Of a DNA stretch of 64,000 nucleotides, positions 1-64,000 are shown piece after piece (position 1 is the first letter of the stretch; each line of letters opens with the position of its first letter). Position numbers and translations under genes: made by a program. The notes under the pieces are model-generated. The model was not told where the DNA came from. It made no database searches and saw only the letters and a program-made list of their open reading frames with translations. The DNA is from Candidatus Bathyarchaeota archaeon (lineage in GTDB: Archaea; Thermoproteota; Bathyarchaeia; Bathyarchaeales; Bathycorpusculaceae): the NCBI GenBank assembly GCA_026014725.1, contig JAOZHV010000059.1:248001-312000 (forward strand), written 5' to 3'.

Positions 1-59
1 AGATGGTTATGGTTGAAGCCATGACGCATGTTTCAGAGAGCCTAAAGAAACTGCGGGCG

Positions 60-980
60 CTACTCGCTTAGCGGCAACTCCAGCTCCAAGAAGTCCTCGG
101 CTAAAATGGTGTTTGGAAAAAATTTTTGTGCCTGCTCCAAAAGCAACCTTGCATCTGGGTACCGTGCGCTGATGTGAAATAGGACGAGTTGTTTTGCGCC
201 TGCGGCTTTGGCTTGGCTTGCTGCTTGGCTTGGTGTTGAATGGCAATCGGTGCCTGCTTTTTCAGTTAACGCATCGTCGAAGGTGCAGTCGTGAATCACC
301 AAGTCTGCGCCTTGAGCGAATTTTGCGAAGGTTTCGAAGGGTTTAGTGTCGCCTGTGTATATGATTTTGCGTCCAGCACGCGGTGGACCCATAACGTCGC
401 TTGGTTTCACGGTTTTGCCGTTGGGGAGCGCGATTTCTTCGCCGTGTTGGAGCTTAGACCACAATTCGCCCGCGGGAACGCCAAGCGCCAAAGCCTTCTG
501 GGGGTAGAATTTTCCTGGGCGCGGTTTTTCCACGAACGCGAAGGCGTAGCTTTCTATGGCGTGGTTTGATTTCGCGGCTATAACTTGGTACTCTTCTTCA
601 TCGCAAACGACTCCTTCGGCGAGGATCTCGTTGATTTCGACTGGGAAGGTTAAGCCGAAGTTGAGGGTTTCTTTGGCGCAGACAAGGAACTCTTTTAGTC
701 CTTTTGGAGCGTAGATTTGTACGGGTTCTTTTCTGTCCATCAGAGCCATGGTTTGCAGTAGTCCTGGCAAGCCCAGAACGTGGTCGCCGTGCAAATGCGT
801 GAGGAAGATTTTGAGTTTTTTGTGGAAGCTTACTTTGGCTTGCATCATTTGGCGTTGTACGTTTTCGCCGCAGTCAAACATCCACTGGTCTCGGGGGCAC
901 TGCACCACCACAGCGGGTAGGCTGCGTTTGAGGGTTGGGACGCTGCCGCTTGTTCCTAAGAATACCACGCGAATGCTCAC
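60..980 (-). CDS. rnz: Ribonuclease Z (tRNA 3' processing endonuclease)
   Basis: 306-residue metallo-beta-lactamase-fold endonuclease that removes the 3' trailer of precursor tRNA so that CCA can be added. The zinc motif THLHGDH is at residues 61-67 (H62, H64, D66, H67 are the expected metal ligands), and the N-terminus IRVVFLGTSGSVPT is typical of the family. Later ligands are visible in SNHAIESYAF, IYTGDTKPF and LVLFHISARY. Length is normal for the short archaeal/bacterial form. The ATG start overlaps the end of the upstream methyltransferase gene by 4 bases, so it is the last gene of a prs-trmG10-rnz operon. The tRNA gene in this window encodes no CCA, consistent with a need for this enzyme. 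Confidence 0.95.
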   Translation of the reverse strand: MSIRVVFLGTSGSVPTLKRSLPAVVVQCPRDQWMFDCGENVQRQMMQAKVSFHKKLKIFLTHLHGDHVLGLPGLLQTMALMDRKEPVQIYAPKGLKEFLVCAKETLNFGLTFPVEINEILAEGVVCDEEEYQVIAAKSNHAIESYAFAFVEKPRPGKFYPQKALALGVPAGELWSKLQHGEEIALPNGKTVKPSDVMGPPRAGRKIIYTGDTKPFETFAKFAQGADLVIHDCTFDDALTEKAGTDCHSTPSQAASQAKAAGAKQLVLFHISARYPDARLLLEQAQKFFPNTILAEDFLELELPLSE

Positions 981-2026
981 TTGTTGGTCACCTTTTCGAA
1001 TACTGCGATTTCCCGCGTTAGCGTCCTGTGAACGTAGGCGAAGTGTGATTCCACATGCCGAAAGCCCAAGCGGGCGCCGATACGGGATATGTTTAATGTT
1101 TTAGGGGAAGCTATACAAATCCGTTGCCCCGCGCCGAGGAGTTGCCAAGATGAAGCCAGAACTTCTGTGACTAGTTGTTTGGTTGTTGATTTGAGGGTGC
1201 TTGCTGAGCGTCCGTAAGGGGGGTCAGTAACCACCACGTCTACTCGTGTGAATGGGAGTTTGCGTGCGTCAGCTAAAATCAGTCCCTCGGCTGTGATGTG
1301 GAAGTATGCGAGGTTTTTTTTAGCGCCCAACACCATCCGTTTCTGTGCATCAACGCCGATTGCGCGGCAACCGATGTATGTGGCTTCGATGAGGGAGCTG
1401 CCTGTGCCGCAGAACGGGTCAAGCACCAAGCTTTCTGCTTTTGCGTGTGCGAGGTTTACCATGCAGCGTGTGAGTTTTGAGGGCATGGCTGATGGGTGGA
1501 AGAAGGGTTTTTTTCGTGGTCTGCGTTCGCTGAAGGTTTTGGTTTGGATTTCGGTTAGTTTTAAGCCGAAGATGAGTTTTTCGTTTGTGATGATGCCGAT
1601 GAAGGTTTTGTCTGGGTTTTTGAGGTTAACTTTTGTGCCTTGGGTGCGTTGGAGGATTATTTTGCCTAGTTTGCCTTCGAGGGTCATGGTGTTTATGTTT
1701 TGGTCGGCGTAGTTTTTTATGCGGTTTATGCGTACTGAAAAGGTTTCGCCTGTTTTGAGGACGGCGGAGTAGTCTGTTTGGTTTGCGGTTTTTGTGATGT
1801 CGGTTTCTGTTGCTTGTGAGATGAATAGTTCTTGTGCGCAGACGCGTGTGAATGCGGCTCTTATCTGCACGGGCTCCACGCTTGAGAGGTCGGCTTCTAA
1901 GCGCAGGGTTTGGTCTAGCACTTCAACGTTTGAGTAGGCGTAGCCTTCGGCTTCAAGGATTGCTTTTACTTCTGCGGCTGGCAGGGTTTCGTTTTCGCCT
2001 GAGAGCAAAAAGAAGAGTTTAGGCAC
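977..2026 (-). CDS. tRNA (guanine(10)-N2)-dimethyltransferase (Trm-G10/aTrm11)
   Basis: SAM-dependent enzyme that methylates N2 of G10 in tRNA. An N-terminal THUMP-type RNA-binding region is followed by a Rossmann methyltransferase: motif I in LDPFCGTGSSLIEA and the amino-methylating motif IV TDPPYGRS. I chose the GTG at 2026 (349 residues, start VPKLFFLLSGENE), which overlaps the stop codon of prs. An ATG at 2068 would add 14 residues and overlap prs by 50 bases, and those residues do not look like family sequence. It lies between prs and rnz on the same strand, so two tRNA maturation enzymes are co-transcribed with PRPP synthase. Confidence 0.9.
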   Translation of the reverse strand: MPKLFFLLSGENETLPAAEVKAILEAEGYAYSNVEVLDQTLRLEADLSSVEPVQIRAAFTRVCAQELFISQATETDITKTANQTDYSAVLKTGETFSVRINRIKNYADQNINTMTLEGKLGKIILQRTQGTKVNLKNPDKTFIGIITNEKLIFGLKLTEIQTKTFSERRPRKKPFFHPSAMPSKLTRCMVNLAHAKAESLVLDPFCGTGSSLIEATYIGCRAIGVDAQKRMVLGAKKNLAYFHITAEGLILADARKLPFTRVDVVVTDPPYGRSASTLKSTTKQLVTEVLASSWQLLGAGQRICIASPKTLNISRIGARLGFRHVESHFAYVHRTLTREIAVFEKVTNK

Positions 2027-2909
2027 TCGGATTTGCGCCTTTGAGTTGTTTGCTAATGAGCGGTGCAAGCGAGACTTTGCTGTAGGGTCCTGGCACGCTG
2101 TCTGTGCCCACGATTTCTTCTACGCCAGCGTCTAGGATGCGTTTTGCTGCGTCTCCGATTAGCAGTGGGTGGACGCATGCGGTGAAGATGTGTTTTGCGC
2201 CTTGTTCTTTTAGGATTTTTGCTGCGCCAACGATTGTGCCGCCTGTGCTGATGATGTCGTCGAGGATTATGACGGTTTGGTCTTTTACGTCTAAGCCTTT
2301 GCCTGTTTGTGTGGTTTGTCCAGTGTAGCGGTCGCGTTGCTTGTCTAGGTGTCCTGCGTTGCCGCCTAAAACCTGCTGGGCTTCGTAGGCGATGTACATT
2401 GCGCCTTTGTCGGGTGAGAGTGCGTAGGCTTTCTTGTAGCCCTTATCAACAAAATACTGTGCCAAAAGTGGTATGGCGCTTGTTGTTTTGGCTGGGAAGG
2501 GGAATTGTTTGAGGGCTTTTTCTGAGTGAATGTTAACGGTGAGTAACTGGTCGATTCCTGAGGCTTTCAGCATTCGCGCGACGGTTTGGACGCTTATGCC
2601 TTCGCCTGACAAAAACATCTTGTCTTGCCGCGCATACGCTAGATAAGGTGTGACTGCTGTGATTTTGGTTGCGCCAGCGCGTTTTGCCGCGTCAGCCATG
2701 AACGCTAACTGCATTAGTCTGCCGTCCTGCATGGGTGGACAGGTGGTTTGCACTATGGCTACTTCTTCGCCTTGGACGTTGCCTTCTAAGCGAACGTAGG
2801 ATTCGCCGTCTGGAAAAATTTTGGCTGAAACTGGCACGTTTTGGAAGCCTGTTAGCTCTGAAACTTTCTCGGCTAGTTCTTTGGACGCTGGACCAGAGAC
2901 AATCTTCAT
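2019..2909 (-). CDS. prs: Ribose-phosphate pyrophosphokinase (PRPP synthetase)
   Basis: 296 residues. Makes PRPP from ribose 5-phosphate and ATP for nucleotide, histidine and NAD synthesis. Visible family motifs are FPDGESYVR near the N-terminus, the catalytic flexible-loop region, ALSPDKGA, and the PRPP-binding loop VIILDDIISTGGTIV near residue 215. Length fits the short archaeal class. First gene of the minus-strand operon with trmG10 and rnz. PRPP is the co-substrate of pyrE elsewhere in the window (8793-9419). The ATG at 2909 has a T-rich promoter region upstream. Confidence 0.95.
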   Translation of the reverse strand: MKIVSGPASKELAEKVSELTGFQNVPVSAKIFPDGESYVRLEGNVQGEEVAIVQTTCPPMQDGRLMQLAFMADAAKRAGATKITAVTPYLAYARQDKMFLSGEGISVQTVARMLKASGIDQLLTVNIHSEKALKQFPFPAKTTSAIPLLAQYFVDKGYKKAYALSPDKGAMYIAYEAQQVLGGNAGHLDKQRDRYTGQTTQTGKGLDVKDQTVIILDDIISTGGTIVGAAKILKEQGAKHIFTACVHPLLIGDAAKRILDAGVEEIVGTDSVPGPYSKVSLAPLISKQLKGANPSA

Positions 2910-3152
2910 TGTGTTTCCTCTGCCTTGTTAGGAAGGCACGTTTAGGTTTTAAGCCTTATCCAACGACTAATAATCAAAGATGCGAAAGAAGCGCTCAGAA
3001 AAAAGCTATACCCCATTTTATAAACTGATAAAGGGGTTCTGTTGCTTCTTCGGTTGACGTGACTTTTCGTTAAGGTTGTTACTTTTTGGTTAATGTGATT
3101 TATATTGCAAATCTTTAAAACCCGATTAACACAATACGAGATAGAGGGTAAA

Positions 3153-4187
3153 ATGATGTCGGCTATAACAGCCTTTGACTCAAAGGATTTCAAGAGGTCA
3201 AATAAAGTTGGCGACCTCAAGTTCTTCTCACCTTTAGGTTGCGGAGTAAAGGTAACTAAGATCAAAGAGTTCCAAGACCTTTACATCGAAAAAATGACCA
3301 GAATTTTAACGGAGTTTGGCGTTTCCCCAGTATGTGGTTGTTTAGCATCTTCTGAATTTTTTCCCTCTGCTGGCTTCTCAAAAACCTACAAAATGGCGGA
3401 TAACTTACTTAAAGAAATACAAGATTTAGTAGATTCAGTTTTTATCTCATACGTTATTCTTCCTTCTGCCACAATACCTAAGGTTGAAGTGGGTGGGTAT
3501 AGAAGCCCTAAAAGAGAAATAGCGACATTTGATTTTCTCAGAACCCTTTCAACCTATTTTTCCTACATTACAGCATGGACTTATCTTAATCAACGTAAAA
3601 GAGAAAACGAGCAAATATTTGTGGATGGATTTAGAGGTAAAGTAACCTACGCTTGGGAGGACTTGTTAAGTAAAACCTCTCCAGTTGTATATCCCCACGG
3701 TGATGAATGTAATGTTTTTATTTCAACCGCTGATATGATTGCTTCTCTAACAGATAAAAAATTATATGATAACTATTTACACTTGAAACCAGAAGATATT
3801 ACACGTATTTGGGAAGAATACGCTTTTGATGTTGAGGTTCGTTTTCTTGACTCAAACACTCTTTCACAAATAAGATGGATAAGCGATGAATTGATCAACG
3901 TTTCAAATCAACACGCTAAACCAACAATTTTTCTCAAGGCTGACGGGTACACGACCGATGATATAAAAAAGCTTTCGATATATCCAGACGCAACATTATT
4001 GGCTAGAAAGCTGAATGGTTGTTTACAAGGATTTAACAAGAAAATAGACACGGCAAAAATAAGAGATGGTGATGTATTCATTTATGCAGGAAAGGAAGCA
4101 GAAGAAAACGCCATGACACTTAAAGACATGTATAAACTACAGATAATGCCATTCAAGGAATTAAAAGAAAGAGTTAAACCACCTTAA
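3153..4187 (+). CDS. Hypothetical protein in AT-rich island
   Basis: 344 residues, not recognised. The best start is ATG 3153 (or ATG 3156), 4 to 7 bases after a GAGGG ribosome binding site at 3144-3148. A TTG at 3105 would extend it by 16 residues but lacks such a site. A TATA-like TTTATAT lies near 3099. The protein is soluble with no membrane segment. Recognisable stretches include FSPLGCGVKVTKIKEFQDLY near the N-terminus, a middle helical part, and FLKADGYTTDDIKKL later. It lies beside a transposase remnant and an Mrr-like nuclease, with base composition more AT-rich than the flanking housekeeping genes, so recent acquisition is likely. A defence or mobile-element role is only a guess from context. 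Confidence 0.7.
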   Translation: MMSAITAFDSKDFKRSNKVGDLKFFSPLGCGVKVTKIKEFQDLYIEKMTRILTEFGVSPVCGCLASSEFFPSAGFSKTYKMADNLLKEIQDLVDSVFISYVILPSATIPKVEVGGYRSPKREIATFDFLRTLSTYFSYITAWTYLNQRKRENEQIFVDGFRGKVTYAWEDLLSKTSPVVYPHGDECNVFISTADMIASLTDKKLYDNYLHLKPEDITRIWEEYAFDVEVRFLDSNTLSQIRWISDELINVSNQHAKPTIFLKADGYTTDDIKKLSIYPDATLLARKLNGCLQGFNKKIDTAKIRDGDVFIYAGKEAEENAMTLKDMYKLQIMPFKELKERVKPP

Positions 4188-4324
4188 CACTTTTCATTAG
4201 TAGTTGACGATGGCACATGATGCCGATGTGGGATCATACGCAAATATCCTCTTACCAAGATTAGATATATAAAACTTGTTCTGAAACACTATGTACTAGC
4301 AAGTTGTAGTACACATCTATACTG

Positions 4325-4480
4325 AATTTTGTCGAGCATTTTGTATGAGTTATCTATCTTTCCTTTTATATTCCACATGCCTCTGAAGGTGTTTTGCCGT
4401 CTATTGCTTCATGTGGTCTTATGTAGTTTGGTACAATTGATAGCCTTGAAAGATAACTATATACCAGAATTAACGCTAAA
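4325..4480 (-). pseudogene. Decayed C-terminal tail of a DDE transposase
   Basis: On the minus strand the stretch ending at the stop codon 4366-4368 reads PNYIRPHEAIDGKTPSEACG, the typical end of an integrase-core transposase (family pattern YNxxRPHxALxGKTPxEAAGI). Past a one-base shift the following bases read EYKRKDR, stop, LIQNARQN, matching the usual extreme C-terminus in which a Trp codon has become a stop. No catalytic DDE part remains, and upstream similarity fades after about 4480. The rest of the gap 4188-4592 holds only this remnant, a short inverted repeat TGTACTA/TAGTACA near 4292-4313 that might be an element end, and the promoter of the next gene. Confidence 0.7.
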
Positions 4481-4592
4481 TTGAACCGATTAGACCATAC
4501 AAGTCACAAAGAAAAGCCTGAATGGAACAAGCGTTCATAAATTTAAAATAGATGCTATTTCGAAAATAGAATAAAGACTTAGAGGTCTTCCA

Positions 4593-5909
4593 GTGATTGA
4601 AGGCACGACAGTTCTCTTAGATAAGATGTCAGGATTTGATTTTGAAGAGCTTGTTGCAGACATACTAAGCAAATTAGGTTATGGGCATGTCGAAAAAATA
4701 CTATACACACAAGATGGCGGTAGAGACATACTGATTCATTCTTCGAGTGGGTTAATTGTTATAGAATGCAAACACCAACCAAAAAGTAGTATCGGTCGTC
4801 CAGTGGTTCAAAAGTTACATTCGGCAGTTGTCACTTCGAAAGCTACTAAAGGCATTCTTGTTACTACAGGGCGCTTTACAAAAGAAGCATTGGAGTATGC
4901 CTCAAAACTTGCAGGTTCCACAACACCGATTGATATGGTAGACCGTCCTATTCTCATCGATATGGCATCTCGCGCTAATGTTATCTTAGTTAGCGGTAAA
5001 CAAAAATTGAGCGTTTGGTCTTATGCTCTTCCATCAAAAGAGGAAACAATTAATGCCATATCATCGCGAGTCGCTTCGTTTTCCTTTAGCCATCCTCGGC
5101 GTCCTTCTGAGTTATTAAATAATTTGAGCAGAATTGTTTCGTATCGACCCGTCTATTCCATAACTTACAGTATAAATAGTGTCTTTGAAACATCAATCGG
5201 AATTATCCATCGAGAAAACACTTCGAAAGCTCGAATTTTGCTTGATGGAAACACTGGGCAATCATATGCCGATAATGTTAGTGCCTTCTTGGAAACAGAA
5301 CAGCAGTATGCATTTAATCAGCCACATGAAGATTTCAAAGGGAATTTACCTACATTCAAAATCGATGGTTCAACAATGCAAAGAAGCGCTAAAAAATTAA
5401 TCATAGAAAAACATTCCAGAAATGTTTCGTATTATGGTCGTAACAATCGGAGATATGTTAAAAAATGCGTTCCTAGTGAAAGGGACATTTATATTAGTGA
5501 CATACGCCAGCTTTACCTTCCTTTAACTAGGTTAGATTTCAAATTAGGCTCAACAAGTTATTATTCTGAAGGAGCACAAGCGCAATCAGGGCGTCTTTTG
5601 TCATTAGCTGATAATCTCACAGCGTGTAGAATCTGTAACAAGAGGATAACAGAAGGCGCTATTATTTGTGATACTTGTGGCAAAGTGACACATTCTGGGG
5701 GTTTTTTGATAAGATCAATTCATGGGTTTAGATGTAAAAGATGCGGTCGAACCACTTGCAGGGAACACGGATTCTGGAAACGAAGATATTTAATTTTTAA
5801 GGAAATGCTATGCCCGAGTTGCTTTGAAGCATCTGGACATGAGAGCACTACATTTAGACGATTTGATCCGTTCAATGCGTTATCTCTATGGGAAAAATTG
5901 TTTGGTTAA
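4593..5909 (+). CDS. Mrr-like restriction endonuclease with C-terminal zinc fingers
   Basis: 438 residues. The first ~110 residues match the Mrr-type PD-(D/E)XK nuclease fold: FDFEELVADILSKLGY, then DGGRDI (catalytic Asp) and IVIECKHQ (Glu-x-Lys pair). Such domains cleave modified or foreign DNA. The middle (about 150-340) is not recognised. The tail from about residue 345 carries paired CxxC knuckles (CRICNKR, CDTCGK, CKRCGR, CPSCF), suggesting one or two zinc ribbons for DNA or protein binding. GTG start at 4593, 6 bases after an AGAGGT site. It stands alone, with no methylase or specificity subunit nearby, next to a transposase remnant, so a type IV-like or solitary defence nuclease is inferred. 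Confidence 0.8.
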   Translation: MIEGTTVLLDKMSGFDFEELVADILSKLGYGHVEKILYTQDGGRDILIHSSSGLIVIECKHQPKSSIGRPVVQKLHSAVVTSKATKGILVTTGRFTKEALEYASKLAGSTTPIDMVDRPILIDMASRANVILVSGKQKLSVWSYALPSKEETINAISSRVASFSFSHPRRPSELLNNLSRIVSYRPVYSITYSINSVFETSIGIIHRENTSKARILLDGNTGQSYADNVSAFLETEQQYAFNQPHEDFKGNLPTFKIDGSTMQRSAKKLIIEKHSRNVSYYGRNNRRYVKKCVPSERDIYISDIRQLYLPLTRLDFKLGSTSYYSEGAQAQSGRLLSLADNLTACRICNKRITEGAIICDTCGKVTHSGGFLIRSIHGFRCKRCGRTTCREHGFWKRRYLIFKEMLCPSCFEASGHESTTFRRFDPFNALSLWEKLFG

Positions 5910-5964
5910 TCTAAAGCTATTAGAAAAATATTTACATACAAAGTTTATAATTGAATGCTTAGAA

Positions 5965-6483
5965 TTATGGGAATCTTAGTTGTCTTTCCCATTGGTTTTG
6001 CCAAGGAGTAACCGTTCTAGTAGTCTTATACTGTACCTGCCTAACTCCAAGCGCTAGCTCAGCAAACTCCCTTACAGTAGTGTAGCGGAAATCCCATGTT
6101 GGCGCACCATACCTCAACCCGCTGCACATGGTGTCGGCGTAGATGTAGAGTTTGTTTCCTCGATAATCGAAGGCGGCTTGGTTTGGTTCGCCGTATTTCG
6201 GCTCAGAGAGCACTTTAAACGGCCACAGCTTGCACGCTTCAGGCTTCATGCTTTGCAGTCCACAAAAATAGTTGCGCGACGTGTTGCACAGAAAAGCGCA
6301 GGAGCCGTCGGTTGCGCGTTTTATGTAGAAGCGGTCTAAGCCTGCCACGGTGGTGTCTAACCCGAAAGTCTTTGTGATGTGCAACCATTCGGGGAAGGCT
6401 AAGACTACGCTGTAGAGTTTGCAGCAGATGCCGCATGCTTTGCAGTGCCAGTCGGCGATGTTTTGCCATGGAACAAAGTGCAC
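5965..6483 (-). CDS. YkgJ-family cysteine cluster protein
   Basis: 172 residues. The N-terminal HCKACGICCKLY (CxxCxxCC) and later cysteines in FLCNTSRNYFCGL and PEACKLWPF match the YkgJ/UPF0153 (zinc- or iron-sulfur-binding CxxCxxCC) family, whose function is unknown. The family usually has eight conserved cysteines, and about that number is present. GTG start at 6483 with only a weak upstream site. It is transcribed away from the repeat R1 and is not part of an obvious operon. Confidence 0.8.
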   Translation of the reverse strand: MHFVPWQNIADWHCKACGICCKLYSVVLAFPEWLHITKTFGLDTTVAGLDRFYIKRATDGSCAFLCNTSRNYFCGLQSMKPEACKLWPFKVLSEPKYGEPNQAAFDYRGNKLYIYADTMCSGLRYGAPTWDFRYTTVREFAELALGVRQVQYKTTRTVTPWQNQWERQLRFP

Positions 6484-6562
6484 TCATCAATCACAACAGC
6501 AAAGAGAACAGAGACGAGCAAATAAATTTTCCCACCCCATTCAGCAAACACTAACATCATGA

Positions 6563-7070
6563 ACATATTTGAATCCAATAGTGGTTCTATGTTTAAACCT
6601 ATAGGAAGTAGGTTAAAAAAAATCTCCTAAGGGGTAGTAGGTGCTATTGGCGGTTTCTCAACTCAAAAGCATGTTGACTTACTGCGACCATACGCTACTA
6701 CGACCATTACGGAGCTTTTGCCTTAATGTGTTGGTCGTGGTAAAATTCTCCAAGGCACCCCTAACCGACTATTTAATGGTCGCAGTAAACACCGTGCAGT
6801 TTATCAACATCCAAACTGCTTTTTATAGGAGGAGAGGGTAGCCAAAAAAGCAACAGAAGCGTTGCGGCTTGCATGTTTGGTGGTTTCTGCTTGAGGAATC
6901 GTCCACAACCAGCCTACGCCTTTTAGCTAACGCTGACGCAAAAACCCAGTCCGCTACAAAGCCCACTGGTAGATGATGAGTAAGGGAGCTACTCTCTTCT
7001 TCTACTATTAAAAAAACAAAAAGGCTTAACCCCCCTATAGGGGGATGGGGTCTATTGCAAAGCAACAAAC
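6563..7070. repeat. Dispersed intergenic repeat, copy R1 (compound long form)
   Basis: Fills most of the 719-base gap 6484-7202. Left part (plus orientation): CATATTTGAATCCAATAG, TTCTATG, AACCTATAGG, TAGGTGCTATTGGCGG, CAAAAGCATGTTGACTTA. Boxes follow: TTACTGCGACCAT at 6679-6691, CTACGACCATTACGGAGC, TTGGTCGTGGTAAAA at 6731-6745 and the exact complement of the first box, ATGGTCGCAGTAA, at 6776-6788. The 3' module has ATAGGAGGAGAGGGTAGCC (6827-6845) and a second ending, CCCTATAGGGGGATGGGGTC (7032-7051). The segment 6860-7070 matches the inner part of copy R5 in reverse orientation. The apparent open frame inside it is not a gene. Confidence 0.75.
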
Positions 7071-7202
7071 CGCAAACCGACAACATTAACAAAAAAATGC
7101 CTAAAACAACCATCAACAAAACCAATATCCAAACAAAAACTACGGAAAGTCTTTTATGCTATCAACATAAAACCATGGAAGCGATAACACGGAGGAGAAA
7201 AA

Positions 7203-7373
7203 ATGGCGAAATGTCCAAAATGCGGAACCGAAGTTTCAAAACCCAAAAAAACATGGAAAATGGCTGGACGCCCAGACAAAGCCGGCAAACGCATGCAACT
7301 AGAAATCGGACTCTACGAATGCCCAAAATGCGGCAACGTATTCCGCGAAGTCCTAAACAAACAAAAAATCTAA
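7203..7373 (+). CDS. Small zinc-ribbon protein, Cren7-like
   Basis: 56 residues. Two CxxC knuckles (CPKCGTEV near residue 4 and CPKCGNVF near residue 39) flank a basic core, KTWKMAGRPDKAGKR, followed by MQLEIGLYE. A strong GGAGGAG site at 7191-7197 precedes the ATG by 5 bases. The core resembles the crenarchaeal chromatin protein Cren7 (pattern VWxLxPKGRKGVKIGLF), here with a zinc knuckle added, so a DNA-binding chromatin role is plausible but not proven. An alternative is a generic translation-associated zinc ribbon. It lies upstream of the signal peptidase gene on the same strand. Confidence 0.8.
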   Translation: MAKCPKCGTEVSKPKKTWKMAGRPDKAGKRMQLEIGLYECPKCGNVFREVLNKQKI

Positions 7374-7493
7374 ACCTAACGCTCGCCCAAACAACCCACA
7401 TCACATCTCTACTTTTCTTTTTTTATCGGTAGTTTTAAAGGTCGGAAACCCGTTATCAACACGAACATTCCCAACCAACACAGAGGCAAAAAT

Positions 7494-8156
7494 GTGCAAA
7501 CACTCAAAAAATTATGGAAAAACGAATACATCAAAACAATTGTCGCCATCGCACTGATTGTCGCCATAGTTTTTGCCTTCTTCTTCGGATTACAACTTGC
7601 ACTAGGCACACCAGTTCCCGTACGCGTCGTAGAAAGCGGCAGCATGTGCGTCCCCTACGGCAGCAGGTGTGACGGCTGGACAAGTATACTGCACCCCTTT
7701 GAACACACCCTACACAAAGGCGACATACTAATCATCCAAGCCGTAGACCCAAAAGATTTGAAAACCGATTACCCCAACAGCGACATAATCATCTACAAAA
7801 ACCCAAAAGGAGTAACACCTATCGTTCACCGCATCGTAAGCTCCCAAAACATCAACGGCACATTATACTTCAAAACAAAAGGCGACGGCAACGGACCCAT
7901 ACTTTGGCCAGACGAACCCAACTACTACGATAACATCCCTGACGCAAACGGAGTCCCCGAAGACCTAATTGAAGGAAAAGTCATCATGCGAATTCCATGG
8001 TTTGGCTGGATTACCCTTTTCATGAGAGACAATAACTGGGGATTACCCATAGTAATTTCACTCATAATACTGTTAATCATTATCGAATTTGTCATCCCAA
8101 TTCTAAGAGAAAAAAAGAAACCTGAACAACAAATCAGCGCCAACCCACAGTTATAG
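7494..8156 (+). CDS. Signal peptidase I (archaeal/SipW type)
   Basis: 220-residue membrane serine protease that removes signal peptides of secreted proteins. One N-terminal membrane segment (about 14-36) precedes the catalytic serine box VESGSM (S50). The other catalytic residues fit the archaeal Ser-His-Asp pattern: H112 in PIVHRIV and D131 in TKGDGN. A second membrane segment (about 187-206) precedes a basic C-terminus. GTG start at 7494, 7 bases behind a GAGG site. The substrates probably include the secreted proteins of this window, such as the PQQ-propeller protein and the LamG protein. Confidence 0.9.
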   Translation: MQTLKKLWKNEYIKTIVAIALIVAIVFAFFFGLQLALGTPVPVRVVESGSMCVPYGSRCDGWTSILHPFEHTLHKGDILIIQAVDPKDLKTDYPNSDIIIYKNPKGVTPIVHRIVSSQNINGTLYFKTKGDGNGPILWPDEPNYYDNIPDANGVPEDLIEGKVIMRIPWFGWITLFMRDNNWGLPIVISLIILLIIIEFVIPILREKKKPEQQISANPQL

Positions 8157-8223
8157 ATGTCTTTATAAATAGAATCCTTGATAAATGGGTATCCGAGGGC
8201 GGTTTGAACAGGAGAGGAATCAA

Positions 8224-8784
8224 TTGCCAAAAGTTAAAGCCACAATAAGCATCGAAAACGTAGTCGCATCCGCAACACTCAACCAAAAAGTTGATTTAAA
8301 CGCTGTAGTAAAAGGTTACCCAGGCGTCGAATATCGCCCTGAACAATTCCCAGGCCTAGTTTTTAGATTAAAACGCCCAAAGACAGCGACTTTAATTTTT
8401 AGTTCTGGAAAAATGGTCTGCACAGGCGCTAAATCCGAGAAGGAAGCCAAAAGAGCCGTCATGAAGGTTGTTAAAGAACTCAAAAAAGGCGGAATCATAA
8501 TCATCAGCAAACCAGAACTTAAAATCCAAAACATCGTTGCCTCAGGCGGTTTAGGAGGCATGATTGATTTAGAAAAAGCAGCTTACACTTTGGGGCATGC
8601 TATGTATGAGCCTGAGCAATTTCCAGGCTTAATCTACCGCATGGAAGACCCAAAAGTTGTGATTCTGCTTTTCGCCAGTGGAAAGCTTGTTTGTACGGGT
8701 GCTAAAAAAGAACAAGACGTCTACGACGCAGTTGGAAAATTGCATACGCTACTTGAAGAAACAAGCCTTATCTTTTATGATTAG
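8224..8784 (+). CDS. tbp: TATA-box-binding protein
   Basis: 186 residues, the general archaeal initiation factor that binds promoter TATA elements. Two imperfect direct repeats are plain: PEQFPGLVFR and SGKMVCTGAK in the first half, PEQFPGLIYR and SGKLVCTGAK in the second, forming the saddle. Start chosen as TTG 8224 behind GGAGAGG. An upstream ATG at 8185 would add 13 residues unlike the family. The usual acidic C-terminal tail is short. This gene is the clearest sign that the window is archaeal. A TATA-like TTTATAAAT lies upstream near 8161. Confidence 0.95.
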   Translation: MPKVKATISIENVVASATLNQKVDLNAVVKGYPGVEYRPEQFPGLVFRLKRPKTATLIFSSGKMVCTGAKSEKEAKRAVMKVVKELKKGGIIIISKPELKIQNIVASGGLGGMIDLEKAAYTLGHAMYEPEQFPGLIYRMEDPKVVILLFASGKLVCTGAKKEQDVYDAVGKLHTLLEETSLIFYD

Positions 8785-8792
8785 GCACAAAC

Positions 8793-9419
8793 TTACTGTT
8801 TTTTAACTTGTTTTTTGATTACTTTCAAGTTTTCCTCGTCAATAGCACCTAATTCAAATAACGTGTTTGCTATTTCGCTAATTCTTAACAGAGGATAAAG
8901 TTTTATTCCATTTTTCTCCAACAACTGTCGCCCCCCTTCTTCCCTGTCAAGGAAAGCGACGGCTTCGGTAACTATGCCGCCCTCTGCTCTCACTGCATCA
9001 GCTGCATTTTTAAGCGTTAAACCAGTTGTGACTAAATCGTCAATAAGCAAGACTTTTTCTCCTGAGACTAGAATGCCCTCTACTCGACGTTCTCTTCCAT
9101 GAAGCTTGATGTCTTTTCGCACATAAAGGAAAGGCTTTCGCAGGTTGTAGGCGATTTGGGATGCAAAAATAATTCCTGCCAGCGGAACCCCTGCAATTCG
9201 GTTGAAGTTTTTTAAGCCAATTTGGTCAGTTATGAATTGGGCGTAGAAGTCGCAGATTTCTCTAAATGAATCTGGAAAGCTTGGAATTACCCGCAGGTCT
9301 ATGTAATATGGGCTTGCTTTTCCGCTTGAGAGTCTGAAAACTCCGAATTTAATAGCGTCAATTTTAAACAGTATGCTCGCCATCTTTGCTTTTTTGTCCT
9401 CGTTAATTTGAGCTTTCAT
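8793..9419 (-). CDS. pyrE: Orotate phosphoribosyltransferase
   Basis: 208 residues. Transfers PRPP ribose phosphate to orotate to give OMP in de novo pyrimidine synthesis. The PRPP loop VLLIDDLVTTGLTLKNA and the phosphate loop region YVRKDIKLHGRERRVEG are clear, as is FRLSSGKASPYYIDLR near the N-terminus. I favour ATG 9419, behind AAAGGAT. A GTG at 9428 overlaps the stop of the upstream hydrolase by 4 bases and would add three residues. It is translationally coupled to the MBL-fold hydrolase gene and converges with tbp, with a gap of 8 bases. Confidence 0.93.
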   Translation of the reverse strand: MKAQINEDKKAKMASILFKIDAIKFGVFRLSSGKASPYYIDLRVIPSFPDSFREICDFYAQFITDQIGLKNFNRIAGVPLAGIIFASQIAYNLRKPFLYVRKDIKLHGRERRVEGILVSGEKVLLIDDLVTTGLTLKNAADAVRAEGGIVTEAVAFLDREEGGRQLLEKNGIKLYPLLRISEIANTLFELGAIDEENLKVIKKQVKKQ

Positions 9420-9424
9420 TTCTA

Positions 9425-10114
9425 TCACATCCTTTTTGAAACCTGATAAATTTTGTTTTGTTCAGGAATCAAGCATACAGTCCGAGGAAGTTCTTTCTTT
9501 AGCAGTTCAGCGAATTCCTTTTGGCTCTGTGTTGTAGCTGTGTGGTAAGGGACTGCAATTAAGGGTTTGGTTAAACGCGCGATTTCAAAGCCACTCTGCG
9601 GGGTTGCTCCTGGAGCTATGCCAACGGTGCAGAAGACAACATCAAACTGTTCTCTTTGTCCGATAGCCGCTAATTCTGGAAACGGAAGACTGTCTGCGGT
9701 ATGATAGATTTTAACGTGGTCTTCACTGGTTATTATGTAAGTCACTGGCGCCAGTGCTTTATGGTTACATTTTTCTGCCTTTACTGAGACTTCGCCTACT
9801 TTGATTTCTTGGCTTGGACGAATTTCTTTGAGCATTTCAGGAGGAATGGCATGTTGAATTTTTCTTGCGGAAGCCGGGTCGGCGATTATAATGCAGTTTG
9901 TCTCTTTCTGAATTTCCGTTAGAAGTCGTGGATCAAAATGGTCATAATGTTCATGCGTTATAAGCAGTGCGTCAATGTTTCGGAGACTTTTAGGTCTTAC
10001 ATCAACGGGATCTATTGCAAGAGTTTTTGAAGGAGTTTTGATGAGGATTCCGGCGTAGTTGTTGAACCATACGAAGAAGACTGTGTTTTGTTCAGGCGTT
10101 TTCTGGATGGACAT
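9425..10114 (-). CDS. MBL-fold metal-dependent hydrolase
   Basis: 229 residues, UPF0173/UlaG-like metallo-beta-lactamase fold. The zinc motif THEHYDHFD is near residue 55. Later ligands appear in EKCNHKALAP and YHTADSLPF, and AVPYHTATT is near the C-terminus. The substrate is unknown; the family includes phosphodiesterase- and lactonase-like enzymes. Start taken as ATG 10114 behind GAGG; a TTG at 10129 would add five residues. The stop overlaps the pyrE start, so the two form an operon, but the sequence does not say whether it serves pyrimidine metabolism. Confidence 0.8.
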   Translation of the reverse strand: MSIQKTPEQNTVFFVWFNNYAGILIKTPSKTLAIDPVDVRPKSLRNIDALLITHEHYDHFDPRLLTEIQKETNCIIIADPASARKIQHAIPPEMLKEIRPSQEIKVGEVSVKAEKCNHKALAPVTYIITSEDHVKIYHTADSLPFPELAAIGQREQFDVVFCTVGIAPGATPQSGFEIARLTKPLIAVPYHTATTQSQKEFAELLKKELPRTVCLIPEQNKIYQVSKRM

Positions 10115-10230
10115 GACTTGATTCCTCAACGATTATTATGCAGGGTTTGTTTTAAAGAAGTTGCGTAATTGATACGCCGTTATTGTATGAGAATAACAGT
10201 CGCTCAATGGAACAGCGCCTTTTTTTGAGC

Positions 10231-10950
10231 TTATGTTTCATTTCTGAATGTCTGGGTATGCAACGGTAATGGTTCTATTCTAAAGAATGCCCTAGCTACT
10301 AGCACCCAGGCGATGTATTGGACTAAACCGCCAGGCAGAGCCACTAATGCAATAGTGGTAAAGCCCGTTGAAAGGTTAAACGCTAGAACTGTGAACACCA
10401 CACCAACAACAATGTTAACAAATGCACCTATAACGAATATTTTAGCGGCGCTTCTAAACAGGTAAACGCCAGTCTTGTCAGCTAACAAGTTGTAAGCCTT
10501 ATAGTTGAATAGTATCCAAACAAGCATAACAACAGAAATGACCGTCACGAAAGGGGCATAGTACGGTGTAAGTAACGATTGAATTTGAGATGACAGGTTA
10601 GGCACGGGATTTAGGCTCCGAATTACATCAAACAAGTTAAGCATGATGTATGCGGTCAAAATTACTCCAGCCACCACAGCCGAAACAATAGTGCCTATTA
10701 ACCCGTAGAGGATATAATTGAAAATTTTGTGTTCACCATAATCCCTTGAAAAACCGTACATTGCTATAAAGAACAGAATGAACCCAGCAAACGATATGAT
10801 GCCAACAACGCCGCTGATCCCAAGAATCGCAGGATTCATCATTAATGCGGGATAAGCATATTGGATTATAGATAAAATGGTGCTGACTAAACCTGTCAGT
10901 GTTAAGCATGCGCCTACTCCGCCAAGGGTTCGGTTTGTTTGAATCGTCAC
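10231..10950 (-). CDS. DUF996 membrane protein
   Basis: About 239 residues with five or six hydrophobic segments. The N-terminus TIQTNRTLGGVGACLTLTG matches the start of DUF996 proteins, found mainly in archaea and of unknown function. GTG 10950 is preferred as start because an upstream ATG (11049) would overlap the previous gene by 47 bases and add a basic, unrelated leader. The C-terminal helix region ends with PGGLVQYIAWVLVARAFFRI. Same strand as the PP-loop enzyme upstream. Confidence 0.75.
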   Translation of the reverse strand: MTIQTNRTLGGVGACLTLTGLVSTILSIIQYAYPALMMNPAILGISGVVGIISFAGFILFFIAMYGFSRDYGEHKIFNYILYGLIGTIVSAVVAGVILTAYIMLNLFDVIRSLNPVPNLSSQIQSLLTPYYAPFVTVISVVMLVWILFNYKAYNLLADKTGVYLFRSAAKIFVIGAFVNIVVGVVFTVLAFNLSTGFTTIALVALPGGLVQYIAWVLVARAFFRIEPLPLHTQTFRNET

Positions 10951-11002
10951 GTTTCTAACCTTGAGAAGTATTATGGATGGTTTAGGGAATAAGTTTTTTG
11001 TC

Positions 11003-12031
11003 TTAGCATACAGCGGCTTTTTTGGTTTTGGTGACAGCGTTGCCGACACGGAGGTTATCTACGTCTGGTCTTTGCGGCAGTGTTACGGTGATGGCTTGGT
11101 TTAGGTTGTTTTTGCCGTATGCAACTTTGGCTTGGCTGGTTTTGGCGTCAGAATAAAAGGCTGTTAGTTGAGCGGCTGTTTCTATTGCTTTTTTGGTTTT
11201 TTGTCCTTGCAACAGAGAAATTGGACCGACAATATCAGGTAACTCAAAAAAGTAGTCGTTTGTATCTTTGTTGGCGCTGAGAAACTTGTTTTCTGCTTCG
11301 TTTCTTCCCACGATTATTTTATTTTTTCCTACCCTGAAGTGTCTGCCAACCCTTAGTAGCGCTATGTCTTTTGTTGTTATGCGTTTTTTGTTGGTTAGGA
11401 GGTCTTGTAGTTTTTTTGTGTATTCTTCGCAGGTAAGCAAGCATCCGCCTGCGGGAGAAGGATACGTTTTGATGCCGAATTCTTTGGCGAGTTCAAACTG
11501 GGGTTTTCTTGACCTTCCTTGAATGGCGAGCAGTTTGTTTCTGTCAACTAAACCTTTCTTTTCAGCTTCTGTTTGGGGTAATAGTTTGGCTGAGAGTGGT
11601 CGTAGAAGTTTGCCTTTTAATCCTGCTTCTTTTTCAATGATTTGTAGTGCTGGGTAGTGTTGTGACATGGGGCGTTCGCCTAGGACTTCGCCTGTGAAGA
11701 GGAAATCTGCACCGATTTCTTTGGCGTATTTTTTTGCTTTTTTAAGTATGAAGATTTTGCAGTCTATGCAGGGGTTTAGGTTTTTTCCGTAGCCGTGTTT
11801 TGGGTTGCGTAGCATTCGGACATAATCCTTGTCTACGTTGAGGATTTTTAGGGGTATGTTGAGTTGGGTTGCAGCTTGTTGTGCTTCGCTTGCTCCGTCT
11901 TTTTTTGGTATGCCAAAAGGTGTTTTAACGTTGAAGGCTATTACTTCGATGCCTTGGCGGCGGATGAGTTCTGTGGCAAGGATGCTGTCTAGGCCGCCTG
12001 AAAATAAGCTTACTGCCTTAACTTTGGTCAT
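11003..12031 (-). CDS. ThiI/MnmA-like PP-loop ATPase, probable tRNA thiolation enzyme
   Basis: 342 residues. The N-terminal PP-loop SLFSGGLDSILATEL binds ATP and adenylates the target base. Cysteines are in NPCIDCKIF and GGCLLTCEEY, and the block FLFTGEVLGERPMSQ is characteristic of this COG0482-related group, related to the tRNA uridine thiolases ThiI and MnmA. The C-terminal half has weak similarity to DUF814/NFACT-R-like sequence. The two Cys sites could take part in sulfur relay. Start at ATG 12031 (MTKVKAVSLFSGG); an upstream ATG at 12076 adds an unlikely leader. The precise tRNA position cannot be read from the sequence. Confidence 0.8.
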   Translation of the reverse strand: MTKVKAVSLFSGGLDSILATELIRRQGIEVIAFNVKTPFGIPKKDGASEAQQAATQLNIPLKILNVDKDYVRMLRNPKHGYGKNLNPCIDCKIFILKKAKKYAKEIGADFLFTGEVLGERPMSQHYPALQIIEKEAGLKGKLLRPLSAKLLPQTEAEKKGLVDRNKLLAIQGRSRKPQFELAKEFGIKTYPSPAGGCLLTCEEYTKKLQDLLTNKKRITTKDIALLRVGRHFRVGKNKIIVGRNEAENKFLSANKDTNDYFFELPDIVGPISLLQGQKTKKAIETAAQLTAFYSDAKTSQAKVAYGKNNLNQAITVTLPQRPDVDNLRVGNAVTKTKKAAVC

Positions 12032-12221
12032 TATGTGATAGATGGCTTTTTGGGCAAATAATAATTTACCTATCAAATGTGGGGGAAATTCGAGGGGAAA
12101 AATTGTTTCTGCATTATTAAATATGTTGAGAGGTAAGCGTTTTAGCCCTTGATGACGAATACTTTAAAAAGGCATCAGACAATAAAACCAAATAGTTTGT
12201 TCCAACTCGTTGAGGATTACC

Positions 12222-13328
12222 TTGGATATCAGCATATTCATCCCGGTGTACAAAGAGTCAGACCAATTAGCTGAACTGTTAGCTGATTTGGGTTCGCAGA
12301 ATGTGTCTAAGGAGATTTTTGTTACTGTTGATGAGCCGACTGATGGTTTTTTGGAGGAGATTGGGCATTTTGAAGGTGAGGACGTAAAGTTTATTGTGAA
12401 TAGGGAGCGAGTTGGAAAAGCAAACGCGCTCAACAGTGCTGTTGGGTTGTCTTCTGGTCGGGTTTTGTTGTTTTTGGATGCTGATGTTCGCGTTGGCAGG
12501 GATCCTGATTATCTTAGAAAAATTATTATGCAGATGCAAAATGTTGAAGTGCTTGATATTAAGAAGAAAGTGAAGAAGGACAAGGCGTTTTTGTCTAGGA
12601 TGGCGTATTATGAGTATTTGTCTTTTAATATTAGTGCGTGGATTTCTTCGCGGTTTTTGCATAAGTGTCCTGCTGTGAATGGTGCGGCTTTTGCGATTAG
12701 GCGTGAGACGTTTTTGAAGGTTGGTGGGTTTGACAGGGTTGTTGCTGAGGATATTGATATTGCGACTAGGGCGTTTTTGAAAGAAAGCAGTTTTGCTTAC
12801 ACGACTGATGTTGAGGTGGAGAATGTTGTTCATTGTGAGTGGGGGAAATGGTTTAGGCAGCGGCGACGTTGGGCGATGGGGCAGGCGTTGTGGCTTGTGC
12901 GTTGGTATAAGGATTTAGCGCGGAAGTTTGTTCGTAAGCCTCAGGTGTTTTTGCCGGGTTTGTTTTTCTTGTATCCTTCGATTACTGTGTTTTTTTTGAG
13001 TGCGGTTATTCCGAGTTTTTGGATGTATAATTCGTTGCTTGTTTTTTCGTTGTTTTTGACTGTGAAGTTTAATGTTGCTTTGCCGATTTTTTTGGTTTCG
13101 TTGGCGACTGCGGATGTGCTTAAGGTTTTGCTTATTTCGTTGTTGGGTTTTACGTTTACGGCTGGTGTGTTTTATGGTTTTTCCAGAAAGCTTGGGTTTG
13201 AGATAAAGTTGCATGAGTTGTTTGTTTACTACTTTTTCTATTCGCCGATTTGGATGTTGCTTATTGTTGCTGGTCACATTCAAGTGATTGCGCTCAAGCG
13301 CAAGGTTGCTCCTGACTGGCGAACATGA
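12222..13328 (+). CDS. Processive family 2 glycosyltransferase, membrane-bound
   Basis: About 368 residues. A GT-A fold begins with ISIFIPVYKES. The nucleotide-sugar Asp motifs are LFLDADVRVG and VVAEDIDIATRA, and QRRRWAMGQ is the Q-x-x-R-W motif of processive synthases such as cellulose and hyaluronan synthase. The last ~130 residues form three or four membrane segments. TTG 12222 follows GAGG by 6 bases; a TTG at 12210 is also possible. The role is inferred to be synthesis or export of a surface polysaccharide. It converges on repeat R2. Confidence 0.85.
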   Translation: MDISIFIPVYKESDQLAELLADLGSQNVSKEIFVTVDEPTDGFLEEIGHFEGEDVKFIVNRERVGKANALNSAVGLSSGRVLLFLDADVRVGRDPDYLRKIIMQMQNVEVLDIKKKVKKDKAFLSRMAYYEYLSFNISAWISSRFLHKCPAVNGAAFAIRRETFLKVGGFDRVVAEDIDIATRAFLKESSFAYTTDVEVENVVHCEWGKWFRQRRRWAMGQALWLVRWYKDLARKFVRKPQVFLPGLFFLYPSITVFFLSAVIPSFWMYNSLLVFSLFLTVKFNVALPIFLVSLATADVLKVLLISLLGFTFTAGVFYGFSRKLGFEIKLHELFVYYFFYSPIWMLLIVAGHIQVIALKRKVAPDWRT

Positions 13329-13369
13329 ACCATTCAATTGCGATTTTTGGCTTTGTTTGCTTTGCGGTT

Positions 13370-13680
13370 GACCCTATCCTCCTATTTAAAGCGAGTTTGG
13401 TGAGGGTTTTGTGCGGGTTACTACGACCATCAAGGAGTTGTCTAGCGTATCCTTAGCGTTTTTTACCACGACCATTCCTAAAGGGCAATAGCTCCGTAAT
13501 GGCCGTAGTAAAAGTCAACATGCTTTTGGCTTAAAACTGCGCCAATACCATAGACCCCATCAGGTTACTGCATACCTTGACTAATAGAATCCAAATATGC
13601 TTGCCACAACTGTGCAAGCGCAGAAAACACCTACCCCCTTAGGTTTCTGCAATGAGTTTCTAATAGGCGGCAAATAGGGT
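13370..13680. repeat. Dispersed intergenic repeat, copy R2 (long form plus partial duplicate)
   Basis: Occupies the gap 13329-13698 between convergent genes, in the orientation opposite to R1. On the plus strand: CCTATCCTCCTATTTAAAGC, TTACTACGACCATCAAGG (13418-13435), TTTTACCACGACCAT (13461-13475), GCTCCGTAATGGCCGTAGTA, AGTCAACATGCTTTTGG, then CCAAATATGC (13591-13600). A second partial unit follows with CACCTACCCCCTTAGG and CTAATAGGCGGCAAATA. Its first 60 bases match R5 almost base for base. Confidence 0.8.
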
Positions 13681-13698
13681 AATGGGTCGCATCTGCTG

Positions 13699-14337
13699 TT
13701 ATGTTTTGTCAGTTTCTTGTGGTCTTGTAGGCTCTGCTGCTTGGGCTTGTTCTTCCTTTAGAGCTTCTCCGAAAATCCTGCGTAAATCCCTCTTTAGAGT
13801 GGAAGTATCCTGAGTCAACCCGAAGTAGTCCGCAAAGTAATCCGTGGTTTTCAGCGCCAAAGACCGCCCGCTTCTTTCAGCCGCAATCAAGCCCATGTCC
13901 TTGAGTAGCTTTACATGTCCGTAGGCGTGTTGACCCCGCACTTCGATGACTCTTTTTTGGGAAATTGGTTGACGATAAGCAATGTACGAGAGCGTTTTGA
14001 GTGGCCCAGATGACAGCAAGGGACGGTTAACCAGCTTCTTGATTAGTGGGGTAAATTCGGCTTTCACCTGCAAAACGTACCGTTCATCTTTCAGCGCTAA
14101 AATCTCAAGTGCCGTATTTCTGGTAGCGTACTCCTCCTTGAGAATTTCCGCGTACTTCATGGCTCGCTTCTTTGAGCGGCTCCCAAGAACTTGGCACAGC
14201 TCATTTAGGTCTAAGGGGCGACCTGCCACGTATAGGGCAGCCTCTACCAAAGCCAAACGGTGAGCTCTTCGCTCTACTTCCTGTGCTTTTGCAGCTTCAA
14301 GGTCTGCGTCAACTGGTTGGTTTTTCGGCTCTTCCAA
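13699..14337 (-). CDS. scpB: Segregation and condensation protein B
   Basis: 212 residues, partner of ScpA and SMC in the prokaryotic condensin. The winged-helix pattern is visible in VEAALYVAGRPLDLNELCQV and in the second wing domain PLLSSGPLKTLSYIAYRQPI and RGQHAYGHVKLLKDMGLI. A charged, Ala-rich N-terminus precedes it. TTG start at 14337 overlaps the end of scpA by 29 bases, so translation is coupled. Last gene of the operon smc-scpA-scpB, whose 3' end faces repeat R2. Confidence 0.9.
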   Translation of the reverse strand: MEEPKNQPVDADLEAAKAQEVERRAHRLALVEAALYVAGRPLDLNELCQVLGSRSKKRAMKYAEILKEEYATRNTALEILALKDERYVLQVKAEFTPLIKKLVNRPLLSSGPLKTLSYIAYRQPISQKRVIEVRGQHAYGHVKLLKDMGLIAAERSGRSLALKTTDYFADYFGLTQDTSTLKRDLRRIFGEALKEEQAQAAEPTRPQETDKT

Positions 14338-15022
14338 TGTTCAGTTTCCCTACTGCTATGTACAATTCTTCGGTCTCTTCATTTTGCCACAGGTTAACCA
14401 AGCCATCCTGCGCAAGGAATAAGAGGTAAATAAACATTCTGAGCGCTTCGATGCGGGTTGCATCTTTTGTTAGTGTTGTGAAATCGATTATGCCTTGACC
14501 ATGCACTTTCTCGCATAAGAGAGCATACAGCTGGTCAACCTGTAGCTCAATCTCAGCCATGAACTTGTCAAACTGCGGTAGCAAATCGGAAACCGCTGGC
14601 AAAACAGGATGCTGCTCAACCGCATGAGTGAGATGCAACAGTTTTTCACCCTTCAAAACGTCATCTAAAACCTCGAGCAAATGCTGAATAGTCGTCGAAG
14701 TCAACTCATGTCTCAGCGGCAAAAACAAGGGCGGTGGAACAAAATCGCGCGGGCCCTTAGCTGGAACTGAAGGCGGCTCCTGCAATGTCAGCAACAACTT
14801 TGATTTCATTAAGTAAATTAAAGCGGAAGAATCCAAAGCTACTCCTGAAGCACGGAAATCAACCTTTTGTGAACGCTCCATCTCTACGAGGAACGACCTT
14901 AACAGGTAAGCTATGTTCACATTCCATGGCGTGAGTTTTTCAAGTTTGTTGATTTCAAACAGAATGTTCCACGGCGGACGCAAGTAGAACGGTCTTCTAG
15001 TCGGAGATGAAGTAGTTGACAC
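14309..15022 (-). CDS. scpA: Segregation and condensation protein A (kleisin)
   Basis: 237 residues. The kleisin bridges the two SMC heads. The family N-terminus is clear: PWNILFEINKLEKLTPWNVN, then LLRSFLVEMERSQKVDFRAS and SALIYLMKSKLLL. A C-terminal winged helix is suggested by FIYLLFLAQDGLVNLWQNEE. The middle is charged and variable. The GTG start overlaps the smc stop by one base (TAGTG), and the gene overlaps scpB by 29 bases. Confidence 0.9.
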   Translation of the reverse strand: MSTTSSPTRRPFYLRPPWNILFEINKLEKLTPWNVNIAYLLRSFLVEMERSQKVDFRASGVALDSSALIYLMKSKLLLTLQEPPSVPAKGPRDFVPPPLFLPLRHELTSTTIQHLLEVLDDVLKGEKLLHLTHAVEQHPVLPAVSDLLPQFDKFMAEIELQVDQLYALLCEKVHGQGIIDFTTLTKDATRIEALRMFIYLLFLAQDGLVNLWQNEETEELYIAVGKLNIGRAEKPTS

Positions 15023-18000
15023 TATTTTGCCCCCTCCGCTGGGAACTTTGCTGTAATTACGTTCGAGATTCCATTGCGTTCGTAAACACCGTAGACTTTC
15101 TGGGCTTTGTTAACCATTTCGGGTCGCAAACTGATGACTATGAACTGGATTTTTGATGCTTCCTCAAGCAACACTTCCGCGAGCTTGGCGGTGTGGAAAG
15201 CGTCCAAGTGTGCATCCACTTCGTCGAGTATGTAGAATGATGCTGGCGTGAATTCTTTGAGCGAGAAAATGAAACTGACCGCTGCAACGGAGCGTTCACC
15301 GCCGCTTGCTCCGCTCACAACGATTGAAGGCTTGTTAGGGAACTGCACAAGCATGTCTATGCCACCAGCGAACGGTTCATCAGGATTCTCCAGCTTAAGC
15401 GTTGCTTCGCCTCCACCCGTGAGTTTTGAAAAGTAACTTTTTAGGCTGGCGTTAATTTTGTCAAACGCATCCATGAACACCTTGCGCTTCTTAGCTTCAA
15501 TCTCATCCATGAACTGCACTATTGCTTGTTTTTCACGCTCTAACTCGTTGAGACGCACCGACAACTCCCTATAACGCGAAATCTGCTCATCATAATGCGA
15601 GAGCGCAAGCTGGTTGATGGCGCCGATTCGTTCCTGTTCAAACTGCATCATGCGAATGCTTGTCTCTGCCTCCTGAACCTGCCGCGGATTAGTCTCCAAT
15701 GGTTCCTCATAACCGTACTGCCGAAGCAAAGTTTGCTGTTGTTGGAGGCGCAACTGAAGGGTCTGCATGCTCAGTTGAAGTTGATTTAGCAGTCTCTCTG
15801 CCTGCTCGTACTCTGAATCCAACACTCGCAACTCAGCATCGATAGCGTCAATTTGTGAAGTGAACTTCTTGGCTTCTTCACGGGCAGACAAAACAACTTT
15901 TGATAGTTCAACGCGGCTTTTCTCTTGCTCATCTATTTCTTTGTTGATTACATCGCGCTCTTGTAGTGCCTCAGCAATTTCCTTCTCAAGCCTGCGCTGT
16001 TGTTGCTCCACTTTTGAAAGCTGAATCTTGATGTTCTGGTAACCCACACGCAAAACTCTGTCAAACTGTGACTGTCGCGTAGAAATCTCGGTTTGGCAAG
16101 AGCCTAAATGCTGACGCAACGTGTTTAGGGCTTCAGCCGTTTTGTCCCGTTGCACTTCAAGTGCTTGAATGTGTGAAACGTCAGTTTTCAACCTTAAGCT
16201 CGCAATTTCAGCATGAATCTTTTTGAGGCTAGCTTGGATGGAGTTACGCTCGTTACGGAACATGCTCATGCGTCCCTTGAAGGCGGCTGCTTCACGTTCG
16301 AGCTTTCCACCCAGCTTGTCTATGTGCCGAATGTTACCTTGGGTGCGCTTTATGCTACGTTTAATTCTTACCAGCTCTCTATCCAGTGTAGCAATGGATT
16401 CGGAGAGGCGTGCGATTTCAATCTTGGTGCTCTCAATTTCCTCATCGATGCCTGAAATATCTGAGCCTCGTTGCTCCAAATGTGTCTGCAGTGCTTTCAC
16501 TGCTTCGTCTAGGCTTTTTAGAGCATTCTCGCTGGGAATTATTGTGGAAAAGTCTATGGGGGCACGGTAGTAGCCACTTTCAAAAGCACCAGCCTCATAC
16601 AGGTCACCGTTGACGGTTACGGCACGGTAGCCTTGGTTTGAAAGCGCAAAAGCCGTCTTATCATTAGAAACCACTACAGTGTCTCCGAAAACGTAATTCA
16701 CTGCAAACGCGTATTCACCGTTATACTTCATAAAGCTTACAAGCGGTCCTACCACGCCTTCCCGCTTGGGCGCTTCCTTATTTTTAGGGTTGATTGCACC
16801 GCTAAGGGGAATGATTTTGATTCTGCCAAGTTTCATGCGCCGCAATGTTTCCGTGCAAGTAAAGGCTGAGTCGATGTCTTTTACGACCAAGGCGTCAAGC
16901 CAGCCTGTCGCTGCTGCTTCTATGGCTTTCTTGTAGTTTTTGTCAATTTTGATTAGTTTGCGCAATCTACCGTAGATTCCTGATATGGCGCCTACATCGC
17001 CCATCTCCTCAATACTGCGGAGGGCTTTTTCTTCAGCCGCTATTGTGGCGGCAAGGTCTCTTTGAGTAGCAAATTCAATAACTGCGTCCTTGGCGGAGCC
17101 TGCGATTTTTTCTGCTTCAGCAATTTCTTTTTCAACAGTTTCTTTTTGAATCAGCTTGCGCTCAATGGTGTGTTCCAGATTCTTCATCTGTGCTTTTTGG
17201 TCTTTTTGTACTTGCTCGAGTTCAGAGAGCGACTTTTCGATTTCAACTAGGCTTGCTTGGAATTTTTCTTTGCGGACATTTAGGCTTTTGAGTCGCCCAG
17301 TGCATAGCCGCAACGCCGCTTTGTCCTGTTTGTATTCTGAACGCAAGTACGCAAGACGCTTAACATGGCTTCCAACTTGTGCGCTCAAAATCCGAATCTG
17401 CTTATTGTTATCATCTAAACTTTCCCAAAGCTGAGCCGTTTCCTTGGCTAAGGCTTCATGTTCCGCTTGTTTTTCGGTTATTTGGGCTTGGATTTTCTCG
17501 AATTCGCTGCGGTTTGCGCGGATTTTTAGGCGGTTTTCTTTTATTTCGTTCCTGATGTTTTCATGTTCAGTAAGGCTGTTTTCTCTAACACGCTTGAGGC
17601 TTTCAAAACTTGCTTGCGCAGAACTAATCTTGGTCGATAACTCGGTCAGTTTGGATTTTAATTCGCCAATCCTTATTTGAACTTTAAGGACTTCTGAACC
17701 GCCCTGCTCAAGGTTCTCCCCGCTAAGTTTGCGCCAGTCACCCTCAATTTCATGGCGCTTGGACCTGCGCAGGTCACGTTGCACTTTTAGCTTGTCAACT
17801 CTTTCCTTTACTTTTCCCATTTGAGCAGTATTTTCCTTCAACTGAGTGTTTAACTGGGTGATTTCGCTTGAGGTCTTTATGGCTTGGAACTTTTTAATCT
17901 CATTCTGAATGAAATTGTACCTCAGAAGTTGATTTCTTTCGCGTTCAAGATCATCAAGACGCTTTTGTACCTCGTCGATTCTGCCCATGGCTGTGCGAAT

Positions 18001-18573
18001 TGAAATGTCAGCCGCCCGCAGTTTCTCTTCCGCTTCAGCCTTCTCAGAATCATACTGCGCGATGCCGATGAGGTCTTCTATGATTTTTCTTCGCTCAAGC
18101 GGAGTGATATCCGTCAACCGTGTAATGGTGCCCTGCGGGATAATGTTTTGGCTCATACTACTAATGGCAGCCATCGAAAGCGTCTCAGTTATATGTCCGC
18201 GGGACATTCTGCGTCCATTTAGGCGATACACGCTCTGCCCGTTGCGGTAAACCTCACGGGAAATCGTAACCGTGGTTGTGTCGACAGGCATTACACCATC
18301 AGAATTATCAAATTGAACAACAACCTTTGCCATTTTGGCTTTGTCTAGTCCAGCCTTCTCCGAACCGTGAAAAATTAGCTTCGCAGAGTTCTCCGCACGG
18401 AGCCTACGAGTGCTGAGTTCTCCAAGCGAGAAAAGCAGAGCATCCATAATGTTGGTTTTGCCGCTTCCGTTGGGACCCGTTATGGCGGTGAAGCCCTTGT
18501 CTAGGTTTACCTTAACTGTTTGCGGTCCAAAAGACTTAAAGCCTTTTAACTCGATTTTTTTTATGTACGGCAT
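15022..18573 (-). CDS. smc: Chromosome segregation protein SMC
   Basis: 1183 residues, full length. The Walker A motif GPNGSGKTNIMDALLFSLGE is near residue 33. Two long coiled coils flank a hinge at about 500-680 (GDVGAISGIYGRLRKLI to GYRAVTVNGDLYEAGAFESG). The ABC signature VSGASGGERSVAAVSF and Walker B FYILDEVDAHLDAF are near residues 1085-1120. It forms the condensin core that compacts and segregates DNA with ScpA and ScpB, encoded immediately downstream with overlapping codons. The arms and heads are intact. The ATG start at 18573 is about 60 bases from a symmetric promoter element. Confidence 0.97.
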   Translation of the reverse strand: MPYIKKIELKGFKSFGPQTVKVNLDKGFTAITGPNGSGKTNIMDALLFSLGELSTRRLRAENSAKLIFHGSEKAGLDKAKMAKVVVQFDNSDGVMPVDTTTVTISREVYRNGQSVYRLNGRRMSRGHITETLSMAAISSMSQNIIPQGTITRLTDITPLERRKIIEDLIGIAQYDSEKAEAEEKLRAADISIRTAMGRIDEVQKRLDDLERERNQLLRYNFIQNEIKKFQAIKTSSEITQLNTQLKENTAQMGKVKERVDKLKVQRDLRRSKRHEIEGDWRKLSGENLEQGGSEVLKVQIRIGELKSKLTELSTKISSAQASFESLKRVRENSLTEHENIRNEIKENRLKIRANRSEFEKIQAQITEKQAEHEALAKETAQLWESLDDNNKQIRILSAQVGSHVKRLAYLRSEYKQDKAALRLCTGRLKSLNVRKEKFQASLVEIEKSLSELEQVQKDQKAQMKNLEHTIERKLIQKETVEKEIAEAEKIAGSAKDAVIEFATQRDLAATIAAEEKALRSIEEMGDVGAISGIYGRLRKLIKIDKNYKKAIEAAATGWLDALVVKDIDSAFTCTETLRRMKLGRIKIIPLSGAINPKNKEAPKREGVVGPLVSFMKYNGEYAFAVNYVFGDTVVVSNDKTAFALSNQGYRAVTVNGDLYEAGAFESGYYRAPIDFSTIIPSENALKSLDEAVKALQTHLEQRGSDISGIDEEIESTKIEIARLSESIATLDRELVRIKRSIKRTQGNIRHIDKLGGKLEREAAAFKGRMSMFRNERNSIQASLKKIHAEIASLRLKTDVSHIQALEVQRDKTAEALNTLRQHLGSCQTEISTRQSQFDRVLRVGYQNIKIQLSKVEQQQRRLEKEIAEALQERDVINKEIDEQEKSRVELSKVVLSAREEAKKFTSQIDAIDAELRVLDSEYEQAERLLNQLQLSMQTLQLRLQQQQTLLRQYGYEEPLETNPRQVQEAETSIRMMQFEQERIGAINQLALSHYDEQISRYRELSVRLNELEREKQAIVQFMDEIEAKKRKVFMDAFDKINASLKSYFSKLTGGGEATLKLENPDEPFAGGIDMLVQFPNKPSIVVSGASGGERSVAAVSFIFSLKEFTPASFYILDEVDAHLDAFHTAKLAEVLLEEASKIQFIVISLRPEMVNKAQKVYGVYERNGISNVITAKFPAEGAK

Positions 18574-18631
18574 TTAGTCTTTAACCTCACGGAAACGAAA
18601 CTGTTTTCTTTTTTTAACATCATCACCAAAC

Positions 18632-18647
18632 GTATAAAAGCTTATAC
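18632..18647. promoter_or_regulatory. Symmetric TATA-like element between smc and glycosyltransferase gene
   Basis: GTATAAAAGCTTATAC contains a perfect GTATAA/TTATAC inverted repeat with a 4-base spacer. Each half resembles an archaeal TATA box, and the element lies in the 210-base divergent gap 18574-18783. It could serve as TATA box for smc to the left and for the glycosyltransferase to the right. The rest of the gap contains no gene beyond tiny open frames. Confidence 0.45.
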
Positions 18648-18783
18648 ATTAAAATGATGTGACTGTGTAATGACAATAACAACGGCTTATTACCGCCAAA
18701 GGAGTTAGTGCTTGTTAGGAGAAGGCTTCAATGAGTAGTATTGCTAGTTTGCAATTAAAAGGGGTTATTTCAAAATAATAGGG

Positions 18784-19497
18784 GTGGTAGATTTACAAAA
18801 CTTCGGTTTTAATGATGTTTCCACTCAACTTATTGTGGCAGCTCTAAACGAGGAGGAGGGCATAGGTGCTACTTTAAGGGAATTTAAGGGTATTATGGGT
18901 AATATGCCAATTCTAGTTGTTGATGGGAACAGTCAGGACAGGACGGTTGAGGTTGCCAAAGATTTAGGGGCTGACCTTGTATTTCAGGATGGCTCTGGTA
19001 AGGGAGACGCAATCGCCAAAGGAATCAGCCTTATTGACGATAAAACGAAATATGTTGTCTTGACTGATGCTGATTACACTTACCCTGCTGAATATGTTCC
19101 AGGTATGATTGAAGTTCTGGAGCGAGAGCCCGAGGTAGGTATGGTTTGCGGGAACCGATTCGGTGGAAAAACTGCTGATAAATCATTTCATCGTCAGTTC
19201 TATTTGGGTAATAAGATGCTTGCATTTGCACATAATTTCTTGATCGGAGCCGCACTTGATGACCCGCTAACTGGACTGAGAGTAATCAAAGCAGAGATTC
19301 TAAAGAATTGGAAAATAAAATCAAAAGGGTTCGATATTGAAGTTGAACTTAACTCTCAGGTCTTAAAACAGGGCTATCTTATTGTTGAGGTCCCAATTAA
19401 GTATCGTGCAAGGCTTGGAGAAAAGAAGTTAAAAGTACGAGATGGCACAACAATTCTTAAAAGAATAATTTCAGAAAGCAGCGCTCATTTACTTTAA
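18784..19497 (+). CDS. Family 2 glycosyltransferase, dolichol-phosphate-sugar synthase-like
   Basis: 237 residues, soluble. GT-A motifs include STQLIVAALNEEEGIGATL at the start, ILVVDGNSQDRTVEVA, the DxD-like VLTDADYTYPAEYV, and DDPLTGLRVIKAEIL with VPIKYRARLGEKKLK near the end. The latter resemble dolichyl-phosphate glucose/mannose synthases that charge a lipid carrier for N-glycosylation. No membrane anchor is present. The start is GTG 18784, just behind AGGGG with short spacing, and is less certain than the frame. Confidence 0.85.
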   Translation: MVDLQNFGFNDVSTQLIVAALNEEEGIGATLREFKGIMGNMPILVVDGNSQDRTVEVAKDLGADLVFQDGSGKGDAIAKGISLIDDKTKYVVLTDADYTYPAEYVPGMIEVLEREPEVGMVCGNRFGGKTADKSFHRQFYLGNKMLAFAHNFLIGAALDDPLTGLRVIKAEILKNWKIKSKGFDIEVELNSQVLKQGYLIVEVPIKYRARLGEKKLKVRDGTTILKRIISESSAHLL

Positions 19498-19511
19498 ACC
19501 CTAATATGGAA

Positions 19512-19889
19512 CTATTTCTCTTTCCTTCGGATGTCGCACTGCAGCACTTTGGGACACACCAAACATTCATCCAGCAAGCCATCAGAGGGAGCATTCAACA
19601 ACCCGCTAAAATGAGCACATTTAGCAGGAGAATCAAAAACCATAGGATACTCAATTGGCTTCACAGAAACAATCTTGTTTTTTTCCGTGGTGATTTCAAG
19701 CTTGGACATGCAAAACGGGCAAGCATAATGCGTTGCGCGGGGAATCACAGTGTCATCTGTAATAACGGTAGGTTTGTCAAACCGTTTCTCACACCCCTTG
19801 TATGGGCAACGTAGCTTTTCCTCTGAACCGTGCGGAAAAAGCCGCATGTATATCACTCTTCCAAACAAAGTTTTCATGTATCGCAACAT
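19512..19889 (-). CDS. Small zinc-finger-like protein
   Basis: Up to 125 residues, function unknown. Cysteine pairs are in RCPYKGCEKRF and HYACPFCMSKLEI, with further cysteines in AKCAHFS, DECLVCPKVLQCD, so it may bind two zinc ions or an iron-sulfur cluster. Three in-frame ATGs (19889, 19877, 19847) compete. The last would begin at MRLFPHG, behind a GGAAGAG stretch. It converges with the preceding glycosyltransferase, with a 14-base gap, and its own upstream region lies beside the tRNA-Thr gene. Confidence 0.65.
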   Translation of the reverse strand: MLRYMKTLFGRVIYMRLFPHGSEEKLRCPYKGCEKRFDKPTVITDDTVIPRATHYACPFCMSKLEITTEKNKIVSVKPIEYPMVFDSPAKCAHFSGLLNAPSDGLLDECLVCPKVLQCDIRRKEK

Positions 19890-19950
19890 TTAATAAACCT
19901 TGCCACTCCAACAAGCAACCAAACACCCGCTCAACACAAATACAAAAGAA

Positions 19951-20023
19951 GCCTCGAGCGGGCCTTGATCCCGCGGCCTGCTGCTTACGAGGCAGCCGCT
20001 CTACCGGGCTGAGCTATCGAGGC
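19951..20023 (-). tRNA. tRNA-Thr (anticodon CGU)
   Basis: 73 bases form a full cloverleaf: acceptor GCCTCGA/TCGAGGC, D stem GCTC/GAGC, anticodon stem GCTGC/GCAGC with loop CTCGTAA (anticodon CGU, reading ACG), five-base variable region and T stem GCGGG/CCCGC. The next base is T, the usual archaeal Thr discriminator. No CCA is encoded and no intron is present. The T loop ATCAAGG has A at position 54 where U is normal. Supplies threonine for the ACG codon. Confidence 0.95.
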
Positions 20024-20062
20024 GCAGCATATGCTTTCAATTGCGTATCTGAGTGAGATTGG

Positions 20063-20072
20063 TATTTTTAAA
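20063..20072 (-). promoter_or_regulatory. TATA box of tRNA-Thr
   Basis: Minus-strand TTTAAAAATA lies about 40 bases before the mature tRNA 5' end, a suitable distance for an archaeal TATA element driving a short 5' leader. Confidence 0.5.
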
Positions 20073-20156
20073 TGTTGGTTTAGATGTTGACTTTGTTTTT
20101 GGGGGTGTTTAATTTATTTGGGTGAATGCTATGTTGACTTTAGAGGGCTGAACAGG

Positions 20157-21152
20157 TTGGCTGATGAAGGCTTAGGCGAACATGACATAATTCGGCTGAT
20201 TCAGAAGCGTTTAACCCTCATGCCAGACATGCCTGTGCCGTTTGGCGACGACATATCCGCGGCACCGCTCTTTGAAGGCGAAGTGGCAGTTTTAAAGACT
20301 GACATGCTTGTCGCAACCACAGATGTGCCTGCTGGAATGAGCCTGTTTTCTGCTGCTCGCAAGGCAGTTGTTATGAACATCAGCGACTTTGCAGCCAAAG
20401 GCGTCATGCCGTCAGCAGTTTTGGTGGCGCTTGGTTTGCCGAAGGCTTTAGCCACACAAGGAGCTGTGACGGAAATTGCGGATGGATTAAACGCGGGGGC
20501 ACGTGAATATGGCACGTACATAGTCGGTGGCGACACAAGCGAAGCATCCGACCTAATAATCAGTATTTCATTATTCGGTACTGCTAAGCCAAGCGCTTTA
20601 ATGTTGCGCAGTGGCGCTAGAGTCGGCGACATCGTTGCGGTGACGGGGCTGTTTGGCAAAACAGCCGCTGGGCTCCGCTTGCTTGTTGGCGACTACAAAG
20701 CTTCAGCAAAACAGCGCAGCGTACTGGTTGATTCTGTTTTTAATCCTAAAGCTCGGTTGCGTGAGGGCTTGGCACTCAGGGGTTATAATTATGTTTCTGC
20801 CTCGATTGATTCCAGTGACGGTTTAGCTTGGAGTCTGCATGAGCTAGCACGAATGAGCAACGTCGGCTTTCTAATCGATAAAGTGCCCATCGCGTCTGAG
20901 GCAGAAGAGTTTGCGCTGAAAAATGGTTTGGACGCGGTGGAGTTGGCGTTCTATGGCGGCGAGGAATACGAGCTTGTGCTCACGGTTAAGCCCGAGAAGT
21001 GGGGTGAAGCAAAAGCGGTAGTCGACGCAGTGGGCGGTTGTTTAATTCCTATTGGCAAGGCAACCTTTGAGAAACAGGTGATGCTAAAAAAAGACGGCAA
21101 AAAGAGAGCTGTTGAGGCGCGCGGTTGGGAGCATCTAAAAACTAAGCTTTAG
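20157..21152 (+). CDS. thiL: Thiamine-monophosphate kinase
   Basis: 331 residues from TTG 20157. Phosphorylates thiamine phosphate to the active cofactor thiamine diphosphate. The AIR-synthase/PurM-like fold shows PFGDDISAAP, VLKTDMLVATTDVPAGM, NISDFAAKGVMPSAVLVALG, YIVGGDTSEAS and the late SIDSSDGLAWSL and FYGGEEYELVLTV. The chosen start follows AGAGGG by 8 bases and gives ADEGLGEHDIIRLI, as in the family. TTG 20118 would add 13 residues. The 3' end overlaps trmY on the other strand by 11 bases. No other thiamine genes are nearby. Confidence 0.9.
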   Translation: MADEGLGEHDIIRLIQKRLTLMPDMPVPFGDDISAAPLFEGEVAVLKTDMLVATTDVPAGMSLFSAARKAVVMNISDFAAKGVMPSAVLVALGLPKALATQGAVTEIADGLNAGAREYGTYIVGGDTSEASDLIISISLFGTAKPSALMLRSGARVGDIVAVTGLFGKTAAGLRLLVGDYKASAKQRSVLVDSVFNPKARLREGLALRGYNYVSASIDSSDGLAWSLHELARMSNVGFLIDKVPIASEAEEFALKNGLDAVELAFYGGEEYELVLTVKPEKWGEAKAVVDAVGGCLIPIGKATFEKQVMLKKDGKKRAVEARGWEHLKTKL

Positions 21153-21714
21153 TTTGCTGGTCAAGAGTGTAGTTGATTATTGTTATGCAGGACGCCGCTA
21201 AATACGGGGTTTTTCCGAGACTGATTTTTTCTCCAAAACGCAATGCAAATGCTTCGGCTTTTTTGGGGAGCCCAACGTGGTCGCCAAGAACAAACAACGA
21301 GTTCTCTGCAAGCTGAGTTTCATCGAGGTTTTTTCCGCCTTCTTCCAGAACATAGATGCTGTTGTTTTCGGCTTTTGTTTTGAGAAGCGCTTCAAAGCTT
21401 ACTTTATCAATAGTGATGCCGGGGTGGCTTTTTCCAGCGATTGTTTTCTTGAGGATATGTTGCCATGTTTCCATGTCAGTGCGCACATCATAGAGTGCTC
21501 CCCCGTCAATTTGAATGTGCAGAGGCGGGTTTGGTGGACCGTTGAGGATGGCGTGGAAGGTTACGTCTCTGCGTAACCCGTGGGAGAGAAAAAGACTGCT
21601 GATTATGCATTCGTGAACGATGTCTAATCTGCCTGCGTCATGCAGGTTGCTGAAGTTGGGTTCGGTTCTTCCCATGCGCGAGAACAGGACGAATTGTCTT
21701 GGCAACAATCTCAC
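21142..21714 (-). CDS. trmY: tRNA (pseudouridine(54)-N1)-methyltransferase TrmY
   Basis: 190 residues. SPOUT-class (knotted) methyltransferase that makes m1-pseudouridine at position 54 of archaeal tRNAs. The knot is formed by the C-terminal blocks ENSLFVLGDHVGLPKK, KISLGKTPYLAASCITII and the end NYTLDQQ. The N-terminus is RQFVLFSRMGRTEPNFSN, then GRLDIVHECIISSLFLSHGL. Last gene of the glyA-serA-dph6-trmY series, 46 bases after dph6. The tRNA-Thr of this window has A54 and cannot be its substrate. Confidence 0.9.
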   Translation of the reverse strand: MRLLPRQFVLFSRMGRTEPNFSNLHDAGRLDIVHECIISSLFLSHGLRRDVTFHAILNGPPNPPLHIQIDGGALYDVRTDMETWQHILKKTIAGKSHPGITIDKVSFEALLKTKAENNSIYVLEEGGKNLDETQLAENSLFVLGDHVGLPKKAEAFALRFGEKISLGKTPYLAASCITIINYTLDQQTKA

Positions 21715-21760
21715 TGCTTAGTGAGTATGCTCTCTTCACTTTAAAGTGCTTTCTAATGCT

Positions 21761-22441
21761 TTATTTAGCAACCAGCTTAGCCTGCTTTATTATGAAGACC
21801 CCAGAGTTGCCTTTTGCCTCAATGGAGTGTTCAAGAATTTCAATTCTTTTCTTAAACATAGGCGCATCGAGAACTGTTGTCTCAATCTCTCCGCCCTCTC
21901 CTGAAGGGCTAATGCCAAACTTTTGCTGTAACTCTACCAGTCTGTCTATGATTTGTGTGTCTATTTGTTTTCCAAGCCATGACTCATCGAGCGGATAAGC
22001 GAAAATCCCGGAAATTATAACGTTAAACCGTTTCTTGATAAGCGTTTCTAAGAGGGCTTTTTGGTTGTGTTTCCATAAAGGGTTGATGCATCTAAGGTTT
22101 AGGCGGTCGCAGATACGCTGTATCCTTGTCGCCTGATAGACAGATTCTACCGCACCGGTGACTATGCCGTCTATGTTGAATTGGCCCCTAGCCTGTGTGA
22201 TGGCTTTCTCTAAGTCGGCAAGTTCCTCTTCTTTTCTGCCTTCTGTTTCCACCGAAATCATCGGTAACTCTAGAGCTTCTGCTTGGAGGGCTGTTATATT
22301 GATGTTTGGGGTATGGAACATGTAGCTTTCTTTGTTCTGCGAAACAAGTGTGATTAGACAAACAATCTGGTCTGTTTCGGCTGCAAAATGTAAGGCAAGT
22401 GTTGAATCCTTGCCGCCTGAGAATAGCACACCTAATCGCAT
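21761..22441 (-). CDS. dph6: Diphthine-ammonia ligase (Dph6)
   Basis: 226 residues. ATP-PP-loop enzyme for the last step of diphthamide formation on elongation factor 2, amidating diphthine. PP-loop: GVLFSGGKDSTLALHFA at residues 4-20. Family signatures are DGIVTGAVESVYQATRI, LRCINPLWKHNQKALL and DESWLGKQID, with EGGEIETTVLDAPMF further on. The first ATG (22441) is used, giving the compact N-terminus MRLGVLFSGG. It sits 49 bases downstream of serA and 46 upstream of trmY. Confidence 0.9.
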   Translation of the reverse strand: MRLGVLFSGGKDSTLALHFAAETDQIVCLITLVSQNKESYMFHTPNINITALQAEALELPMISVETEGRKEEELADLEKAITQARGQFNIDGIVTGAVESVYQATRIQRICDRLNLRCINPLWKHNQKALLETLIKKRFNVIISGIFAYPLDESWLGKQIDTQIIDRLVELQQKFGISPSGEGGEIETTVLDAPMFKKRIEILEHSIEAKGNSGVFIIKQAKLVAK

Positions 22442-22490
22442 GATAGTGTAAAAAGGAGAATGCTATTTATATGCGTGCTGAAAGGTCTGC

Positions 22491-23672
22491 TTAGACTTTT
22501 ACACTGCAAATGTTGGGGATGGCTTTTAGTTTGTTAATGATTTCTTGCGGCACTTTTTTATGGAGCACGTAGACTGAGATGGCGAAGCCTTTTCCGATTT
22601 GCCGTGAATAGTTGGCTCTAATGTTGATGTCGCTGTCGGCTAAGACCTTGTCAATGTTTGCAAAGACGCCTGGAACATCTCGGTGGTGAATAAATAATGT
22701 GTAGACAGGGATTTCTTCAACTTCGATGCTCTCGCCTGCGTTGACGGCGTTGATGAAGTCGCCGCCTAAAAGGTAGCCTGAAACAACTCGGGCAATCTCG
22801 ATGGATGTTTCTCGTTGTGCTTCTATTGTTGATGCACCCAAGTGGCAACTAAAAACCACGTTATCGAGTTCTAAGAGTTTGTTCTTGAATTCTGCGCCTT
22901 CAACTTTTGGCTCTTCAGTGTATACATCCAAGGCGGCGCCAGCTATTTTTCCCTCTTTGAGCGCTTTGTAGAGTGCTTCCTCGTCTATGTTGCTGCCTCT
23001 AGAAGTGTTAATTAGATAAGCGGTTTTTTTCATTTTAGCTAACTCTTTTTCACCAATTATAACTTCTTTACCGCCAGTATGAATACTAACATAATCAGCT
23101 TTCGCTAAAACCTCATCTTTCGACATGAACTTTATACCTGAATCAAGAGACGGTTTTATATCGTAACCTATGACTTCCATGTCAAAACCTCGTCTGGCTA
23201 TCTGAGCGACTTTTTGACCAATTCTACCGCAACCCAAAAGACCCAGCGTCTTGTAGGCAAGCTCAGTGCCTTTTAACCTGTCTTTTTGCCAAACACAACT
23301 CTTCAACGAGTGAGTAGCCTGAGAAGTTTTCCTGGAAACGTCTATCATTAAGCCGATGGTTAATTCGGCAACGGCATTGGTGCTTCCGTAAGGAGCAGAT
23401 TTCACAACGATGCCAAATTCAGAAGCAGCCGCAACATCAATGTTGTCATAACCGACTCCGGCACGACCAACAATTTTGAGTTTTCCTTTGGCGCCTGCTT
23501 CTAAAACCTCGCGTGTAACTTTTGTAGCACTCCGCACAACTAACGCGTCAAACTCTCCAATCTCTGACACCAGAGCTTTTAGGTCTCTTTTTTTAGTGTC
23601 TGTTTCTATGCCTGCTTCTTGGAAGAGTTTTAAGCCTTCCTTCTCTAAGCCATCGTTTAACAGTACTTTCAT
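22491..23672 (-). CDS. serA: D-3-phosphoglycerate dehydrogenase
   Basis: 393 residues from ATG 23672 (MKVLLNDGLEKEGL), with a GGAG site upstream; an ATG at 23687 is possible. First step of serine synthesis: oxidises 3-phosphoglycerate with NAD. The NAD loop is LGLLGCGRIGQKVAQIA. The catalytic Arg, Glu and His are expected in INTSRGSNIDEEAL, ALDVYTEEP and FSCHLGAST. The C-terminal ~75 residues form an ACT domain (HHRDVPGVFANIDKVLAD), the usual serine-sensing module, without the large intervening domain. It shares an operon with glyA, which uses its product serine. Confidence 0.92.
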   Translation of the reverse strand: MKVLLNDGLEKEGLKLFQEAGIETDTKKRDLKALVSEIGEFDALVVRSATKVTREVLEAGAKGKLKIVGRAGVGYDNIDVAAASEFGIVVKSAPYGSTNAVAELTIGLMIDVSRKTSQATHSLKSCVWQKDRLKGTELAYKTLGLLGCGRIGQKVAQIARRGFDMEVIGYDIKPSLDSGIKFMSKDEVLAKADYVSIHTGGKEVIIGEKELAKMKKTAYLINTSRGSNIDEEALYKALKEGKIAGAALDVYTEEPKVEGAEFKNKLLELDNVVFSCHLGASTIEAQRETSIEIARVVSGYLLGGDFINAVNAGESIEVEEIPVYTLFIHHRDVPGVFANIDKVLADSDINIRANYSRQIGKGFAISVYVLHKKVPQEIINKLKAIPNICSVKV

Positions 23673-23748
23673 GCCAAGAGTCTCCATTGAACGTTAAAAC
23701 TTGATTGCGGACGTGTATTATAAAGTTCTCTGAAAAACAAACCAGTCT

Positions 23749-24033
23749 TTACGTGTTCGGCTTTGCTTTTGCCATGGTGATTCGGGTAGAGGCGATTTCA
23801 AACGTTGACAACTCGTTACAGTAGGGGCAACGAAGACGACGCTTGTTACCATAACACAATGAGGTTAGGGTAGCACCTAATACCCAGTGAAAATAAAAGT
23901 TGCGTTTGCATTGTGGGCAGGTTAGCTTTGAAGTGTAGCGTGGTCCATACTTCTTGGGAAGCAGAATGAAAAATACAATGAAGCCTAAAACGGTGATTAG
24001 GCTGAGGACGCCTATAATTTCAATCAAGGTCAA
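23749..24033 (-). CDS. Small membrane protein with zinc ribbon
   Basis: 94 residues. One N-terminal membrane segment (about 4-26, IIGVLSLITVLGFIVFFILL) precedes a zinc ribbon with CPQCKRNFYF and CPYCNEL, about 28 residues apart. Function unknown; such ribbons are common in small archaeal membrane proteins. It lies 22 bases downstream of glyA and 61 upstream of serA, so it is probably co-transcribed. Confidence 0.75.
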   Translation of the reverse strand: MTLIEIIGVLSLITVLGFIVFFILLPKKYGPRYTSKLTCPQCKRNFYFHWVLGATLTSLCYGNKRRLRCPYCNELSTFEIASTRITMAKAKPNT

Positions 24034-24055
24034 ACCAGCATTAGGAAAGGAGAGC

Positions 24056-25393
24056 TTAAGCTTTTTTGATGTAGCTTAAAGCTTCTTCTACACTTTGGAA
24101 CCCGTATTTTACGCCGTTAAACTCTTTCTTAAGCGCTAAAACGTCCTCTTTGACTTCGGCAGGTTTGCGTTTGCCCTTGATTACGTCAAGCATCAAATCA
24201 CAGAGGTGTTTGATGTCGCCTTCACGGAAGCCGCGTCGAGTTACGTCTTGGAAGCCAATCCTCAAGCCTGACGGGTCATCCTTACCGCTCTGGTCATCAT
24301 AAGGCAGCAAGTTCTTGTTTAGGATGATGTTTGCATCTTCGAGATCTTGAGCAATTTTCTTGCCGCCGCCAAAATTTCGGATGTCCACGGCGATTTGGTG
24401 GCTTTTTGTGAAGCCCTTCTTTTCAGCGAGCACTTTCACGCCGTTCTCACAGAGATACTGCCCTGCAGTCTGAGCATTCTTCACTATTTGCCTCGCTAAC
24501 TCTGCTCCGAAAAGCTTCATCTCCAAGGCAGCTATGCCGAGCGCTGGCAACCTGCCCAAATGCGTGCTGGAGGCGCTGAGTGGGAAAATGGCGAATTGAA
24601 TCTTTTTGACTGCCTTTTCAAGCGCGGGGGTAGTTGGGTTGCCCATGACGACGCCGCCTTGGGGTCCTGGGAAGGTTTTGTGAGTTGAAGAAGTGATAAA
24701 GTCTGCGCCCTCTCGCAAGGGGTCTTGGAACTCGCCGCCTGCGATCAACCCAAGAACATGGGACGCATCGTAGGCTACATACGCGCCAACTTCATCGCAT
24801 ACAGCTTTGAGCTCTTTTATAGGGTGAGGAAACAGGAAGAGGCTACCGCCGAACGTGACGATACCTGGCTTTGCTGCGCGAATCACGTAGGCTGATTTTT
24901 CTGGGTCAATGTTGAACTCGTCGACGTCATAAACATGGTTTATGTTATCTAAACCAAGGATGTTGCCTGCTAAGCCCGTGTAATCATGGCTGATGTGGGC
25001 GCCGCAACTCAGTGGCGTTACAACCATTTTGTTGTTTTTTGCGGCTAACGAGAGACCTTTAAAGGTAGAGAGGTTTGCATGGGTACCTGAAACCAGACGC
25101 ACGTCTGCCCAAGTGCTCTTGAAAAGGCTCTTCATTATGTCAGCTGCTAAATCCTCAATTTGAGACATGTACTTTTGACCTTGATAGTAGCGTTTTTTAA
25201 CGTGTCCTTGAGCATCGTTTTCGCCTTCGGCATATCTGGCAGCAAGGTCGTGTGAGAGGTTGAGCATTTGGTTGACTGCGGGTGATTTGAGCCCTTCGCT
25301 TGCAATCATGTTTATGCATTCTTTGTCGCGGTACTGTTCATGCTTTCGGGTTGCTTCAATTAAATCTGCGACCAAGTTTGGCAAGTTTTCCAT
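24056..25393 (-). CDS. glyA: Serine hydroxymethyltransferase
   Basis: About 445 residues from MENLPNLVADL (25393); an ATG at 25411 would add six residues. PLP enzyme interconverting serine and glycine with transfer of a one-carbon unit to a folate or pterin. Family motifs are MIASEGLKSPAVNQML, the PLP-Lys block TSSTHKTFPGPQGGVVM, DASHVLGLIAGG and the C-terminal SGLRIGFQDVTRRG. First gene of the series glyA - zinc-ribbon protein - serA - dph6 - trmY, which couples serine/glycine supply with EF2 and tRNA modification. Confidence 0.93.
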   Translation of the reverse strand: MENLPNLVADLIEATRKHEQYRDKECINMIASEGLKSPAVNQMLNLSHDLAARYAEGENDAQGHVKKRYYQGQKYMSQIEDLAADIMKSLFKSTWADVRLVSGTHANLSTFKGLSLAAKNNKMVVTPLSCGAHISHDYTGLAGNILGLDNINHVYDVDEFNIDPEKSAYVIRAAKPGIVTFGGSLFLFPHPIKELKAVCDEVGAYVAYDASHVLGLIAGGEFQDPLREGADFITSSTHKTFPGPQGGVVMGNPTTPALEKAVKKIQFAIFPLSASSTHLGRLPALGIAALEMKLFGAELARQIVKNAQTAGQYLCENGVKVLAEKKGFTKSHQIAVDIRNFGGGKKIAQDLEDANIILNKNLLPYDDQSGKDDPSGLRIGFQDVTRRGFREGDIKHLCDLMLDVIKGKRKPAEVKEDVLALKKEFNGVKYGFQSVEEALSYIKKA

Positions 25394-25511
25394 TCTTTTT
25401 TCTTCTCCCACGCTTGAATCATCAACGGAATTGTGCTTTGCAGTATTTAGCCGTTACTGGAAGCAAGAGAGGTTTAAAGGTTAACTGCTCGAGTTCCATG
25501 AGTTAAAAAAT

Positions 25512-25527
25512 TTTAGGTATACCTAAA
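25512..25527. promoter_or_regulatory. DtxR-type operator, site 1
   Basis: Perfect 16-base palindrome TTTAGGTATACCTAAA, upstream of the DtxR-family gene. It repeats exactly at 25551-25566, 39 bases later, with a half-site TTAGGT between them. Confidence 0.75.
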
Positions 25528-25550
25528 CCTTTATTAGGTCGGTTGCTAAA

Positions 25551-25576
25551 TTTAGGTATACCTAAAATACCTAAAA
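25551..25576. promoter_or_regulatory. DtxR-type operator, site 2 with extra half-site
   Basis: The same palindrome TTTAGGTATACCTAAA (25551-25566) followed directly by a further half-site ATACCTAAAA. It ends 13 bases before the ATG of the regulator and would block initiation when occupied, so iron- or manganese-dependent autorepression of the regulator-feoB unit is inferred. Confidence 0.75.
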
Positions 25577-25589
25577 AGGTGAACGTGAA

Positions 25590-26303
25590 ATGCCTCCAAG
25601 AAGCGTTGAAGACTACCTCAAAGCCATATACGACCTATCCAAAAACGGAAACCCAGTCAGCACCACAGACCTCTCCAAAATGCTTAACGTAGCGCCAGCC
25701 AGCGTCACAGAGATGCTCAAAAAACTATCCGAGAAAAACTACATCCAGTATTCACCATACCATGGCACCACCCTAACGAGCGCTGGAAAACAAATTGCTG
25801 AAAAAATGGCAAGAAAACATCGCTTACTCGAGCGCTTCCTATCCGACGTACTAAAAATAGACAAAGTGAAGGTTCACAGTCAAGCTTGCGAAATGGAACA
25901 TGCCCTCTCAGATGACGCAGAAGAATCACTCTGCAGATTCCTAAAACACCCAGAGAGCTGTCCTGACGACGGCAAAATTATCCCGCCCTGCGACCTACAA
26001 ATCGGAAGCTGTGCAGAATGCATACACCTTCATAATCAAGGCTTAGAGGAAGTTGGCAAACGCAAAGAAAACCTTGTCGCTCTAAGTGAGCTAAAAGATG
26101 GGCAAACAGGAAAAATCCAGTTCATCAGAGGCGGCCACAATGTGCTCCAGCGCCTCTTAGACATGGGGCTCACGCCAAGCACAAAAATAACCCTAATCAA
26201 AGCAGCACCCTTCGAGGGGCCAATCCAGGTTTCTGTGCGGGGTTCAAAATTGGCGCTCGGCAGAGGTATAGCGTCAAAAGTCTTTGTTGAAATTCAGGAT
26301 TAA
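25590..26303 (+). CDS. DtxR/MntR-family metal-dependent regulator fused to FeoA domain
   Basis: 237 residues. An N-terminal winged helix ([16 protein letters not shown], then [20 protein letters not shown]) and a metal-binding dimerisation helix region ([32 protein letters not shown]) define the DtxR/MntR fold. Extra cysteines appear in [15 protein letters not shown]. The last ~75 residues form an FeoA/SH3-like domain ([18 protein letters not shown], then [20 protein letters not shown]). It lies immediately upstream of feoB and behind two palindromic operators, so it is probably the ferrous iron sensor for this unit. Confidence 0.9.
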
Positions 26304-26323
26304 ACTCGGAAGGTGTTTGGGCT

Positions 26324-28282
26324 GTGTCGTCAGATAATAAAAATAACGAATGTAAGCAGTTAACGGTTGCTTTAGCAGGCAATGCGAACGTTGGCAAAAG
26401 TGTACTCTTTAACCAGTTAACAGGTTCGAATCAGATTATCGGTAACTGGCCAGGAAAAACCGTTGACCGCGCCGAAGGCACGTTGCGCTATGAGGGTTAT
26501 GATATTAAAGTTATTGATTTGCCAGGCATTTACTCTTTTTCTACTTTTTCGATGGAGGAGCTTGTTTCCCGCGACTACATAGCCTTGGAGAAACCTGATG
26601 TTGTGATTAATGTTTTGGACGCGTCGGTTCTTGAGCGAAACCTGTTCTTCACAATCCAACTCATCGAGATGGGAGTACCCCTTGTTATTTGTTTAAACCA
26701 AGTGGACGAAGCCAAGAAAAAAGGCATAATCATCGACAAAGAAAAACTGAAAAACACGCTCGGTGTACCCGTCGTATTTACTGTTGCTATTCGCGGCGAA
26801 GGCATCTATGAACTAATGGGTGAAGCAGTTAACGCTGCCTTGGACCCCCCTAAAACTAAGCAATTGAGATACCGAAAAGACGTTGAGGAGAGTATCGGAA
26901 AACTCCAGCACATCATCGAAAAGGCGAATCTTGACATTCACTATCCAGCCCGCTGGCTCTCCATTAAGTTGCTTGAGGGCGACACTGAAATAATCAAGCT
27001 GCTTTCCGAAAAGTCCCGCGAAATTGTTGATGCAGCAGTAGTCATATCCCAAGAATTGGCGAGCACTTGTCAAGAGCCTTGCTTTTCAGTAATTGCTTCG
27101 GAACGATATTCACTTGCTAGCTCAATTGCCGCATCAGCACTCCAGCAAAGCGAAATCAAGAGCACTTTCTCTGAAAAACTCGATTGGTTAACCACGCACA
27201 GAGTCTGGGGGTACTTTACTTCGGCAGGAGTCATTGCAGGTTTGTTGCTTTGGACGTTTTTTGTAGGAAACGCGCTCTCAACCCTAATCGCAGATGGCTT
27301 AAACCTTATTCAACCAATTGACCCAGCGTTGTCTGCAAGCCAGCCAATTCTAAGCATTATCCTCAACGGTGTTTGGGGCGGATTCACCGCTGGCGTCACT
27401 TTAATCATTCCTTTCGTTATCCCGTTCTACTTGTTACTAGCTATAGTTGAGGATTCAGGGATACTAACACGGGTAGCGTTCATGATGGATAGCGCTATGC
27501 ACAAGATAGGCTTACATGGCAAAGCCTTGATTCCGATAATTCTCGGTTACGGCTGCAACGTGCCAGCAATTCAAGCATGCAAAATCATGGAAACACGACG
27601 CGAGCGGCTCTTGGCAGCGTTCGCCATCACTTTTGCGCCTTGCTCAGCCAGAACCATAATACTGTTCGGCATGGTGGGACTATTTGTTGGTATTCAATGG
27701 GCGCTTCTGCTGTACGTAGTTGACATTGTGATAATCTTTGCTTTAGGAAGGGTTGCAATGAAAGCAGTTCCCGGCAAATCAACTGGCTTAATCATGGAGA
27801 TGAGCAGTTTTAAGATGCCCGCGCTCAATGTCGTCTTAAAACAAACTTGGACGCGCACAAAATCCATAATCTACGTTGTGTTCCCCATATACATAGTCTT
27901 CAGCGCGCTTATCCAAGCACTCTACGCCCTAAACCTGCTGACGCCAATTAGCAACGCACTGGCACCGTTAACGGTAGGATGGCTGGGCTTACCAGTAGCA
28001 GCGGGGGTACTGCTAATATTGGGCACGGTTCGCAAAGAATTCATACTCGTTGGTGCAGTTGCAATCCTTGGCACCACGAACTTGCTGGTCGGCTTTACGC
28101 CAGTGCAGTTGGTCGTGATGGCGCTGGTGGCAATGCTCTACATTCCATGCGTGGCAACTGTGGCAATCTTGGGCAAAGAATTCGGTTGGAAAGCAACAGC
28201 AGTCATAACAGCATCAAACATTGGGGCTGCATTGTTAATCGGCGGCTTAGCATTCAGGTTGCTGACGCTTTTGGGACTCTAA
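26324..28282 (+). CDS. feoB: Ferrous iron transport protein B
   Basis: 652 residues. Membrane ferrous iron importer with an N-terminal G domain: G1 [18 protein letters not shown], switch region [16 protein letters not shown]3 DLPGIYSFS and G4 [12 protein letters not shown]. After a helical spacer (to about 290) a membrane domain with two Gate motifs follows, including [20 protein letters not shown] and [16 protein letters not shown]. Start GTG 26324, 20 bases after the regulator gene. No separate feoA is present; its domain is fused to the regulator instead. Confidence 0.95.
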
Positions 28283-28352
28283 CCCCTCCTCATTTCTTTG
28301 CAAGCCTAAAAGCAAGCAACCATTATATTTGATTCAATGGTTAGTTTGGTTT

Positions 28353-28472
28353 ATGTCAACAACAGCGCCACATTGTCCCTGCCCAAAAAGAGACTGCCCA
28401 CGCCATGGCAACTGTGAAGAATGCGTGCGGCACCACAAAGAAAAGGGCGAGTGGCCATACTCTGCAAGGTGA
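28353..28472 (+). CDS. Very small Cys-rich protein
   Basis: 39 residues: CPCPKRDCPRHGNCEECVRH contains six cysteines in a tight cluster, then a basic end. It probably binds zinc or an iron-sulfur cluster. Similar short Cys-rich proteins with a CPxxxCPRHGxCxxC pattern occur in methanogens and bacteria without a known function. ATG 28353, behind a weak site. It ends 5 bases before the next small gene, so the two are a pair. Confidence 0.7.
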   Translation: MSTTAPHCPCPKRDCPRHGNCEECVRHHKEKGEWPYSAR

Positions 28473-28477
28473 ATAAT

Positions 28478-28717
28478 ATGGCTAAGCCGTCAGAGCGTGA
28501 AGCGCAAAAGAAACGGGAAAATATACAGAGGTATTTTTGGGATATTGTTGGTTCTGTTGAGCATATTTCTTTGCCTAAGCTGGAGGACGCAGTTAGGAAA
28601 GAGTTCAACTGTCAAGACGACAGGTTTGTTCAAACGCAGGTCAATCTGATGCAGACTGAAGCAAGAATCAGAGTGCAAAGCAACGTCAAAGTATGGATAA
28701 AACAGCCGCCAACCTGA
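28478..28717 (+). CDS. Small hypothetical protein
   Basis: 79 residues from ATG 28478, the first start after the stop of the Cys-rich gene. Basic and helical at the N-terminus (EREAQKKRENIQRYFWD), followed by a possible winged-helix-like HISLPKLEDAVRKEF and LMQTEARIRVQSNVKVWI. Function not recognised. A helix-turn-helix role is only suggested by the pattern. Confidence 0.6.
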   Translation: MAKPSEREAQKKRENIQRYFWDIVGSVEHISLPKLEDAVRKEFNCQDDRFVQTQVNLMQTEARIRVQSNVKVWIKQPPT

Positions 28718-28727
28718 AAAACGGCCC

Positions 28728-29204
28728 TTAGAGGTCTGATTGTGAAGTTCTTTGGGGCTTTTTCGTCAATTTACCTTTAGCGCAATACTCACAAGTACCG
28801 TAGATATCTATTCGTTGACCGCTGGGGGTGAATTGAACTTTTCCAGTTGCTTTTTTGACAAGTTCTTTTGAGGCTTGGTCGTCTAAATCTTGGATTTTGC
28901 CACATTGCAAGCATATCAGGTTTATGTGTGGTTCTAGGTAAGGGTCATAGCGTGTTTGTCCTTTAGGAAAATTAAGTTCTTGGATTAATCCGCTGTCTTT
29001 TAGGATATTTAGGGTGCTGTAAACAGTGGCTAGGCTGACTGTTGGATTTGTCTTTTTAACTGCCGTGTAGATTTTTTGTACACTCGGATGCTCGGGGCTT
29101 CCCAGCGCGATTTTACAGACGGCTATACGTTGAGGAGTGGCTTTGTAGCCTTTGCTGCGAAGTGCATTTATAATTGATACTTCAGTTTTCTGCGTGGACT
29201 GCAT
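28728..29204 (-). CDS. Fur-family regulator, PerR-like
   Basis: 158 residues from ATG 29204 (MQSTQKTEVS); the longer frame adds an improbable hydrophobic leader. The winged helix reads NALRSKGYKATPQRIAVCK and SLATVYSTLNILKDSG. Metal sites are visible in EPHINLICLQCGKIQDL and the second pair YGTCEYCAKGKL (structural zinc CxxC...CxxC). It is transcribed divergently from catalase with a 69-base gap, the classical arrangement for a peroxide sensor. Confidence 0.88.
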   Translation of the reverse strand: MQSTQKTEVSIINALRSKGYKATPQRIAVCKIALGSPEHPSVQKIYTAVKKTNPTVSLATVYSTLNILKDSGLIQELNFPKGQTRYDPYLEPHINLICLQCGKIQDLDDQASKELVKKATGKVQFTPSGQRIDIYGTCEYCAKGKLTKKPQRTSQSDL

Positions 29205-29220
29205 AACTAATACTAGGTAA

Positions 29221-29239
29221 TAATAATTCTTAAATAATA
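29221..29239. promoter_or_regulatory. Imperfect Fur/PerR-box-like dyad
   Basis: TAATAATTCTTAAATAATA is a 19-base AT-rich pseudo-palindrome (6 of 9 base pairs symmetric) in the gap between the Fur-like and catalase genes. It overlaps the probable catalase TATA box TTAAATAAT. Its position fits repression of both genes, but the match is weak and AT-rich sequence gives chance symmetry. Confidence 0.4.
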
Positions 29240-29273
29240 TTGCGGTGAAAGTTAATAGCAAGGAAGAATTTTT

Positions 29274-30716
29274 ATGAAAGAAAATTTAACCACCAATCAA
29301 GGCTCATCTGTTCCTGACGACCAAAATTCTCTCACTGCTGGAAAAGACGGGTATGTGATGCTCCAAGATGTCCATTTGATTGAGAAGTTGGCGCACTTTA
29401 ACCGTGAACGCATCCCTGAACGCGTCGTCCATGCCAAGGGCGCTGGTGCAGGAGGCTACTTTGAAGTAACCAAAGACGTAACCAAATATACAAAGGCTAA
29501 ATTTCTCTCAGAAGTGGGCAAACGCACCGAAGTCTTCGTACGATTCTCCACAGTAGGCGGAGAAAAAGGCTCAGCGGACGCTGAACGCGACCCCCGCGGC
29601 TTTGCAGTTAAATTCTACACAGAGGATGGAAATTACGACCTCGTCGGCAACAACACACCAGTATTCTTTATCCGCGACCCCCTCAAGTTCCCAGACTTCA
29701 TCCACACTCAGAAACGCCACCCTGGCACCAACCTTAAAGATGCAAACATGTTCTGGGACTTCCTATCTCTAACACCTGAGTCTGTGCATCAAGTAACCAT
29801 TCTGTTCTCAGACCGCGGTACCCCACGCTCATATCGCCACATGAACGGCTACAGCAGCCACACCTACAAATGGTACAATGAATCAGGAGAAGTATTCTGG
29901 GTAAAATATCACTTCAAAACTGACCAAGGCATACAAAACCTAACACGTGAAGAAGCAGAACACATAAAGGGAACAGACCCAGACCACGCCACCCGTGACC
30001 TCTTTAAAGCCATCAAAAACGGCAACTACCCCTTTTGGACACTACAAATGCAAATTATGCCTGCCAAAGACGCCGAAACCTACCGATTCAACCCCTTTGA
30101 CGTTACCAAAGTTTGGCCCCACGGCGACTACCCGCCAATTGACATCGGCAAAATGGTGCTCAACCGTAACCCATCCAACTATTTCGCTGAAGTTGAACAA
30201 GCAGCCTTCTCGCCAGGCAACTTTGTACCAGGCATTGGAGCTTCGCCGGACAGGATGTTACAAGGCAGACTATTTGCTTACCATGACGCGCACAGGTACC
30301 GCTTAGGACCCAACTACCTGCTGTTGCCAGTTAATCAGCCTAAAGGCGTGAAAGTCAAGAATTACCAACGCGACGGCTACATGCGTTTTGACGGAAACTT
30401 TGGCGACGAACCCAACTACTACCCTAACAGCTTCGGTGGACCCGAACCCAACCCAGAAGCGGCGGAGCCAGCCTTTGAGATTTCAGGTCAAGTTGCACGC
30501 CAACCATACACGCACCCCAACGACGACTTCGTACAGCCAGGCAACCTCTACAGGAAAGTCATGACTGACATTGACCGCGAACACTTAATCGGCAACATAG
30601 TATCACATCTGTGCAATGCTAACAAGGACATCCAGCAACGGCAAGCAAGAATCTTCTACAAAGCAGACCCTGAATATGGCCAACGAGTAGCAGAAGGCTT
30701 AGGCATAGAACTCTAA
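29274..30716 (+). CDS. kat: Monofunctional haem catalase
   Basis: 480 residues. Splits hydrogen peroxide to water and oxygen. The distal haem His is in [16 protein letters not shown] and the distal Asn in [15 protein letters not shown]. The proximal tyrosine is in [20 protein letters not shown]. Clade 3-type length, without the large C-terminal flavodoxin domain of clade 2. GGAAG site before ATG 29274. The divergent Fur-like gene is its probable regulator. Catalase is patchily distributed in archaea, so transfer from bacteria is possible but not tested here. Confidence 0.95.
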
Positions 30717-30721
30717 GCCCA

Positions 30722-30748
30722 TTCTTTCTTTTTTAACAGGAATCTTTT
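30722..30748 (+). terminator. T-rich terminator after catalase
   Basis: TTCTTTCTTTTTTAAC followed by a second T run (AATCTTTTTTATAA) directly after the catalase stop codon, as expected for archaeal oligo-T termination. The second run could also act as TATA region of the next gene. Confidence 0.4.
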
Positions 30749-30788
30749 TTATAATCAATTTGTTTCTTCAATGTGAAAGTGAAACAAT

Positions 30789-31022
30789 ATGCCTGAATCA
30801 ATCGAGAAAAGAGTACAACAAGCCCTTGACGATATTAGACCGCAAATCCAAATGGACGGCGGAGACGTAGAACTAGTCGCTGTGGAGGGAAAAACTGTCA
30901 AAGTCCGCTTAGTTGGGCATTGCGCAGGTTGCCCCATGTCGCAAATGACGCTTAAAAACGGCATTGAAGCACACCTTAAGTCAGTGGTTCCAGAAGTACA
31001 AAAAGTCGAAGCGGTACATTAA
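30789..31022 (+). CDS. NifU C-terminal-domain iron-sulfur scaffold protein
   Basis: 77 residues: QMDGGDVELVAVEGKTVKV, then the CxxC site HCAGCPMSQMTLKNGIE, as in the Nfu/NifU C-terminal domain. Members carry iron-sulfur clusters to client apo-proteins. Single domain, normal size. ATG 30789 with T-rich/TATA sequence TTTTTTATAA upstream. Its clients are unknown; the radical SAM enzymes here (38367-39539 and 44596-45885) need such clusters. Confidence 0.88.
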   Translation: MPESIEKRVQQALDDIRPQIQMDGGDVELVAVEGKTVKVRLVGHCAGCPMSQMTLKNGIEAHLKSVVPEVQKVEAVH

Positions 31023-31128
31023 GTCAAACAACACTCAATAATCATTAAATTTTATATTTTTTTGTTTAGGGCAAATCTGTATTTAGCCTTCATAAAGTTT
31101 TAGAAATAAAATTAATTAATGTTTAATT

Positions 31129-31193
31129 GGGTTAAGAGGGAATGCATTGATGGCACGTCCATCACACTTGCATATCCACACAACTCTTAACCC
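31129..31193. ncRNA. Candidate structured RNA (three nested stems)
   Basis: In the 243-base gap between convergent nifU-like and RuBisCO genes, three perfect inverted repeats are nested: outer GGGTTAAGAG/CTCTTAACCC (31129-31138 and 31184-31193), middle ATGCA/TGCAT (31142-31146 and 31169-31173) and inner TGATGG/CCATCA (31148-31153 and 31159-31164) around the loop CACGT. The remainder of the gap is AT-rich with nothing recognised. Strand and function unknown; a bidirectional terminator or small RNA are both possible. Confidence 0.4.
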
Positions 31194-31265
31194 CTTGCTT
31201 CAATTCTAAAAAACAGTCACTAAAAATTCAAGAAGTAGATTGAAAACTAAAAAAAGAAGAAAGAT

Positions 31266-32489
31266 TCAGCTTTTCCAGTGCTCTAAGGCAAGAGCCAGCT
31301 CCCTGTGGCTTTTTGCATATTCACCAAGCGTTTTGCCCTCCAGAGTCGCATCGACTGCTTGGCGCATCGCTTTAGCGCCTGCCACTGTTCCTTGTGGATG
31401 TCCATGAATGCCGCCGCCAGCCTGAAGAACCACATCAGCTCCAAAGTTTTCCAGCAATGCAGGCACAAGACTTGGATATAGCCCGCCGGATGCAACAGGC
31501 AACACAGGCTTCAATCCGCTCAGTTCGGTCTTGCAGGCTTCAATGTTTTCCAACACTTCCTCTTTTGTCTCTGACATTTTGCCTACAACTGTGCCAACGT
31601 GCAGTTGGTCAACACCAATCACCCGCGCGACTGTCACTATGGGCTTCATAGCTATACCGTGCAGGGGATTTTTGGTGAAGGCTGCGTGTCCAGCGCGGTG
31701 CGCGTGAAGGACAAGTTTGAAATTTTGGTTTCTAAGCGTTTGCAGAGCTGACCAGCCGCAGGTTAAAATGTCTATCATGAGGTATTCTCCGCCTTGGTCA
31801 ACGACGGCTTGGGCGCGTTTGAGCAGGGTTTGGGTTTCAGCGGTGATGTTTACCATGTAAACTTTGTGTTCACCAGTCTCGCTCTGAGCTTTGTCTCGGC
31901 TCTCCAGCGTCTGCACCAAACGTTCCTCAAAGGGGTTAAAAGCTTGGCTACTGAGGTTCTCATCATCTTTCACGACATCGCAGCCACCCAGCCATGCTTC
32001 GTAAGCAACTTTGGCGTGGTCTTTAGTTTTTAAGCCCAATTTAGGCTTGATGATGGCGCCTACAAGCGGGCGTTTTGGCACGTTTAAGAGTTTGCGGATT
32101 CCGTCTATTCCGTAGGCTGGACCCTTAAAACTGGAGATTAACGTTTTAGGAAGGTGTATGTCGAGTAAACGCAGGTTCTTGAGCGCTTTTAGCCCGAAAA
32201 CATTGCCTGCAATGCTGCTTAGGATGTTTGGCATGTTGGCTGGCTCAAAAAGTTCAATCGGATAAGCAATTTTTATCGTGTTACCGTGGATGCTGTACAC
32301 GTGGGCTGCCAGTTGCTTAACGTAGGGCTGTTCGGTTGTTAGCTCAGTCCATGTGCCAACAGAGCTTTCAGCGGCAACGCCGCCTGCGGCTTCGTTTAGG
32401 CTTATGCCGTCAGGTTCAACGCTAAATGTGCAGGTTAAGTCTGTTTCTTTTGGTTTATAGTTTAAATCAACAAAGTCTAGATACTTCAA
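31266..32489 (-). CDS. rbcL: Form III ribulose-bisphosphate carboxylase (large subunit only)
   Basis: 407 residues from TTG 32489, six bases after AGAGG (GTG 32504 would add five). Carboxylates ribulose 1,5-bisphosphate formed from nucleotides to two 3-phosphoglycerates. Active-site residues are present: Lys in GAIIKPKLGL, the carbamylated Lys and metal ligands in GCDVVKDDENL, HRAGHAAF, Lys in loop 6 VGTVVGKMSE, SGGLYPS and QAGGGIHGHP. Short N-terminus and no small subunit gene fit form III. Loop 6 continues SETK rather than the more usual EG after GKM. Divergent from AMP phosphorylase, its pathway partner. Confidence 0.92.
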   Translation of the reverse strand: MKYLDFVDLNYKPKETDLTCTFSVEPDGISLNEAAGGVAAESSVGTWTELTTEQPYVKQLAAHVYSIHGNTIKIAYPIELFEPANMPNILSSIAGNVFGLKALKNLRLLDIHLPKTLISSFKGPAYGIDGIRKLLNVPKRPLVGAIIKPKLGLKTKDHAKVAYEAWLGGCDVVKDDENLSSQAFNPFEERLVQTLESRDKAQSETGEHKVYMVNITAETQTLLKRAQAVVDQGGEYLMIDILTCGWSALQTLRNQNFKLVLHAHRAGHAAFTKNPLHGIAMKPIVTVARVIGVDQLHVGTVVGKMSETKEEVLENIEACKTELSGLKPVLPVASGGLYPSLVPALLENFGADVVLQAGGGIHGHPQGTVAGAKAMRQAVDATLEGKTLGEYAKSHRELALALEHWKS

Positions 32490-32580
32490 AGAGAAACCTC
32501 TCACTGAGTATTGTGAACTGCTTTTTCCTTAAAATCTTTAACTATAGCCACAGCAATCAAATAGTATCGGTGGCTTTGCA

Positions 32581-34125
32581 GTGGAGCTAAAAGTTGAACT
32601 CTTAAACATCACCACAGGCGGAAACCGAATTGCCCTCTTAAGCGAAGAAACCGCCAGCCAGTTAGGCGTGCACAGTTCTGACAGAATAAAAATTACGTAT
32701 GGCAAAAAAGAACTGATTGCAATAGCAAACATTGCAGAGCACTTTCCAAATGACCGCATCGGACTCTTCGAGGAAACCGAAGCAGCACTGCAAGTTAAGG
32801 GTGACGAGATTGTCCAAGTTCATTTAGCTTCGCTTCCAGAGTCACTTTTTAGTGTGCGTGCCAAACTTCATGGGGAGCGCCTTCGTGAAAAGGACATTAT
32901 GAACATTGTAAAGGACGTTGTTGAGCGGCATTTGAGCACGGTTGAAATCGCCGCGTTCCTCACAGCCCTCAGCATCCACGGATTAAGCACAGCTGAGAAC
33001 GAAGCTTTATCAAGAGCTATGGTTGCAACAGGGAAAACGCTTCATTTTGGCAAGGGACCAATTCTAGACAAGCACAGTGTCGGCGGCATCCCAGGCGACA
33101 AAACCAGCATGCTGGTCGTGCCCATAGTAGCAGCTGCAGGATTCACCATACCCAAAACCTCCTCGCGGGCAATCACGTCTCCAGCTGGAACTGCTGACAG
33201 AGTAGAAACCCTCTGCCCAGTCAACCTTTCTATTCACGAAATTCAAAATGTTGTAGAAAAAACTAATGGGTGCCTTGTTTGGGGTGGCTCTCTTGAGCTT
33301 GCACCAGCCGACGACCTGTTCATTCAAGTAGAGTATCCGTTGGGGATTGACCCGATGTTGTTGCCTTCTATTCTGAGCAAGAAGAAAGCCATCGGCGCCA
33401 CCCACGTTGCTGTTGACATTCCAACAGGGATGGGCGCAAAAATTAAGACACGGACAGAAGCGTACGTTTTGGCTTCTGATTTTGTGGATTTAGGTAAACG
33501 TTTAGGCTTAAATATTCAGTGCGCCCTGACTTTTGGTGACCAACCGTTAGGATGCACCATTGGACCAGCGCTGGAAGCCAAAGAAGCGTTGATGACTCTT
33601 ATGGGGCGTGGTCCACCTGACTTGCGGGAGAAAGCCGTGAGCCTTGCTGGGATGCTTTTTGAGATGGTTGGGGTTGAGAACAGCCGAGTTGTGGCTGAGG
33701 AAATGGTTGATTCTGGCAAAGCTGAAAAGAAACTGCGAGAAATCATCGCGGCTCAGGGTGGAAACCCAAGGGTTAAACCTGAAGATTTGCCTGTTGGTTC
33801 CGAATCTGCTGTTGTGCGTTCGGATAAAGCTGGCAAGGTCCTGTGGCTTAGCACTGAAGATATTGTGCGCATCGCTCGTGAGGCAGGAGCACCAAAGGAA
33901 AAAGGCGCAGGCGTGGTTTTACATGCCAAGTTAGCGGATAGTGTACGTAAAGACGGCGTCTTGTTTGAAATTTTTGCGGAACGAAGTAGCAAGTTGTCTT
34001 CTGCTTTGGAGTTGGCTAAACGGTTGTCACCTATTGTGCTGAGCAAAAAGCCTGAGGAAAAAATGATTCTAGACCAGATACCTGAAAAAACAACCCGTGA
34101 AAAAACTTTCATGCTTGACCGATGA
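32581..34125 (+). CDS. deoA: AMP phosphorylase
   Basis: 514 residues. Phosphorolysis of AMP (or CMP, UMP) to ribose 1,5-bisphosphate plus base, the first step of the archaeal nucleotide route to RuBisCO. An archaeal N-terminal domain (about 1-80) precedes the thymidine-phosphorylase-like core: DKHSVGGIPGDKTSMLVVP (phosphate loop), SSRAITSPAGTADRVE and GCLVWGGSLELAPADD. The GTG start lies 91 bases from the divergent rbcL start, so the pair may share control. The middle enzyme, ribose 1,5-bisphosphate isomerase, is not in this window. Confidence 0.92.
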   Translation: MELKVELLNITTGGNRIALLSEETASQLGVHSSDRIKITYGKKELIAIANIAEHFPNDRIGLFEETEAALQVKGDEIVQVHLASLPESLFSVRAKLHGERLREKDIMNIVKDVVERHLSTVEIAAFLTALSIHGLSTAENEALSRAMVATGKTLHFGKGPILDKHSVGGIPGDKTSMLVVPIVAAAGFTIPKTSSRAITSPAGTADRVETLCPVNLSIHEIQNVVEKTNGCLVWGGSLELAPADDLFIQVEYPLGIDPMLLPSILSKKKAIGATHVAVDIPTGMGAKIKTRTEAYVLASDFVDLGKRLGLNIQCALTFGDQPLGCTIGPALEAKEALMTLMGRGPPDLREKAVSLAGMLFEMVGVENSRVVAEEMVDSGKAEKKLREIIAAQGGNPRVKPEDLPVGSESAVVRSDKAGKVLWLSTEDIVRIAREAGAPKEKGAGVVLHAKLADSVRKDGVLFEIFAERSSKLSSALELAKRLSPIVLSKKPEEKMILDQIPEKTTREKTFMLDR

Positions 34126-34136
34126 AAGCAATTGGT

Positions 34137-34505
34137 TTAGTGATGTCTGATTGCTCCACCAATCAAGCCTCCGATTGCTGAAACGATTCCTGCGAATACC
34201 GCAAATAGAATCGCTATAACGCCAACTGCCAAACCAGCTAAGCCGCCGAACAAAGCGCCCGCAATGCCCTCTGCGATTCCGCCCATTACTGCTAGACCTA
34301 CAAATGCTAGTATAGCTATTATGATGCCGCCGAAGATGCCTGCTAAAAAACCAGCCAGTGCTCCTCTACCGATACCTGTCGCGATGAGTCCAGCAACAAG
34401 TCCGCCGATGAATCCACCGATTAAATGCCCCAGTCCTGGAAAGAAAAAACCAAGGAGCAATGTTACCAAAAAGCCTACAAAAGCGCCCAACCATATGCTT
34501 CCCAA
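34137..34505 (-). CDS. DUF5518-like glycine-rich membrane protein (copy 1)
   Basis: 122 residues, almost entirely Gly/Ala/Ile/Val with four hydrophobic segments; typical piece GGFIGGLVAGLIATGIGRGA. DUF5518-type proteins are archaeal membrane proteins of unknown function. It is a paralogue of the next gene upstream (34639-35010): both end SAIGGLIGG followed by basic residues. Converges with AMP phosphorylase with an 11-base gap. Confidence 0.7.
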   Translation of the reverse strand: MGSIWLGAFVGFLVTLLLGFFFPGLGHLIGGFIGGLVAGLIATGIGRGALAGFLAGIFGGIIIAILAFVGLAVMGGIAEGIAGALFGGLAGLAVGVIAILFAVFAGIVSAIGGLIGGAIRHH

Positions 34506-34638
34506 CTTTTATTCACCACCTTTACAAGTAATTTCTCAGTGAATGCAAAAAATAAACACTAAACAATACATGGGTTGTTTAAATAATGGTTTGTTGGTGT
34601 AGTTACGCAATCACAATGCTTTGGAAACGGAAAACTGC

Positions 34639-35010
34639 TTATCTTCTCGTTGCAACTCCGCCTATTAAGCCGCCTATGGCTGAAATCACCGTGACAAGAA
34701 TCCCTAACAGTAAGACCATTATTCCAACTGCCAGTCCGGCTGCACCGCCGAACAACAAACCTAAAAAGCCATGGGTTATGCCGCCATAAACTGCAAAGCC
34801 CAAAAATGACAGGATTGCCAAGACTATCGCACTGAATATGCCCGACACGCATCCAGCGATTGCCCCGCCGATAATGCCTCTTGCCAAAAGTCCAGCTACT
34901 ACACCGCCGACGAAACCGCCCAGAATGTAGCCTATGCCTGGGTAAATCACGCCAAGTGTTACTGTTATCGCGGAACCTGCCAAGATGCCTAAGCCAATTC
35001 TGCTAAACAT
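34639..35010 (-). CDS. DUF5518-like glycine-rich membrane protein (copy 2)
   Basis: 123 residues, four hydrophobic segments; GGFVGGVVAGLLARGIIGGA aligns with copy 1, and the end VISAIGGLIGGVATRR matches its tail. Same length and strand, so the two arose by tandem duplication and then diverged. No catalytic motifs; glycine-zipper packing is suggested. Confidence 0.7.
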   Translation of the reverse strand: MFSRIGLGILAGSAITVTLGVIYPGIGYILGGFVGGVVAGLLARGIIGGAIAGCVSGIFSAIVLAILSFLGFAVYGGITHGFLGLLFGGAAGLAVGIMVLLLGILVTVISAIGGLIGGVATRR

Positions 35011-35059
35011 TGTTAACCCAAGCGGTTGAAACTAAAAAAAGGAAGATAAAGGTTGTTCT

Positions 35060-35758
35060 TTAGCGAGCCCTTGACGAGCGTACTTTTGGTTCAAGCAGGG
35101 TCCAAAGCCACTCGGTGAATTCTCGCAGGTTCTTGGTTTGAATGTAAACATCGCCTGGACCTGTAATTTGCGTGACTAAGCCTTCGCCGCTGAGCAAGGT
35201 TTCTTTTAAGCCGCCGAATCGTGTGACTTTGTAGCTGCAGGATTGGCTGAACCCAACGAGGTGGAAGTTGTCAACTATGAGCGTTTGTCCTGATTGTAAT
35301 GTGTGCACGTCTATTGCGCCGAATGTGTTGATAAACATCTGCCCGCTTCCTGTTGCTTTAATCATGAATAAGCCTTGTCCAAAGAGTCCTTTTGTGAAGC
35401 CTTCCCATTTCACATCCAAGTCTATGCCTTGTGTGGAGGCTATGTAGGCGGATTTTTGAATTACATAACCGCTGTTAGGTGCAACATCAAGTTGTTTTAT
35501 GTCTCCGACGGGAGCAGCAACAAATGCTGCTTCGCCGGTTCCGTTGTTGGCGGTGTAGTCGTTTACCCAAAAAGATTGTCCGCCTATGATGCTTAAGCCT
35601 AAGCTTCCTAGCAGACTTTTTTCTCGTTTTCGGGTGTGCACTTCAATGTTTGGTGTCATGTATGTGAGGGCGCCTGATTCGGCGGTGATGGTTTCGCCTT
35701 GGTCTAAGGTGGCTACTAGCATGGAGTATGAGGGTTTATATTTAATTTCGAACTTCAT
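35060..35758 (-). CDS. AIM24/TIGR00266-family protein
   Basis: 232 residues of beta-rich sequence. Diagnostic start is KYKPSYSMLVATLDQGETI with TAESGALTYMTPNIEV, then GLFGQGLFMIKATGSGQMFI and GEGLVTQITGPGDVYIQTKN. The family is related to mitochondrial AIM24 and has a trimeric beta-fold; its biochemical role is unknown. Full length. It lies upstream of, and on the same strand as, the two DUF5518-like genes, so a membrane-related operon is possible. Confidence 0.85.
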   Translation of the reverse strand: MKFEIKYKPSYSMLVATLDQGETITAESGALTYMTPNIEVHTRKREKSLLGSLGLSIIGGQSFWVNDYTANNGTGEAAFVAAPVGDIKQLDVAPNSGYVIQKSAYIASTQGIDLDVKWEGFTKGLFGQGLFMIKATGSGQMFINTFGAIDVHTLQSGQTLIVDNFHLVGFSQSCSYKVTRFGGLKETLLSGEGLVTQITGPGDVYIQTKNLREFTEWLWTLLEPKVRSSRAR

Positions 35759-35842
35759 TTTTTTCCCTTTCTTGCGTTACTTATAAAAACATGATTACGC
35801 AATTGAGCTTATAAAAATTTAAACAAGGGCTGCTCTGAGGGC

Positions 35843-36559
35843 TTGACAGTTACTAGTTCCGCTAAAGTAATCCTGAAGAAAACATTTAGTCTAACTTTGA
35901 TATTCAACGCTCTGATTACCTTAGGTTGCGTTGCAGGGATTCTGTTGGGCTTTTATCGTTCCATGCCGAATTGGAAACCTTTTGCACCATACCTTATCGA
36001 TGGTAATCTTTTTTGGCTGGTAATCGTAGCGGCGTTAATCAATATTTTTCCTAGTGCAAGTATTGGTCGCGTTTTGCATACAGGAAGATTCTTGTTTCAT
36101 CATTACGTCTATGGTGCTTTCCTGCTAGTTGGTTCATCATTACTTATTGTTGCTTTCGCATCTGTTCCACTGCACAATATTTTCTTTGTAGATGACAGCA
36201 GCATAGAAATCAACGCTGGAAGAGTGTTTATTTTGGCTGGTTTAACCTTATTCATAGATGATCTTCCTGATGTTTCGAAGAGAATTGAAGCTGGCTTGAA
36301 CTGGTTTAAGTCAAAAGCGTATAAGGTAAGAAGAGCCATACATGCGTTGCAATTGCTTACAGGTGTTGTCACATTCTACTGTGGGATTTCCGCTCTCTTA
36401 TGTACATTGCAGTATGGTGGGCGTGTCGTGCCTAACTCCATTTTGATTGTATCGCTTTTCATAACTAGCTTCACATCTTTCGCTTTAGTTAAACGGAAGG
36501 CTTGGCTAAAAATTACACCGTCGCCAACACGGGAACCTGTTAATGCTGTGCTTTTATGA
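35843..36559 (+). CDS. Multi-pass membrane protein, unknown
   Basis: 238 residues with about six hydrophobic segments (about 16-36, 54-70, 90-112, 128-141, 170-190 and 199-217). The central soluble stretch includes NIFPSASIGRVLHTGRFLFH and LTLFIDDLPDVSKRIEAGL. No family recognised. TTG start with a closely placed GAGG, so the exact start is uncertain. The 3' end overlaps the convergent NERD gene by 20 bases. Confidence 0.65.
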   Translation: MTVTSSAKVILKKTFSLTLIFNALITLGCVAGILLGFYRSMPNWKPFAPYLIDGNLFWLVIVAALINIFPSASIGRVLHTGRFLFHHYVYGAFLLVGSSLLIVAFASVPLHNIFFVDDSSIEINAGRVFILAGLTLFIDDLPDVSKRIEAGLNWFKSKAYKVRRAIHALQLLTGVVTFYCGISALLCTLQYGGRVVPNSILIVSLFITSFTSFALVKRKAWLKITPSPTREPVNAVLL

Positions 36560-37256
36560 TTTCTTTCCCGATTGCCTCTAATTGTTGACGCGAGTAACCG
36601 CTAGAATTTTTGTGTGCAGCTATGTAGTTGGCAAGTTGAGGCAGCTTTAGGATTGGAACTGTAGGATTGTTTATGTGAAGTACAGCATGCTTGTTTGTGA
36701 AGACTACTATGCCTTCTACCCAGATACCGAACTGCCTTAGATTTGGTGAACTGTCGATTACTTGCTTGATTCGCGCAATGTTTCTCTTTAGCTGGCGACT
36801 TGGACTTGAGTCAACATGGCGTTTGTTATCCCGTTGCCACTCATCTCCGTTACAGGTAATGTTTCCGCTCCAATTCTTTGTCTCCAAAACAAACACGCCG
36901 TTTGGACCGAGGACAATATGGTCGATGTCTCCACCGCCATTACGAAGAGAAAGAGCATTTATGAGGTAATAATCGTTGTTTAGTTTGTTGTTGAGTAGTT
37001 TGATTACTTGTTTTTCACCTTGCCATCCACCACTGTAGATGTGGTACTTGCGCAGGTAATAATAGAAGGCAATCAGCGGCGCAAGCGAAAAGATTAGGGC
37101 GATATACTCAAGGGAGGTCACCTGCCATGTAGAGAGGACTCTGTATGCCACAACGAAGAAAATTAAGAACATCAATAGAATGCAAAGGGCTGCTTTGGCA
37201 AGGTTTTTTATAGTCTGGTTCTTGAGGTGACTGCTTGAAGCTTTTAGCCGACGCAT
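36540..37256 (-). CDS. Membrane-anchored NERD-domain protein
   Basis: 238 residues. Two N-terminal membrane segments (about 20-40 and 50-68) precede a nuclease-related NERD domain: GWQGEKQVIKLLNN, GGGDIDHIVLGPNGVFVLE with TKNWSGNI, the Asp/Glu-x-Lys arrangement of a PD-(D/E)XK-like fold. The domain may act on nucleic acids at the membrane, but activity is unproven. The C-terminal part (IVVFTNKHAVLHINNPTVP) fits the family. Confidence 0.8.
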   Translation of the reverse strand: MRRLKASSSHLKNQTIKNLAKAALCILLMFLIFFVVAYRVLSTWQVTSLEYIALIFSLAPLIAFYYYLRKYHIYSGGWQGEKQVIKLLNNKLNNDYYLINALSLRNGGGDIDHIVLGPNGVFVLETKNWSGNITCNGDEWQRDNKRHVDSSPSRQLKRNIARIKQVIDSSPNLRQFGIWVEGIVVFTNKHAVLHINNPTVPILKLPQLANYIAAHKNSSGYSRQQLEAIGKEIIKAQH

Positions 37257-37404
37257 ACACAGTCATAGAGCCTGAAACTAATATTATTTTATGGCATTCA
37301 AACAGCGTTTAAAACATAATCGCATTGTTCTTTTAGCGGAACAGGCTGTTCTCGGAAAAGAGCTAATAGTAACTCTCTGTACTTTTCTGCTTAGTGAAAA
37401 AAAA

Positions 37405-38343
37405 ATGTCCGCTAAGCAATACTCCACAAAGTTCAAAATAGCTATGATAAGCGTGCTCATCGCAAGCTTGTTAAGCGTACCCTTTTTGATAACGGTAAAT
37501 GCTCAGAGTTCAGGGGTTACAGTTGGATACTGGTCCTTAGACGAAGTGAAACCAAGCGGTTACAACACCATAACCCCTGATGCGGTAAGCGTGAACGCTG
37601 GCATCGTAGCAGGCGACCCTGAGCCGACGCTGGTGGAAGGAAAATTTGACAAGGCTATGAAGTTTAACGGTGAAGGTTTCGTTTATGTTCCAATCAAATT
37701 TGTTATTGGCTTTCCACCTACGCCGCAACCAATCTATATGCCAATCTCACCCAACCTTGACGTGCAAAAATACATTGCTGTTGAAGCTTGGATTAAAGTT
37801 TCAGAATTCACGCAAGCAACTTACAACAACATCGTTGTTAAATGTGACCATCCAGACCAAGCCTGCGCGTGGCAGAACACCATTAGAGTACTTGGGTTAT
37901 CAATAAGAGCAGGTGAACTTGAAAACGGCGTCGTCGAAGGTGCATTAAGCGGTTTTGTGTTAACGGACAGTGATGGCTTTAATGAAATTGTGACAACACA
38001 ACCCATTCCGCTAAACCAATGGATCAACGTTAAGTTTACTAGGACTTCCACAGGGATGCACCTCTACATTGATGGGCATGAACAAAGCGTTAACGTGATT
38101 CGCGGTGTCCAAAATCCAAATGGCAATATTGTTAATGGCACCGAGTACTACTTTGGACATGACGGGCTAGCAACCATAGACGAAGTTCGCATCACGGATT
38201 TAACTCCACCAGAAATTAGCGAAGATGCCTTTGACATAGGTCCTAACATGTTGATTGCAATAATAGCCGTCGCGGTCATTTTTGCTGTGGCTTGGCTTTT
38301 GCGCAGAGCCATTCAACTGTGGATTATTCGACCTAAAATGTAA
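37405..38343 (+). CDS. Secreted membrane-anchored LamG-like protein
   Basis: 312 residues from ATG 37405 (a longer frame begins at 37291 without signal features). Signal or anchor segment at about 9-30 (IAMISVLIASLLSVPFLITV), then a concanavalin-like LamG domain: GYWSLDEVKPSG, KFDKAMKFNGEGFVYVP, AVEAWIKVSEF, TSTGMHLYIDG and GLATIDEVRI. A C-terminal membrane helix (about 283-303) and a basic tail anchor it. A role in carbohydrate binding at the cell surface is inferred. It lies 23 bases upstream of the radical SAM gene. Confidence 0.78.
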   Translation: MSAKQYSTKFKIAMISVLIASLLSVPFLITVNAQSSGVTVGYWSLDEVKPSGYNTITPDAVSVNAGIVAGDPEPTLVEGKFDKAMKFNGEGFVYVPIKFVIGFPPTPQPIYMPISPNLDVQKYIAVEAWIKVSEFTQATYNNIVVKCDHPDQACAWQNTIRVLGLSIRAGELENGVVEGALSGFVLTDSDGFNEIVTTQPIPLNQWINVKFTRTSTGMHLYIDGHEQSVNVIRGVQNPNGNIVNGTEYYFGHDGLATIDEVRITDLTPPEISEDAFDIGPNMLIAIIAVAVIFAVAWLLRRAIQLWIIRPKM

Positions 38344-38366
38344 CTCCGCCTAAGGAGCGTAAAAGT

Positions 38367-39539
38367 TTGGGCACCACGCTGAAATTGCTTGAGTTAATGC
38401 TTCGCCAAAAACTCTTAGGGCAGGGACTAAAAGGAGAAACCAATACGCCCCTCATCGTTTCTTTTGCCGTAACACGAGCCTGCAACCTACAATGCCTTCA
38501 CTGCCACGTCTCAGCCAGAGAAGCCATGCCAGACGAACTTAACTTAAAAGAAGCTATGCACGCGATTGACGAAATGGCAAACCTGGGCACTGAAGCAGTG
38601 ATTTTCAGCGGCGGCGAACCCCTGCTAAGAAAGGACTTTGTGCTGCAGCTTGCCCAGTACTGTGAGGACTATGGCATCATAACCGCCATGCTTTCAAACG
38701 GACTGCTAATATCGCCTGAAACTGCCTTACAACTGAAAGATGCAGGCATCAAAGCAGTAGGCATACCCATTGACTCTATCATTCCTGAAAAACATGACTG
38801 TTTAAGAAACCGCCCAGGCACCTTCAAAGAAGCTGTCTCCGCCATCCAAACCTGCTTAGACATAGACTTAGAAGTAGTCGTAACCACCATGGCGCTCAAA
38901 GACACATTCAACGACATCCCAAAACGCATAGAATTCCTATCAAACTTGGGAGTTGATGAAGTCGCGGTTTACGATTTAGTTCCAGTCGGCAGAGGCAAAG
39001 ACGTAATGGACCAAGCCATGAGTCAAGAGCAACGAGTCAGTCTGATTCGGTGGCTACAGGGAATGCAAGAAACCACAGAAATGGTTTTTGCAATGTCAGG
39101 CGGACTACCGCTCTATCCTGAAATCGCCATGGAAATGCATAACTCTCACGGCACCAAACCCAAAGACCTTCTAATCAAGGAGTTCTGGATACACAACAAC
39201 GTCGGTTGCCACGCAGGGATCTTCTACTTTAGCTTACGACCAAACGGAGACGTTTACCCCTGCACCTTTTTACCAATTAAAGCTGGAAACATCCGAGAGC
39301 AAAGCTTAACCGAGATTTGGCGCAACTCAAAAATCCTAAACACACTTCGCCAGCGACAAACGCTAAAGGGAGAATGCGGAGTCTGCCAGTACCGAGAAAC
39401 ATGCGGCGGATGCAGAGGCAGAGCCTACGCCTGCACAGGCGACTATTTGGAAACTGACCCTGTGTGCCTGAAGGAACTGATGATACAGGAGAAGGTTTCG
39501 CCAGTTGACGTGAAACGCTTCGGATGGTGCGTTGGGTAG
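38367..39539 (+). CDS. Radical SAM/SPASM enzyme (AhbD/PqqE-like)
   Basis: 390 residues. The radical SAM cluster motif TRACNLQCLHCHVSA (CxxxCxxC) is near residue 37, and VIFSGGEPLLRKDF follows. A SPASM auxiliary cluster region at the C-terminus has NVGCHAGIFYFSLRPNGDVY, then CGVCQYRETCGGCRGRAYAC. The closest named groups are haem d1/haem biosynthesis AhbC/AhbD and peptide-modifying PqqE-like enzymes, but the substrate is not readable. TTG start behind AAGGAG. The 3' end runs into repeat R3. No obvious peptide substrate gene is adjacent. Confidence 0.85.
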   Translation: MGTTLKLLELMLRQKLLGQGLKGETNTPLIVSFAVTRACNLQCLHCHVSAREAMPDELNLKEAMHAIDEMANLGTEAVIFSGGEPLLRKDFVLQLAQYCEDYGIITAMLSNGLLISPETALQLKDAGIKAVGIPIDSIIPEKHDCLRNRPGTFKEAVSAIQTCLDIDLEVVVTTMALKDTFNDIPKRIEFLSNLGVDEVAVYDLVPVGRGKDVMDQAMSQEQRVSLIRWLQGMQETTEMVFAMSGGLPLYPEIAMEMHNSHGTKPKDLLIKEFWIHNNVGCHAGIFYFSLRPNGDVYPCTFLPIKAGNIREQSLTEIWRNSKILNTLRQRQTLKGECGVCQYRETCGGCRGRAYACTGDYLETDPVCLKELMIQEKVSPVDVKRFGWCVG

Positions 39540-39551
39540 CGCTAGATTTAG

Positions 39552-39660
39552 AAGCATATTTGCCGCCTATTAGTGGTTCTATGTTAGAACCTATAGGGGG
39601 TAGGTGCTATTGCCGCTTTTTCAACCCAAAAGCATGTTAAAAAATCAAACGCTTTTTATT
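39552..39660. repeat. Dispersed intergenic repeat, copy R3 (short form)
   Basis: Between convergent gene ends (39539 and 39661), filling nearly the whole gap: GCATATTTGCCGCCTATTAG, GGTTCTATGTTAGAACCTAT, AGGGGGTAGGTGCTATTGCC, CAACCCAAAAGCATGTTAAA and AACGCTTTTTAT. It shares the left module and the AAAGCG-type end with R4 but lacks the TTACTRCGACCA boxes. Confidence 0.75.
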
Positions 39661-40137
39661 TCAAACTTTTCGATACAAGTAAATGGTGTGTGACGGATAA
39701 CCCAGCTGTGGATTTTCACAGAAATTCTCAACCTTCTCAGGACGCCAGCCAATAATCTCGTAATCATGCGAAACAACCCGCGCACCCTTTCGCAAATCCT
39801 TTTCAAGCTTAGGCTTAATCTTCTCATTCGCGCTCGTCGTCAAGTATAAGTAGACAACATCAGCCGCCGACAAATTTACATTAAACATGTCACCATTCAC
39901 AATGGTCACGCGGTCCTCAAGACCATTCTCATGAATAGCAACCATTGCTTTCTTTGCCAAATCCTCACGTAACTCAACCCCAACTCCACGCGCGCCAAAA
40001 CTCTTAGCTGCCATAATCACCGTTCTACCATCGCCCGCACCCATATCAAAAAGAACTTCGCCAGCTTTCAACCCCGCCAGCTTAAGCATGTACTCTACAA
40101 CAACAGGCGGACTTGGAACAAACGGCGCGATAAACAT
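39661..40137 (-). CDS. Small SAM-dependent methyltransferase
   Basis: 158 residues. SAM motif I is LFDMGAGDGRTVIMAAKSFG, motif II GVGVELREDLA, then VTIVNGDMFNVNLSAADVVY and RVVSHDYEIIGWRPE. Resembles small class I methyltransferases near the DOT1/KMTase-like group reported in archaea (protein lysine methylation), judged from the GAGDGR and YLYLTTSANEKI blocks. The substrate is unknown. It converges on repeat R3. Confidence 0.75.
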   Translation of the reverse strand: MFIAPFVPSPPVVVEYMLKLAGLKAGEVLFDMGAGDGRTVIMAAKSFGARGVGVELREDLAKKAMVAIHENGLEDRVTIVNGDMFNVNLSAADVVYLYLTTSANEKIKPKLEKDLRKGARVVSHDYEIIGWRPEKVENFCENPQLGYPSHTIYLYRKV

Positions 40138-40179
40138 ACAAGATACATCTTCCTAAACAGAGATTTAACTCATACTCTA

Positions 40180-40512
40180 TTACGTCACGTAAGCATCCTT
40201 CTTGGGCAAAGGTCTCCTTGCCTCACCGCATTTAACACAACTCTGCGCACACAACTCCAAATACTTTGCTTCATCACGCGAACCAACAGCAGTAGCCGCC
40301 TTCATGCACAACTCGCTTGGTTCATTGCAGCCTTCTTCTTTGCATAACTTGGAAATGTACTGGCAAATCTCCTGCACATCTTTGGGCTCTAAAACTGCCC
40401 GATTCGTACGCACAAGCAAACACAGCTCCCGCGCCATAACGCAAGTTTTGACGTATTTGATTCGCTCAAGAACTTCTTTTCGCAGATTCTTTCGGCTTAT
40501 TTCCACATTCAA
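40180..40512 (-). CDS. Cys-rich helical protein, DUF326-like
   Basis: 110 residues, predominantly helical, with nine cysteines: VKTCVMARELCLLV, EICQYISKLCKEEGCNEPSE, LCMKAA, LELCAQSCVKCGEAR. The spacing of single cysteines along helices recalls the four-helix copper-binding DUF326 family, usually His-rich as well; here histidines are missing, so the assignment is tentative. It probably binds metal or forms disulfides. On the same strand as the methyltransferase, 42 bases upstream. Confidence 0.65.
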   Translation of the reverse strand: MNVEISRKNLRKEVLERIKYVKTCVMARELCLLVRTNRAVLEPKDVQEICQYISKLCKEEGCNEPSELCMKAATAVGSRDEAKYLELCAQSCVKCGEARRPLPKKDAYVT

Positions 40513-40618
40513 CCTCTCCTATGGCATAACAAGCAGACAGCACCAATAAGCTGTTTTACACTTAAAAAGATGCTGTTAAACCTAACATATCTTAAACCGT
40601 CAAGACGAAAAGCAATAA

Positions 40619-43492
40619 TTACCTAAACCGTTTGCTTAGCGCCTTGCGCTCTGCTTCCAAAATCAACTCAAAAAAGCTATCTGAGAGCGCGTTTTCCTTC
40701 TCCAGAATGCTTGCGACATCAGAAACTGAAACTCGCCGTGCACTCAACGCAACCGTAGCCACTTTACCATACTTTTCAATCAACTTCGCAGTCTGCTTGG
40801 CATTAACTTGCATCTTCTCTTCGCCCTTAGCGAGGTGTTCACCTTTCTTTTCAACTAGCGGTAAAGCCTTCTCCTCCTCAACCTTTAGCATGCCAATCGC
40901 AAAGGAGCCGCATCGCGGGCATTTGGGCTTATCAGGCAGGTCTTTGATGCGTATCATTTCCATCCAGTCCCAACACTGAGTACACACAAAGTTGCCTGTC
41001 TCATTGAGCAAACGCGCCTTGGCAGACTCAACCAGCACCGCACGCATCTTTTCAGGCGGAATCAAATCAGTCTTCATACTAACCCGCTCGATGCCAACAC
41101 GGGCAACAGGAGTCGCATTGCCACCAGTGTCAACCACCTGCAACCGAACTAAACCGTCACGCAACCGTCCAAGCACAAAAACCAACCCGTCAGCATCAAG
41201 GTCTTTAGAGAAAACCTCCTTGAGCCCCTCATCATAAATCGGTGTGCCCTCAAAACTAGAAATAAGCTTCTGCAGGCTAACGTTGCTAAAGTCAGCCCAC
41301 TTCTTGAGTGCCCCAAACCTGCGAGCCACTTGGATGACTCGGCGCTTAAACAACCCCGTCTTCACCGTAGACAACACCAACGTATCTCGTATGGTTTGCT
41401 CACTCATGCCTTTCATTTCGTTTAGCACCTCAACCAGCCGCTCGGCGCTCATGGCGCCCATAGTTTGCACGAAAACTCGGTAAGGGTCATGCTGCACAAC
41501 TATGCCGCGTCCAAGCTTGTCAGAGAGCACCTGCCCAAGCAACTGCGCAAAAGCTCGATTGGTGAGCGAACCAAAGTTTGAGTGCACAATCACGAATTCG
41601 CCCCACTCTTCAACTACAATTCGGCTTGGTGTTGGGACAGGAAAGCCGCTGTGCATCTGCTCCAGTGTCTCAGCCAACGCATTCCTAATCGTTTCCGCGT
41701 CAGCGGGGTAACGTTCAGAAAGCATAGTGCTAATCTGTTCGGCAGTGGCTCCACGCTGGTTTTGTTCTTCAGCAAACCCTCGAATCTCCGCTACTTCCTG
41801 CGCTATCTCATACGGAACAGGAATCTCCTCGCCAATCCAGCTTGGAATTGAACCAGTGGGGTCATCAACGGGGCGAACGTAAACTTTGTCTTCGGTTGCG
41901 TGCATTATTTGCCACGGACTGCCGCGGATGATGAATTTGGTGCCGGGTTTGCCGTACTCTGCCATGAACGCTTCATCCAACACGCCGATTGAAGAATCGG
42001 ATGATTCGTCAATGACTAGAAACTGTTTTTCTTCAGGAATCATTGAGAGATTATCAAAATAGTACTCAAACAACGCTTTTGTCCGCTGAGGCTTAAGCAC
42101 AACTTTGTCCTCGAAGGAAGTCCAAGCTAAACGTGGAAAACGTGAGTGCATGTATTTGAGCACTTTTTCCACATCGCTCAAGGTTACATTCTCAAACGGG
42201 GCTGCGCTTTTCATAAGGTCACGTATTTCCTCAAATGTCAAGCGTCTGTTTTTCAAAAGCAAGCCTGCGATTTGGTGAGTTAAAACGTCATAGGGTTTGT
42301 CTGGAACCGATACAGGTTCAAGTTGTTCTGCTAAAGCTCGCCGAGCAATTGCCAGCGCTTCAAGTGTGTCATCAGAGTCCATGCCGATGATTATGCCTTC
42401 AGACACGTTGCCGTAAGTGTGTCCTGCCCTACCGACACGCTGAATCAATCTTGTAACTTGCCGTGGACTCATGTACTGGATGACAAGGTCGATGTGTCCC
42501 ACATCGATGCCGAGTTCAAGGCTGCTTGTGGCAATTAAGCCTTTGAGAGCACCGCGTTTGAGCCCTGTTTCCGCCGCAATTCGCGAAGGCTTGGCCAGCG
42601 AGCCGTGATGAATGGAAACTGGGAAATCGACATCCCAAACTTTGAAACGCGAAGCCAAAACCTCGGAGACCGAGCGTGTGTTAGTAAACAGTAGGACGGA
42701 TTTGCGTTTGCTCATGTAATCGCGGATAATGCGTAGCCTTGCCGCTACTTCGGGGTGAGTGTAAATTTTGGAGGCGAAGCGAACGTCTTCTTCGGTTGGT
42801 TTAGGATAAAGCACCTGCAACTTCACCATTTTGGCAACGGGAACCCGCACGATTTCAACGGGGCGGTTATCGCCGACAAGGAACTGGGCAACCTTCTCTG
42901 GAGACCCAATCGTAGCCGACAACCCAATCATCTGGAACTCTTTACCGATTAAGCCTCTCACACGTTCCAGCGCCAAAGACAGTTGGCTTCCACGCTTGCT
43001 ATCAGCTAACTCATGCACCTCATCGATGATTACCCAGCGGAGACTCTGCAAATGCTGGCGCAGTAGCCATCCCGACAAAATAGCTTGCAACGTTTCAGGA
43101 GTTGTTATTAAAATGTCGGGTGGACTGTGAGATTGGCGTGTGCGCTCTTTGGTTTCTGTATCTCCGTGCCTCACAGCGAGTTTTATGTCTAGGTTGTTGC
43201 ACCACCACTGCATCCGCTCAAGCAAATCACGGTTTAGCGCCCGAAGCGGCGTAATGTAGAGCACTTTTATTCCAGGAGTCTTGGGCTGTTGCAGGAGCAT
43301 ACTGAGAACTGGCAGGAACGCGGCTTCAGTTTTGCCTGTGGCGGTCGGTGAAATCAAGAGGACGTTTTTGCCGTCGAGAATTTTTGGGATAACCATCTGT
43401 TGGGGTTCAGTTGGTTTTGTGAATCCTTTTTGTTCAACGAGCCTTCGCACTGGCTTTACGAGCAACTCAAAAGCGGACTCAGAATCTGCCAT
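40619..43492 (-). CDS. lhr: Lhr-type DEAD/DEAH-box helicase
   Basis: 957 residues from ATG 43492 (MADSESAFELLVKP). Superfamily 2 helicase: Q region FTKPTEPQQMVIPKILDG, motif I SPTATGKTEA, motif II IIDEVHELADSKRG, motif III GLSATIGSP, motif V TSSLELGIDVGHIDL and motif VI QRVGRAGHT. An Lhr-core winged helix and a long C-terminal part follow. Near residues 840-870 a zinc knuckle is seen (CTQCWDWMEM, CPRCGSFAIG). It is probably DNA/RNA-hybrid unwinding in repair, as for archaeal Lhr. An ORF extension to 43630 is not supported. Confidence 0.92.
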   Translation of the reverse strand: MADSESAFELLVKPVRRLVEQKGFTKPTEPQQMVIPKILDGKNVLLISPTATGKTEAAFLPVLSMLLQQPKTPGIKVLYITPLRALNRDLLERMQWWCNNLDIKLAVRHGDTETKERTRQSHSPPDILITTPETLQAILSGWLLRQHLQSLRWVIIDEVHELADSKRGSQLSLALERVRGLIGKEFQMIGLSATIGSPEKVAQFLVGDNRPVEIVRVPVAKMVKLQVLYPKPTEEDVRFASKIYTHPEVAARLRIIRDYMSKRKSVLLFTNTRSVSEVLASRFKVWDVDFPVSIHHGSLAKPSRIAAETGLKRGALKGLIATSSLELGIDVGHIDLVIQYMSPRQVTRLIQRVGRAGHTYGNVSEGIIIGMDSDDTLEALAIARRALAEQLEPVSVPDKPYDVLTHQIAGLLLKNRRLTFEEIRDLMKSAAPFENVTLSDVEKVLKYMHSRFPRLAWTSFEDKVVLKPQRTKALFEYYFDNLSMIPEEKQFLVIDESSDSSIGVLDEAFMAEYGKPGTKFIIRGSPWQIMHATEDKVYVRPVDDPTGSIPSWIGEEIPVPYEIAQEVAEIRGFAEEQNQRGATAEQISTMLSERYPADAETIRNALAETLEQMHSGFPVPTPSRIVVEEWGEFVIVHSNFGSLTNRAFAQLLGQVLSDKLGRGIVVQHDPYRVFVQTMGAMSAERLVEVLNEMKGMSEQTIRDTLVLSTVKTGLFKRRVIQVARRFGALKKWADFSNVSLQKLISSFEGTPIYDEGLKEVFSKDLDADGLVFVLGRLRDGLVRLQVVDTGGNATPVARVGIERVSMKTDLIPPEKMRAVLVESAKARLLNETGNFVCTQCWDWMEMIRIKDLPDKPKCPRCGSFAIGMLKVEEEKALPLVEKKGEHLAKGEEKMQVNAKQTAKLIEKYGKVATVALSARRVSVSDVASILEKENALSDSFFELILEAERKALSKRFR

Positions 43493-43657
43493 CAATAAGG
43501 AGTAACCTTCGAGATAATAGAATGCTTTGTTCGTGGTATAAAAAATGTTAGGCGACAATAATGCAGATTGCTGATGTTTTAGACGGAATACACAATGCAC
43601 GCCTAACCGGGACTCCACTTGACTTAACAATGTTTAAACCGCTTCTTTTCGTTTTTT

Positions 43658-43819
43658 ATGAATCCATCTTCAAGCTTTCCTTATCAAAAATCTGGTATGG
43701 ATTTCACTGGAGACTTGAAAACAGGTCTAAAAGGCTACATAATCAGCGCATTTAGAGATATAGATGATATAACCAAAGTCGATAAAAAAAAGAACATAAT
43801 AATACAAAACAAGAGATAA
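43658..43819 (+). CDS. Possible small protein
   Basis: Open frame of 53 residues (about MNPSSSFPYQKSGMDFTGDL, then GLKGYIISAFRDIDDITKVD and a Lys/Ile-rich end). No family recognised and no clear ribosome binding site. AT-rich like the broken gene just downstream (43851-44209), so it may be part of the same acquired cassette or a remnant. Confidence 0.3.
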   Translation: MNPSSSFPYQKSGMDFTGDLKTGLKGYIISAFRDIDDITKVDKKKNIIIQNKR

Positions 43820-43850
43820 TTATTCCAAATATGACCAAGGAAGGGAAAGC

Positions 43851-44209
43851 ATGACAGGCGAACATGAAGTAGAGTTGGTCATGAAATATCTAAAGAAGCA
43901 AGGAAAACCCCAATAAATATGAGTAGAGTACGCAAGTCAGGCTGTGACATAAAGTGCGGTGACCAACTCATTGAAGTTAAGAAAAGAGACTTGGAAAATT
44001 ACAGCTTTATTTTCCTGACCCATAATGAGTTTGATAAATTCCTAAAAAACAAGAGCATGTGTTTGTACGTTGTATATAGAAGGGATGGAAAGGAAAAGCT
44101 AAAAATTTTTGATAGAGACACAGTAATCGGCAACTCTAAGGAATCGATAAGATACAGGATTCTATTGAGGAAAGCAATCAAAGAAGATGCTAAGGAAATA
44201 GAGCTTTAG
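43851..44209 (+). pseudogene. Frameshifted NO VEIN/DUF3883-like nuclease-related gene
   Basis: Two frames join to one DUF3883-like domain. The first starts at ATG 43851 (GGAAGGG site upstream), reads EHEVELVMKYLKKQGKP and stops at 43914-43916. The second, one base off, continues INMSRVRKSGCDIKCGDQLI, EVKKRDLENYSFIFLTHNEF and LYVVYRRDGKEKLKIFDRD to the stop at 44209. The junction AAAACCCC is a run where a base could be lost or gained. Together about 118 residues. The family occurs in restriction/defence-linked proteins, so a decayed defence gene is inferred; a sequencing error is the alternative. Confidence 0.65.
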
Positions 44210-44407
44210 AACTGGCTTGTTTTGTTTGCGGGGTTTGTTTATTAGATGTGAGTTGGTGAACTGTTTAGTTTTTGTATTAGACAGTAGTGTGTTTGTTGAG
44301 TTGTTTTGGTTTTTTATGAAGGAGCAAAAGCCTTGTTGGCACGCCGACCTCATTGGCAAGTAGATGTACGCAATTTTGCGTAGCTTACCGTCTATTTGGC
44401 GTCTATT

Positions 44408-44550
44408 AGGAGCATATTTGGATGCTATTAGAAATTCTATGCAGAAACCTATAGGGGTAGGTGAAATTACCGCTTTTCAACGCCAAAAGCATGATGAAAA
44501 ATCAGCGCTTTAAATAGGGGGATAGGATCTACCTGCAAAACAAACAAAAC
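44408..44550. repeat. Dispersed intergenic repeat, copy R4 (short form)
   Basis: Lies in the 386-base gap 44210-44595 between convergent ends. GGAGCATATTTGGATGCTAT, TTCTATGCAGAAACCTATAG, GGGTAGGTGAAATTACCGC, CAACGCCAAAAGCATGATGA, AAATCAGCGCTTTAAATAGG and GGGATAGGATCTACCTGC. It has both end modules and no TTACTRCGACCA boxes. The rest of the gap (44210-44400) shows nothing recognised. Confidence 0.75.
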
Positions 44551-44595
44551 CTCTCTTATTTATAGTATAAATAAGGGGGTATAAAAAAACTGCAG

Positions 44596-45885
44596 CTATC
44601 TTTCCAATGCTTCGCCTTTAAGATAGGTCCCGCAAGCTTCAACCACGCGAACCAGCACACTCTTGCCAAGAATATTCTTTTCGCTTTGAATGGCAACTGG
44701 CTTGTAGGCGAAGTTGCGTCCAACCCAAGACCCCTCAAACTTACCACGCTCATCCACCAAAACCTCACCACACCAGCCAACCCAACGCTGATTCCGCTCA
44801 GCCACAAGACGCTTCGCCAACGTCGACGCAACAGCGCTTCGCCGCTTAATCTCTTCCTTCTCGACTAAGCCATCCTGCATGCCCCACGCCGCTGTTTTGG
44901 GTCGAGCAAAAAACTTTGACACATTAACCACATCAGGCTTAACCTCTTCTAAAAGTTCAAGCGTATTCTCAAACGCCAAAACGCTCTCACCTGGGAACCC
45001 AACAATAACATCAGTCGCCAACGTTAAATCAGGGAACACAGCCCGAAACGCATGTACGATGTCTTTGAATTGTTTAGCTGTGTAGAATCTGCGCATGCCA
45101 CGCAAAACTTCGTCGTCACCGCTTTGCACAGGCAAATGCAAAAATTTGAAAACCTTCTCACTGCGAAAAGCATCAATCAGGCGGTTTTGTATGTCAAAGA
45201 CCCAGTTCGGTGTCATCATGCCAACTCGGATGCGAAAGTCACCCTCCAAACCAGCCAGAGCCTCTAAGAGTTCCGCAAGGTTTGTGCCCAGGTCTCTTCC
45301 GTAGCAAGCTGTGTCTTGTGAGGTTACCCAAAACTCTCTTGCACCAGCCGCATAATCACTCTGCACATGCTTGGAAATCTCATCTATACTGTAGCTTTGC
45401 AGGTGTCCACGCGCAAAAATCACGCAGCAGTAAGCGCAACTGCCCAAACAACCATAATTAATCGGGACAATGCTGACGACTGGGTTTGTGCGTTGCCTTG
45501 GAAGACTAAGTTGCGGCATCTCCGCAACTGCTTCGGTCTCCACCACTGTTTCGCCAGCCATAACACGCAAAACCACATCCACAATCCGCTTGCCGAATGC
45601 TGGACCCACCACGCCGTCGAAACGCACTTCGCGGCACAAACGCTCAAAACTAATCTTCGGCAAGCAACCGGCAACGATAATTTTCTTGTCCTTTGGCGCA
45701 TGCTTTAACGCGTCGATTATGCGGTTCTCAGTTGGCCCCTTTACGGCGCAGGTATTGTAGATTAGTACGTCAGCGTCAGCTTCGCTATCTGCCAACTGGA
45801 ACCCTGCTTGGGCTAAGCAACCAGCTAAGACCTCGCCATCTGCAGTGTTTGCGGAGCAACCAAAGTTTTTAACTAGAACCTGCAA
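44596..45885 (-). CDS. tRNA t6A37 methylthiotransferase (MtaB/CDKAL1 type)
   Basis: 429 residues. Radical SAM enzyme adding a methylthio group to t6A37 of ANN-decoding tRNAs. The N-terminal UPF0004 domain has the three auxiliary-cluster cysteines in FGCSANTADGE, IYNTCAVKGPTE and VAGCLPKI. The radical SAM core has GCLGSCAYCCV (CxxxCxxC) near residue 150, then HLPVQSGDDEVLRGMRR. A C-terminal TRAM domain begins about RWVGWCGEVLVDERGK. The archaeal e-MtaB subgroup is likely. Faces repeat R4 at its 3' end. Confidence 0.92.
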   Translation of the reverse strand: MQVLVKNFGCSANTADGEVLAGCLAQAGFQLADSEADADVLIYNTCAVKGPTENRIIDALKHAPKDKKIIVAGCLPKISFERLCREVRFDGVVGPAFGKRIVDVVLRVMAGETVVETEAVAEMPQLSLPRQRTNPVVSIVPINYGCLGSCAYCCVIFARGHLQSYSIDEISKHVQSDYAAGAREFWVTSQDTACYGRDLGTNLAELLEALAGLEGDFRIRVGMMTPNWVFDIQNRLIDAFRSEKVFKFLHLPVQSGDDEVLRGMRRFYTAKQFKDIVHAFRAVFPDLTLATDVIVGFPGESVLAFENTLELLEEVKPDVVNVSKFFARPKTAAWGMQDGLVEKEEIKRRSAVASTLAKRLVAERNQRWVGWCGEVLVDERGKFEGSWVGRNFAYKPVAIQSEKNILGKSVLVRVVEACGTYLKGEALER

Positions 45886-45988
45886 GCTTATTGTTCACTT
45901 GTATGGTAGATGTTGCAATTACAGATAAAAACGTAGAGGTTCATATATGGGATTTAAACAGGAACATGCAACATAACAAATTAAATGC

Positions 45989-45998
45989 TTTTAAATAA
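45989..45998 (+). promoter_or_regulatory. TATA box of ribbon-helix-helix operon
   Basis: CTTTTAAATA, about 108 bases before the ATG at 46097 and just upstream of the palindrome at 46007-46023. A start site near 46020 would give a leader of about 75 bases. Confidence 0.45.
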
Positions 45999-46006
45999 AT
46001 ACACGA

Positions 46007-46023
46007 ATATGTTATGTACATAT
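46007..46023. promoter_or_regulatory. Palindromic operator candidate
   Basis: ATATGT-TATGT-ACATAT is a perfect 6-base inverted repeat with 5-base spacer, 9 bases downstream of the TATA box, so it would cover the transcription start. Its position suggests autorepression by the ribbon-helix-helix protein encoded next. Confidence 0.5.
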
Positions 46024-46096
46024 TTAATGCATAATATATAGAAGTATAACGTTCAATCATTGTTGTGTAGTCATCTAACAAGGGAGAGATAGCCCG

Positions 46097-46252
46097 ATGA
46101 AGCTAATAACTCTGTATCTGCCTGAAACGTATATAAAAGCTTTGGACCAGTTGGTTGACGAGCGGTTCTATCCGAATCGTGCGGAAGCCATCCGTGTCGC
46201 AATCCGTGATTTGATTAGTGCTGAAGTTTGGAGGCGAAAAGGCGTTGACTAA
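46097..46252 (+). CDS. Ribbon-helix-helix DNA-binding protein
   Basis: 51 residues: MKLITLYLPETYIKALDQLV forms the beta strand and first helix, and YPNRAEAIRVAIRDLI is the turn and second helix of a CopG/Arc fold. GGGAGAG site before ATG 46097. It overlaps the next gene by 8 bases (TTGACTAA). It probably binds as a dimer to the palindrome at 46007-46023 and controls its own operon. Small archaeal RHH proteins with an SRSEAIR/NRAEAIR motif are common. Confidence 0.85.
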   Translation: MKLITLYLPETYIKALDQLVDERFYPNRAEAIRVAIRDLISAEVWRRKGVD

Positions 46253-46529
46253 GCATGTACATGATGAGTTGAAGTGTAGTTTGTCGATTGAGGATGCTAA
46301 GGTTGAGGTTGCGCCAGAAATCATTGATAACAGCGTGGTCATTGCTGGTCCACGAATTGTCCGCAAACCTAAAGGAAAAGTAAAGGTAAGGATGGTTAAG
46401 GCGAAAGTGACCGCGAAGAAAAGCGGGTTGGAAAAAGCCACAAGCCAACTCTACGACCTTGAAGAAGAGTGTGTGCCAGAAAAGCCGCTCAACATCGATT
46501 TTGGTCTCTACCAAATGGAAGACTACTAA
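46245..46529 (+). CDS. Hypothetical protein coupled to RHH regulator
   Basis: 94 residues from TTG 46245, whose bases overlap the stop codon of the RHH gene. Basic middle (RKPKGKVKVRMVKAKVTAKK) and an acidic C-terminus ending QMEDY. No family recognised. Overlap with the repressor gene suggests a functional pair, possibly antitoxin-like or a cofactor of the regulator, but no toxin fold is visible. Confidence 0.6.
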   Translation: MTKHVHDELKCSLSIEDAKVEVAPEIIDNSVVIAGPRIVRKPKGKVKVRMVKAKVTAKKSGLEKATSQLYDLEEECVPEKPLNIDFGLYQMEDY

Positions 46530-46531
46530 GC

Positions 46532-46566
46532 GTCTTCTTTTTCTCTTTTTTTGTGTTTGTTTTTTA
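46532..46566 (+). terminator. T-rich terminator after RHH operon
   Basis: Several T runs (CTTCTTTTTCTC, TTTTTTTGTG, TTGTTTTTTAG) follow the stop at 46529, as expected for archaeal oligo-T termination. Confidence 0.45.
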
Positions 46567-46603
46567 GAAAGGCTATTATTCTCAAAAGCACGATTGCGCT
46601 ATC

Positions 46604-47314
46604 ATGAACAGCATTTTAGAGCAGATTAGGGCTGATTTGAAAGCGAACACAGATGAGAAAACAAGACAGAGCGCTCAGCACTTCTTTAAAGAGCAAATCA
46701 AGTTCTATGGCGTTAAGACTCCAACTGTTGCAAAGATTGCTAAAAAACATTGGCCTTCTGTCAAGGTGTTAGGTAAGCCTGAACTTTTTGGTCTTTGTGA
46801 AGAGTTGTTGCGTTCTGATTACACTGAGGAAGCGTTCATTGTTTCGGCTTGGTTACCACAATATGTCGACAAGCTTGCACCAGCGGATTTGGCGACATTT
46901 AAGCGTTGGATTGAGAAGTACATTAACAATTGGGCAAAGTGCGACAGCTTATGCAACCACACTGTCGGCAACTTAATCCAAAAATATCCTGAAACAGTTG
47001 TGGAACTTGTGGGTTGGGCTAAGAGCCAGAACCGTTGGCTGAAACGTGCTGCGGCTGTTTCGCTCATTATTCCAGCGAAGAAGGGGCTTTTTCTGAGAGA
47101 AGCTTTGGAAATCTGCGACATATTGCTTTTGGATGCGGATGATATGGTGCAGAAGGGTTATGGATGGCTACTCAAAGAGGAAAGCCGCAAGCACCAACGT
47201 GAAGTGTTTGATTACGTGGTTAAACACCGAAAAGTAATGCCTAGAACAGCGTTGCGTTATGCGATTGAGTTGATGCCGAAAGAACTCAAGGCAGAAGCAA
47301 TGAAGAAAGATTAG
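46604..47314 (+). CDS. AlkD-like DNA alkylation repair protein
   Basis: 236 residues of HEAT-like helical repeats. Family features are QHFFKEQIKFYGVKTPTVAK, LLRSDYTEEAFIVSAWLPQY, NNWAKCDSLCNHTVGNLIQK and NRWLKRAAAVSLIIPAKKG, with the Trp/Asp pattern of AlkD glycosylases that excise N3- and N7-alkylated bases. Near-leaderless: no clear ribosome binding site before ATG 46604. The 3' end faces repeat R5. Confidence 0.85.
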   Translation: MNSILEQIRADLKANTDEKTRQSAQHFFKEQIKFYGVKTPTVAKIAKKHWPSVKVLGKPELFGLCEELLRSDYTEEAFIVSAWLPQYVDKLAPADLATFKRWIEKYINNWAKCDSLCNHTVGNLIQKYPETVVELVGWAKSQNRWLKRAAAVSLIIPAKKGLFLREALEICDILLLDADDMVQKGYGWLLKEESRKHQREVFDYVVKHRKVMPRTALRYAIELMPKELKAEAMKKD

Positions 47315-47404
47315 TGACAAAACAAAAAACGCTAAGCTCTAGTTGTGATTCTTTTCTATAGCCCCTTATTTATCCTAAACAGGCACTGTGCTGAAAAAGC
47401 TGTT

Positions 47405-47710
47405 GCTCTTCAGCTACCCCCATCCCCCTATTCAGTGGATTAAAATTTTTGGTTGGTTTTTGTTTTTTCTAGTAGTAGAAGAAGAAACGCTTGCCCTTGT
47501 TCATCATCTTCTTGGGAGGTTGGCAGTGCGGCTTGTTTTTGTTTTGGCGTCTGTTTCGGGTTGCTGGCTGGTTGTGGCGGATTGTACTAAAGCAGAGCGG
47601 CTTTTTTTGATCTACTGATAAAGCAGGTTGGGTGCGGTAGCTGTGCGGTTACTGCGACCATCAAGGGGCTATCGAACGTAGCCTTGGCAGCTTTTACCAC
47701 GACCAATTTC
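47405..47710. repeat. Dispersed intergenic repeat, copy R5 (long form)
   Basis: In the 656-base gap 47315-47970 between convergent ends, same orientation as R2. CTACCCCCATCCCCCTATTC (47414-47433), an inner part similar to R1 (GTAGTAGAAGAAG, ATCATCTTCTTGG, GGTTGTGGCGG), then TTACTGCGACCATCAAGG (47649-47666) and TTTTACCACGACCA (47692-47705). It stops after the second box and lacks the CATGCTTTTGG module. The remaining 47711-47970 holds no gene I can support, only a short protein-like reading (about 47752-47845) and an AT-rich end. Confidence 0.75.
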
Positions 47711-47970
47711 GCATCTTAGAATTCGATTTGAGCTAGTGGCGTAACGCCGAATGTAAGCGAGTATGGCGGGGTTGTTGGTGGTCTGACTGAAACAGGCGCA
47801 ACCGTTAATGGGGCAGTAACTAAAACATGTGAAATTAGTCGTTAACGCTTGAGAACCGATTTCATGACCGAAAACTCGACAGAATTTTATAAGTAAAAGA
47901 AAAAAAGCGTTTAAAATTTTTAACTATCTTTTTTAAGATGTTATCATGACCGATGATATATCAAGCCTAA

Positions 47971-48426
47971 CTATTTGATAGGAAATCTTTGGGAGACTGA
48001 TGTTTTTCCTTCGGGCGCATGAACTGTGAAGGTTCCAAAGTTTTCTGTATATAGAGTCGTGCCTGAAGTCATATTGCCATGGATCGAAACGATCAAGTAA
48101 TAACCTAGGGTTACACTGTAGGTGTGTCCGTTTTTCAAGGTGACTGAATAATTCCCAGAGCTGTTAGGGCTTTGCGGAGGAAACTGGAAGTTATAAGAGG
48201 TCTTAGTTCCTGTTTGAGTGTCAGTGAACTCTAGTGTCTGCAGACTCGTTGGAAACATAGTAAAAACACCCGTGCTGACAACTTTGCCTGACACTATAAC
48301 ATTGTCTTTTTGGTTGGAGTCGTTAAGAAAAAATAGTGTTACCATTACAATAGATGAAACTATAAGTGTTATGACCACTACTGAAATGATTAAAGTGTTC
48401 TTTCTCTTGGTTGAAGTTTGAGTCAT
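47971..48426 (-). CDS. Membrane-anchored secreted protein, unknown
   Basis: 151 residues. One N-terminal membrane segment (about 11-33, LIISVVVITLIVSSIVMVTL) then an extracellular beta-rich part with Asn-Ser/Thr sites (SPNSSGNYSVTL, GNMTSGTTLY) that could be glycosylated. No family recognised. ATG 48426 with an AAGTAAGT-like upstream stretch. Stands alone on its strand. Confidence 0.7.
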   Translation of the reverse strand: MTQTSTKRKNTLIISVVVITLIVSSIVMVTLFFLNDSNQKDNVIVSGKVVSTGVFTMFPTSLQTLEFTDTQTGTKTSYNFQFPPQSPNSSGNYSVTLKNGHTYSVTLGYYLIVSIHGNMTSGTTLYTENFGTFTVHAPEGKTSVSQRFPIK

Positions 48427-48492
48427 TGTTACTTACTTCCTCTTATTACAGTGGAACCCCACAAATAAAAAAGGGGTGGTAGGTGCTCAGGG

Positions 48493-48795
48493 TCAGTCAT
48501 ATTGATGAGCAATAGGGTGGAACAACTTTTCTTGTTGCAGTTGGTCTGAGGGTATGAGGTCGTTGTAGAGAAAACCGCTTTCATAATTGGCAAGTTGTGT
48601 CATGTCTTTCGGAGCACTGGTTGATGGGTCTTCAAAGATGGTGACTGAATCGTCTGCTATCGTTATGTAGCCAATTCTATAAATAGTAACTGAGACGGCA
48701 TCTGGTTTTCCTGCACTAAATAGCCCAAACGAACTGGTGTCTGAGCTTGTTAGCGATTCGGATATTCCAGATGCTAAAGTGCTCAATATGATCAA
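48493..48795 (-). CDS. Doubtful hypothetical protein or gene fragment
   Basis: 100-residue open frame containing PDAVSVTIYRIGYITIADDS and NYESGFLYNDLIPSDQLQQE. Reasonable protein composition, but the 5' part (48700-48860) also reads plausibly on the other strand (PNELVSELVSDSDIPDAKVL onward). The two readings overlap and neither has a clear start signal, so remnants of acquired genes are likely. Confidence 0.3.
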   Translation of the reverse strand: MIILSTLASGISESLTSSDTSSFGLFSAGKPDAVSVTIYRIGYITIADDSVTIFEDPSTSAPKDMTQLANYESGFLYNDLIPSDQLQQEKLFHPIAHQYD

Positions 48796-48867
48796 GCGTG
48801 CGGAGGTTACTTTGGAGCTGGAGCTTTCGTTTGACGTTCGATTATTTGAACTGCACTGTGTTCGTGG

Positions 48868-48937
48868 TTAGTCAAGAAAGTTTGACTAAAAAATCAAGAG
48901 TTTAGTCAAGAAACCCTGACAAGAACGCTTTTAAAAA
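48868..48937 (+). promoter_or_regulatory. TTAGTCAA inverted repeats and TATA box upstream of small membrane protein
   Basis: TTAGTCAA/TTGACTAA is a perfect 8-base inverted repeat (48868-48889) with a 6-base spacer. TTTAGTCAAGAAA (48901-48913) repeats its left arm with context, followed by CCCTGACA. A TATA-like TTTTAAAAA lies at 48929-48937, about 20 bases before ATG 48957. Together they look like a regulator-binding region. Confidence 0.5.
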
Positions 48938-48956
48938 GAACACAACGCAGTAAAAA

Positions 48957-49184
48957 ATGGTGAAGCCTATAAAGAGAATAATAGTCCTGCTAGTCGTTCT
49001 CGTCTTGGTAGCGGCAGCTTGTCTAGTTTTAATTTCTACCGTTGAGGACACGGCGCTTCCATCACCGTTTCTTATAGCTGGCTTAATAGTTGCTTTGGTG
49101 ATGATGGGTGGCACCATTTTCTCGCTTTACATTGAAAAACGCAGCAAAAGCCGAACGGTTGACTTCAGTGTAGGCAAACAATAG
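48957..49184 (+). CDS. Small two-pass membrane protein
   Basis: 75 residues with two membrane segments (about 8-28, RIIVLLVVLVLVAAACLVLI, and 38-58, FLIAGLIVALVMMGGTIFSL), then a basic tail. Function unknown. Very short leader after a TATA box and inverted repeats, so expression is probably controlled. It abuts the convergent PRC-barrel gene with no gap. Confidence 0.65.
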   Translation: MVKPIKRIIVLLVVLVLVAAACLVLISTVEDTALPSPFLIAGLIVALVMMGGTIFSLYIEKRSKSRTVDFSVGKQ

Positions 49185-49466
49185 TTATTCTTTGCATTCT
49201 CTTAGATTTAGCAATTCACTCACAGTTTTGTTTAATATCGCTGTGTCCCCAATTGTTTTAACTTCAGAAACAGGCAAACAAACTATTACTTTACCAAGAT
49301 AAGGGTGCTTAAACCCCAACGCCTTTGTTGCTTCATCACCGAGGGCCACAAAGAAGTTGGTCACTTGCCAAGTATCCATGTTTACCTCCGCACTCTGAAT
49401 CTCACCAAGCACAACAGCATCCGAAGTAATGGCCTTCTTCCAAAACAACCTTGTTATTTCAACCAA
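49185..49466 (-). CDS. PRC-barrel-like protein
   Basis: 93 residues. The pattern KKAITSDAVVLGEIQSAEVN, MDTWQVTNFFVAL and LPVSEVKTIGDTAILNKTV matches a single PRC-barrel, a small beta-barrel that in archaea is linked to RNA metabolism and cell division (CdpB-like proteins). Here it is standalone, so the role is open. Confidence 0.65.
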   Translation of the reverse strand: MVEITRLFWKKAITSDAVVLGEIQSAEVNMDTWQVTNFFVALGDEATKALGFKHPYLGKVIVCLPVSEVKTIGDTAILNKTVSELLNLRECKE

Positions 49467-49583
49467 ACAAAAACCTCACCATTAAGTAAACAAGCCGTTC
49501 TTAATATCTCTTGTTTTGCAAGCCACAGCCCCAGCGAGCAGAACACTTTTTTATCTTGCAAGACCCATAATACTTTGGTAATT

Positions 49584-49979
49584 ATGACGGTTTCTCAACA
49601 AGACAAATACAGACAACTCACTCCTGAGGAAGAACAAGTCATAATAAACAAAGGCACAGAAATGCCCTTCACAGGCAAATACTACGCTTTCTGGGAAAAA
49701 GGCACCTACGTCTGCAAGCGTTGCGGAGCAAAACTGTACCGTTCAGAGAGCAAATTTGAATCCAACTGCGGCTGGCCAAGCTTCGACGACGAAATCCCCG
49801 GCGCAGTAAAACGCCTCCCTGACCCTGATGGCGCGCGCACGGAAATCCAATGCGCCAACTGTGGTGCCCACTTGGGCCATGTTTTCGTTGGAGAGCGTTT
49901 TACTGAGAAGAACACTCGGCACTGCGTGAACTCAATTTCAATGGATTTTATCCCCGACAAAAATAGGACTGCCCCTTAG
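49584..49979 (+). CDS. msrB: Peptide methionine-(R)-S-oxide reductase
   Basis: 131 residues from ATG 49584. Reduces methionine-R-sulfoxide in damaged proteins. Zinc cysteines are in YVCKRCGAKLY and QCANCGAHLGHVF; the catalytic Cys is in NTRHCVNSISMDF. SNCGWPSFDDEI is the other family block. TTTGGTAATT precedes the ATG without a clear site. With catalase it forms the oxidative stress side of this window. No msrA is nearby. Confidence 0.93.
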   Translation: MTVSQQDKYRQLTPEEEQVIINKGTEMPFTGKYYAFWEKGTYVCKRCGAKLYRSESKFESNCGWPSFDDEIPGAVKRLPDPDGARTEIQCANCGAHLGHVFVGERFTEKNTRHCVNSISMDFIPDKNRTAP

Positions 49980-50035
49980 CGCGAAAGAGTTATACATAGG
50001 TTAGTGACAGATGCACATGCAAGTGAAAAAGCAGA

Positions 50036-50848
50036 ATGTCCACCCCTGAACCCACAGCAACACCTCAGCCACCAGCAAGTTTCTTTGGCGTACCTTTCGA
50101 AATATTATTTAACATAATCATCATTGCCGTCATAGCCATAACCCTTGAAAGACTCGTAACCCGATATTTATCACGCTTTGCCAAACGCACAAAACTTGAA
50201 CCAAACGTAGCAAACAACCTCGCACTAACATTTCGAATTTTAGTGTTAATAGTTGCTGTAGGCTTGATAAGCAGCATAAGCGGCGTGAACTCAACATGGA
50301 TTGTCTCAATCTCAGCTATCGGCGCGGCAGCAGTAGGATTCGCATCTCAAAAAACCATCGGCAACATCATCGCAGGCATCTTCCTCATAGCAGCAAAACC
50401 CTTCAAAGTCGGGGATTACGTGCGCATAGGCACAGTGGAAGGCATAGTTTCAGAACTATCCATAAACTACACAAAAATCCTAACAATAAACAACAACACA
50501 GTTTCAATAAGCAACCTGCAGATTTTGGACCGAGAAATAACCAACTACCTCTACGAATGCACCAACCACACGAAACTGTACTGCTACACCTTCGAAGCAG
50601 GCTTTGATCACACTGTTCCAAGCAAAAAAATAACAGAAATATTCAACCAAGTCTTCGAAAAATACACCAAACAACTCCCCAGAAAACCAAGCTTCACACT
50701 AACACGCTCAACCGCTACCGAGAGAGTCTACACAATTTACCTCTACGTCACTGATCCAAAAGAAGTTTTTGACCTTCGACCAAAGATGGCTCAAGAAATA
50801 TTCGAACACTGGGACGCTGAGAGAACACTTATACTAAAAGATAATTAG
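50036..50848 (+). CDS. MscS-family mechanosensitive ion channel
   Basis: 270 residues. Membrane segments at about 18-40, 60-84 and 86-115; the pore helix has AIGAAAVGFASQKTIGNIIA and GIFLIAAKPFKVGDYVRI, typical of MscS TM3 and the start of the beta domain. The C-terminal domain continues GTVEGIVSELSINYTKI. It opens under membrane tension to release osmolytes. ATG 50036. Confidence 0.9.
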   Translation: MSTPEPTATPQPPASFFGVPFEILFNIIIIAVIAITLERLVTRYLSRFAKRTKLEPNVANNLALTFRILVLIVAVGLISSISGVNSTWIVSISAIGAAAVGFASQKTIGNIIAGIFLIAAKPFKVGDYVRIGTVEGIVSELSINYTKILTINNNTVSISNLQILDREITNYLYECTNHTKLYCYTFEAGFDHTVPSKKITEIFNQVFEKYTKQLPRKPSFTLTRSTATERVYTIYLYVTDPKEVFDLRPKMAQEIFEHWDAERTLILKDN

Positions 50849-50879
50849 CGGCACCGCCCAAGTTACGGTGTGATTGCTT

Positions 50880-51224
50880 ATGATTAACAATAGCGAAAAT
50901 AAGTCCACTCAGCTTAAAGCCAAAGCCTCAAAACTCTCAGACTTAATCGAATACCAAGAAGGTGCAGTGGTAAGCCGAACAATCATAGACAAACCCGCTG
51001 GAACCGTAACCGTTTTTGCGTTTGACCAAAACGAAGGCTTAAGCGAACACACCGCACCCTATGACGCCATGGTCTACAACATCGAAGGCGAGGTCCAAGT
51101 AACCATAGCAGGCAAACCTGTCCAACTAAAGGAGGGCGAAATGACCATCATGCCAGCCAACAAACCCCATGCCTTAACAGCAAAAACAAAATTCAAAATG
51201 TTGCTCGTTATGATAAAATCCTAA
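50880..51224 (+). CDS. Cupin-domain protein
   Basis: 114 residues from ATG 50880 (TTG 50874 possible). Single cupin barrel: FAFDQNEGLSEHTAPYDAMV (His metal ligand), VYNIEGEVQVTIAGKPVQLK, and GEMTIMPANKPHALTAK (second His). Probably binds a metal; substrate unknown. The 3' end overlaps the convergent nitroreductase gene by 4 bases. Confidence 0.85.
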   Translation: MINNSENKSTQLKAKASKLSDLIEYQEGAVVSRTIIDKPAGTVTVFAFDQNEGLSEHTAPYDAMVYNIEGEVQVTIAGKPVQLKEGEMTIMPANKPHALTAKTKFKMLLVMIKS

Positions 51225-51835
51225 AACTCCTTTTCCCACTCATCCACAAAACAATATTCACTAATCGCCTTTCTTGTTGGAACAGGCGGTGCCTCTGCAG
51301 GATAACCCATCACGACCAACGATTGGGGCTCCACCGCCTCAGGAATTTTCAAAACTTCCCTAACGATTTCTTTGCAAAAACTCGGGGCACAGAACCAGCA
51401 AGCACCCAGTCCTTTAGCATGCGCCGCCAAAAGCAAGTTCTGCATAGCTGCAGCCAAACTTTCAACAGCCAAATCATGTTCGCAGTTTTGCCGTTTTTCA
51501 TCAGGAAAATTGTGCATGCCCTCCATGGTAACGCAGGCAAGAATGAGCGCAGGAGCGTTTGCGAACCGTTCTCTCCGCTCAACACGTTTGGTTTCTTCGG
51601 TTGTTATGCCATCCCGTGCCAAGTCATCTGCCCACGCTTGAGCCATCTTCTCGGCTAACTCACGCTTAACTGCGGCATTTTCTATGATGATGAACCGCCA
51701 TGGTTGAGAGTTATGCGCCGACGGCGCCCAGCCAGCCGCTTCTAAAACCTCCAAAACCACTTCGCGTGGAACCGCGCGTGTCAGGTATTTTCTGATGCTT
51801 CGCCGCTGTTTTAGGGCATCAAACAAGTCTGGCAT
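51221..51835 (-). CDS. Nitroreductase-family FMN oxidoreductase
   Basis: 204 residues. The N-terminus LFDALKQRRSIRKYLTRAV and EVLEAAGWAPSAHNSQPWRF carry the FMN-binding Arg and Ser/Gln contacts. LLAAHAKGLGACWFCAPS and VVMGYPAEAPPVPTRKAISE complete the family pattern. It reduces quinones or nitro compounds with NAD(P)H; the natural substrate is unknown. Confidence 0.9.
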   Translation of the reverse strand: MPDLFDALKQRRSIRKYLTRAVPREVVLEVLEAAGWAPSAHNSQPWRFIIIENAAVKRELAEKMAQAWADDLARDGITTEETKRVERRERFANAPALILACVTMEGMHNFPDEKRQNCEHDLAVESLAAAMQNLLLAAHAKGLGACWFCAPSFCKEIVREVLKIPEAVEPQSLVVMGYPAEAPPVPTRKAISEYCFVDEWEKEF

Positions 51836-51868
51836 ATTAGTGATTATGTTTGGGTTTCTTTTTATTTC

Positions 51869-52897
51869 TTATTCGCGATTTGGCTCCAAAATAACTTTGA
51901 GCGATTGCCCAGCTTCAGCCATCAACCTAAAACCCTCTTGCGCCTCCCGCAAATCGAGCCTGTGCGTAATCATGTCTTTAATGTTCAAGCAACCAGTAGC
52001 CAAAACCTTCAGCGAGTCTTCCAAATCAGCGGGCGCTGCACCATAGCTGGTTTTCATGGTTATTTCGTTTCGCCAAAAATCATTAATCGGCACAGGCAAC
52101 TTCACAGACGGGCCAGGCACAGCAAAGAACAGAACTGTTCCACCGCTCTCCACGCAGTCCAAAGCCGTCAAGGCGGCTGAGGTTGCGCCCGTGCAGACGA
52201 CAACTTGGTCAGCCAGTCGCCCATCATTTACTTCTTTGAGCGTCTCTGCCAGATTCGCTTTGGCGTCTAGTGCGTGGGTTGCGCCGAATTTTTTGGCAAG
52301 CTCCAGCCTGTAGGGGTTAATGTCAGCGGCAACAATGTTTTTTACACCTTTGAACTGGGCAAGCTGCACGTGCAGAATCCCTGAAATGCCGCTTCCGATA
52401 ATGAGCACGGTATCGTCTTTTTGCAGGTTCGCAAGTCGCTGACCTCGCGAAACGCATGCCAAAGGTTCAATGAATGTGCCTTCCTCAAATGACATGCCGT
52501 CTGGCAACTTGTAAATACCCAATTCAACGTTGATTTTTGGGACGCGGATGTATTGTGCGAAGCCGCCGGGGTAATAGTTGGTCGTGTGCAGTGTGTGGCA
52601 TGCTGTGTGGTGGCCTCGTCTGCAGTGGCGGCACTGGTTGCAGGGAACATGATGGGAAACGAAGACGCGGTCTCCGACTTTTACATTTTTGACTTTGCCG
52701 CCGACTTTACTGATGACACCTGTGGCTTCGTGCCCCAGCACTCGCGGTGCCTTAGGAACACGATACCACTCGATAACGTCGCTTCCGCAGATGCCGCTTG
52801 CCATAACTTTTAGCAAAACTTCGTCTTCGCCAATGTCTGGCACTGGCATCTCTTGGATGCGAACGTCATGGTTGTTGTAGTAAACGGCGGCTAACAT
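51869..52897 (-). CDS. Zinc-dependent medium-chain alcohol dehydrogenase
   Basis: 342 residues, sorbitol/threonine dehydrogenase-like. Catalytic zinc region: SGICGSDVIEWYRVPKAPRV with LGHEATG. Structural zinc cysteines are in HVPCNQCRHCRRGHHTACH. The NAD-binding loop is VLIIGSGISGILHVQLAQFK. It oxidises a polyol or sugar alcohol; exact substrate not readable. It lies 26 bases downstream of the LsrF-like aldolase on the same strand, so a sugar or polyol-phosphate pathway is inferred. Confidence 0.9.
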   Translation of the reverse strand: MLAAVYYNNHDVRIQEMPVPDIGEDEVLLKVMASGICGSDVIEWYRVPKAPRVLGHEATGVISKVGGKVKNVKVGDRVFVSHHVPCNQCRHCRRGHHTACHTLHTTNYYPGGFAQYIRVPKINVELGIYKLPDGMSFEEGTFIEPLACVSRGQRLANLQKDDTVLIIGSGISGILHVQLAQFKGVKNIVAADINPYRLELAKKFGATHALDAKANLAETLKEVNDGRLADQVVVCTGATSAALTALDCVESGGTVLFFAVPGPSVKLPVPINDFWRNEITMKTSYGAAPADLEDSLKVLATGCLNIKDMITHRLDLREAQEGFRLMAEAGQSLKVILEPNRE

Positions 52898-52923
52898 AGC
52901 TGATCACAAAAAAGGAAAAGCTG

Positions 52924-53721
52924 TTAGGCTTTGCCTGCTATGACTTGGTTGTAGAGGTCTTCGGCTTCTTGGGCAGTGTAGTTTTCGTGGATAATGGCTC
53001 GGATGGCTCTGATTGAAGCGACGGGATACTGGGTTTGCCAAATGTTTCTGCCCAAGTTAACGCCTATGGCGCCTTTCTGCATGCCATCATAAACGAAATC
53101 GAAAACCTCTCTTTGCGTTTCAGCTTTTGGTCCACCAGCGATTACTATTGGAACTGGGCAACCCTCAACGACTTTTTCGAAGCGTTCCTTGCAATAGTAG
53201 GTTTTGACGACGCGTGCACCGATTTCCGCTGCGATTCGTGCAGATAGCGCAAGGTAGCGTGCTTCCCGTTTCTCGAGTTCTTTGCCAACTGCACAGACCG
53301 CCATAACTGGGATGCTGTAATCTTCGCATTCATCGACAAGTTTGGCGAGGTTGCTTAGGCTTTTGTTTTCGTATTTGCTTCCGACGAAAACTGACATAGA
53401 AACGGCAGAAGCGTTTAGTCTGAGGATTTCTTGGATGGATGTGACCAAGCTTTCGTTAGCTAAGTCTTCCCCAACCACTGAGACCGCGCCTGAGACGCGC
53501 ATGATTATTGGTTTCTCAATCGCTGGGTCAATGCAGTTGCGCAAAACGCCGCGGGTCAGCATTAAGGCGTCTGCATACTGGTAGATTGGTTTGATTGTTT
53601 CTGCGGGCTTCTCAAGGCAGTGTGTTGGTCCTTGGAAGTAACCATGGTCAATGGGTAAAAACAGGGCTTTGCCGTCTTTTTGGATGAGTCTACTTAAGCG
53701 ATTCTTCATTCCCCAATCCAT
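52924..53721 (-). CDS. LsrF-like class I aldolase/thiolase
   Basis: 265 residues. The class I (DhnA/FBA-like) TIM-barrel enzyme most resembles LsrF, which in E. coli cleaves 3-hydroxy-5-phosphonooxypentane-2,4-dione in AI-2 breakdown: DWGMKNRLSRLIQ, LPIDHGYFQGPTHCLEKP, ADALMLTRGVLRN, the Schiff-base region RIAAEIGARVVKTYYCKERF and GCPVPIVIAGGPKAETQRE. The neighbouring dehydrogenase is not part of the bacterial lsr operon, and no lsrK or lsrR is present here, so a different substrate, such as a sugar phosphate, is as likely. Confidence 0.85.
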   Translation of the reverse strand: MDWGMKNRLSRLIQKDGKALFLPIDHGYFQGPTHCLEKPAETIKPIYQYADALMLTRGVLRNCIDPAIEKPIIMRVSGAVSVVGEDLANESLVTSIQEILRLNASAVSMSVFVGSKYENKSLSNLAKLVDECEDYSIPVMAVCAVGKELEKREARYLALSARIAAEIGARVVKTYYCKERFEKVVEGCPVPIVIAGGPKAETQREVFDFVYDGMQKGAIGVNLGRNIWQTQYPVASIRAIRAIIHENYTAQEAEDLYNQVIAGKA

Positions 53722-53908
53722 AATTCATTACTCCGAGGAAGCTTTTGGTTTAAGAATTAAATAACCTTATCTATTCCTCTATAAAGAAACCAGTTCCAGC
53801 ATCATTTCTGCGGTAAATAGACGATTGTTGTTATCTGTACACAACCACATACTCTTATGTTAACGAGCAAACTATGAAAGTGTAACCAGATTTGTGAGGT
53901 GAAAAGTT

Positions 53909-54343
53909 ATGGCTGATATTATTGATTTAGCAGTATCTGCGGGCAATTTCAAAACACTTGTTACTGCAGTCCAAGCGGCAGGTTTGGTTGATACATTGAA
54001 GAGCCCAGGACCATTCACTGTTTTTGCGCCAACAGACGAAGCCTTCGCAAAATTACCTCAAGGAACCGTTGAAAACCTTCTACAAGACATTCCAAGACTG
54101 AGAGCAATTTTAACATATCATGTGGTTCCTGGCAAAATAACTTCTGCAGACGTGGTTAAACTCAAAACCGCCAAAACCGTTGAAGGCGAAGAAGTAAAAA
54201 TCGATGCTTCCAGATGGCATGGTCATAAAATGCCGAAGATTAACGATGCTGAAATAGTTCAAGCTGACATCATGGCGGATAATGGCGTCTGTCACGCTAT
54301 TGATAAAGTTCTGATGCCACCGATGAAAATGACAACAACTTAA
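53909..54343 (+). CDS. Fasciclin (FAS1) domain protein
   Basis: 144 residues, one FAS1 domain: [59 protein letters not shown] and [19 protein letters not shown]. No signal peptide or anchor is present, although bacterial relatives are usually secreted. Strong GAGGTG site before ATG 53909. Adhesion is the usual role of FAS1 domains; a cytoplasmic role cannot be excluded. Confidence 0.9.
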
Positions 54344-54366
54344 CAAACAAATTCATACTGTGTCTT

Positions 54367-54582
54367 CTATTTGGAACTGGCTTTTACAATTAAGTAACCT
54401 TTTTCTATGAGCCAATGATGAAACTGCCAAGTCGTATAAAGGCACGCAGTGCCACATTTCTTGCGAACTTGCTCATACTCTGGCGAACCCTCAGCGTGCT
54501 TGTTTAGCTCCATTTGCACTGGGCACTCTACATCTTTGCAGAATTCTCTGCGCTTATATTCAACGTAACCTTGCGGAATCAT
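54367..54582 (-). CDS. Small hypothetical protein with four cysteines
   Basis: 71 residues: EFCKDVECPVQMELNKHAEG, EQVRKKCGTACLYTTWQFHH. The four cysteines in CxxxxC and CxxxC pairs could hold a metal or cluster. C-terminal WLIEKGYLIVKA. Found alone, no family recognised with certainty, though similar short proteins occur in methanogens. Confidence 0.6.
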   Translation of the reverse strand: MIPQGYVEYKRREFCKDVECPVQMELNKHAEGSPEYEQVRKKCGTACLYTTWQFHHWLIEKGYLIVKASSK

Positions 54583-54642
54583 GCTGCATCGGGCTAAGTT
54601 TTTGGTTCAGCCTTAATAAGCATTCCCAGAATCTAGTGCAAG

Positions 54643-55185
54643 TTATCCGACTAGTAAGTGTTCCCAGAAATTGTTCCGCTTATTAAAAAACAATCCAACA
54701 AACAGAAGCACCATAGCCCCATGCACAATTAAGGAAGCTACTCCTGCTCCACCAATAAGCGGCACGATTGGGCTTGGCGTTTGATACATCGAAAGAAACG
54801 GCCACAGAATGGGATTGTAAGTGTGGTTTGTAATATCTAACAGCACATGGGAAAGAACACCGATAAGGCATGAAAAGACCAGCCCAAGCGTCAAACGACA
54901 TTTCTCCGCAACCCTCAGCTTGTTGATAGGAAAAATAGCGCTCGTTAACCGAGGATAAACAACAACCGTAATCGCCACCGCAATTAATGTCCCAACAGTT
55001 ACGCCTCCAAGGAGACTGTGAAGCACCATCCTGTCAGGCGCTTCAGGTCCAAGTAGCAGAGCCATCACTGGAATTTCAAGGTCAGGCACCATGGCACCCA
55101 CAATCAGCGCTGGCAAACTCAACGATGAACTTCCAAGCTTGCTAAGTATGTAGGCTACGGGGTAGTGGAAAGGGGTAACTGGCAA
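54643..55185 (-). CDS. DUF4184-family membrane protein
   Basis: 180 residues. MPVTPFHYPVAYILSKLG with GAMVPDLEIPVMAL is the hallmark of DUF4184 / metal-dependent hydrolase-like membrane proteins, with conserved His and Asp residues. LLGGVTVGTLIAVAITVVVY and LGLVFSCLIGVLSHVLLDIT add membrane segments and a second His/Asp pair (HVLLDITNH). Function unknown. Confidence 0.82.
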   Translation of the reverse strand: MPVTPFHYPVAYILSKLGSSSLSLPALIVGAMVPDLEIPVMALLLGPEAPDRMVLHSLLGGVTVGTLIAVAITVVVYPRLTSAIFPINKLRVAEKCRLTLGLVFSCLIGVLSHVLLDITNHTYNPILWPFLSMYQTPSPIVPLIGGAGVASLIVHGAMVLLFVGLFFNKRNNFWEHLLVG

Positions 55186-55314
55186 TCAACGGTCACTTTA
55201 AAGCATGAACATGGCTCTTGTGCAATTTATTATTTCGCCCCCTAAACCTGAGTTTTGATTAGTACATTTGTTTACAAATACAGTTAAAAACAACAAATAC
55301 ACAAAACTTGCTTA

Positions 55315-56034
55315 GTGAGGACACAATCTTTGAATGCAAAACGAGTGGTTACTGCGTGGGCTACGTTAGCTTTAGTCTTTATTGTCATCGGCTCTTTTGC
55401 AGCACTGCTTTATCAGCAAAAAAACTTTAGCTTCACCGCTACAGAGAACAGCCCCTGCAGAATCACACTTCACTCAAACATGATAACGTACCGAGCAATA
55501 ACCATAGATAAAATCTGCACACTCGCGGTTCTGCCTGCGCTGTCAGTTCAAGCACCCAGCCCAGCACCAGTTCTCGCTACAAATTCGACAAGAGCACAAA
55601 TCTACAACTTTGTAAGCGAGAACCCCGGCGTTCAGTTTAGAGGAATATGTGCAGTTCTTTGTCTTCCAATCGGGCTAGCAGAATACCATCTGGGCGTGCT
55701 CATCAAGTCTGGTTTGGTTTCGTTTGTTCGTGATGGACGTTATAAACGGTTCTTTGTTGCCAACAAATTCTCAAGAAAAGACATGCTGATGATTTCTCTT
55801 CTTCGCCATAGCAGAGTTAAGAGGATTGTGGAAGCTCTCATTAACAATGGGGAACTGTCACATGGCAAGTTGGCAGGTGAAGTCGCAATTACTTCGCAAG
55901 CCTTAACATGGCAAATGAAAACACTCAAAAACACAAAGTTTGTGTTGCAAGTAAACGACGGAATAAAAACGATTTACTCATTGGATAAGAATTCAGCGTC
56001 AACACTCAAAAGATACTTGGCAGTTGTAGGGTAA
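55315..56034 (+). CDS. Membrane-anchored winged-helix regulator
   Basis: 239 residues from GTG 55315, or 234 from TTG 55330. An N-terminal membrane segment (about 14-31, TLALVFIVIGSFAALLYQQ) and a short extracytoplasmic linker come before two winged-helix units: TRAQIYNFVSENPGVQFRGI with LAEYHLGVLIKSGLVSFVRD, and SRVKRIVEALINNGELSHGK with TSQALTWQMKTLKNTKFVL. Archaeal membrane-bound tandem winged-helix proteins of this design are known but poorly understood. Signal input across the membrane is inferred. Confidence 0.75.
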   Translation: MRTQSLNAKRVVTAWATLALVFIVIGSFAALLYQQKNFSFTATENSPCRITLHSNMITYRAITIDKICTLAVLPALSVQAPSPAPVLATNSTRAQIYNFVSENPGVQFRGICAVLCLPIGLAEYHLGVLIKSGLVSFVRDGRYKRFFVANKFSRKDMLMISLLRHSRVKRIVEALINNGELSHGKLAGEVAITSQALTWQMKTLKNTKFVLQVNDGIKTIYSLDKNSASTLKRYLAVVG

Positions 56035-56072
56035 CGTACTCTTTTAATTGCTGTTTTCAGTTTAGGGCTATT

Positions 56073-56765
56073 ATGCCAAAACTGTACCTTTTAGGCGGAG
56101 AAAACGTCTTTAGAAGAAGCGCAAAACAAGTAAACCAAAGAGCCTTCCAAGACGCTGGAGAACCGCTTAACGTTTTAGTGTTGCCTTGGGCAAGAGCATC
56201 CTTCGACAACAAGTACCTGCGAAGAAAGCGGCTTTTTGATTACTTCATAAGCTTAGGCGCTTGCGCGGTTAACTTTGTTGAGTATTCCGACTCCGCCCAA
56301 ACGATTGCACAGAAAATGGCTGGCTCCACTTTGGTTTATTTAACTGGTGGAGTTCCAAGCGTTCTCATCGAGCGCCTGAAAAACACAGGAGTTGACGACT
56401 TACTTAAGAATTACAAAGGCGTCATCGTTGGGAGAAGTGCAGGTGCATTGGCGCTTTGCAAAAAATGCGTAATCACTTGCCACAGCAACTCAAAAGTCAA
56501 AATTGTTGACGGCATTGGCTTAGTAGATGTTACTCTTAAAGTGCATTATATGCAGGAAAAAGCCAGTATCCTACAAAAACTTTCAACCCAACAGAATATT
56601 TATGCGGTTCCTGAAGGGTCAGCACTGATTTATGACAACGGCAATTTCTCAGCCATCAACAAAGTTTACGTTTTCCAAAACGGCAAGCAACAAACATTGA
56701 TGGAAAGCTTCCTAAGCAAAGAACTTGCGAACATAAAATCGGGACTTAATGATAATCGGCGTTAG
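56073..56765 (+). CDS. Peptidase S51-like (dipeptidase E family)
   Basis: 230 residues. Serine peptidase fold related to dipeptidase E/cyanophycinase. The nucleophile loop is GVIVGRSAGALALCKK (GxSAGA). YLTGGVPSVLIERLKN and AVPEGSALIYDNGNFSAINK fit the fold. Cleaves Asp-containing dipeptides in known members; the substrate here is not established. The 3' end overlaps the convergent membrane protein gene by 54 bases. Confidence 0.85.
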   Translation: MPKLYLLGGENVFRRSAKQVNQRAFQDAGEPLNVLVLPWARASFDNKYLRRKRLFDYFISLGACAVNFVEYSDSAQTIAQKMAGSTLVYLTGGVPSVLIERLKNTGVDDLLKNYKGVIVGRSAGALALCKKCVITCHSNSKVKIVDGIGLVDVTLKVHYMQEKASILQKLSTQQNIYAVPEGSALIYDNGNFSAINKVYVFQNGKQQTLMESFLSKELANIKSGLNDNRR

Positions 56766-57473
56766 AGTAACAGTAAGTATTGTGCCTAGTGTTGCGAGAA
56801 CTATTATGTCTCCAAAGACCCAGCCAAAGAAAACCGTGGGAAAACTCGCCACTGGAATGTTACCGAATGCCGCCATAGCGCCCACGCCGAAAACGCCTGA
56901 AACGATGCTAGCAAGAATAACTCCCACGGGCAACCAAGTTAACCATGTTTTATGGTCTTCAACGACTCCCTGAATTAGCACAAGCACGATAGCAAAAACA
57001 AAGCTTGCGATAAAAGCCCACGTAACAGAGTAAACAAGAGAAAACGCTGAACCAACAAGCACCAACGCGAGAAGCCCATTTATCCCGTAAGTGAGCTTTG
57101 GACGCTTCAAGCCAAGAACAGGTTTAGTTTTAAGTGAACGGTAAATCATCAAGGGCACGAAACCTTCAAAGAAATCAGCTAATGACCAAACAAGCACAAA
57201 CGGCAGAGGCAACCCAAGAAAAATGCCCATGAAAACACAACTCAGATAACCCGCCAAGCAACCCCAGACGCCAAACCAGAGCGCCAAGGGCACATAAACT
57301 GCCGCGGCAAAATAGAGCCCTGAAACACCCGTCACTGCTCCTGCAGTTGATTCAACTGGAGCTAAAACAACTGCGTAAATAGCCAAAAGCGTACAGATCA
57401 CGGTTGCCACGATGAAGACAACGGGTTGCCTCCAAGAGATACGGGAAGCAGGTTTAGGGTTAATTTTTTGCAT
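56712..57473 (-). CDS. Multi-pass membrane protein, ECF/QueT-like
   Basis: 253 residues from ATG 57473 (MQKINPKPASRI), with six to seven hydrophobic segments. SGLYFAAAVYVPLALWFGVW and CLAGYLSCVFMGIFLGLPLP resemble integral substrate-binding subunits of ECF vitamin transporters in style, but no diagnostic motif is present and no ATPase gene is nearby. An ATG at 57500 adds nine residues. A C-terminal overlap of 54 bases with the S51 peptidase gene suggests the 3' end is tight. Confidence 0.6.
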   Translation of the reverse strand: MQKINPKPASRISWRQPVVFIVATVICTLLAIYAVVLAPVESTAGAVTGVSGLYFAAAVYVPLALWFGVWGCLAGYLSCVFMGIFLGLPLPFVLVWSLADFFEGFVPLMIYRSLKTKPVLGLKRPKLTYGINGLLALVLVGSAFSLVYSVTWAFIASFVFAIVLVLIQGVVEDHKTWLTWLPVGVILASIVSGVFGVGAMAAFGNIPVASFPTVFFGWVFGDIIVLATLGTILTVTLTPIIIKSRFYVRKFFA

Positions 57474-57605
57474 GAGAACGCTGTATAAGCGTATTTTCAA
57501 TATAAGGTTTAAGATTTAGAAAAACATCAATATTCGGATTGGAAGAAAAAAGGAAATAGAGCAGCCTTTGATTGTGAAGAATCAGTTGCAATTCTGGTAA
57601 AAAGT

Positions 57606-57830
57606 TTAGGATTTCTTTGCAAGCACCGCCACAACAATCGTACATAAAATTAGTTCCAACAGCACCGCCCCCAGAGCAAATAGCGGAATCCTAAACACAA
57701 GTTCGTTATGGTAAACAGTTGTAGTTGGTAATCCGCCCAAGTATGCAACCAAGAAAAATGCGAGAAACACGATGCCGACGCCTTGTGTGATAGAAAGAAA
57801 AGCCGATAGACGCTTATCACTTATTTCCAA
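57606..57830 (-). CDS. Small two-pass membrane protein
   Basis: 74 residues with hydrophobic segments at about 10-31 (FLSITQGVGIVFLAFFLVAY) and 47-69 (RIPLFALGAVLLELILCTIV). Ends VAVLAKKS. Family not recognised. Divergent from the next plus-strand membrane protein gene. Confidence 0.6.
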   Translation of the reverse strand: MEISDKRLSAFLSITQGVGIVFLAFFLVAYLGGLPTTTVYHNELVFRIPLFALGAVLLELILCTIVVAVLAKKS

Positions 57831-57970
57831 GCAAAGCCCTCTTACACCTAAACTCTAGCGTAATTAGCTATTTAACACTAACCATTTGCAAAACGTTGCA
57901 CACTCGCTCAACCACAAATGTAATATACATAACGCTTCGAAATAATTTCAGGCAAAAGCAGGAATTTTAT

Positions 57971-58873
57971 TTGGAGCAGAAATTTATTAATCCTCTAAAT
58001 GCAGTAGGGATAGCCGCAGTAGTAACCGCTTACTTCTTATTCACATTCCACGCCATGTTCACGCTTTCATGGATTGGCGAGTGGGAAGGACTCTCAGAAC
58101 CTATTGCTTTCGCCATTTTCGTTACCGACGTTACAGCTGGTTTCTTCCTTGCTTTCAGATTAATAGCCAGCATAATCGCCATCACAACAACAATCCTCTA
58201 CTTTACAAAAAAAAGACTATCTCCCTCAACAACAAATAAACTACTACAGTGGATTCTTGTTTTCGAAGCACTATACTGGATAGGACTACTGCCCTCAGGA
58301 ATCTGGGGAATGCTATCAGCAACCAACATAGTATTTTTGCTGAATACAGGCATACCCTGCTTGATAGCTTCGATAGGAATACCTATAGCGCTGTTCAAGC
58401 TTGCGTTTAAACTGAGACCCAACAAGCCGCAAAGAGAAGCCATAAAATGGGCGTTAATTGCAGGCGTGCTCTATATCGTTGCATTTTGGCTTAACAATAC
58501 AGGCATGTGGATAACAACGGCTTCACAACTTGGAATTGAGCAACTCATCGCACAGCCTGAACTTCTGGTAAGTTTTGGCTCTACAGTGTTTGGGTTGCTT
58601 GCACTGGCAATATTTACAGGATACTTTGCCAAGAAATCAATAGGAATCGAAAGTTTGCATGAGTTTAAAATAAGAACAGTCGGGGCTATTCTGGTAGCTT
58701 TAGGTTTGTTTTATTTATGGAACTATATGACGTGGATTTTCTTCGGTGGCTGGAATCAATGGTATGCATGGCTGCTGGGGCATAACTTGGACTTGTGGAT
58801 GCTTTCACTGCCGCTGCTTGGTTTACCATTACTCTTTCACAGCAAGAGTAACACGGAACAATCCGTTAAATAA
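57971..58873 (+). CDS. Multi-pass membrane protein, unknown
   Basis: About 300 residues from TTG 57971 (LEQKFINPLNAVGIAA); a longer frame opens at 57896. Seven or eight hydrophobic segments: AVVTAYFLFTFHAMFTLSWI, TAGFFLAFRLIASIIAITTT, WILVFEALYWIGLLPSGIWG, ALIAGVLYIVAFWLNNTGMW, TVGAILVALGLFYLWNYMTW. No enzyme or transport motif recognised. Confidence 0.65.
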   Translation: MEQKFINPLNAVGIAAVVTAYFLFTFHAMFTLSWIGEWEGLSEPIAFAIFVTDVTAGFFLAFRLIASIIAITTTILYFTKKRLSPSTTNKLLQWILVFEALYWIGLLPSGIWGMLSATNIVFLLNTGIPCLIASIGIPIALFKLAFKLRPNKPQREAIKWALIAGVLYIVAFWLNNTGMWITTASQLGIEQLIAQPELLVSFGSTVFGLLALAIFTGYFAKKSIGIESLHEFKIRTVGAILVALGLFYLWNYMTWIFFGGWNQWYAWLLGHNLDLWMLSLPLLGLPLLFHSKSNTEQSVK

Positions 58874-58931
58874 CGCATAGCTCAAAAAATTAGAAAAACG
58901 CAATAGCCGACTTCTCGGCGAAACGCAAGCA

Positions 58932-59048
58932 CTATCTTTTTACACATTTACCCGTTACAGGGTCATAATGGTTCGTATCAGAATAGTCGCAATTTTTACA
59001 ATCATCCTTTATATCAAAGCCAAAGGGGCAATCCTTCAAATCAGCCAT
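58932..59048 (-). CDS. Very small Cys-rich protein
   Basis: 38 residues: MADLKDCPFGFDIKDDCKNC, then DYSDTNHYDPVTGKCVKR. Four cysteines (7, 17, 20, 35), with a central CxxC pair and flanking single cysteines, suggest a zinc-binding knuckle. GAGGTG site 6 bases before the ATG at 59048 makes it credible in spite of its size. Of the same type as the 39-residue protein at 28353-28472, but not a clear homologue. Confidence 0.65.
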   Translation of the reverse strand: MADLKDCPFGFDIKDDCKNCDYSDTNHYDPVTGKCVKR

Positions 59049-59103
59049 CCAGAGCACCTCAACTGCTTGATACCTATCGCGTTGTAATATAAAAGTGAAT
59101 TCT

Positions 59104-59523
59104 TCACATCTCCCAAAGGGACAAGCCAGTTTGCACGTCTTTTTTGCGTTCGACCTTTTGCCCCAGTAATTCCGTCACATGAACTTCGGCTGCGAAGACT
59201 TTGCATTCAAGCAGGTGCCCACCTTTCGTGTTTCCGCTTTCGTCAGCTAAAACAGCATGTGCGTGAACGAAGGGCTCGCCTTCTTTTAGGGAGATGTTGC
59301 CTATGCAACTGGCTATTTCCTGAGGATAATCCAGCAGATTTGTTAAGTATTCGTGGTTTGTTTGGTCGTAAAATCCAAGCTTTGCAGATTTCACAGCACC
59401 TACAGCGGTAAAGTTTGCCAAAAAGATTTGGTGCTTTTTTGCCTGTTTGGTTATGAACTCTATGAGGTCAGAATCGTATGGGGCACGCAAAAGAAACGCT
59501 CGACCGAAAGCCAAGTTAGCCAA
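59104..59523 (-). CDS. PPC/DUF296 domain protein
   Basis: 139 residues: GRAFLLRAPYDSDLIEFITK, FLANFTAVGAVKSAKLGFYD, EGEPFVHAHAVLADESGNTK and GGHLLECKVFAAEVHVTELL. This is the trimeric PPC domain found alone in prokaryotes and with AT-hooks in plants. The two His in HAHAVLAD and GGH are conserved and may bind metal. Possibly DNA-binding; function in archaea unknown. Confidence 0.85.
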   Translation of the reverse strand: MANLAFGRAFLLRAPYDSDLIEFITKQAKKHQIFLANFTAVGAVKSAKLGFYDQTNHEYLTNLLDYPQEIASCIGNISLKEGEPFVHAHAVLADESGNTKGGHLLECKVFAAEVHVTELLGQKVERKKDVQTGLSLWEM

Positions 59524-59625
59524 CTATCTTATCTCCGAAAAAAATAACGCCAGTAAGCCTAAAAAAGTTTTGAAGATGCATAAAACAAAAAAAGAGGAAG
59601 GGAAATTAGTTTTCGGATGGTTTTC

Positions 59626-62262
59626 TCATGGTCGCTTTTTCATCATCATTAGTACCATTAGGACTAACAGGATGATGACTAAGACGAACAAGCCAGCGAT
59701 TGCAGGAACAAAGTATAGATCAGCCATTGATGGCTCTTGTGTAGGTTGCGCTGTAGCTGCAGCAGGTGCGTCAACTGCGTAGAATGATGTTTCAGCATAC
59801 GACCCATAGTAAGAGTTGGAGCCAGTGAATGATGCGATAACAGTGTACGAGCCAGGTATGTCAGGTGCCCAAGCGTAAGTGAACATGCCGCTTGCGTCGC
59901 TGGTGGTGGTGCCTATGTTTCGGTAGTTGCCGTTGGCGTCAATCACGTCCAGCGAGACTTTGACACCTTTCGCATCTGTCGGTTTTGATTTCTGCATGTA
60001 AACGTATTCCATCCATGCACTCATGCTCTCGTCCGCAACACACGCAACGCCATTGGGGAAACGTGCAGCTTGCTCATCCTGTGTGGTGCCTGCAGCAATG
60101 TCGGTTACAGTGCCTCTTATCACGATAGGCGTGCCAACGGTAGTAGCGATGTTTGGCGCCGTTACAGTCATAGCACTGGGTCCTTTGCCAATAGAGTAGA
60201 CTTTCATGTCATAGGCGTTGAGGTAGGAAAGTTGACCATCAGCGATTGGGAAGCCGAAGTCAGCAAAACCGCCCACGCAAGCCCAACTGTCGAGAATCCA
60301 TAACTCTTCACCAGTTGTAGCGTTGAGGCATCGTAGTTTTTCGTCTCTGTAGAGTGGCGTGTTTGGAGAGTGTTCATTGCTGTAAACGTAGATTTTTCCG
60401 TCAGCTATGGCGCCGATGAAGACTGGATATAGACCCCAGGATGTTTCTGCACCGCTGTTTGTGCTATTACCTTCACCGCCACCACCATAAGACCAGAGTA
60501 ATTTACCAGTTGTTGTCTCATAACAGAAGACCTCGCCGCCGTAACCGCCAACATAGAGTTTGCCGTAAGCTACGTAGCCTATTTGAGCGACACCACCGCT
60601 TCCGACTGTTGGATAGTAGTTGAATGCACGTGTGTTACCAACTGGACCCCATTTCTGATTTCCACTGTCAAGGTCGTAGCCGTACCACTGCATAGTTTCT
60701 TTGGTGCTTACAAAGAACATGCGGTTTTTTATATCCACGGTGCCAAGTTGCAATGTAATGTTGCCTGGTGGTACTTGAATATCTTTAGTCCATAACAGTG
60801 TGCCTCTTGAGCCTGGCTTAAGGCTGACCGCCCATACAGTGCCGTATGCTGTGCTGGCAGCTGCAACGCCGCCCCAAGTAGGTTGACCGAAGCTGGACCG
60901 CATGTTAGCGTAGCCTAGCAATAAGTCGTCATTGATTGCCCAGCCTATACCAGCATTAGATGTTGGTAAAGTTGGCAGGGTAACGTTCCAAGAGTATGAC
61001 AAGCGAAGTGTTGTGTTGAATACGTTGCCTACTGGTCTGTATCCAGTGCTGAGTAACGCATTTATTGGTCCATTACTTACGACGCTGGTGAAGTTCCATA
61101 GCGCTAACCATTTGCTTGCGAGATTGATTTGGTAAATGATTGGTTCGCCGCTGGGTCCATAACTCATGGTTCCTGATGGAACGTTGGTTATGTTGAATAC
61201 CCAATTTCCATCCCATGGATCGTACATCATCCAAGTTGTTACTTGACTAACTGTTTGGGTAGCAATCAAGTATGAGATAGCACCATGCTGGTTGGGTGTC
61301 TCCACGTCTATAACTGCGCCGAATGATGGGTTGACTGTGTAGTTTTGTCGCCATATCTCTTTACCAGTGCGTAAGTCAACGCAGATGTATCCTCCTCCAG
61401 AGCCTGCGTTACTGCGCGGTAATCCATAGTAGAGTCGTCCGCTGATGATGATTGGAGTGTTGAATTTGGTTTCATATGAAAGGCCTGTGTAGTACGCGAC
61501 TCCTGTGATTCCTGTTTCGGAGGAGGGCGAGTTTGGTCCAGCATATTCATTGTTTCCACCGACGATTCCGCCAAACGTGATTGATTTACTCCACATTATA
61601 TGTGAGTTGTCGGGTGCTGTGCCATCTGGAACGTATCGAACTGAGCCGAAGCTGTAGGCTGCTCCGAGGGGGTAGAGATAGTTTGAACCTATTGTGTACC
61701 AGTTCGAGTTCTGTCCTTCTATTGGTCTTGTCCAGTACTCAGTTGGCAGGGGGGTGAATTCACCTTCTGAGACTGGATCCTCTTGAACAGTTAAAGTTGT
61801 TGTCGCTGAACTGGGCAGATAGGTGTCATTTACAAATGCAGAAGTGGGGCTGTATTCGTAGTCAGTGTATTTTTGTCCAGGAAAAGTAAAGTTGAAAGTG
61901 TAGGTTCCAACTTGGTCAGGGACGAATGAAGTGAACGCTGAAGAGGTAGTGTCGGTTACTACGTCCCACGTCTTTGTTTCTGTTTTGCCGTCTGGTGCAG
62001 TGATTACGCATTTGTAGTTGTGGAATCTAATGTTGTTAGTAATTGATGCGCCGTCAGGTATTTTGTCGAGCCAAACCACAATTAGAGCTTGTTGACCTAC
62101 GCCTACAGGGTTTGGTGCAACGTTGATGAAAGCGAAAGTCGGGATATTCCATGGTGGGGTATGGGCTCCTACTGTAGGTACGAGCGCGAGCCAACTGCTC
62201 ACGGCAAGTATTATGCATAATGCAATCGCAATAGTTTTCACTTTATTCTCTGCTTTGCTCAT
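59626..62262 (-). CDS. Secreted PQQ-propeller protein with C-terminal anchor
   Basis: 878 residues. A signal sequence (about 8-33, IAIALCIILAVSSWLALVPT) leads an extracellular protein. An N-terminal beta-sandwich domain (to about 150) precedes repeated PQQ-type propeller blades with the motifs GKEIWRQNYTV, GTLLWTKDI, GNQKWGPVG, GKLLWSYGG and GEELWILDSW. An Ig-like domain near 770-850 (SDASGMFTYAWAPDIPGSY) and a C-terminal membrane helix with basic tail (FVLVIILLVLMVLMMMKKRP) follow. Many Asn-Ser/Thr sites suggest glycosylation. Surface binding role inferred; no catalytic motif. Confidence 0.85.
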   Translation of the reverse strand: MSKAENKVKTIAIALCIILAVSSWLALVPTVGAHTPPWNIPTFAFINVAPNPVGVGQQALIVVWLDKIPDGASITNNIRFHNYKCVITAPDGKTETKTWDVVTDTTSSAFTSFVPDQVGTYTFNFTFPGQKYTDYEYSPTSAFVNDTYLPSSATTTLTVQEDPVSEGEFTPLPTEYWTRPIEGQNSNWYTIGSNYLYPLGAAYSFGSVRYVPDGTAPDNSHIMWSKSITFGGIVGGNNEYAGPNSPSSETGITGVAYYTGLSYETKFNTPIIISGRLYYGLPRSNAGSGGGYICVDLRTGKEIWRQNYTVNPSFGAVIDVETPNQHGAISYLIATQTVSQVTTWMMYDPWDGNWVFNITNVPSGTMSYGPSGEPIIYQINLASKWLALWNFTSVVSNGPINALLSTGYRPVGNVFNTTLRLSYSWNVTLPTLPTSNAGIGWAINDDLLLGYANMRSSFGQPTWGGVAAASTAYGTVWAVSLKPGSRGTLLWTKDIQVPPGNITLQLGTVDIKNRMFFVSTKETMQWYGYDLDSGNQKWGPVGNTRAFNYYPTVGSGGVAQIGYVAYGKLYVGGYGGEVFCYETTTGKLLWSYGGGGEGNSTNSGAETSWGLYPVFIGAIADGKIYVYSNEHSPNTPLYRDEKLRCLNATTGEELWILDSWACVGGFADFGFPIADGQLSYLNAYDMKVYSIGKGPSAMTVTAPNIATTVGTPIVIRGTVTDIAAGTTQDEQAARFPNGVACVADESMSAWMEYVYMQKSKPTDAKGVKVSLDVIDANGNYRNIGTTTSDASGMFTYAWAPDIPGSYTVIASFTGSNSYYGSYAETSFYAVDAPAAATAQPTQEPSMADLYFVPAIAGLFVLVIILLVLMVLMMMKKRP

Positions 62263-62430
62263 TAAATTTGTCGTATTTTTTATTCTCCTATTATTTGGTA
62301 ATCACTCAGTTTATAGCGGATAATTTTTAAGAAAATGCGTATGTTAGCTACAGCAACAAGGAGTAAACTGAAACCTCAACAGCTAACATGAAAACCCCTT
62401 AAACAATGGAAATTAAACAAAGAAAGCTCA

Positions 62431-63222
62431 TTAGAGTAACGGTTTAGAATTGCGCCAAACCATTTCAAAATATTCTCGGATTATTCCAACAATTCCAGGA
62501 TTATTCAACCATAACCCACCAGAATCCCCGTGGGGAAGAGTTGGCGTGACACTCAGGAATGCTTCCTTTCCATCAATTATAGATAAAGTAACTTTGGGTG
62601 GTGTTGACGTTTTTCTTATTTCAAATTGCTCATATTTTTTAAAACTTTCAATTTCTTTTGGTAACCTTTCTTTTTCCTGTAAGAAAACGATAACTCGCAT
62701 TTTTACGCCTTTTAGCAACACCGTTCTCCACATTGAGACAACTTCACTTATAAGCGGTTCAAAGTCTTTCCAATAAATGATAATTTCATGTGCCGTTTTG
62801 TTTGAGTCAATCATTTCAGCGACTTTTCGTTTAGTTAATTTTCCGTCAGGAATTATGGCGAACTGACATTCATTTTCAACCGACGCCAAGTCGTTTTTCT
62901 GTTTATATGTTTTCAATAATTCTTTCGCTTTAGCCTTTACCTCCTCATGTTCCACCTCTTTGTGTTCCAGCAGCATTAGTATACCTTCATTCATCGGCAA
63001 CGCTTTGAAAAGGGTAGGGGTCGTCAATAATTTTTCAACGAGATTGAGTTCTTGTAATCGACCCATTACACGATAAATGTTGGCTCTATCTATTTTTGAG
63101 ACTGAAGAAAGCGTTTTTATTGTTGCTTTGCCCATTTTGGAGAGTGCGACATACACTTCAGCCTGAAGAGGAGTCAATCCAAGACTCGTTAATACTCGGA
63201 TGTCGTCATATGAATTCTGCAT
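62431..63222 (-). CDS. TrmB-family transcriptional regulator
   Basis: 263 residues. The N-terminal winged helix reads LTSLGLTPLQAEVYVALSKM, ATIKTLSSVSKIDRANIYRV and MGRLQELNLVEKLL, followed by a coiled linker and an effector-type domain (VENECQFAIIPDGKLTKRKV, IIYWKDFEPLISEVVSMWR, SIIDGKEAFLSVTP). TrmB proteins sense sugars or other ligands in archaea. Its target may be the divergent region or the neighbouring ABC-2 permease; no operator is seen. AT-rich promoter upstream with TTTACATAC repeats. Confidence 0.85.
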   Translation of the reverse strand: MQNSYDDIRVLTSLGLTPLQAEVYVALSKMGKATIKTLSSVSKIDRANIYRVMGRLQELNLVEKLLTTPTLFKALPMNEGILMLLEHKEVEHEEVKAKAKELLKTYKQKNDLASVENECQFAIIPDGKLTKRKVAEMIDSNKTAHEIIIYWKDFEPLISEVVSMWRTVLLKGVKMRVIVFLQEKERLPKEIESFKKYEQFEIRKTSTPPKVTLSIIDGKEAFLSVTPTLPHGDSGGLWLNNPGIVGIIREYFEMVWRNSKPLL

Positions 63223-63543
63223 TATACTTTACATACATATACATTTACAATATAAATATTTAGAAAACAGAAACAATAACCTCTACAAAAGACGTTGAAA
63301 TTAAAAAAATAAACAGCAGGGTAAAATTAAATTTTAACAAGAAACAAATTTCAAAGATAAAGCCTCATAAGATTAGAACTAGAAAAGTCGAAAATGCTTT
63401 GCCTCAACTAAATGCGAGATAACAAGCAACCCACAGTCATTTTGAACCATTAATTCTCATTTGTCCTTAATCATTTCTTTCACTGAATTTTAAATGAAAA
63501 ATTATGAAAAGAAGTTATCTCCCTTCTTTCCAGTAAATCGTCC
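63223..63543. other. AT-rich intergenic region
   Basis: 321 bases between the TrmB gene start and the ABC-2 permease stop. It carries the TrmB promoter (CATACATATACATTTACAAT near its left edge) and otherwise only AT-rich sequence. I see no open frame with a start signal and no repeat. Confidence 0.6.
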
Positions 63544-64000
63544 CTACACACTGGTTTTCTTCAACGCGATGAGGCACCCTGCGAAGAAAACAAAGCCAAA
63601 GCCCAGAAGAGCTATAAACGAAAGCCATGGGAAAGGTTGAGCTAAAGCTGCCGCTCGGAGACATGTGCTTGAATGTGTAAGGGGCAAGACATACAAAACT
63701 GCTTTGGCTGCATCGGGCATTTGGCTCAAAGCAAAGAAGGTGCCGCATAGGAAAGTCATCGGCAAAATAACCAACGTGCTGAAAGTGCTCATGCCCTGAT
63801 GTGTATTAATCAGCAAGGCAACAAGTACACCAAAGAGCGCAAACACAAAACAAGAGATAAATAAAATAATCACAAACAACGGACTTACAGTTAACGTGGG
63901 GGCAAGGACTAAACCAACAATCAATATAGCTACTGAGCTAATCAAGCCTCTCACCACACCAATTAAAGCTTTCCCGACAATAATCGACTCCAAGCGAACA
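63544..64000 (-). CDS. ABC-2 type transporter permease (5' part beyond window)
   Basis: The last ~150 residues of a permease, still open at the window edge. VRLESIIVGKALIGVVRGLI is the typical coupling stretch after a cytoplasmic helix, then four membrane segments (LISSVAILIVGLVLAPTLTV, FVIILFISCFVFALFGVLVA, TFSTLVILPMTFLCGTFFAL) and the C-terminal AALAQPFPWLSFIALLGFGF. It exports an unknown substrate with an ATPase expected beyond the window. Confidence 0.85.
   Translation of the reverse strand, partial: VRLESIIVGKALIGVVRGLISSVAILIVGLVLAPTLTVSPLFVIILFISCFVFALFGVLVALLINTHQGMSTFSTLVILPMTFLCGTFFALSQMPDAAKAVLYVLPLTHSSTCLRAAALAQPFPWLSFIALLGFGFVFFAGCLIALKKTSV

What the first reader, a model, noticed from the sequence alone, without database searches (positions are those of the whole stretch)
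3153..5909. AT-rich accessory island with orphan Mrr-like nuclease bearing C-terminal zinc fingers
The nuclease joins an Mrr PD-(D/E)XK domain (DGGRDI...IECKHQ), an unrecognised middle and four CxxC knuckles. It has no methylase partner and lies next to an unrecognised 344-residue protein and a transposase remnant. The neighbouring unknown could be a partner in an undescribed defence pair or merely hitchhiking.
Basis: inference. Interest (0 to 1): 0.6.

Follow-up and report, generated by a model that had tools for sequence, protein, structure and literature searches.

The report
Solitary archaeal restriction-like nuclease; unrelated neighbour
An archaeon has acquired two unrelated accessory genes side by side: a stand-alone DNA-cutting enzyme of a type scattered over many archaeal chromosomes and plasmids, and a protein from an undescribed family that folds like RNase H; nothing indicates that they work as a pair.

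Summary
The sequence observation holds. At 4593-5909 (+) lies a 438-residue Mrr_cat nuclease (Pfam 7.8e-29; D45, E58, K60) with an unannotated middle and four C-terminal CxxC knuckles. At 3153-4187 (+) lies a 344-residue protein with no Pfam, NCBIfam or PDB match. A decayed transposase tail lies between them. The genes are AT-rich (GC 0.36 and 0.39; window genes 0.454 +/- 0.040).
The pair idea is not supported. The two families are never neighbours in any other locus examined. Only 2 of 33 other genomes with the nuclease hold even a remote relative of the neighbour, on another contig. A close relative's intergene keeps the transposase tail but neither gene, so they probably arrived separately on either side of an older scar.
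The nuclease is one of many: at least 69 plasmids (mostly haloarchaeal) and about 10% of sampled genomes of one euryarchaeal phylum hold relatives, annotated 'restriction endonuclease'. Its middle-plus-zinc part recurs on a PLD-type nuclease and, more weakly, on HerA-like ATPases: probably a portable recognition module. The neighbour models confidently (pLDDT 86), resembles RNase H2 and keeps aspartates in RNase H-like places. Best reading: a solitary type IV-like restriction nuclease beside an independent RNase H-fold gene. Neither activity has been tested.

The parts
4593..5909 (+). ORF2: solitary Mrr_cat-type nuclease, 438 aa. Residues 9-124 are the PD-(D/E)XK domain (D45, E58, K60); about 140-340 an unannotated middle domain (FxTxxGxxH and VxYxGxNNxxYxKxCxP motifs); 345-410 the zinc-finger region with four CxxC knuckles.
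   Evidence: Pfam Mrr_cat 7.8e-29. Full-length relatives on at least 69 plasmids and in 29 of 295 genomes of the sampled phylum. D45, K60 and the first four cysteines are invariant in the 38 sequences that cover them; E58 in 37.
3153..4187 (+). ORF1: 344-aa protein of an undescribed archaeal family with a predicted RNase H-like fold; conserved D9, D158 and D194 as candidate metal ligands.
   Evidence: No Pfam, NCBIfam or PDB sequence match. AlphaFold2 mean pLDDT 85.9, pTM 0.87. Best Foldseek PDB hits are RNase H2 chains, probability 0.85-0.99, E from 5e-3. Conservation.
4366..4503 (-). Decayed C-terminal tail of a DDE transposase (..NYIRPHEAIDGKTPSEACGI*) between the two genes; its core, 4369-4432, is shared with the nearly empty site in G097.
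   Evidence: blastn 80% over 65 nt, E 4e-8, to L109 2417-2480; reading frames shown.
2019..2909 (-). Left flank: ribose-phosphate pyrophosphokinase; found in 31 of 32 genomes of the genus.
   Evidence: Pfam; genus search.
5965..6483 (-). Right flank: CxxCxxCC-domain protein; next to the left-flank gene in G097.
   Evidence: Pfam PF03692 2e-5; genus search; junction alignment.

Best explanation
ORF2 is a solitary, horizontally acquired restriction-like DNA endonuclease of archaea. Its N-terminal Mrr_cat domain cuts DNA (inferred from the intact D-E-K active site). Its C-terminal middle-plus-zinc cassette probably recognises the target DNA: a modification, a structure or a replication intermediate of foreign DNA (inferred). 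It has no partner methylase, so it would act like a type IV or structure-dependent enzyme (inferred). ORF1 is an independent accessory gene that encodes an RNase H-fold, probably metal-dependent, nuclease-like protein (fold predicted; activity inferred). The two were probably inserted separately on either side of an old transposase scar at a permissive intergenic site (shown as far as one nearly empty site allows).
For: Intact catalytic residues across 38 relatives. Mrr_cat 7.8e-29 with no Mrr_N. Relatives stand alone with variable neighbours on haloarchaeal plasmids and on Methanocaldococcus fervens pMEFER01. The Mrr + middle + zinc architecture is patchy: 29 of 295 genomes in the phylum sampled around G580, and few in the window's own phylum. 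The cassette also recurs on a PLD/NgoFVII-like nuclease (middle-domain HMM 1.1e-14, PLDc_2 1.1e-18), as expected of a portable recognition module. Nearly empty site with the transposase tail in G097. No linkage of the two families. ORF1 model and fold matches. Published precedent that an Mrr-family type IV enzyme restricts methylated DNA in an archaeon, Haloferax volcanii HVO_0682 (PMC4389544, PMC6471742).
Against: No activity has been shown for any member. A restriction role is inherited from the Mrr_cat name, and PMC3874153 warns that an Mrr nuclease domain does not by itself dictate modification dependence (LlaGI). Repair, replication or plasmid-maintenance roles also fit; the cassette's weaker resemblance to a HerA-type ATPase tail and its K-lost, syntenic form beside an Orc1/Cdc6-like gene in one lineage could point that way. 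No confident model of the middle domain was obtained (pLDDT 33 from a single sequence). Two separate insertions rest on one comparison genome, and the shared remnant is only 65 nt at 80%.
Confidence: 0.55

Rival explanations
1. ORF1 and ORF2 form an undescribed two-gene defence system: an RNase H-fold nuclease working with an Mrr nuclease.
For: Same strand, adjacent, both AT-rich, both predicted nucleases, both absent from the nearly empty site.
Against: 405 bp apart with a transposase remnant between them; the families are never neighbours elsewhere; only 2 of 33 ORF2-positive genomes have even remote, unlinked ORF1-family matches; the remnant predates at least one insertion.
Confidence: 0.06
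2. ORF2 is a DNA-repair or replication-associated nuclease that recognises branched or single-stranded DNA rather than a defence enzyme; the zinc cassette docks it on repair substrates, as on HerA-like ATPases.
For: Zinc-finger tail and a short pre-zinc motif shared with HerA/DUF87 ATPases; the M. fervens relative lies next to an MCM helicase gene; a K-lost form is syntenic with an Orc1/Cdc6-like gene in one lineage.
Against: Patchy, plasmid-rich and multi-copy distribution (up to 3 per genome) is unlike a housekeeping repair enzyme; the HerA link is weak outside the cysteine-rich part (hhalign probability 30%).
Confidence: 0.25
3. ORF2 is a plasmid-derived selfish or competition nuclease (exclusion of other plasmids) left on the chromosome; ORF1 is likewise mobile-element baggage.
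For: At least 69 plasmid relatives; a remote ORF1 homologue on Halobacterium plasmid pGSL19_54.9 near a parA gene; AT-rich island beside a transposase tail.
Against: Mobile-element origin does not exclude restriction; no plasmid genes remain in the island.
Confidence: 0.14

Closest known systems
Archaeal plasmid 'restriction endonuclease' family, e.g. Haloarcula marismortui pNG600 WP_011222458.1 and M. fervens pMEFER01 WP_012795058.1
   Same: Same order of domains over almost the whole length (30% identity over 429 columns, E 5e-49); same D-E-K active site, middle-domain motifs and first four cysteines; solitary.
   Different: The haloarchaeal forms replace the third and fourth CxxC pairs, mostly by acidic or other residues, and end in a hydrophobic tail. 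The function of these relatives is not known either.
Escherichia coli Mrr and Haloferax volcanii Mrr HVO_0682 (type IV)
   Same: Mrr_cat nuclease domain, no methylase partner.
   Different: E. coli Mrr has Mrr_N first and the nuclease second (PMC3874153); here the nuclease comes first, Mrr_N is absent, and an unknown middle plus zinc fingers follow. HVO_0682 could not be compared directly. Its homologues were reported absent from Natrialbaceae (PMC6471742), where the present family occurs (Natrinema, Natronorubrum, Halopiger plasmids).
MspJI family
   Same: Mrr-cat nuclease fused to a recognition domain, no partner.
   Different: MspJI has an SRA-like domain N-terminal to the nuclease (PMC3874153); no such domain is recognised here.
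RNase H2 catalytic subunit and DUF3800 (for ORF1)
   Same: Predicted RNase H-like arrangement with aspartates in strand 1, a later strand and a helix.
   Different: No detectable sequence relation: no Pfam hit, and no hhalign match to DUF3800 members; TM-score to RNase H2 only 0.32-0.42; a separate C-terminal alpha/beta part from about residue 226.

Membership tests
Mrr_cat (PF04471) nucleases | Profile match above the curated cut-off | tested here: met
   100.6 bits against a cut-off of 21
Mrr_cat (PF04471) nucleases | Intact D-(E/Q)xK active site | tested here: met
   D45, E58, K60; D and K invariant in the 38 relatives that cover them, E in 37
Type IV restriction enzyme Mrr | N-terminal Mrr_N winged-helix domain | tested here: not met
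   No Mrr_N match at E up to 1; the nuclease domain starts at residue 9
Type IV restriction enzyme Mrr | Cleavage dependent on DNA modification | not testable with these tools
   Needs biochemistry or transformation assays
Type IV restriction enzyme Mrr | No adjacent cognate methylase | tested here: met
   Neighbours are a PRPP synthase, a THUMP methyltransferase and a CxxCxxCC protein; solitary on most plasmids inspected. In Natrinema pellirubrum an annotated DNA methylase lies one transposase gene away.
Undescribed two-gene defence system | Recurrent linkage of the two genes | tested here: not met
   No adjacency outside the window; 2 of 33 genomes with unlinked remote matches
RNase H-like superfamily (ORF1) | Fold | tested here: met
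   Confident model (pLDDT 85.9); the best PDB matches are RNase H2 chains, probability up to 0.99, but E only 5e-3 and TM 0.3-0.4, so moderate support
RNase H-like superfamily (ORF1) | Conserved acidic residues at the active-site positions | tested here: inconclusive
   D9, D158 and D194 conserved in nearly all of 17 sequences; their distances in the model could not be measured
DUF3800 (PF12686) | Profile relation | tested here: not met
   No Pfam match; hhalign probability below 2%

The most novel reading that the evidence does not exclude
The middle-plus-zinc cassette is an undescribed archaeal DNA-targeting module that natural shuffling has attached to different nucleases (Mrr_cat, PLD/NgoFVII-like) and possibly to HerA-type ATPases, defining a family of archaeal defence or genome-processing enzymes. 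ORF1 founds a separate undescribed RNase H-fold nuclease family.
Probability: 0.3. Interest if true: 0.6.

Novelty: new variant of a known kind. Interest (0 to 1): 0.34.

Why it matters
If the reading is right, a nuclease present on at least 69 mostly haloarchaeal plasmids and in about 10% of the sampled genomes of one euryarchaeal phylum is an uncharacterised solitary restriction enzyme with an undescribed targeting module. It would be testable at once in genetically tractable Halobacterium salinarum or Haloarcula, and it could help explain transformation barriers in archaea. The RNase H-fold family of ORF1 is an open, separately testable lead. For the scan, it shows that adjacency of two unknown genes in an island was not evidence of partnership.

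Tried and rejected
DUF3800 as the family of ORF1: suggested by its motif layout, rejected at the sequence level (the first alignment contained wrong reading frames, which one search left out). A two-gene defence system: rejected on linkage. Terminal repeats or target-site duplications that would mark a single mobile element: only short, imperfect repeats of doubtful meaning. Virus origin: no relative in viral contigs or phage records for ORF1 or the cassette; one distant Mrr-only match on a viral contig. A scan with a zinc-ribbon relative returned matches at its N-terminal zinc ribbons only. The weak PADLOC match of ORF1 to PDC-M41A (13.8 bits) was not pursued. ORF2 modelled from one sequence was useless (pLDDT 33). 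Literature searches for this domain order found nothing describing it in the library held.

Full report
What is there. The window belongs to an archaeon; a genome of the same family is Candidatus Bathyarchaeota archaeon A05DMB-3. Between a PRPP synthase (2019-2909, minus) and a CxxCxxCC protein (5965-6483, minus) lie two plus-strand genes, ORF1 (3153-4187) and ORF2 (4593-5909), separated by 405 bp with a decayed transposase tail. Both are AT-rich relative to the window's genes.

ORF2. Residues 9-124 match Mrr_cat (7.8e-29); the rest has no Pfam family above cut-off. Full-length relatives were found in other genomes of the phylum (G371 37%, G327 33%, G127 25%), on at least 69 plasmids with 80% or more of the query covered, mostly haloarchaeal, and on M. 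fervens pMEFER01, and in 29 of 295 genomes of the phylum sampled around G580, up to three per genome. The annotated ones are called simply 'restriction endonuclease'. In 39 aligned proteins D45, K60 and the first four cysteines are invariant wherever covered, E58 with one exception, and the middle domain has its own signatures (F198xT200xxG203xxH206; V278xYxGxNxxxYxKxCxP294); the third and fourth CxxC pairs are lost in haloarchaea. The gene is solitary: neighbours differ from record to record.

The cassette. HMMs of the middle and zinc parts built separately also match Mrr-type proteins with extra N-terminal zinc ribbons (L122, L126, L139), a lineage with the lysine lost (ECW) in conserved synteny beside an Orc1/Cdc6-like gene, and a PLD/NgoFVII-like nuclease (L136; middle-domain E 1.1e-14). 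HerA/DUF87-type ATPases of about 950-1,000 residues share the zinc knuckles strongly but the middle only through a short pre-zinc motif (hhalign P 5e-4, probability 30%); I treat that link as tentative because cysteine-rich profiles inflate scores. Several of the E-values include sequences used to build the profile; the PLD protein was not among them.

ORF1. No family match. Relatives are patchy: 11 of 257 genomes of the class and 9 of 398 of the phylum; a species-wide scan found five, in Methanomethylicota (59%), an unclassified archaeon, Methanoperedens, Nitrosopumilaceae and Bathyarchaeota (43%). The closest is not from the window's own family, which suggests horizontal transfer. The six-sequence model is confident (pLDDT 85.9, pTM 0.87); five of the first six Foldseek PDB hits are RNase H2 chains (probability 0.85-0.99, best E 5e-3, TM 0.32-0.42). 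D9 sits in strand 1, D158 at the end of a strand and D194 in a helix, the order seen in RNase H (established knowledge of that fold), and they are conserved in nearly all 17 sequences; one paralogue (L060) has lost two of them. Distances were not measurable here. DUF3800 membership was tested and not met.

Are they a pair? The evidence is against it. No adjacency outside the window. Among 33 other ORF2-positive genomes two have remote ORF1-family matches, both on other contigs. In G097 the flanking genes lie about 320 bp apart, with the transposase tail between them and neither ORF: the left part of the intergene matches to window 2997, the tail equals 4369-4432, and the right flank resumes at 5965. 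So ORF1 lies left and ORF2 right of an older scar. The simplest history is two insertions; deletion of both in G097 is possible but needs two events as well. The 65-nt tail match is short, so this rests on modest evidence.

Mechanism. Most likely ORF2 cuts foreign DNA by a PD-(D/E)XK reaction, with the cassette choosing the target. Shown: domain, active-site conservation, solitary accessory distribution. Inferred: cleavage, target and role. Precedent: deletion of the Mrr-family gene HVO_0682 in Haloferax volcanii raises transformation with methylated DNA (PMC4389544, PMC6471742). Caution: an Mrr domain does not by itself dictate modification dependence (PMC3874153).

Verdict. The nuclease is an architectural variant of a known nuclease kind with many annotated but uncharacterised relatives; the portable cassette and the RNase H-fold family of ORF1 are the parts worth following.

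Noticed in passing
L161:3504-6338, L162:2361-5393: HerA/DUF87-type ATPases of about 950-1,000 aa with several zinc knuckles at the C-terminus, common in several families of the phylum, with a short motif shared with ORF2's cassette.
   Followed up: partly
L167:6751-7917 (same gene as in L136), minus strand: A PLD/NgoFVII-like nuclease fused to the same middle-plus-zinc cassette as ORF2.
   Followed up: partly
L045-L049, L173, L174: A lineage of the class keeps a cassette protein whose nuclease motif lost its lysine (ECW) in conserved synteny beside an Orc1/Cdc6-like gene; it may have become a core, non-cutting protein.
   Followed up: partly
L171, L179: Two ORF1-family genes lie within a few genes of Mre11-HerA-NurA clusters; two of about 15 loci, so possibly chance.
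   Followed up: no
L206:5935-7029: A remote ORF1 homologue (19.6% identity) on Halobacterium plasmid pGSL19_54.9 near parA and cas6.
   Followed up: no
L172:7923-8900, minus strand (same gene as in L060): A degenerate ORF1 paralogue with N158 and S194, apparently broken by a frameshift or early stop; the same genome (G515) has an intact copy.
   Followed up: partly
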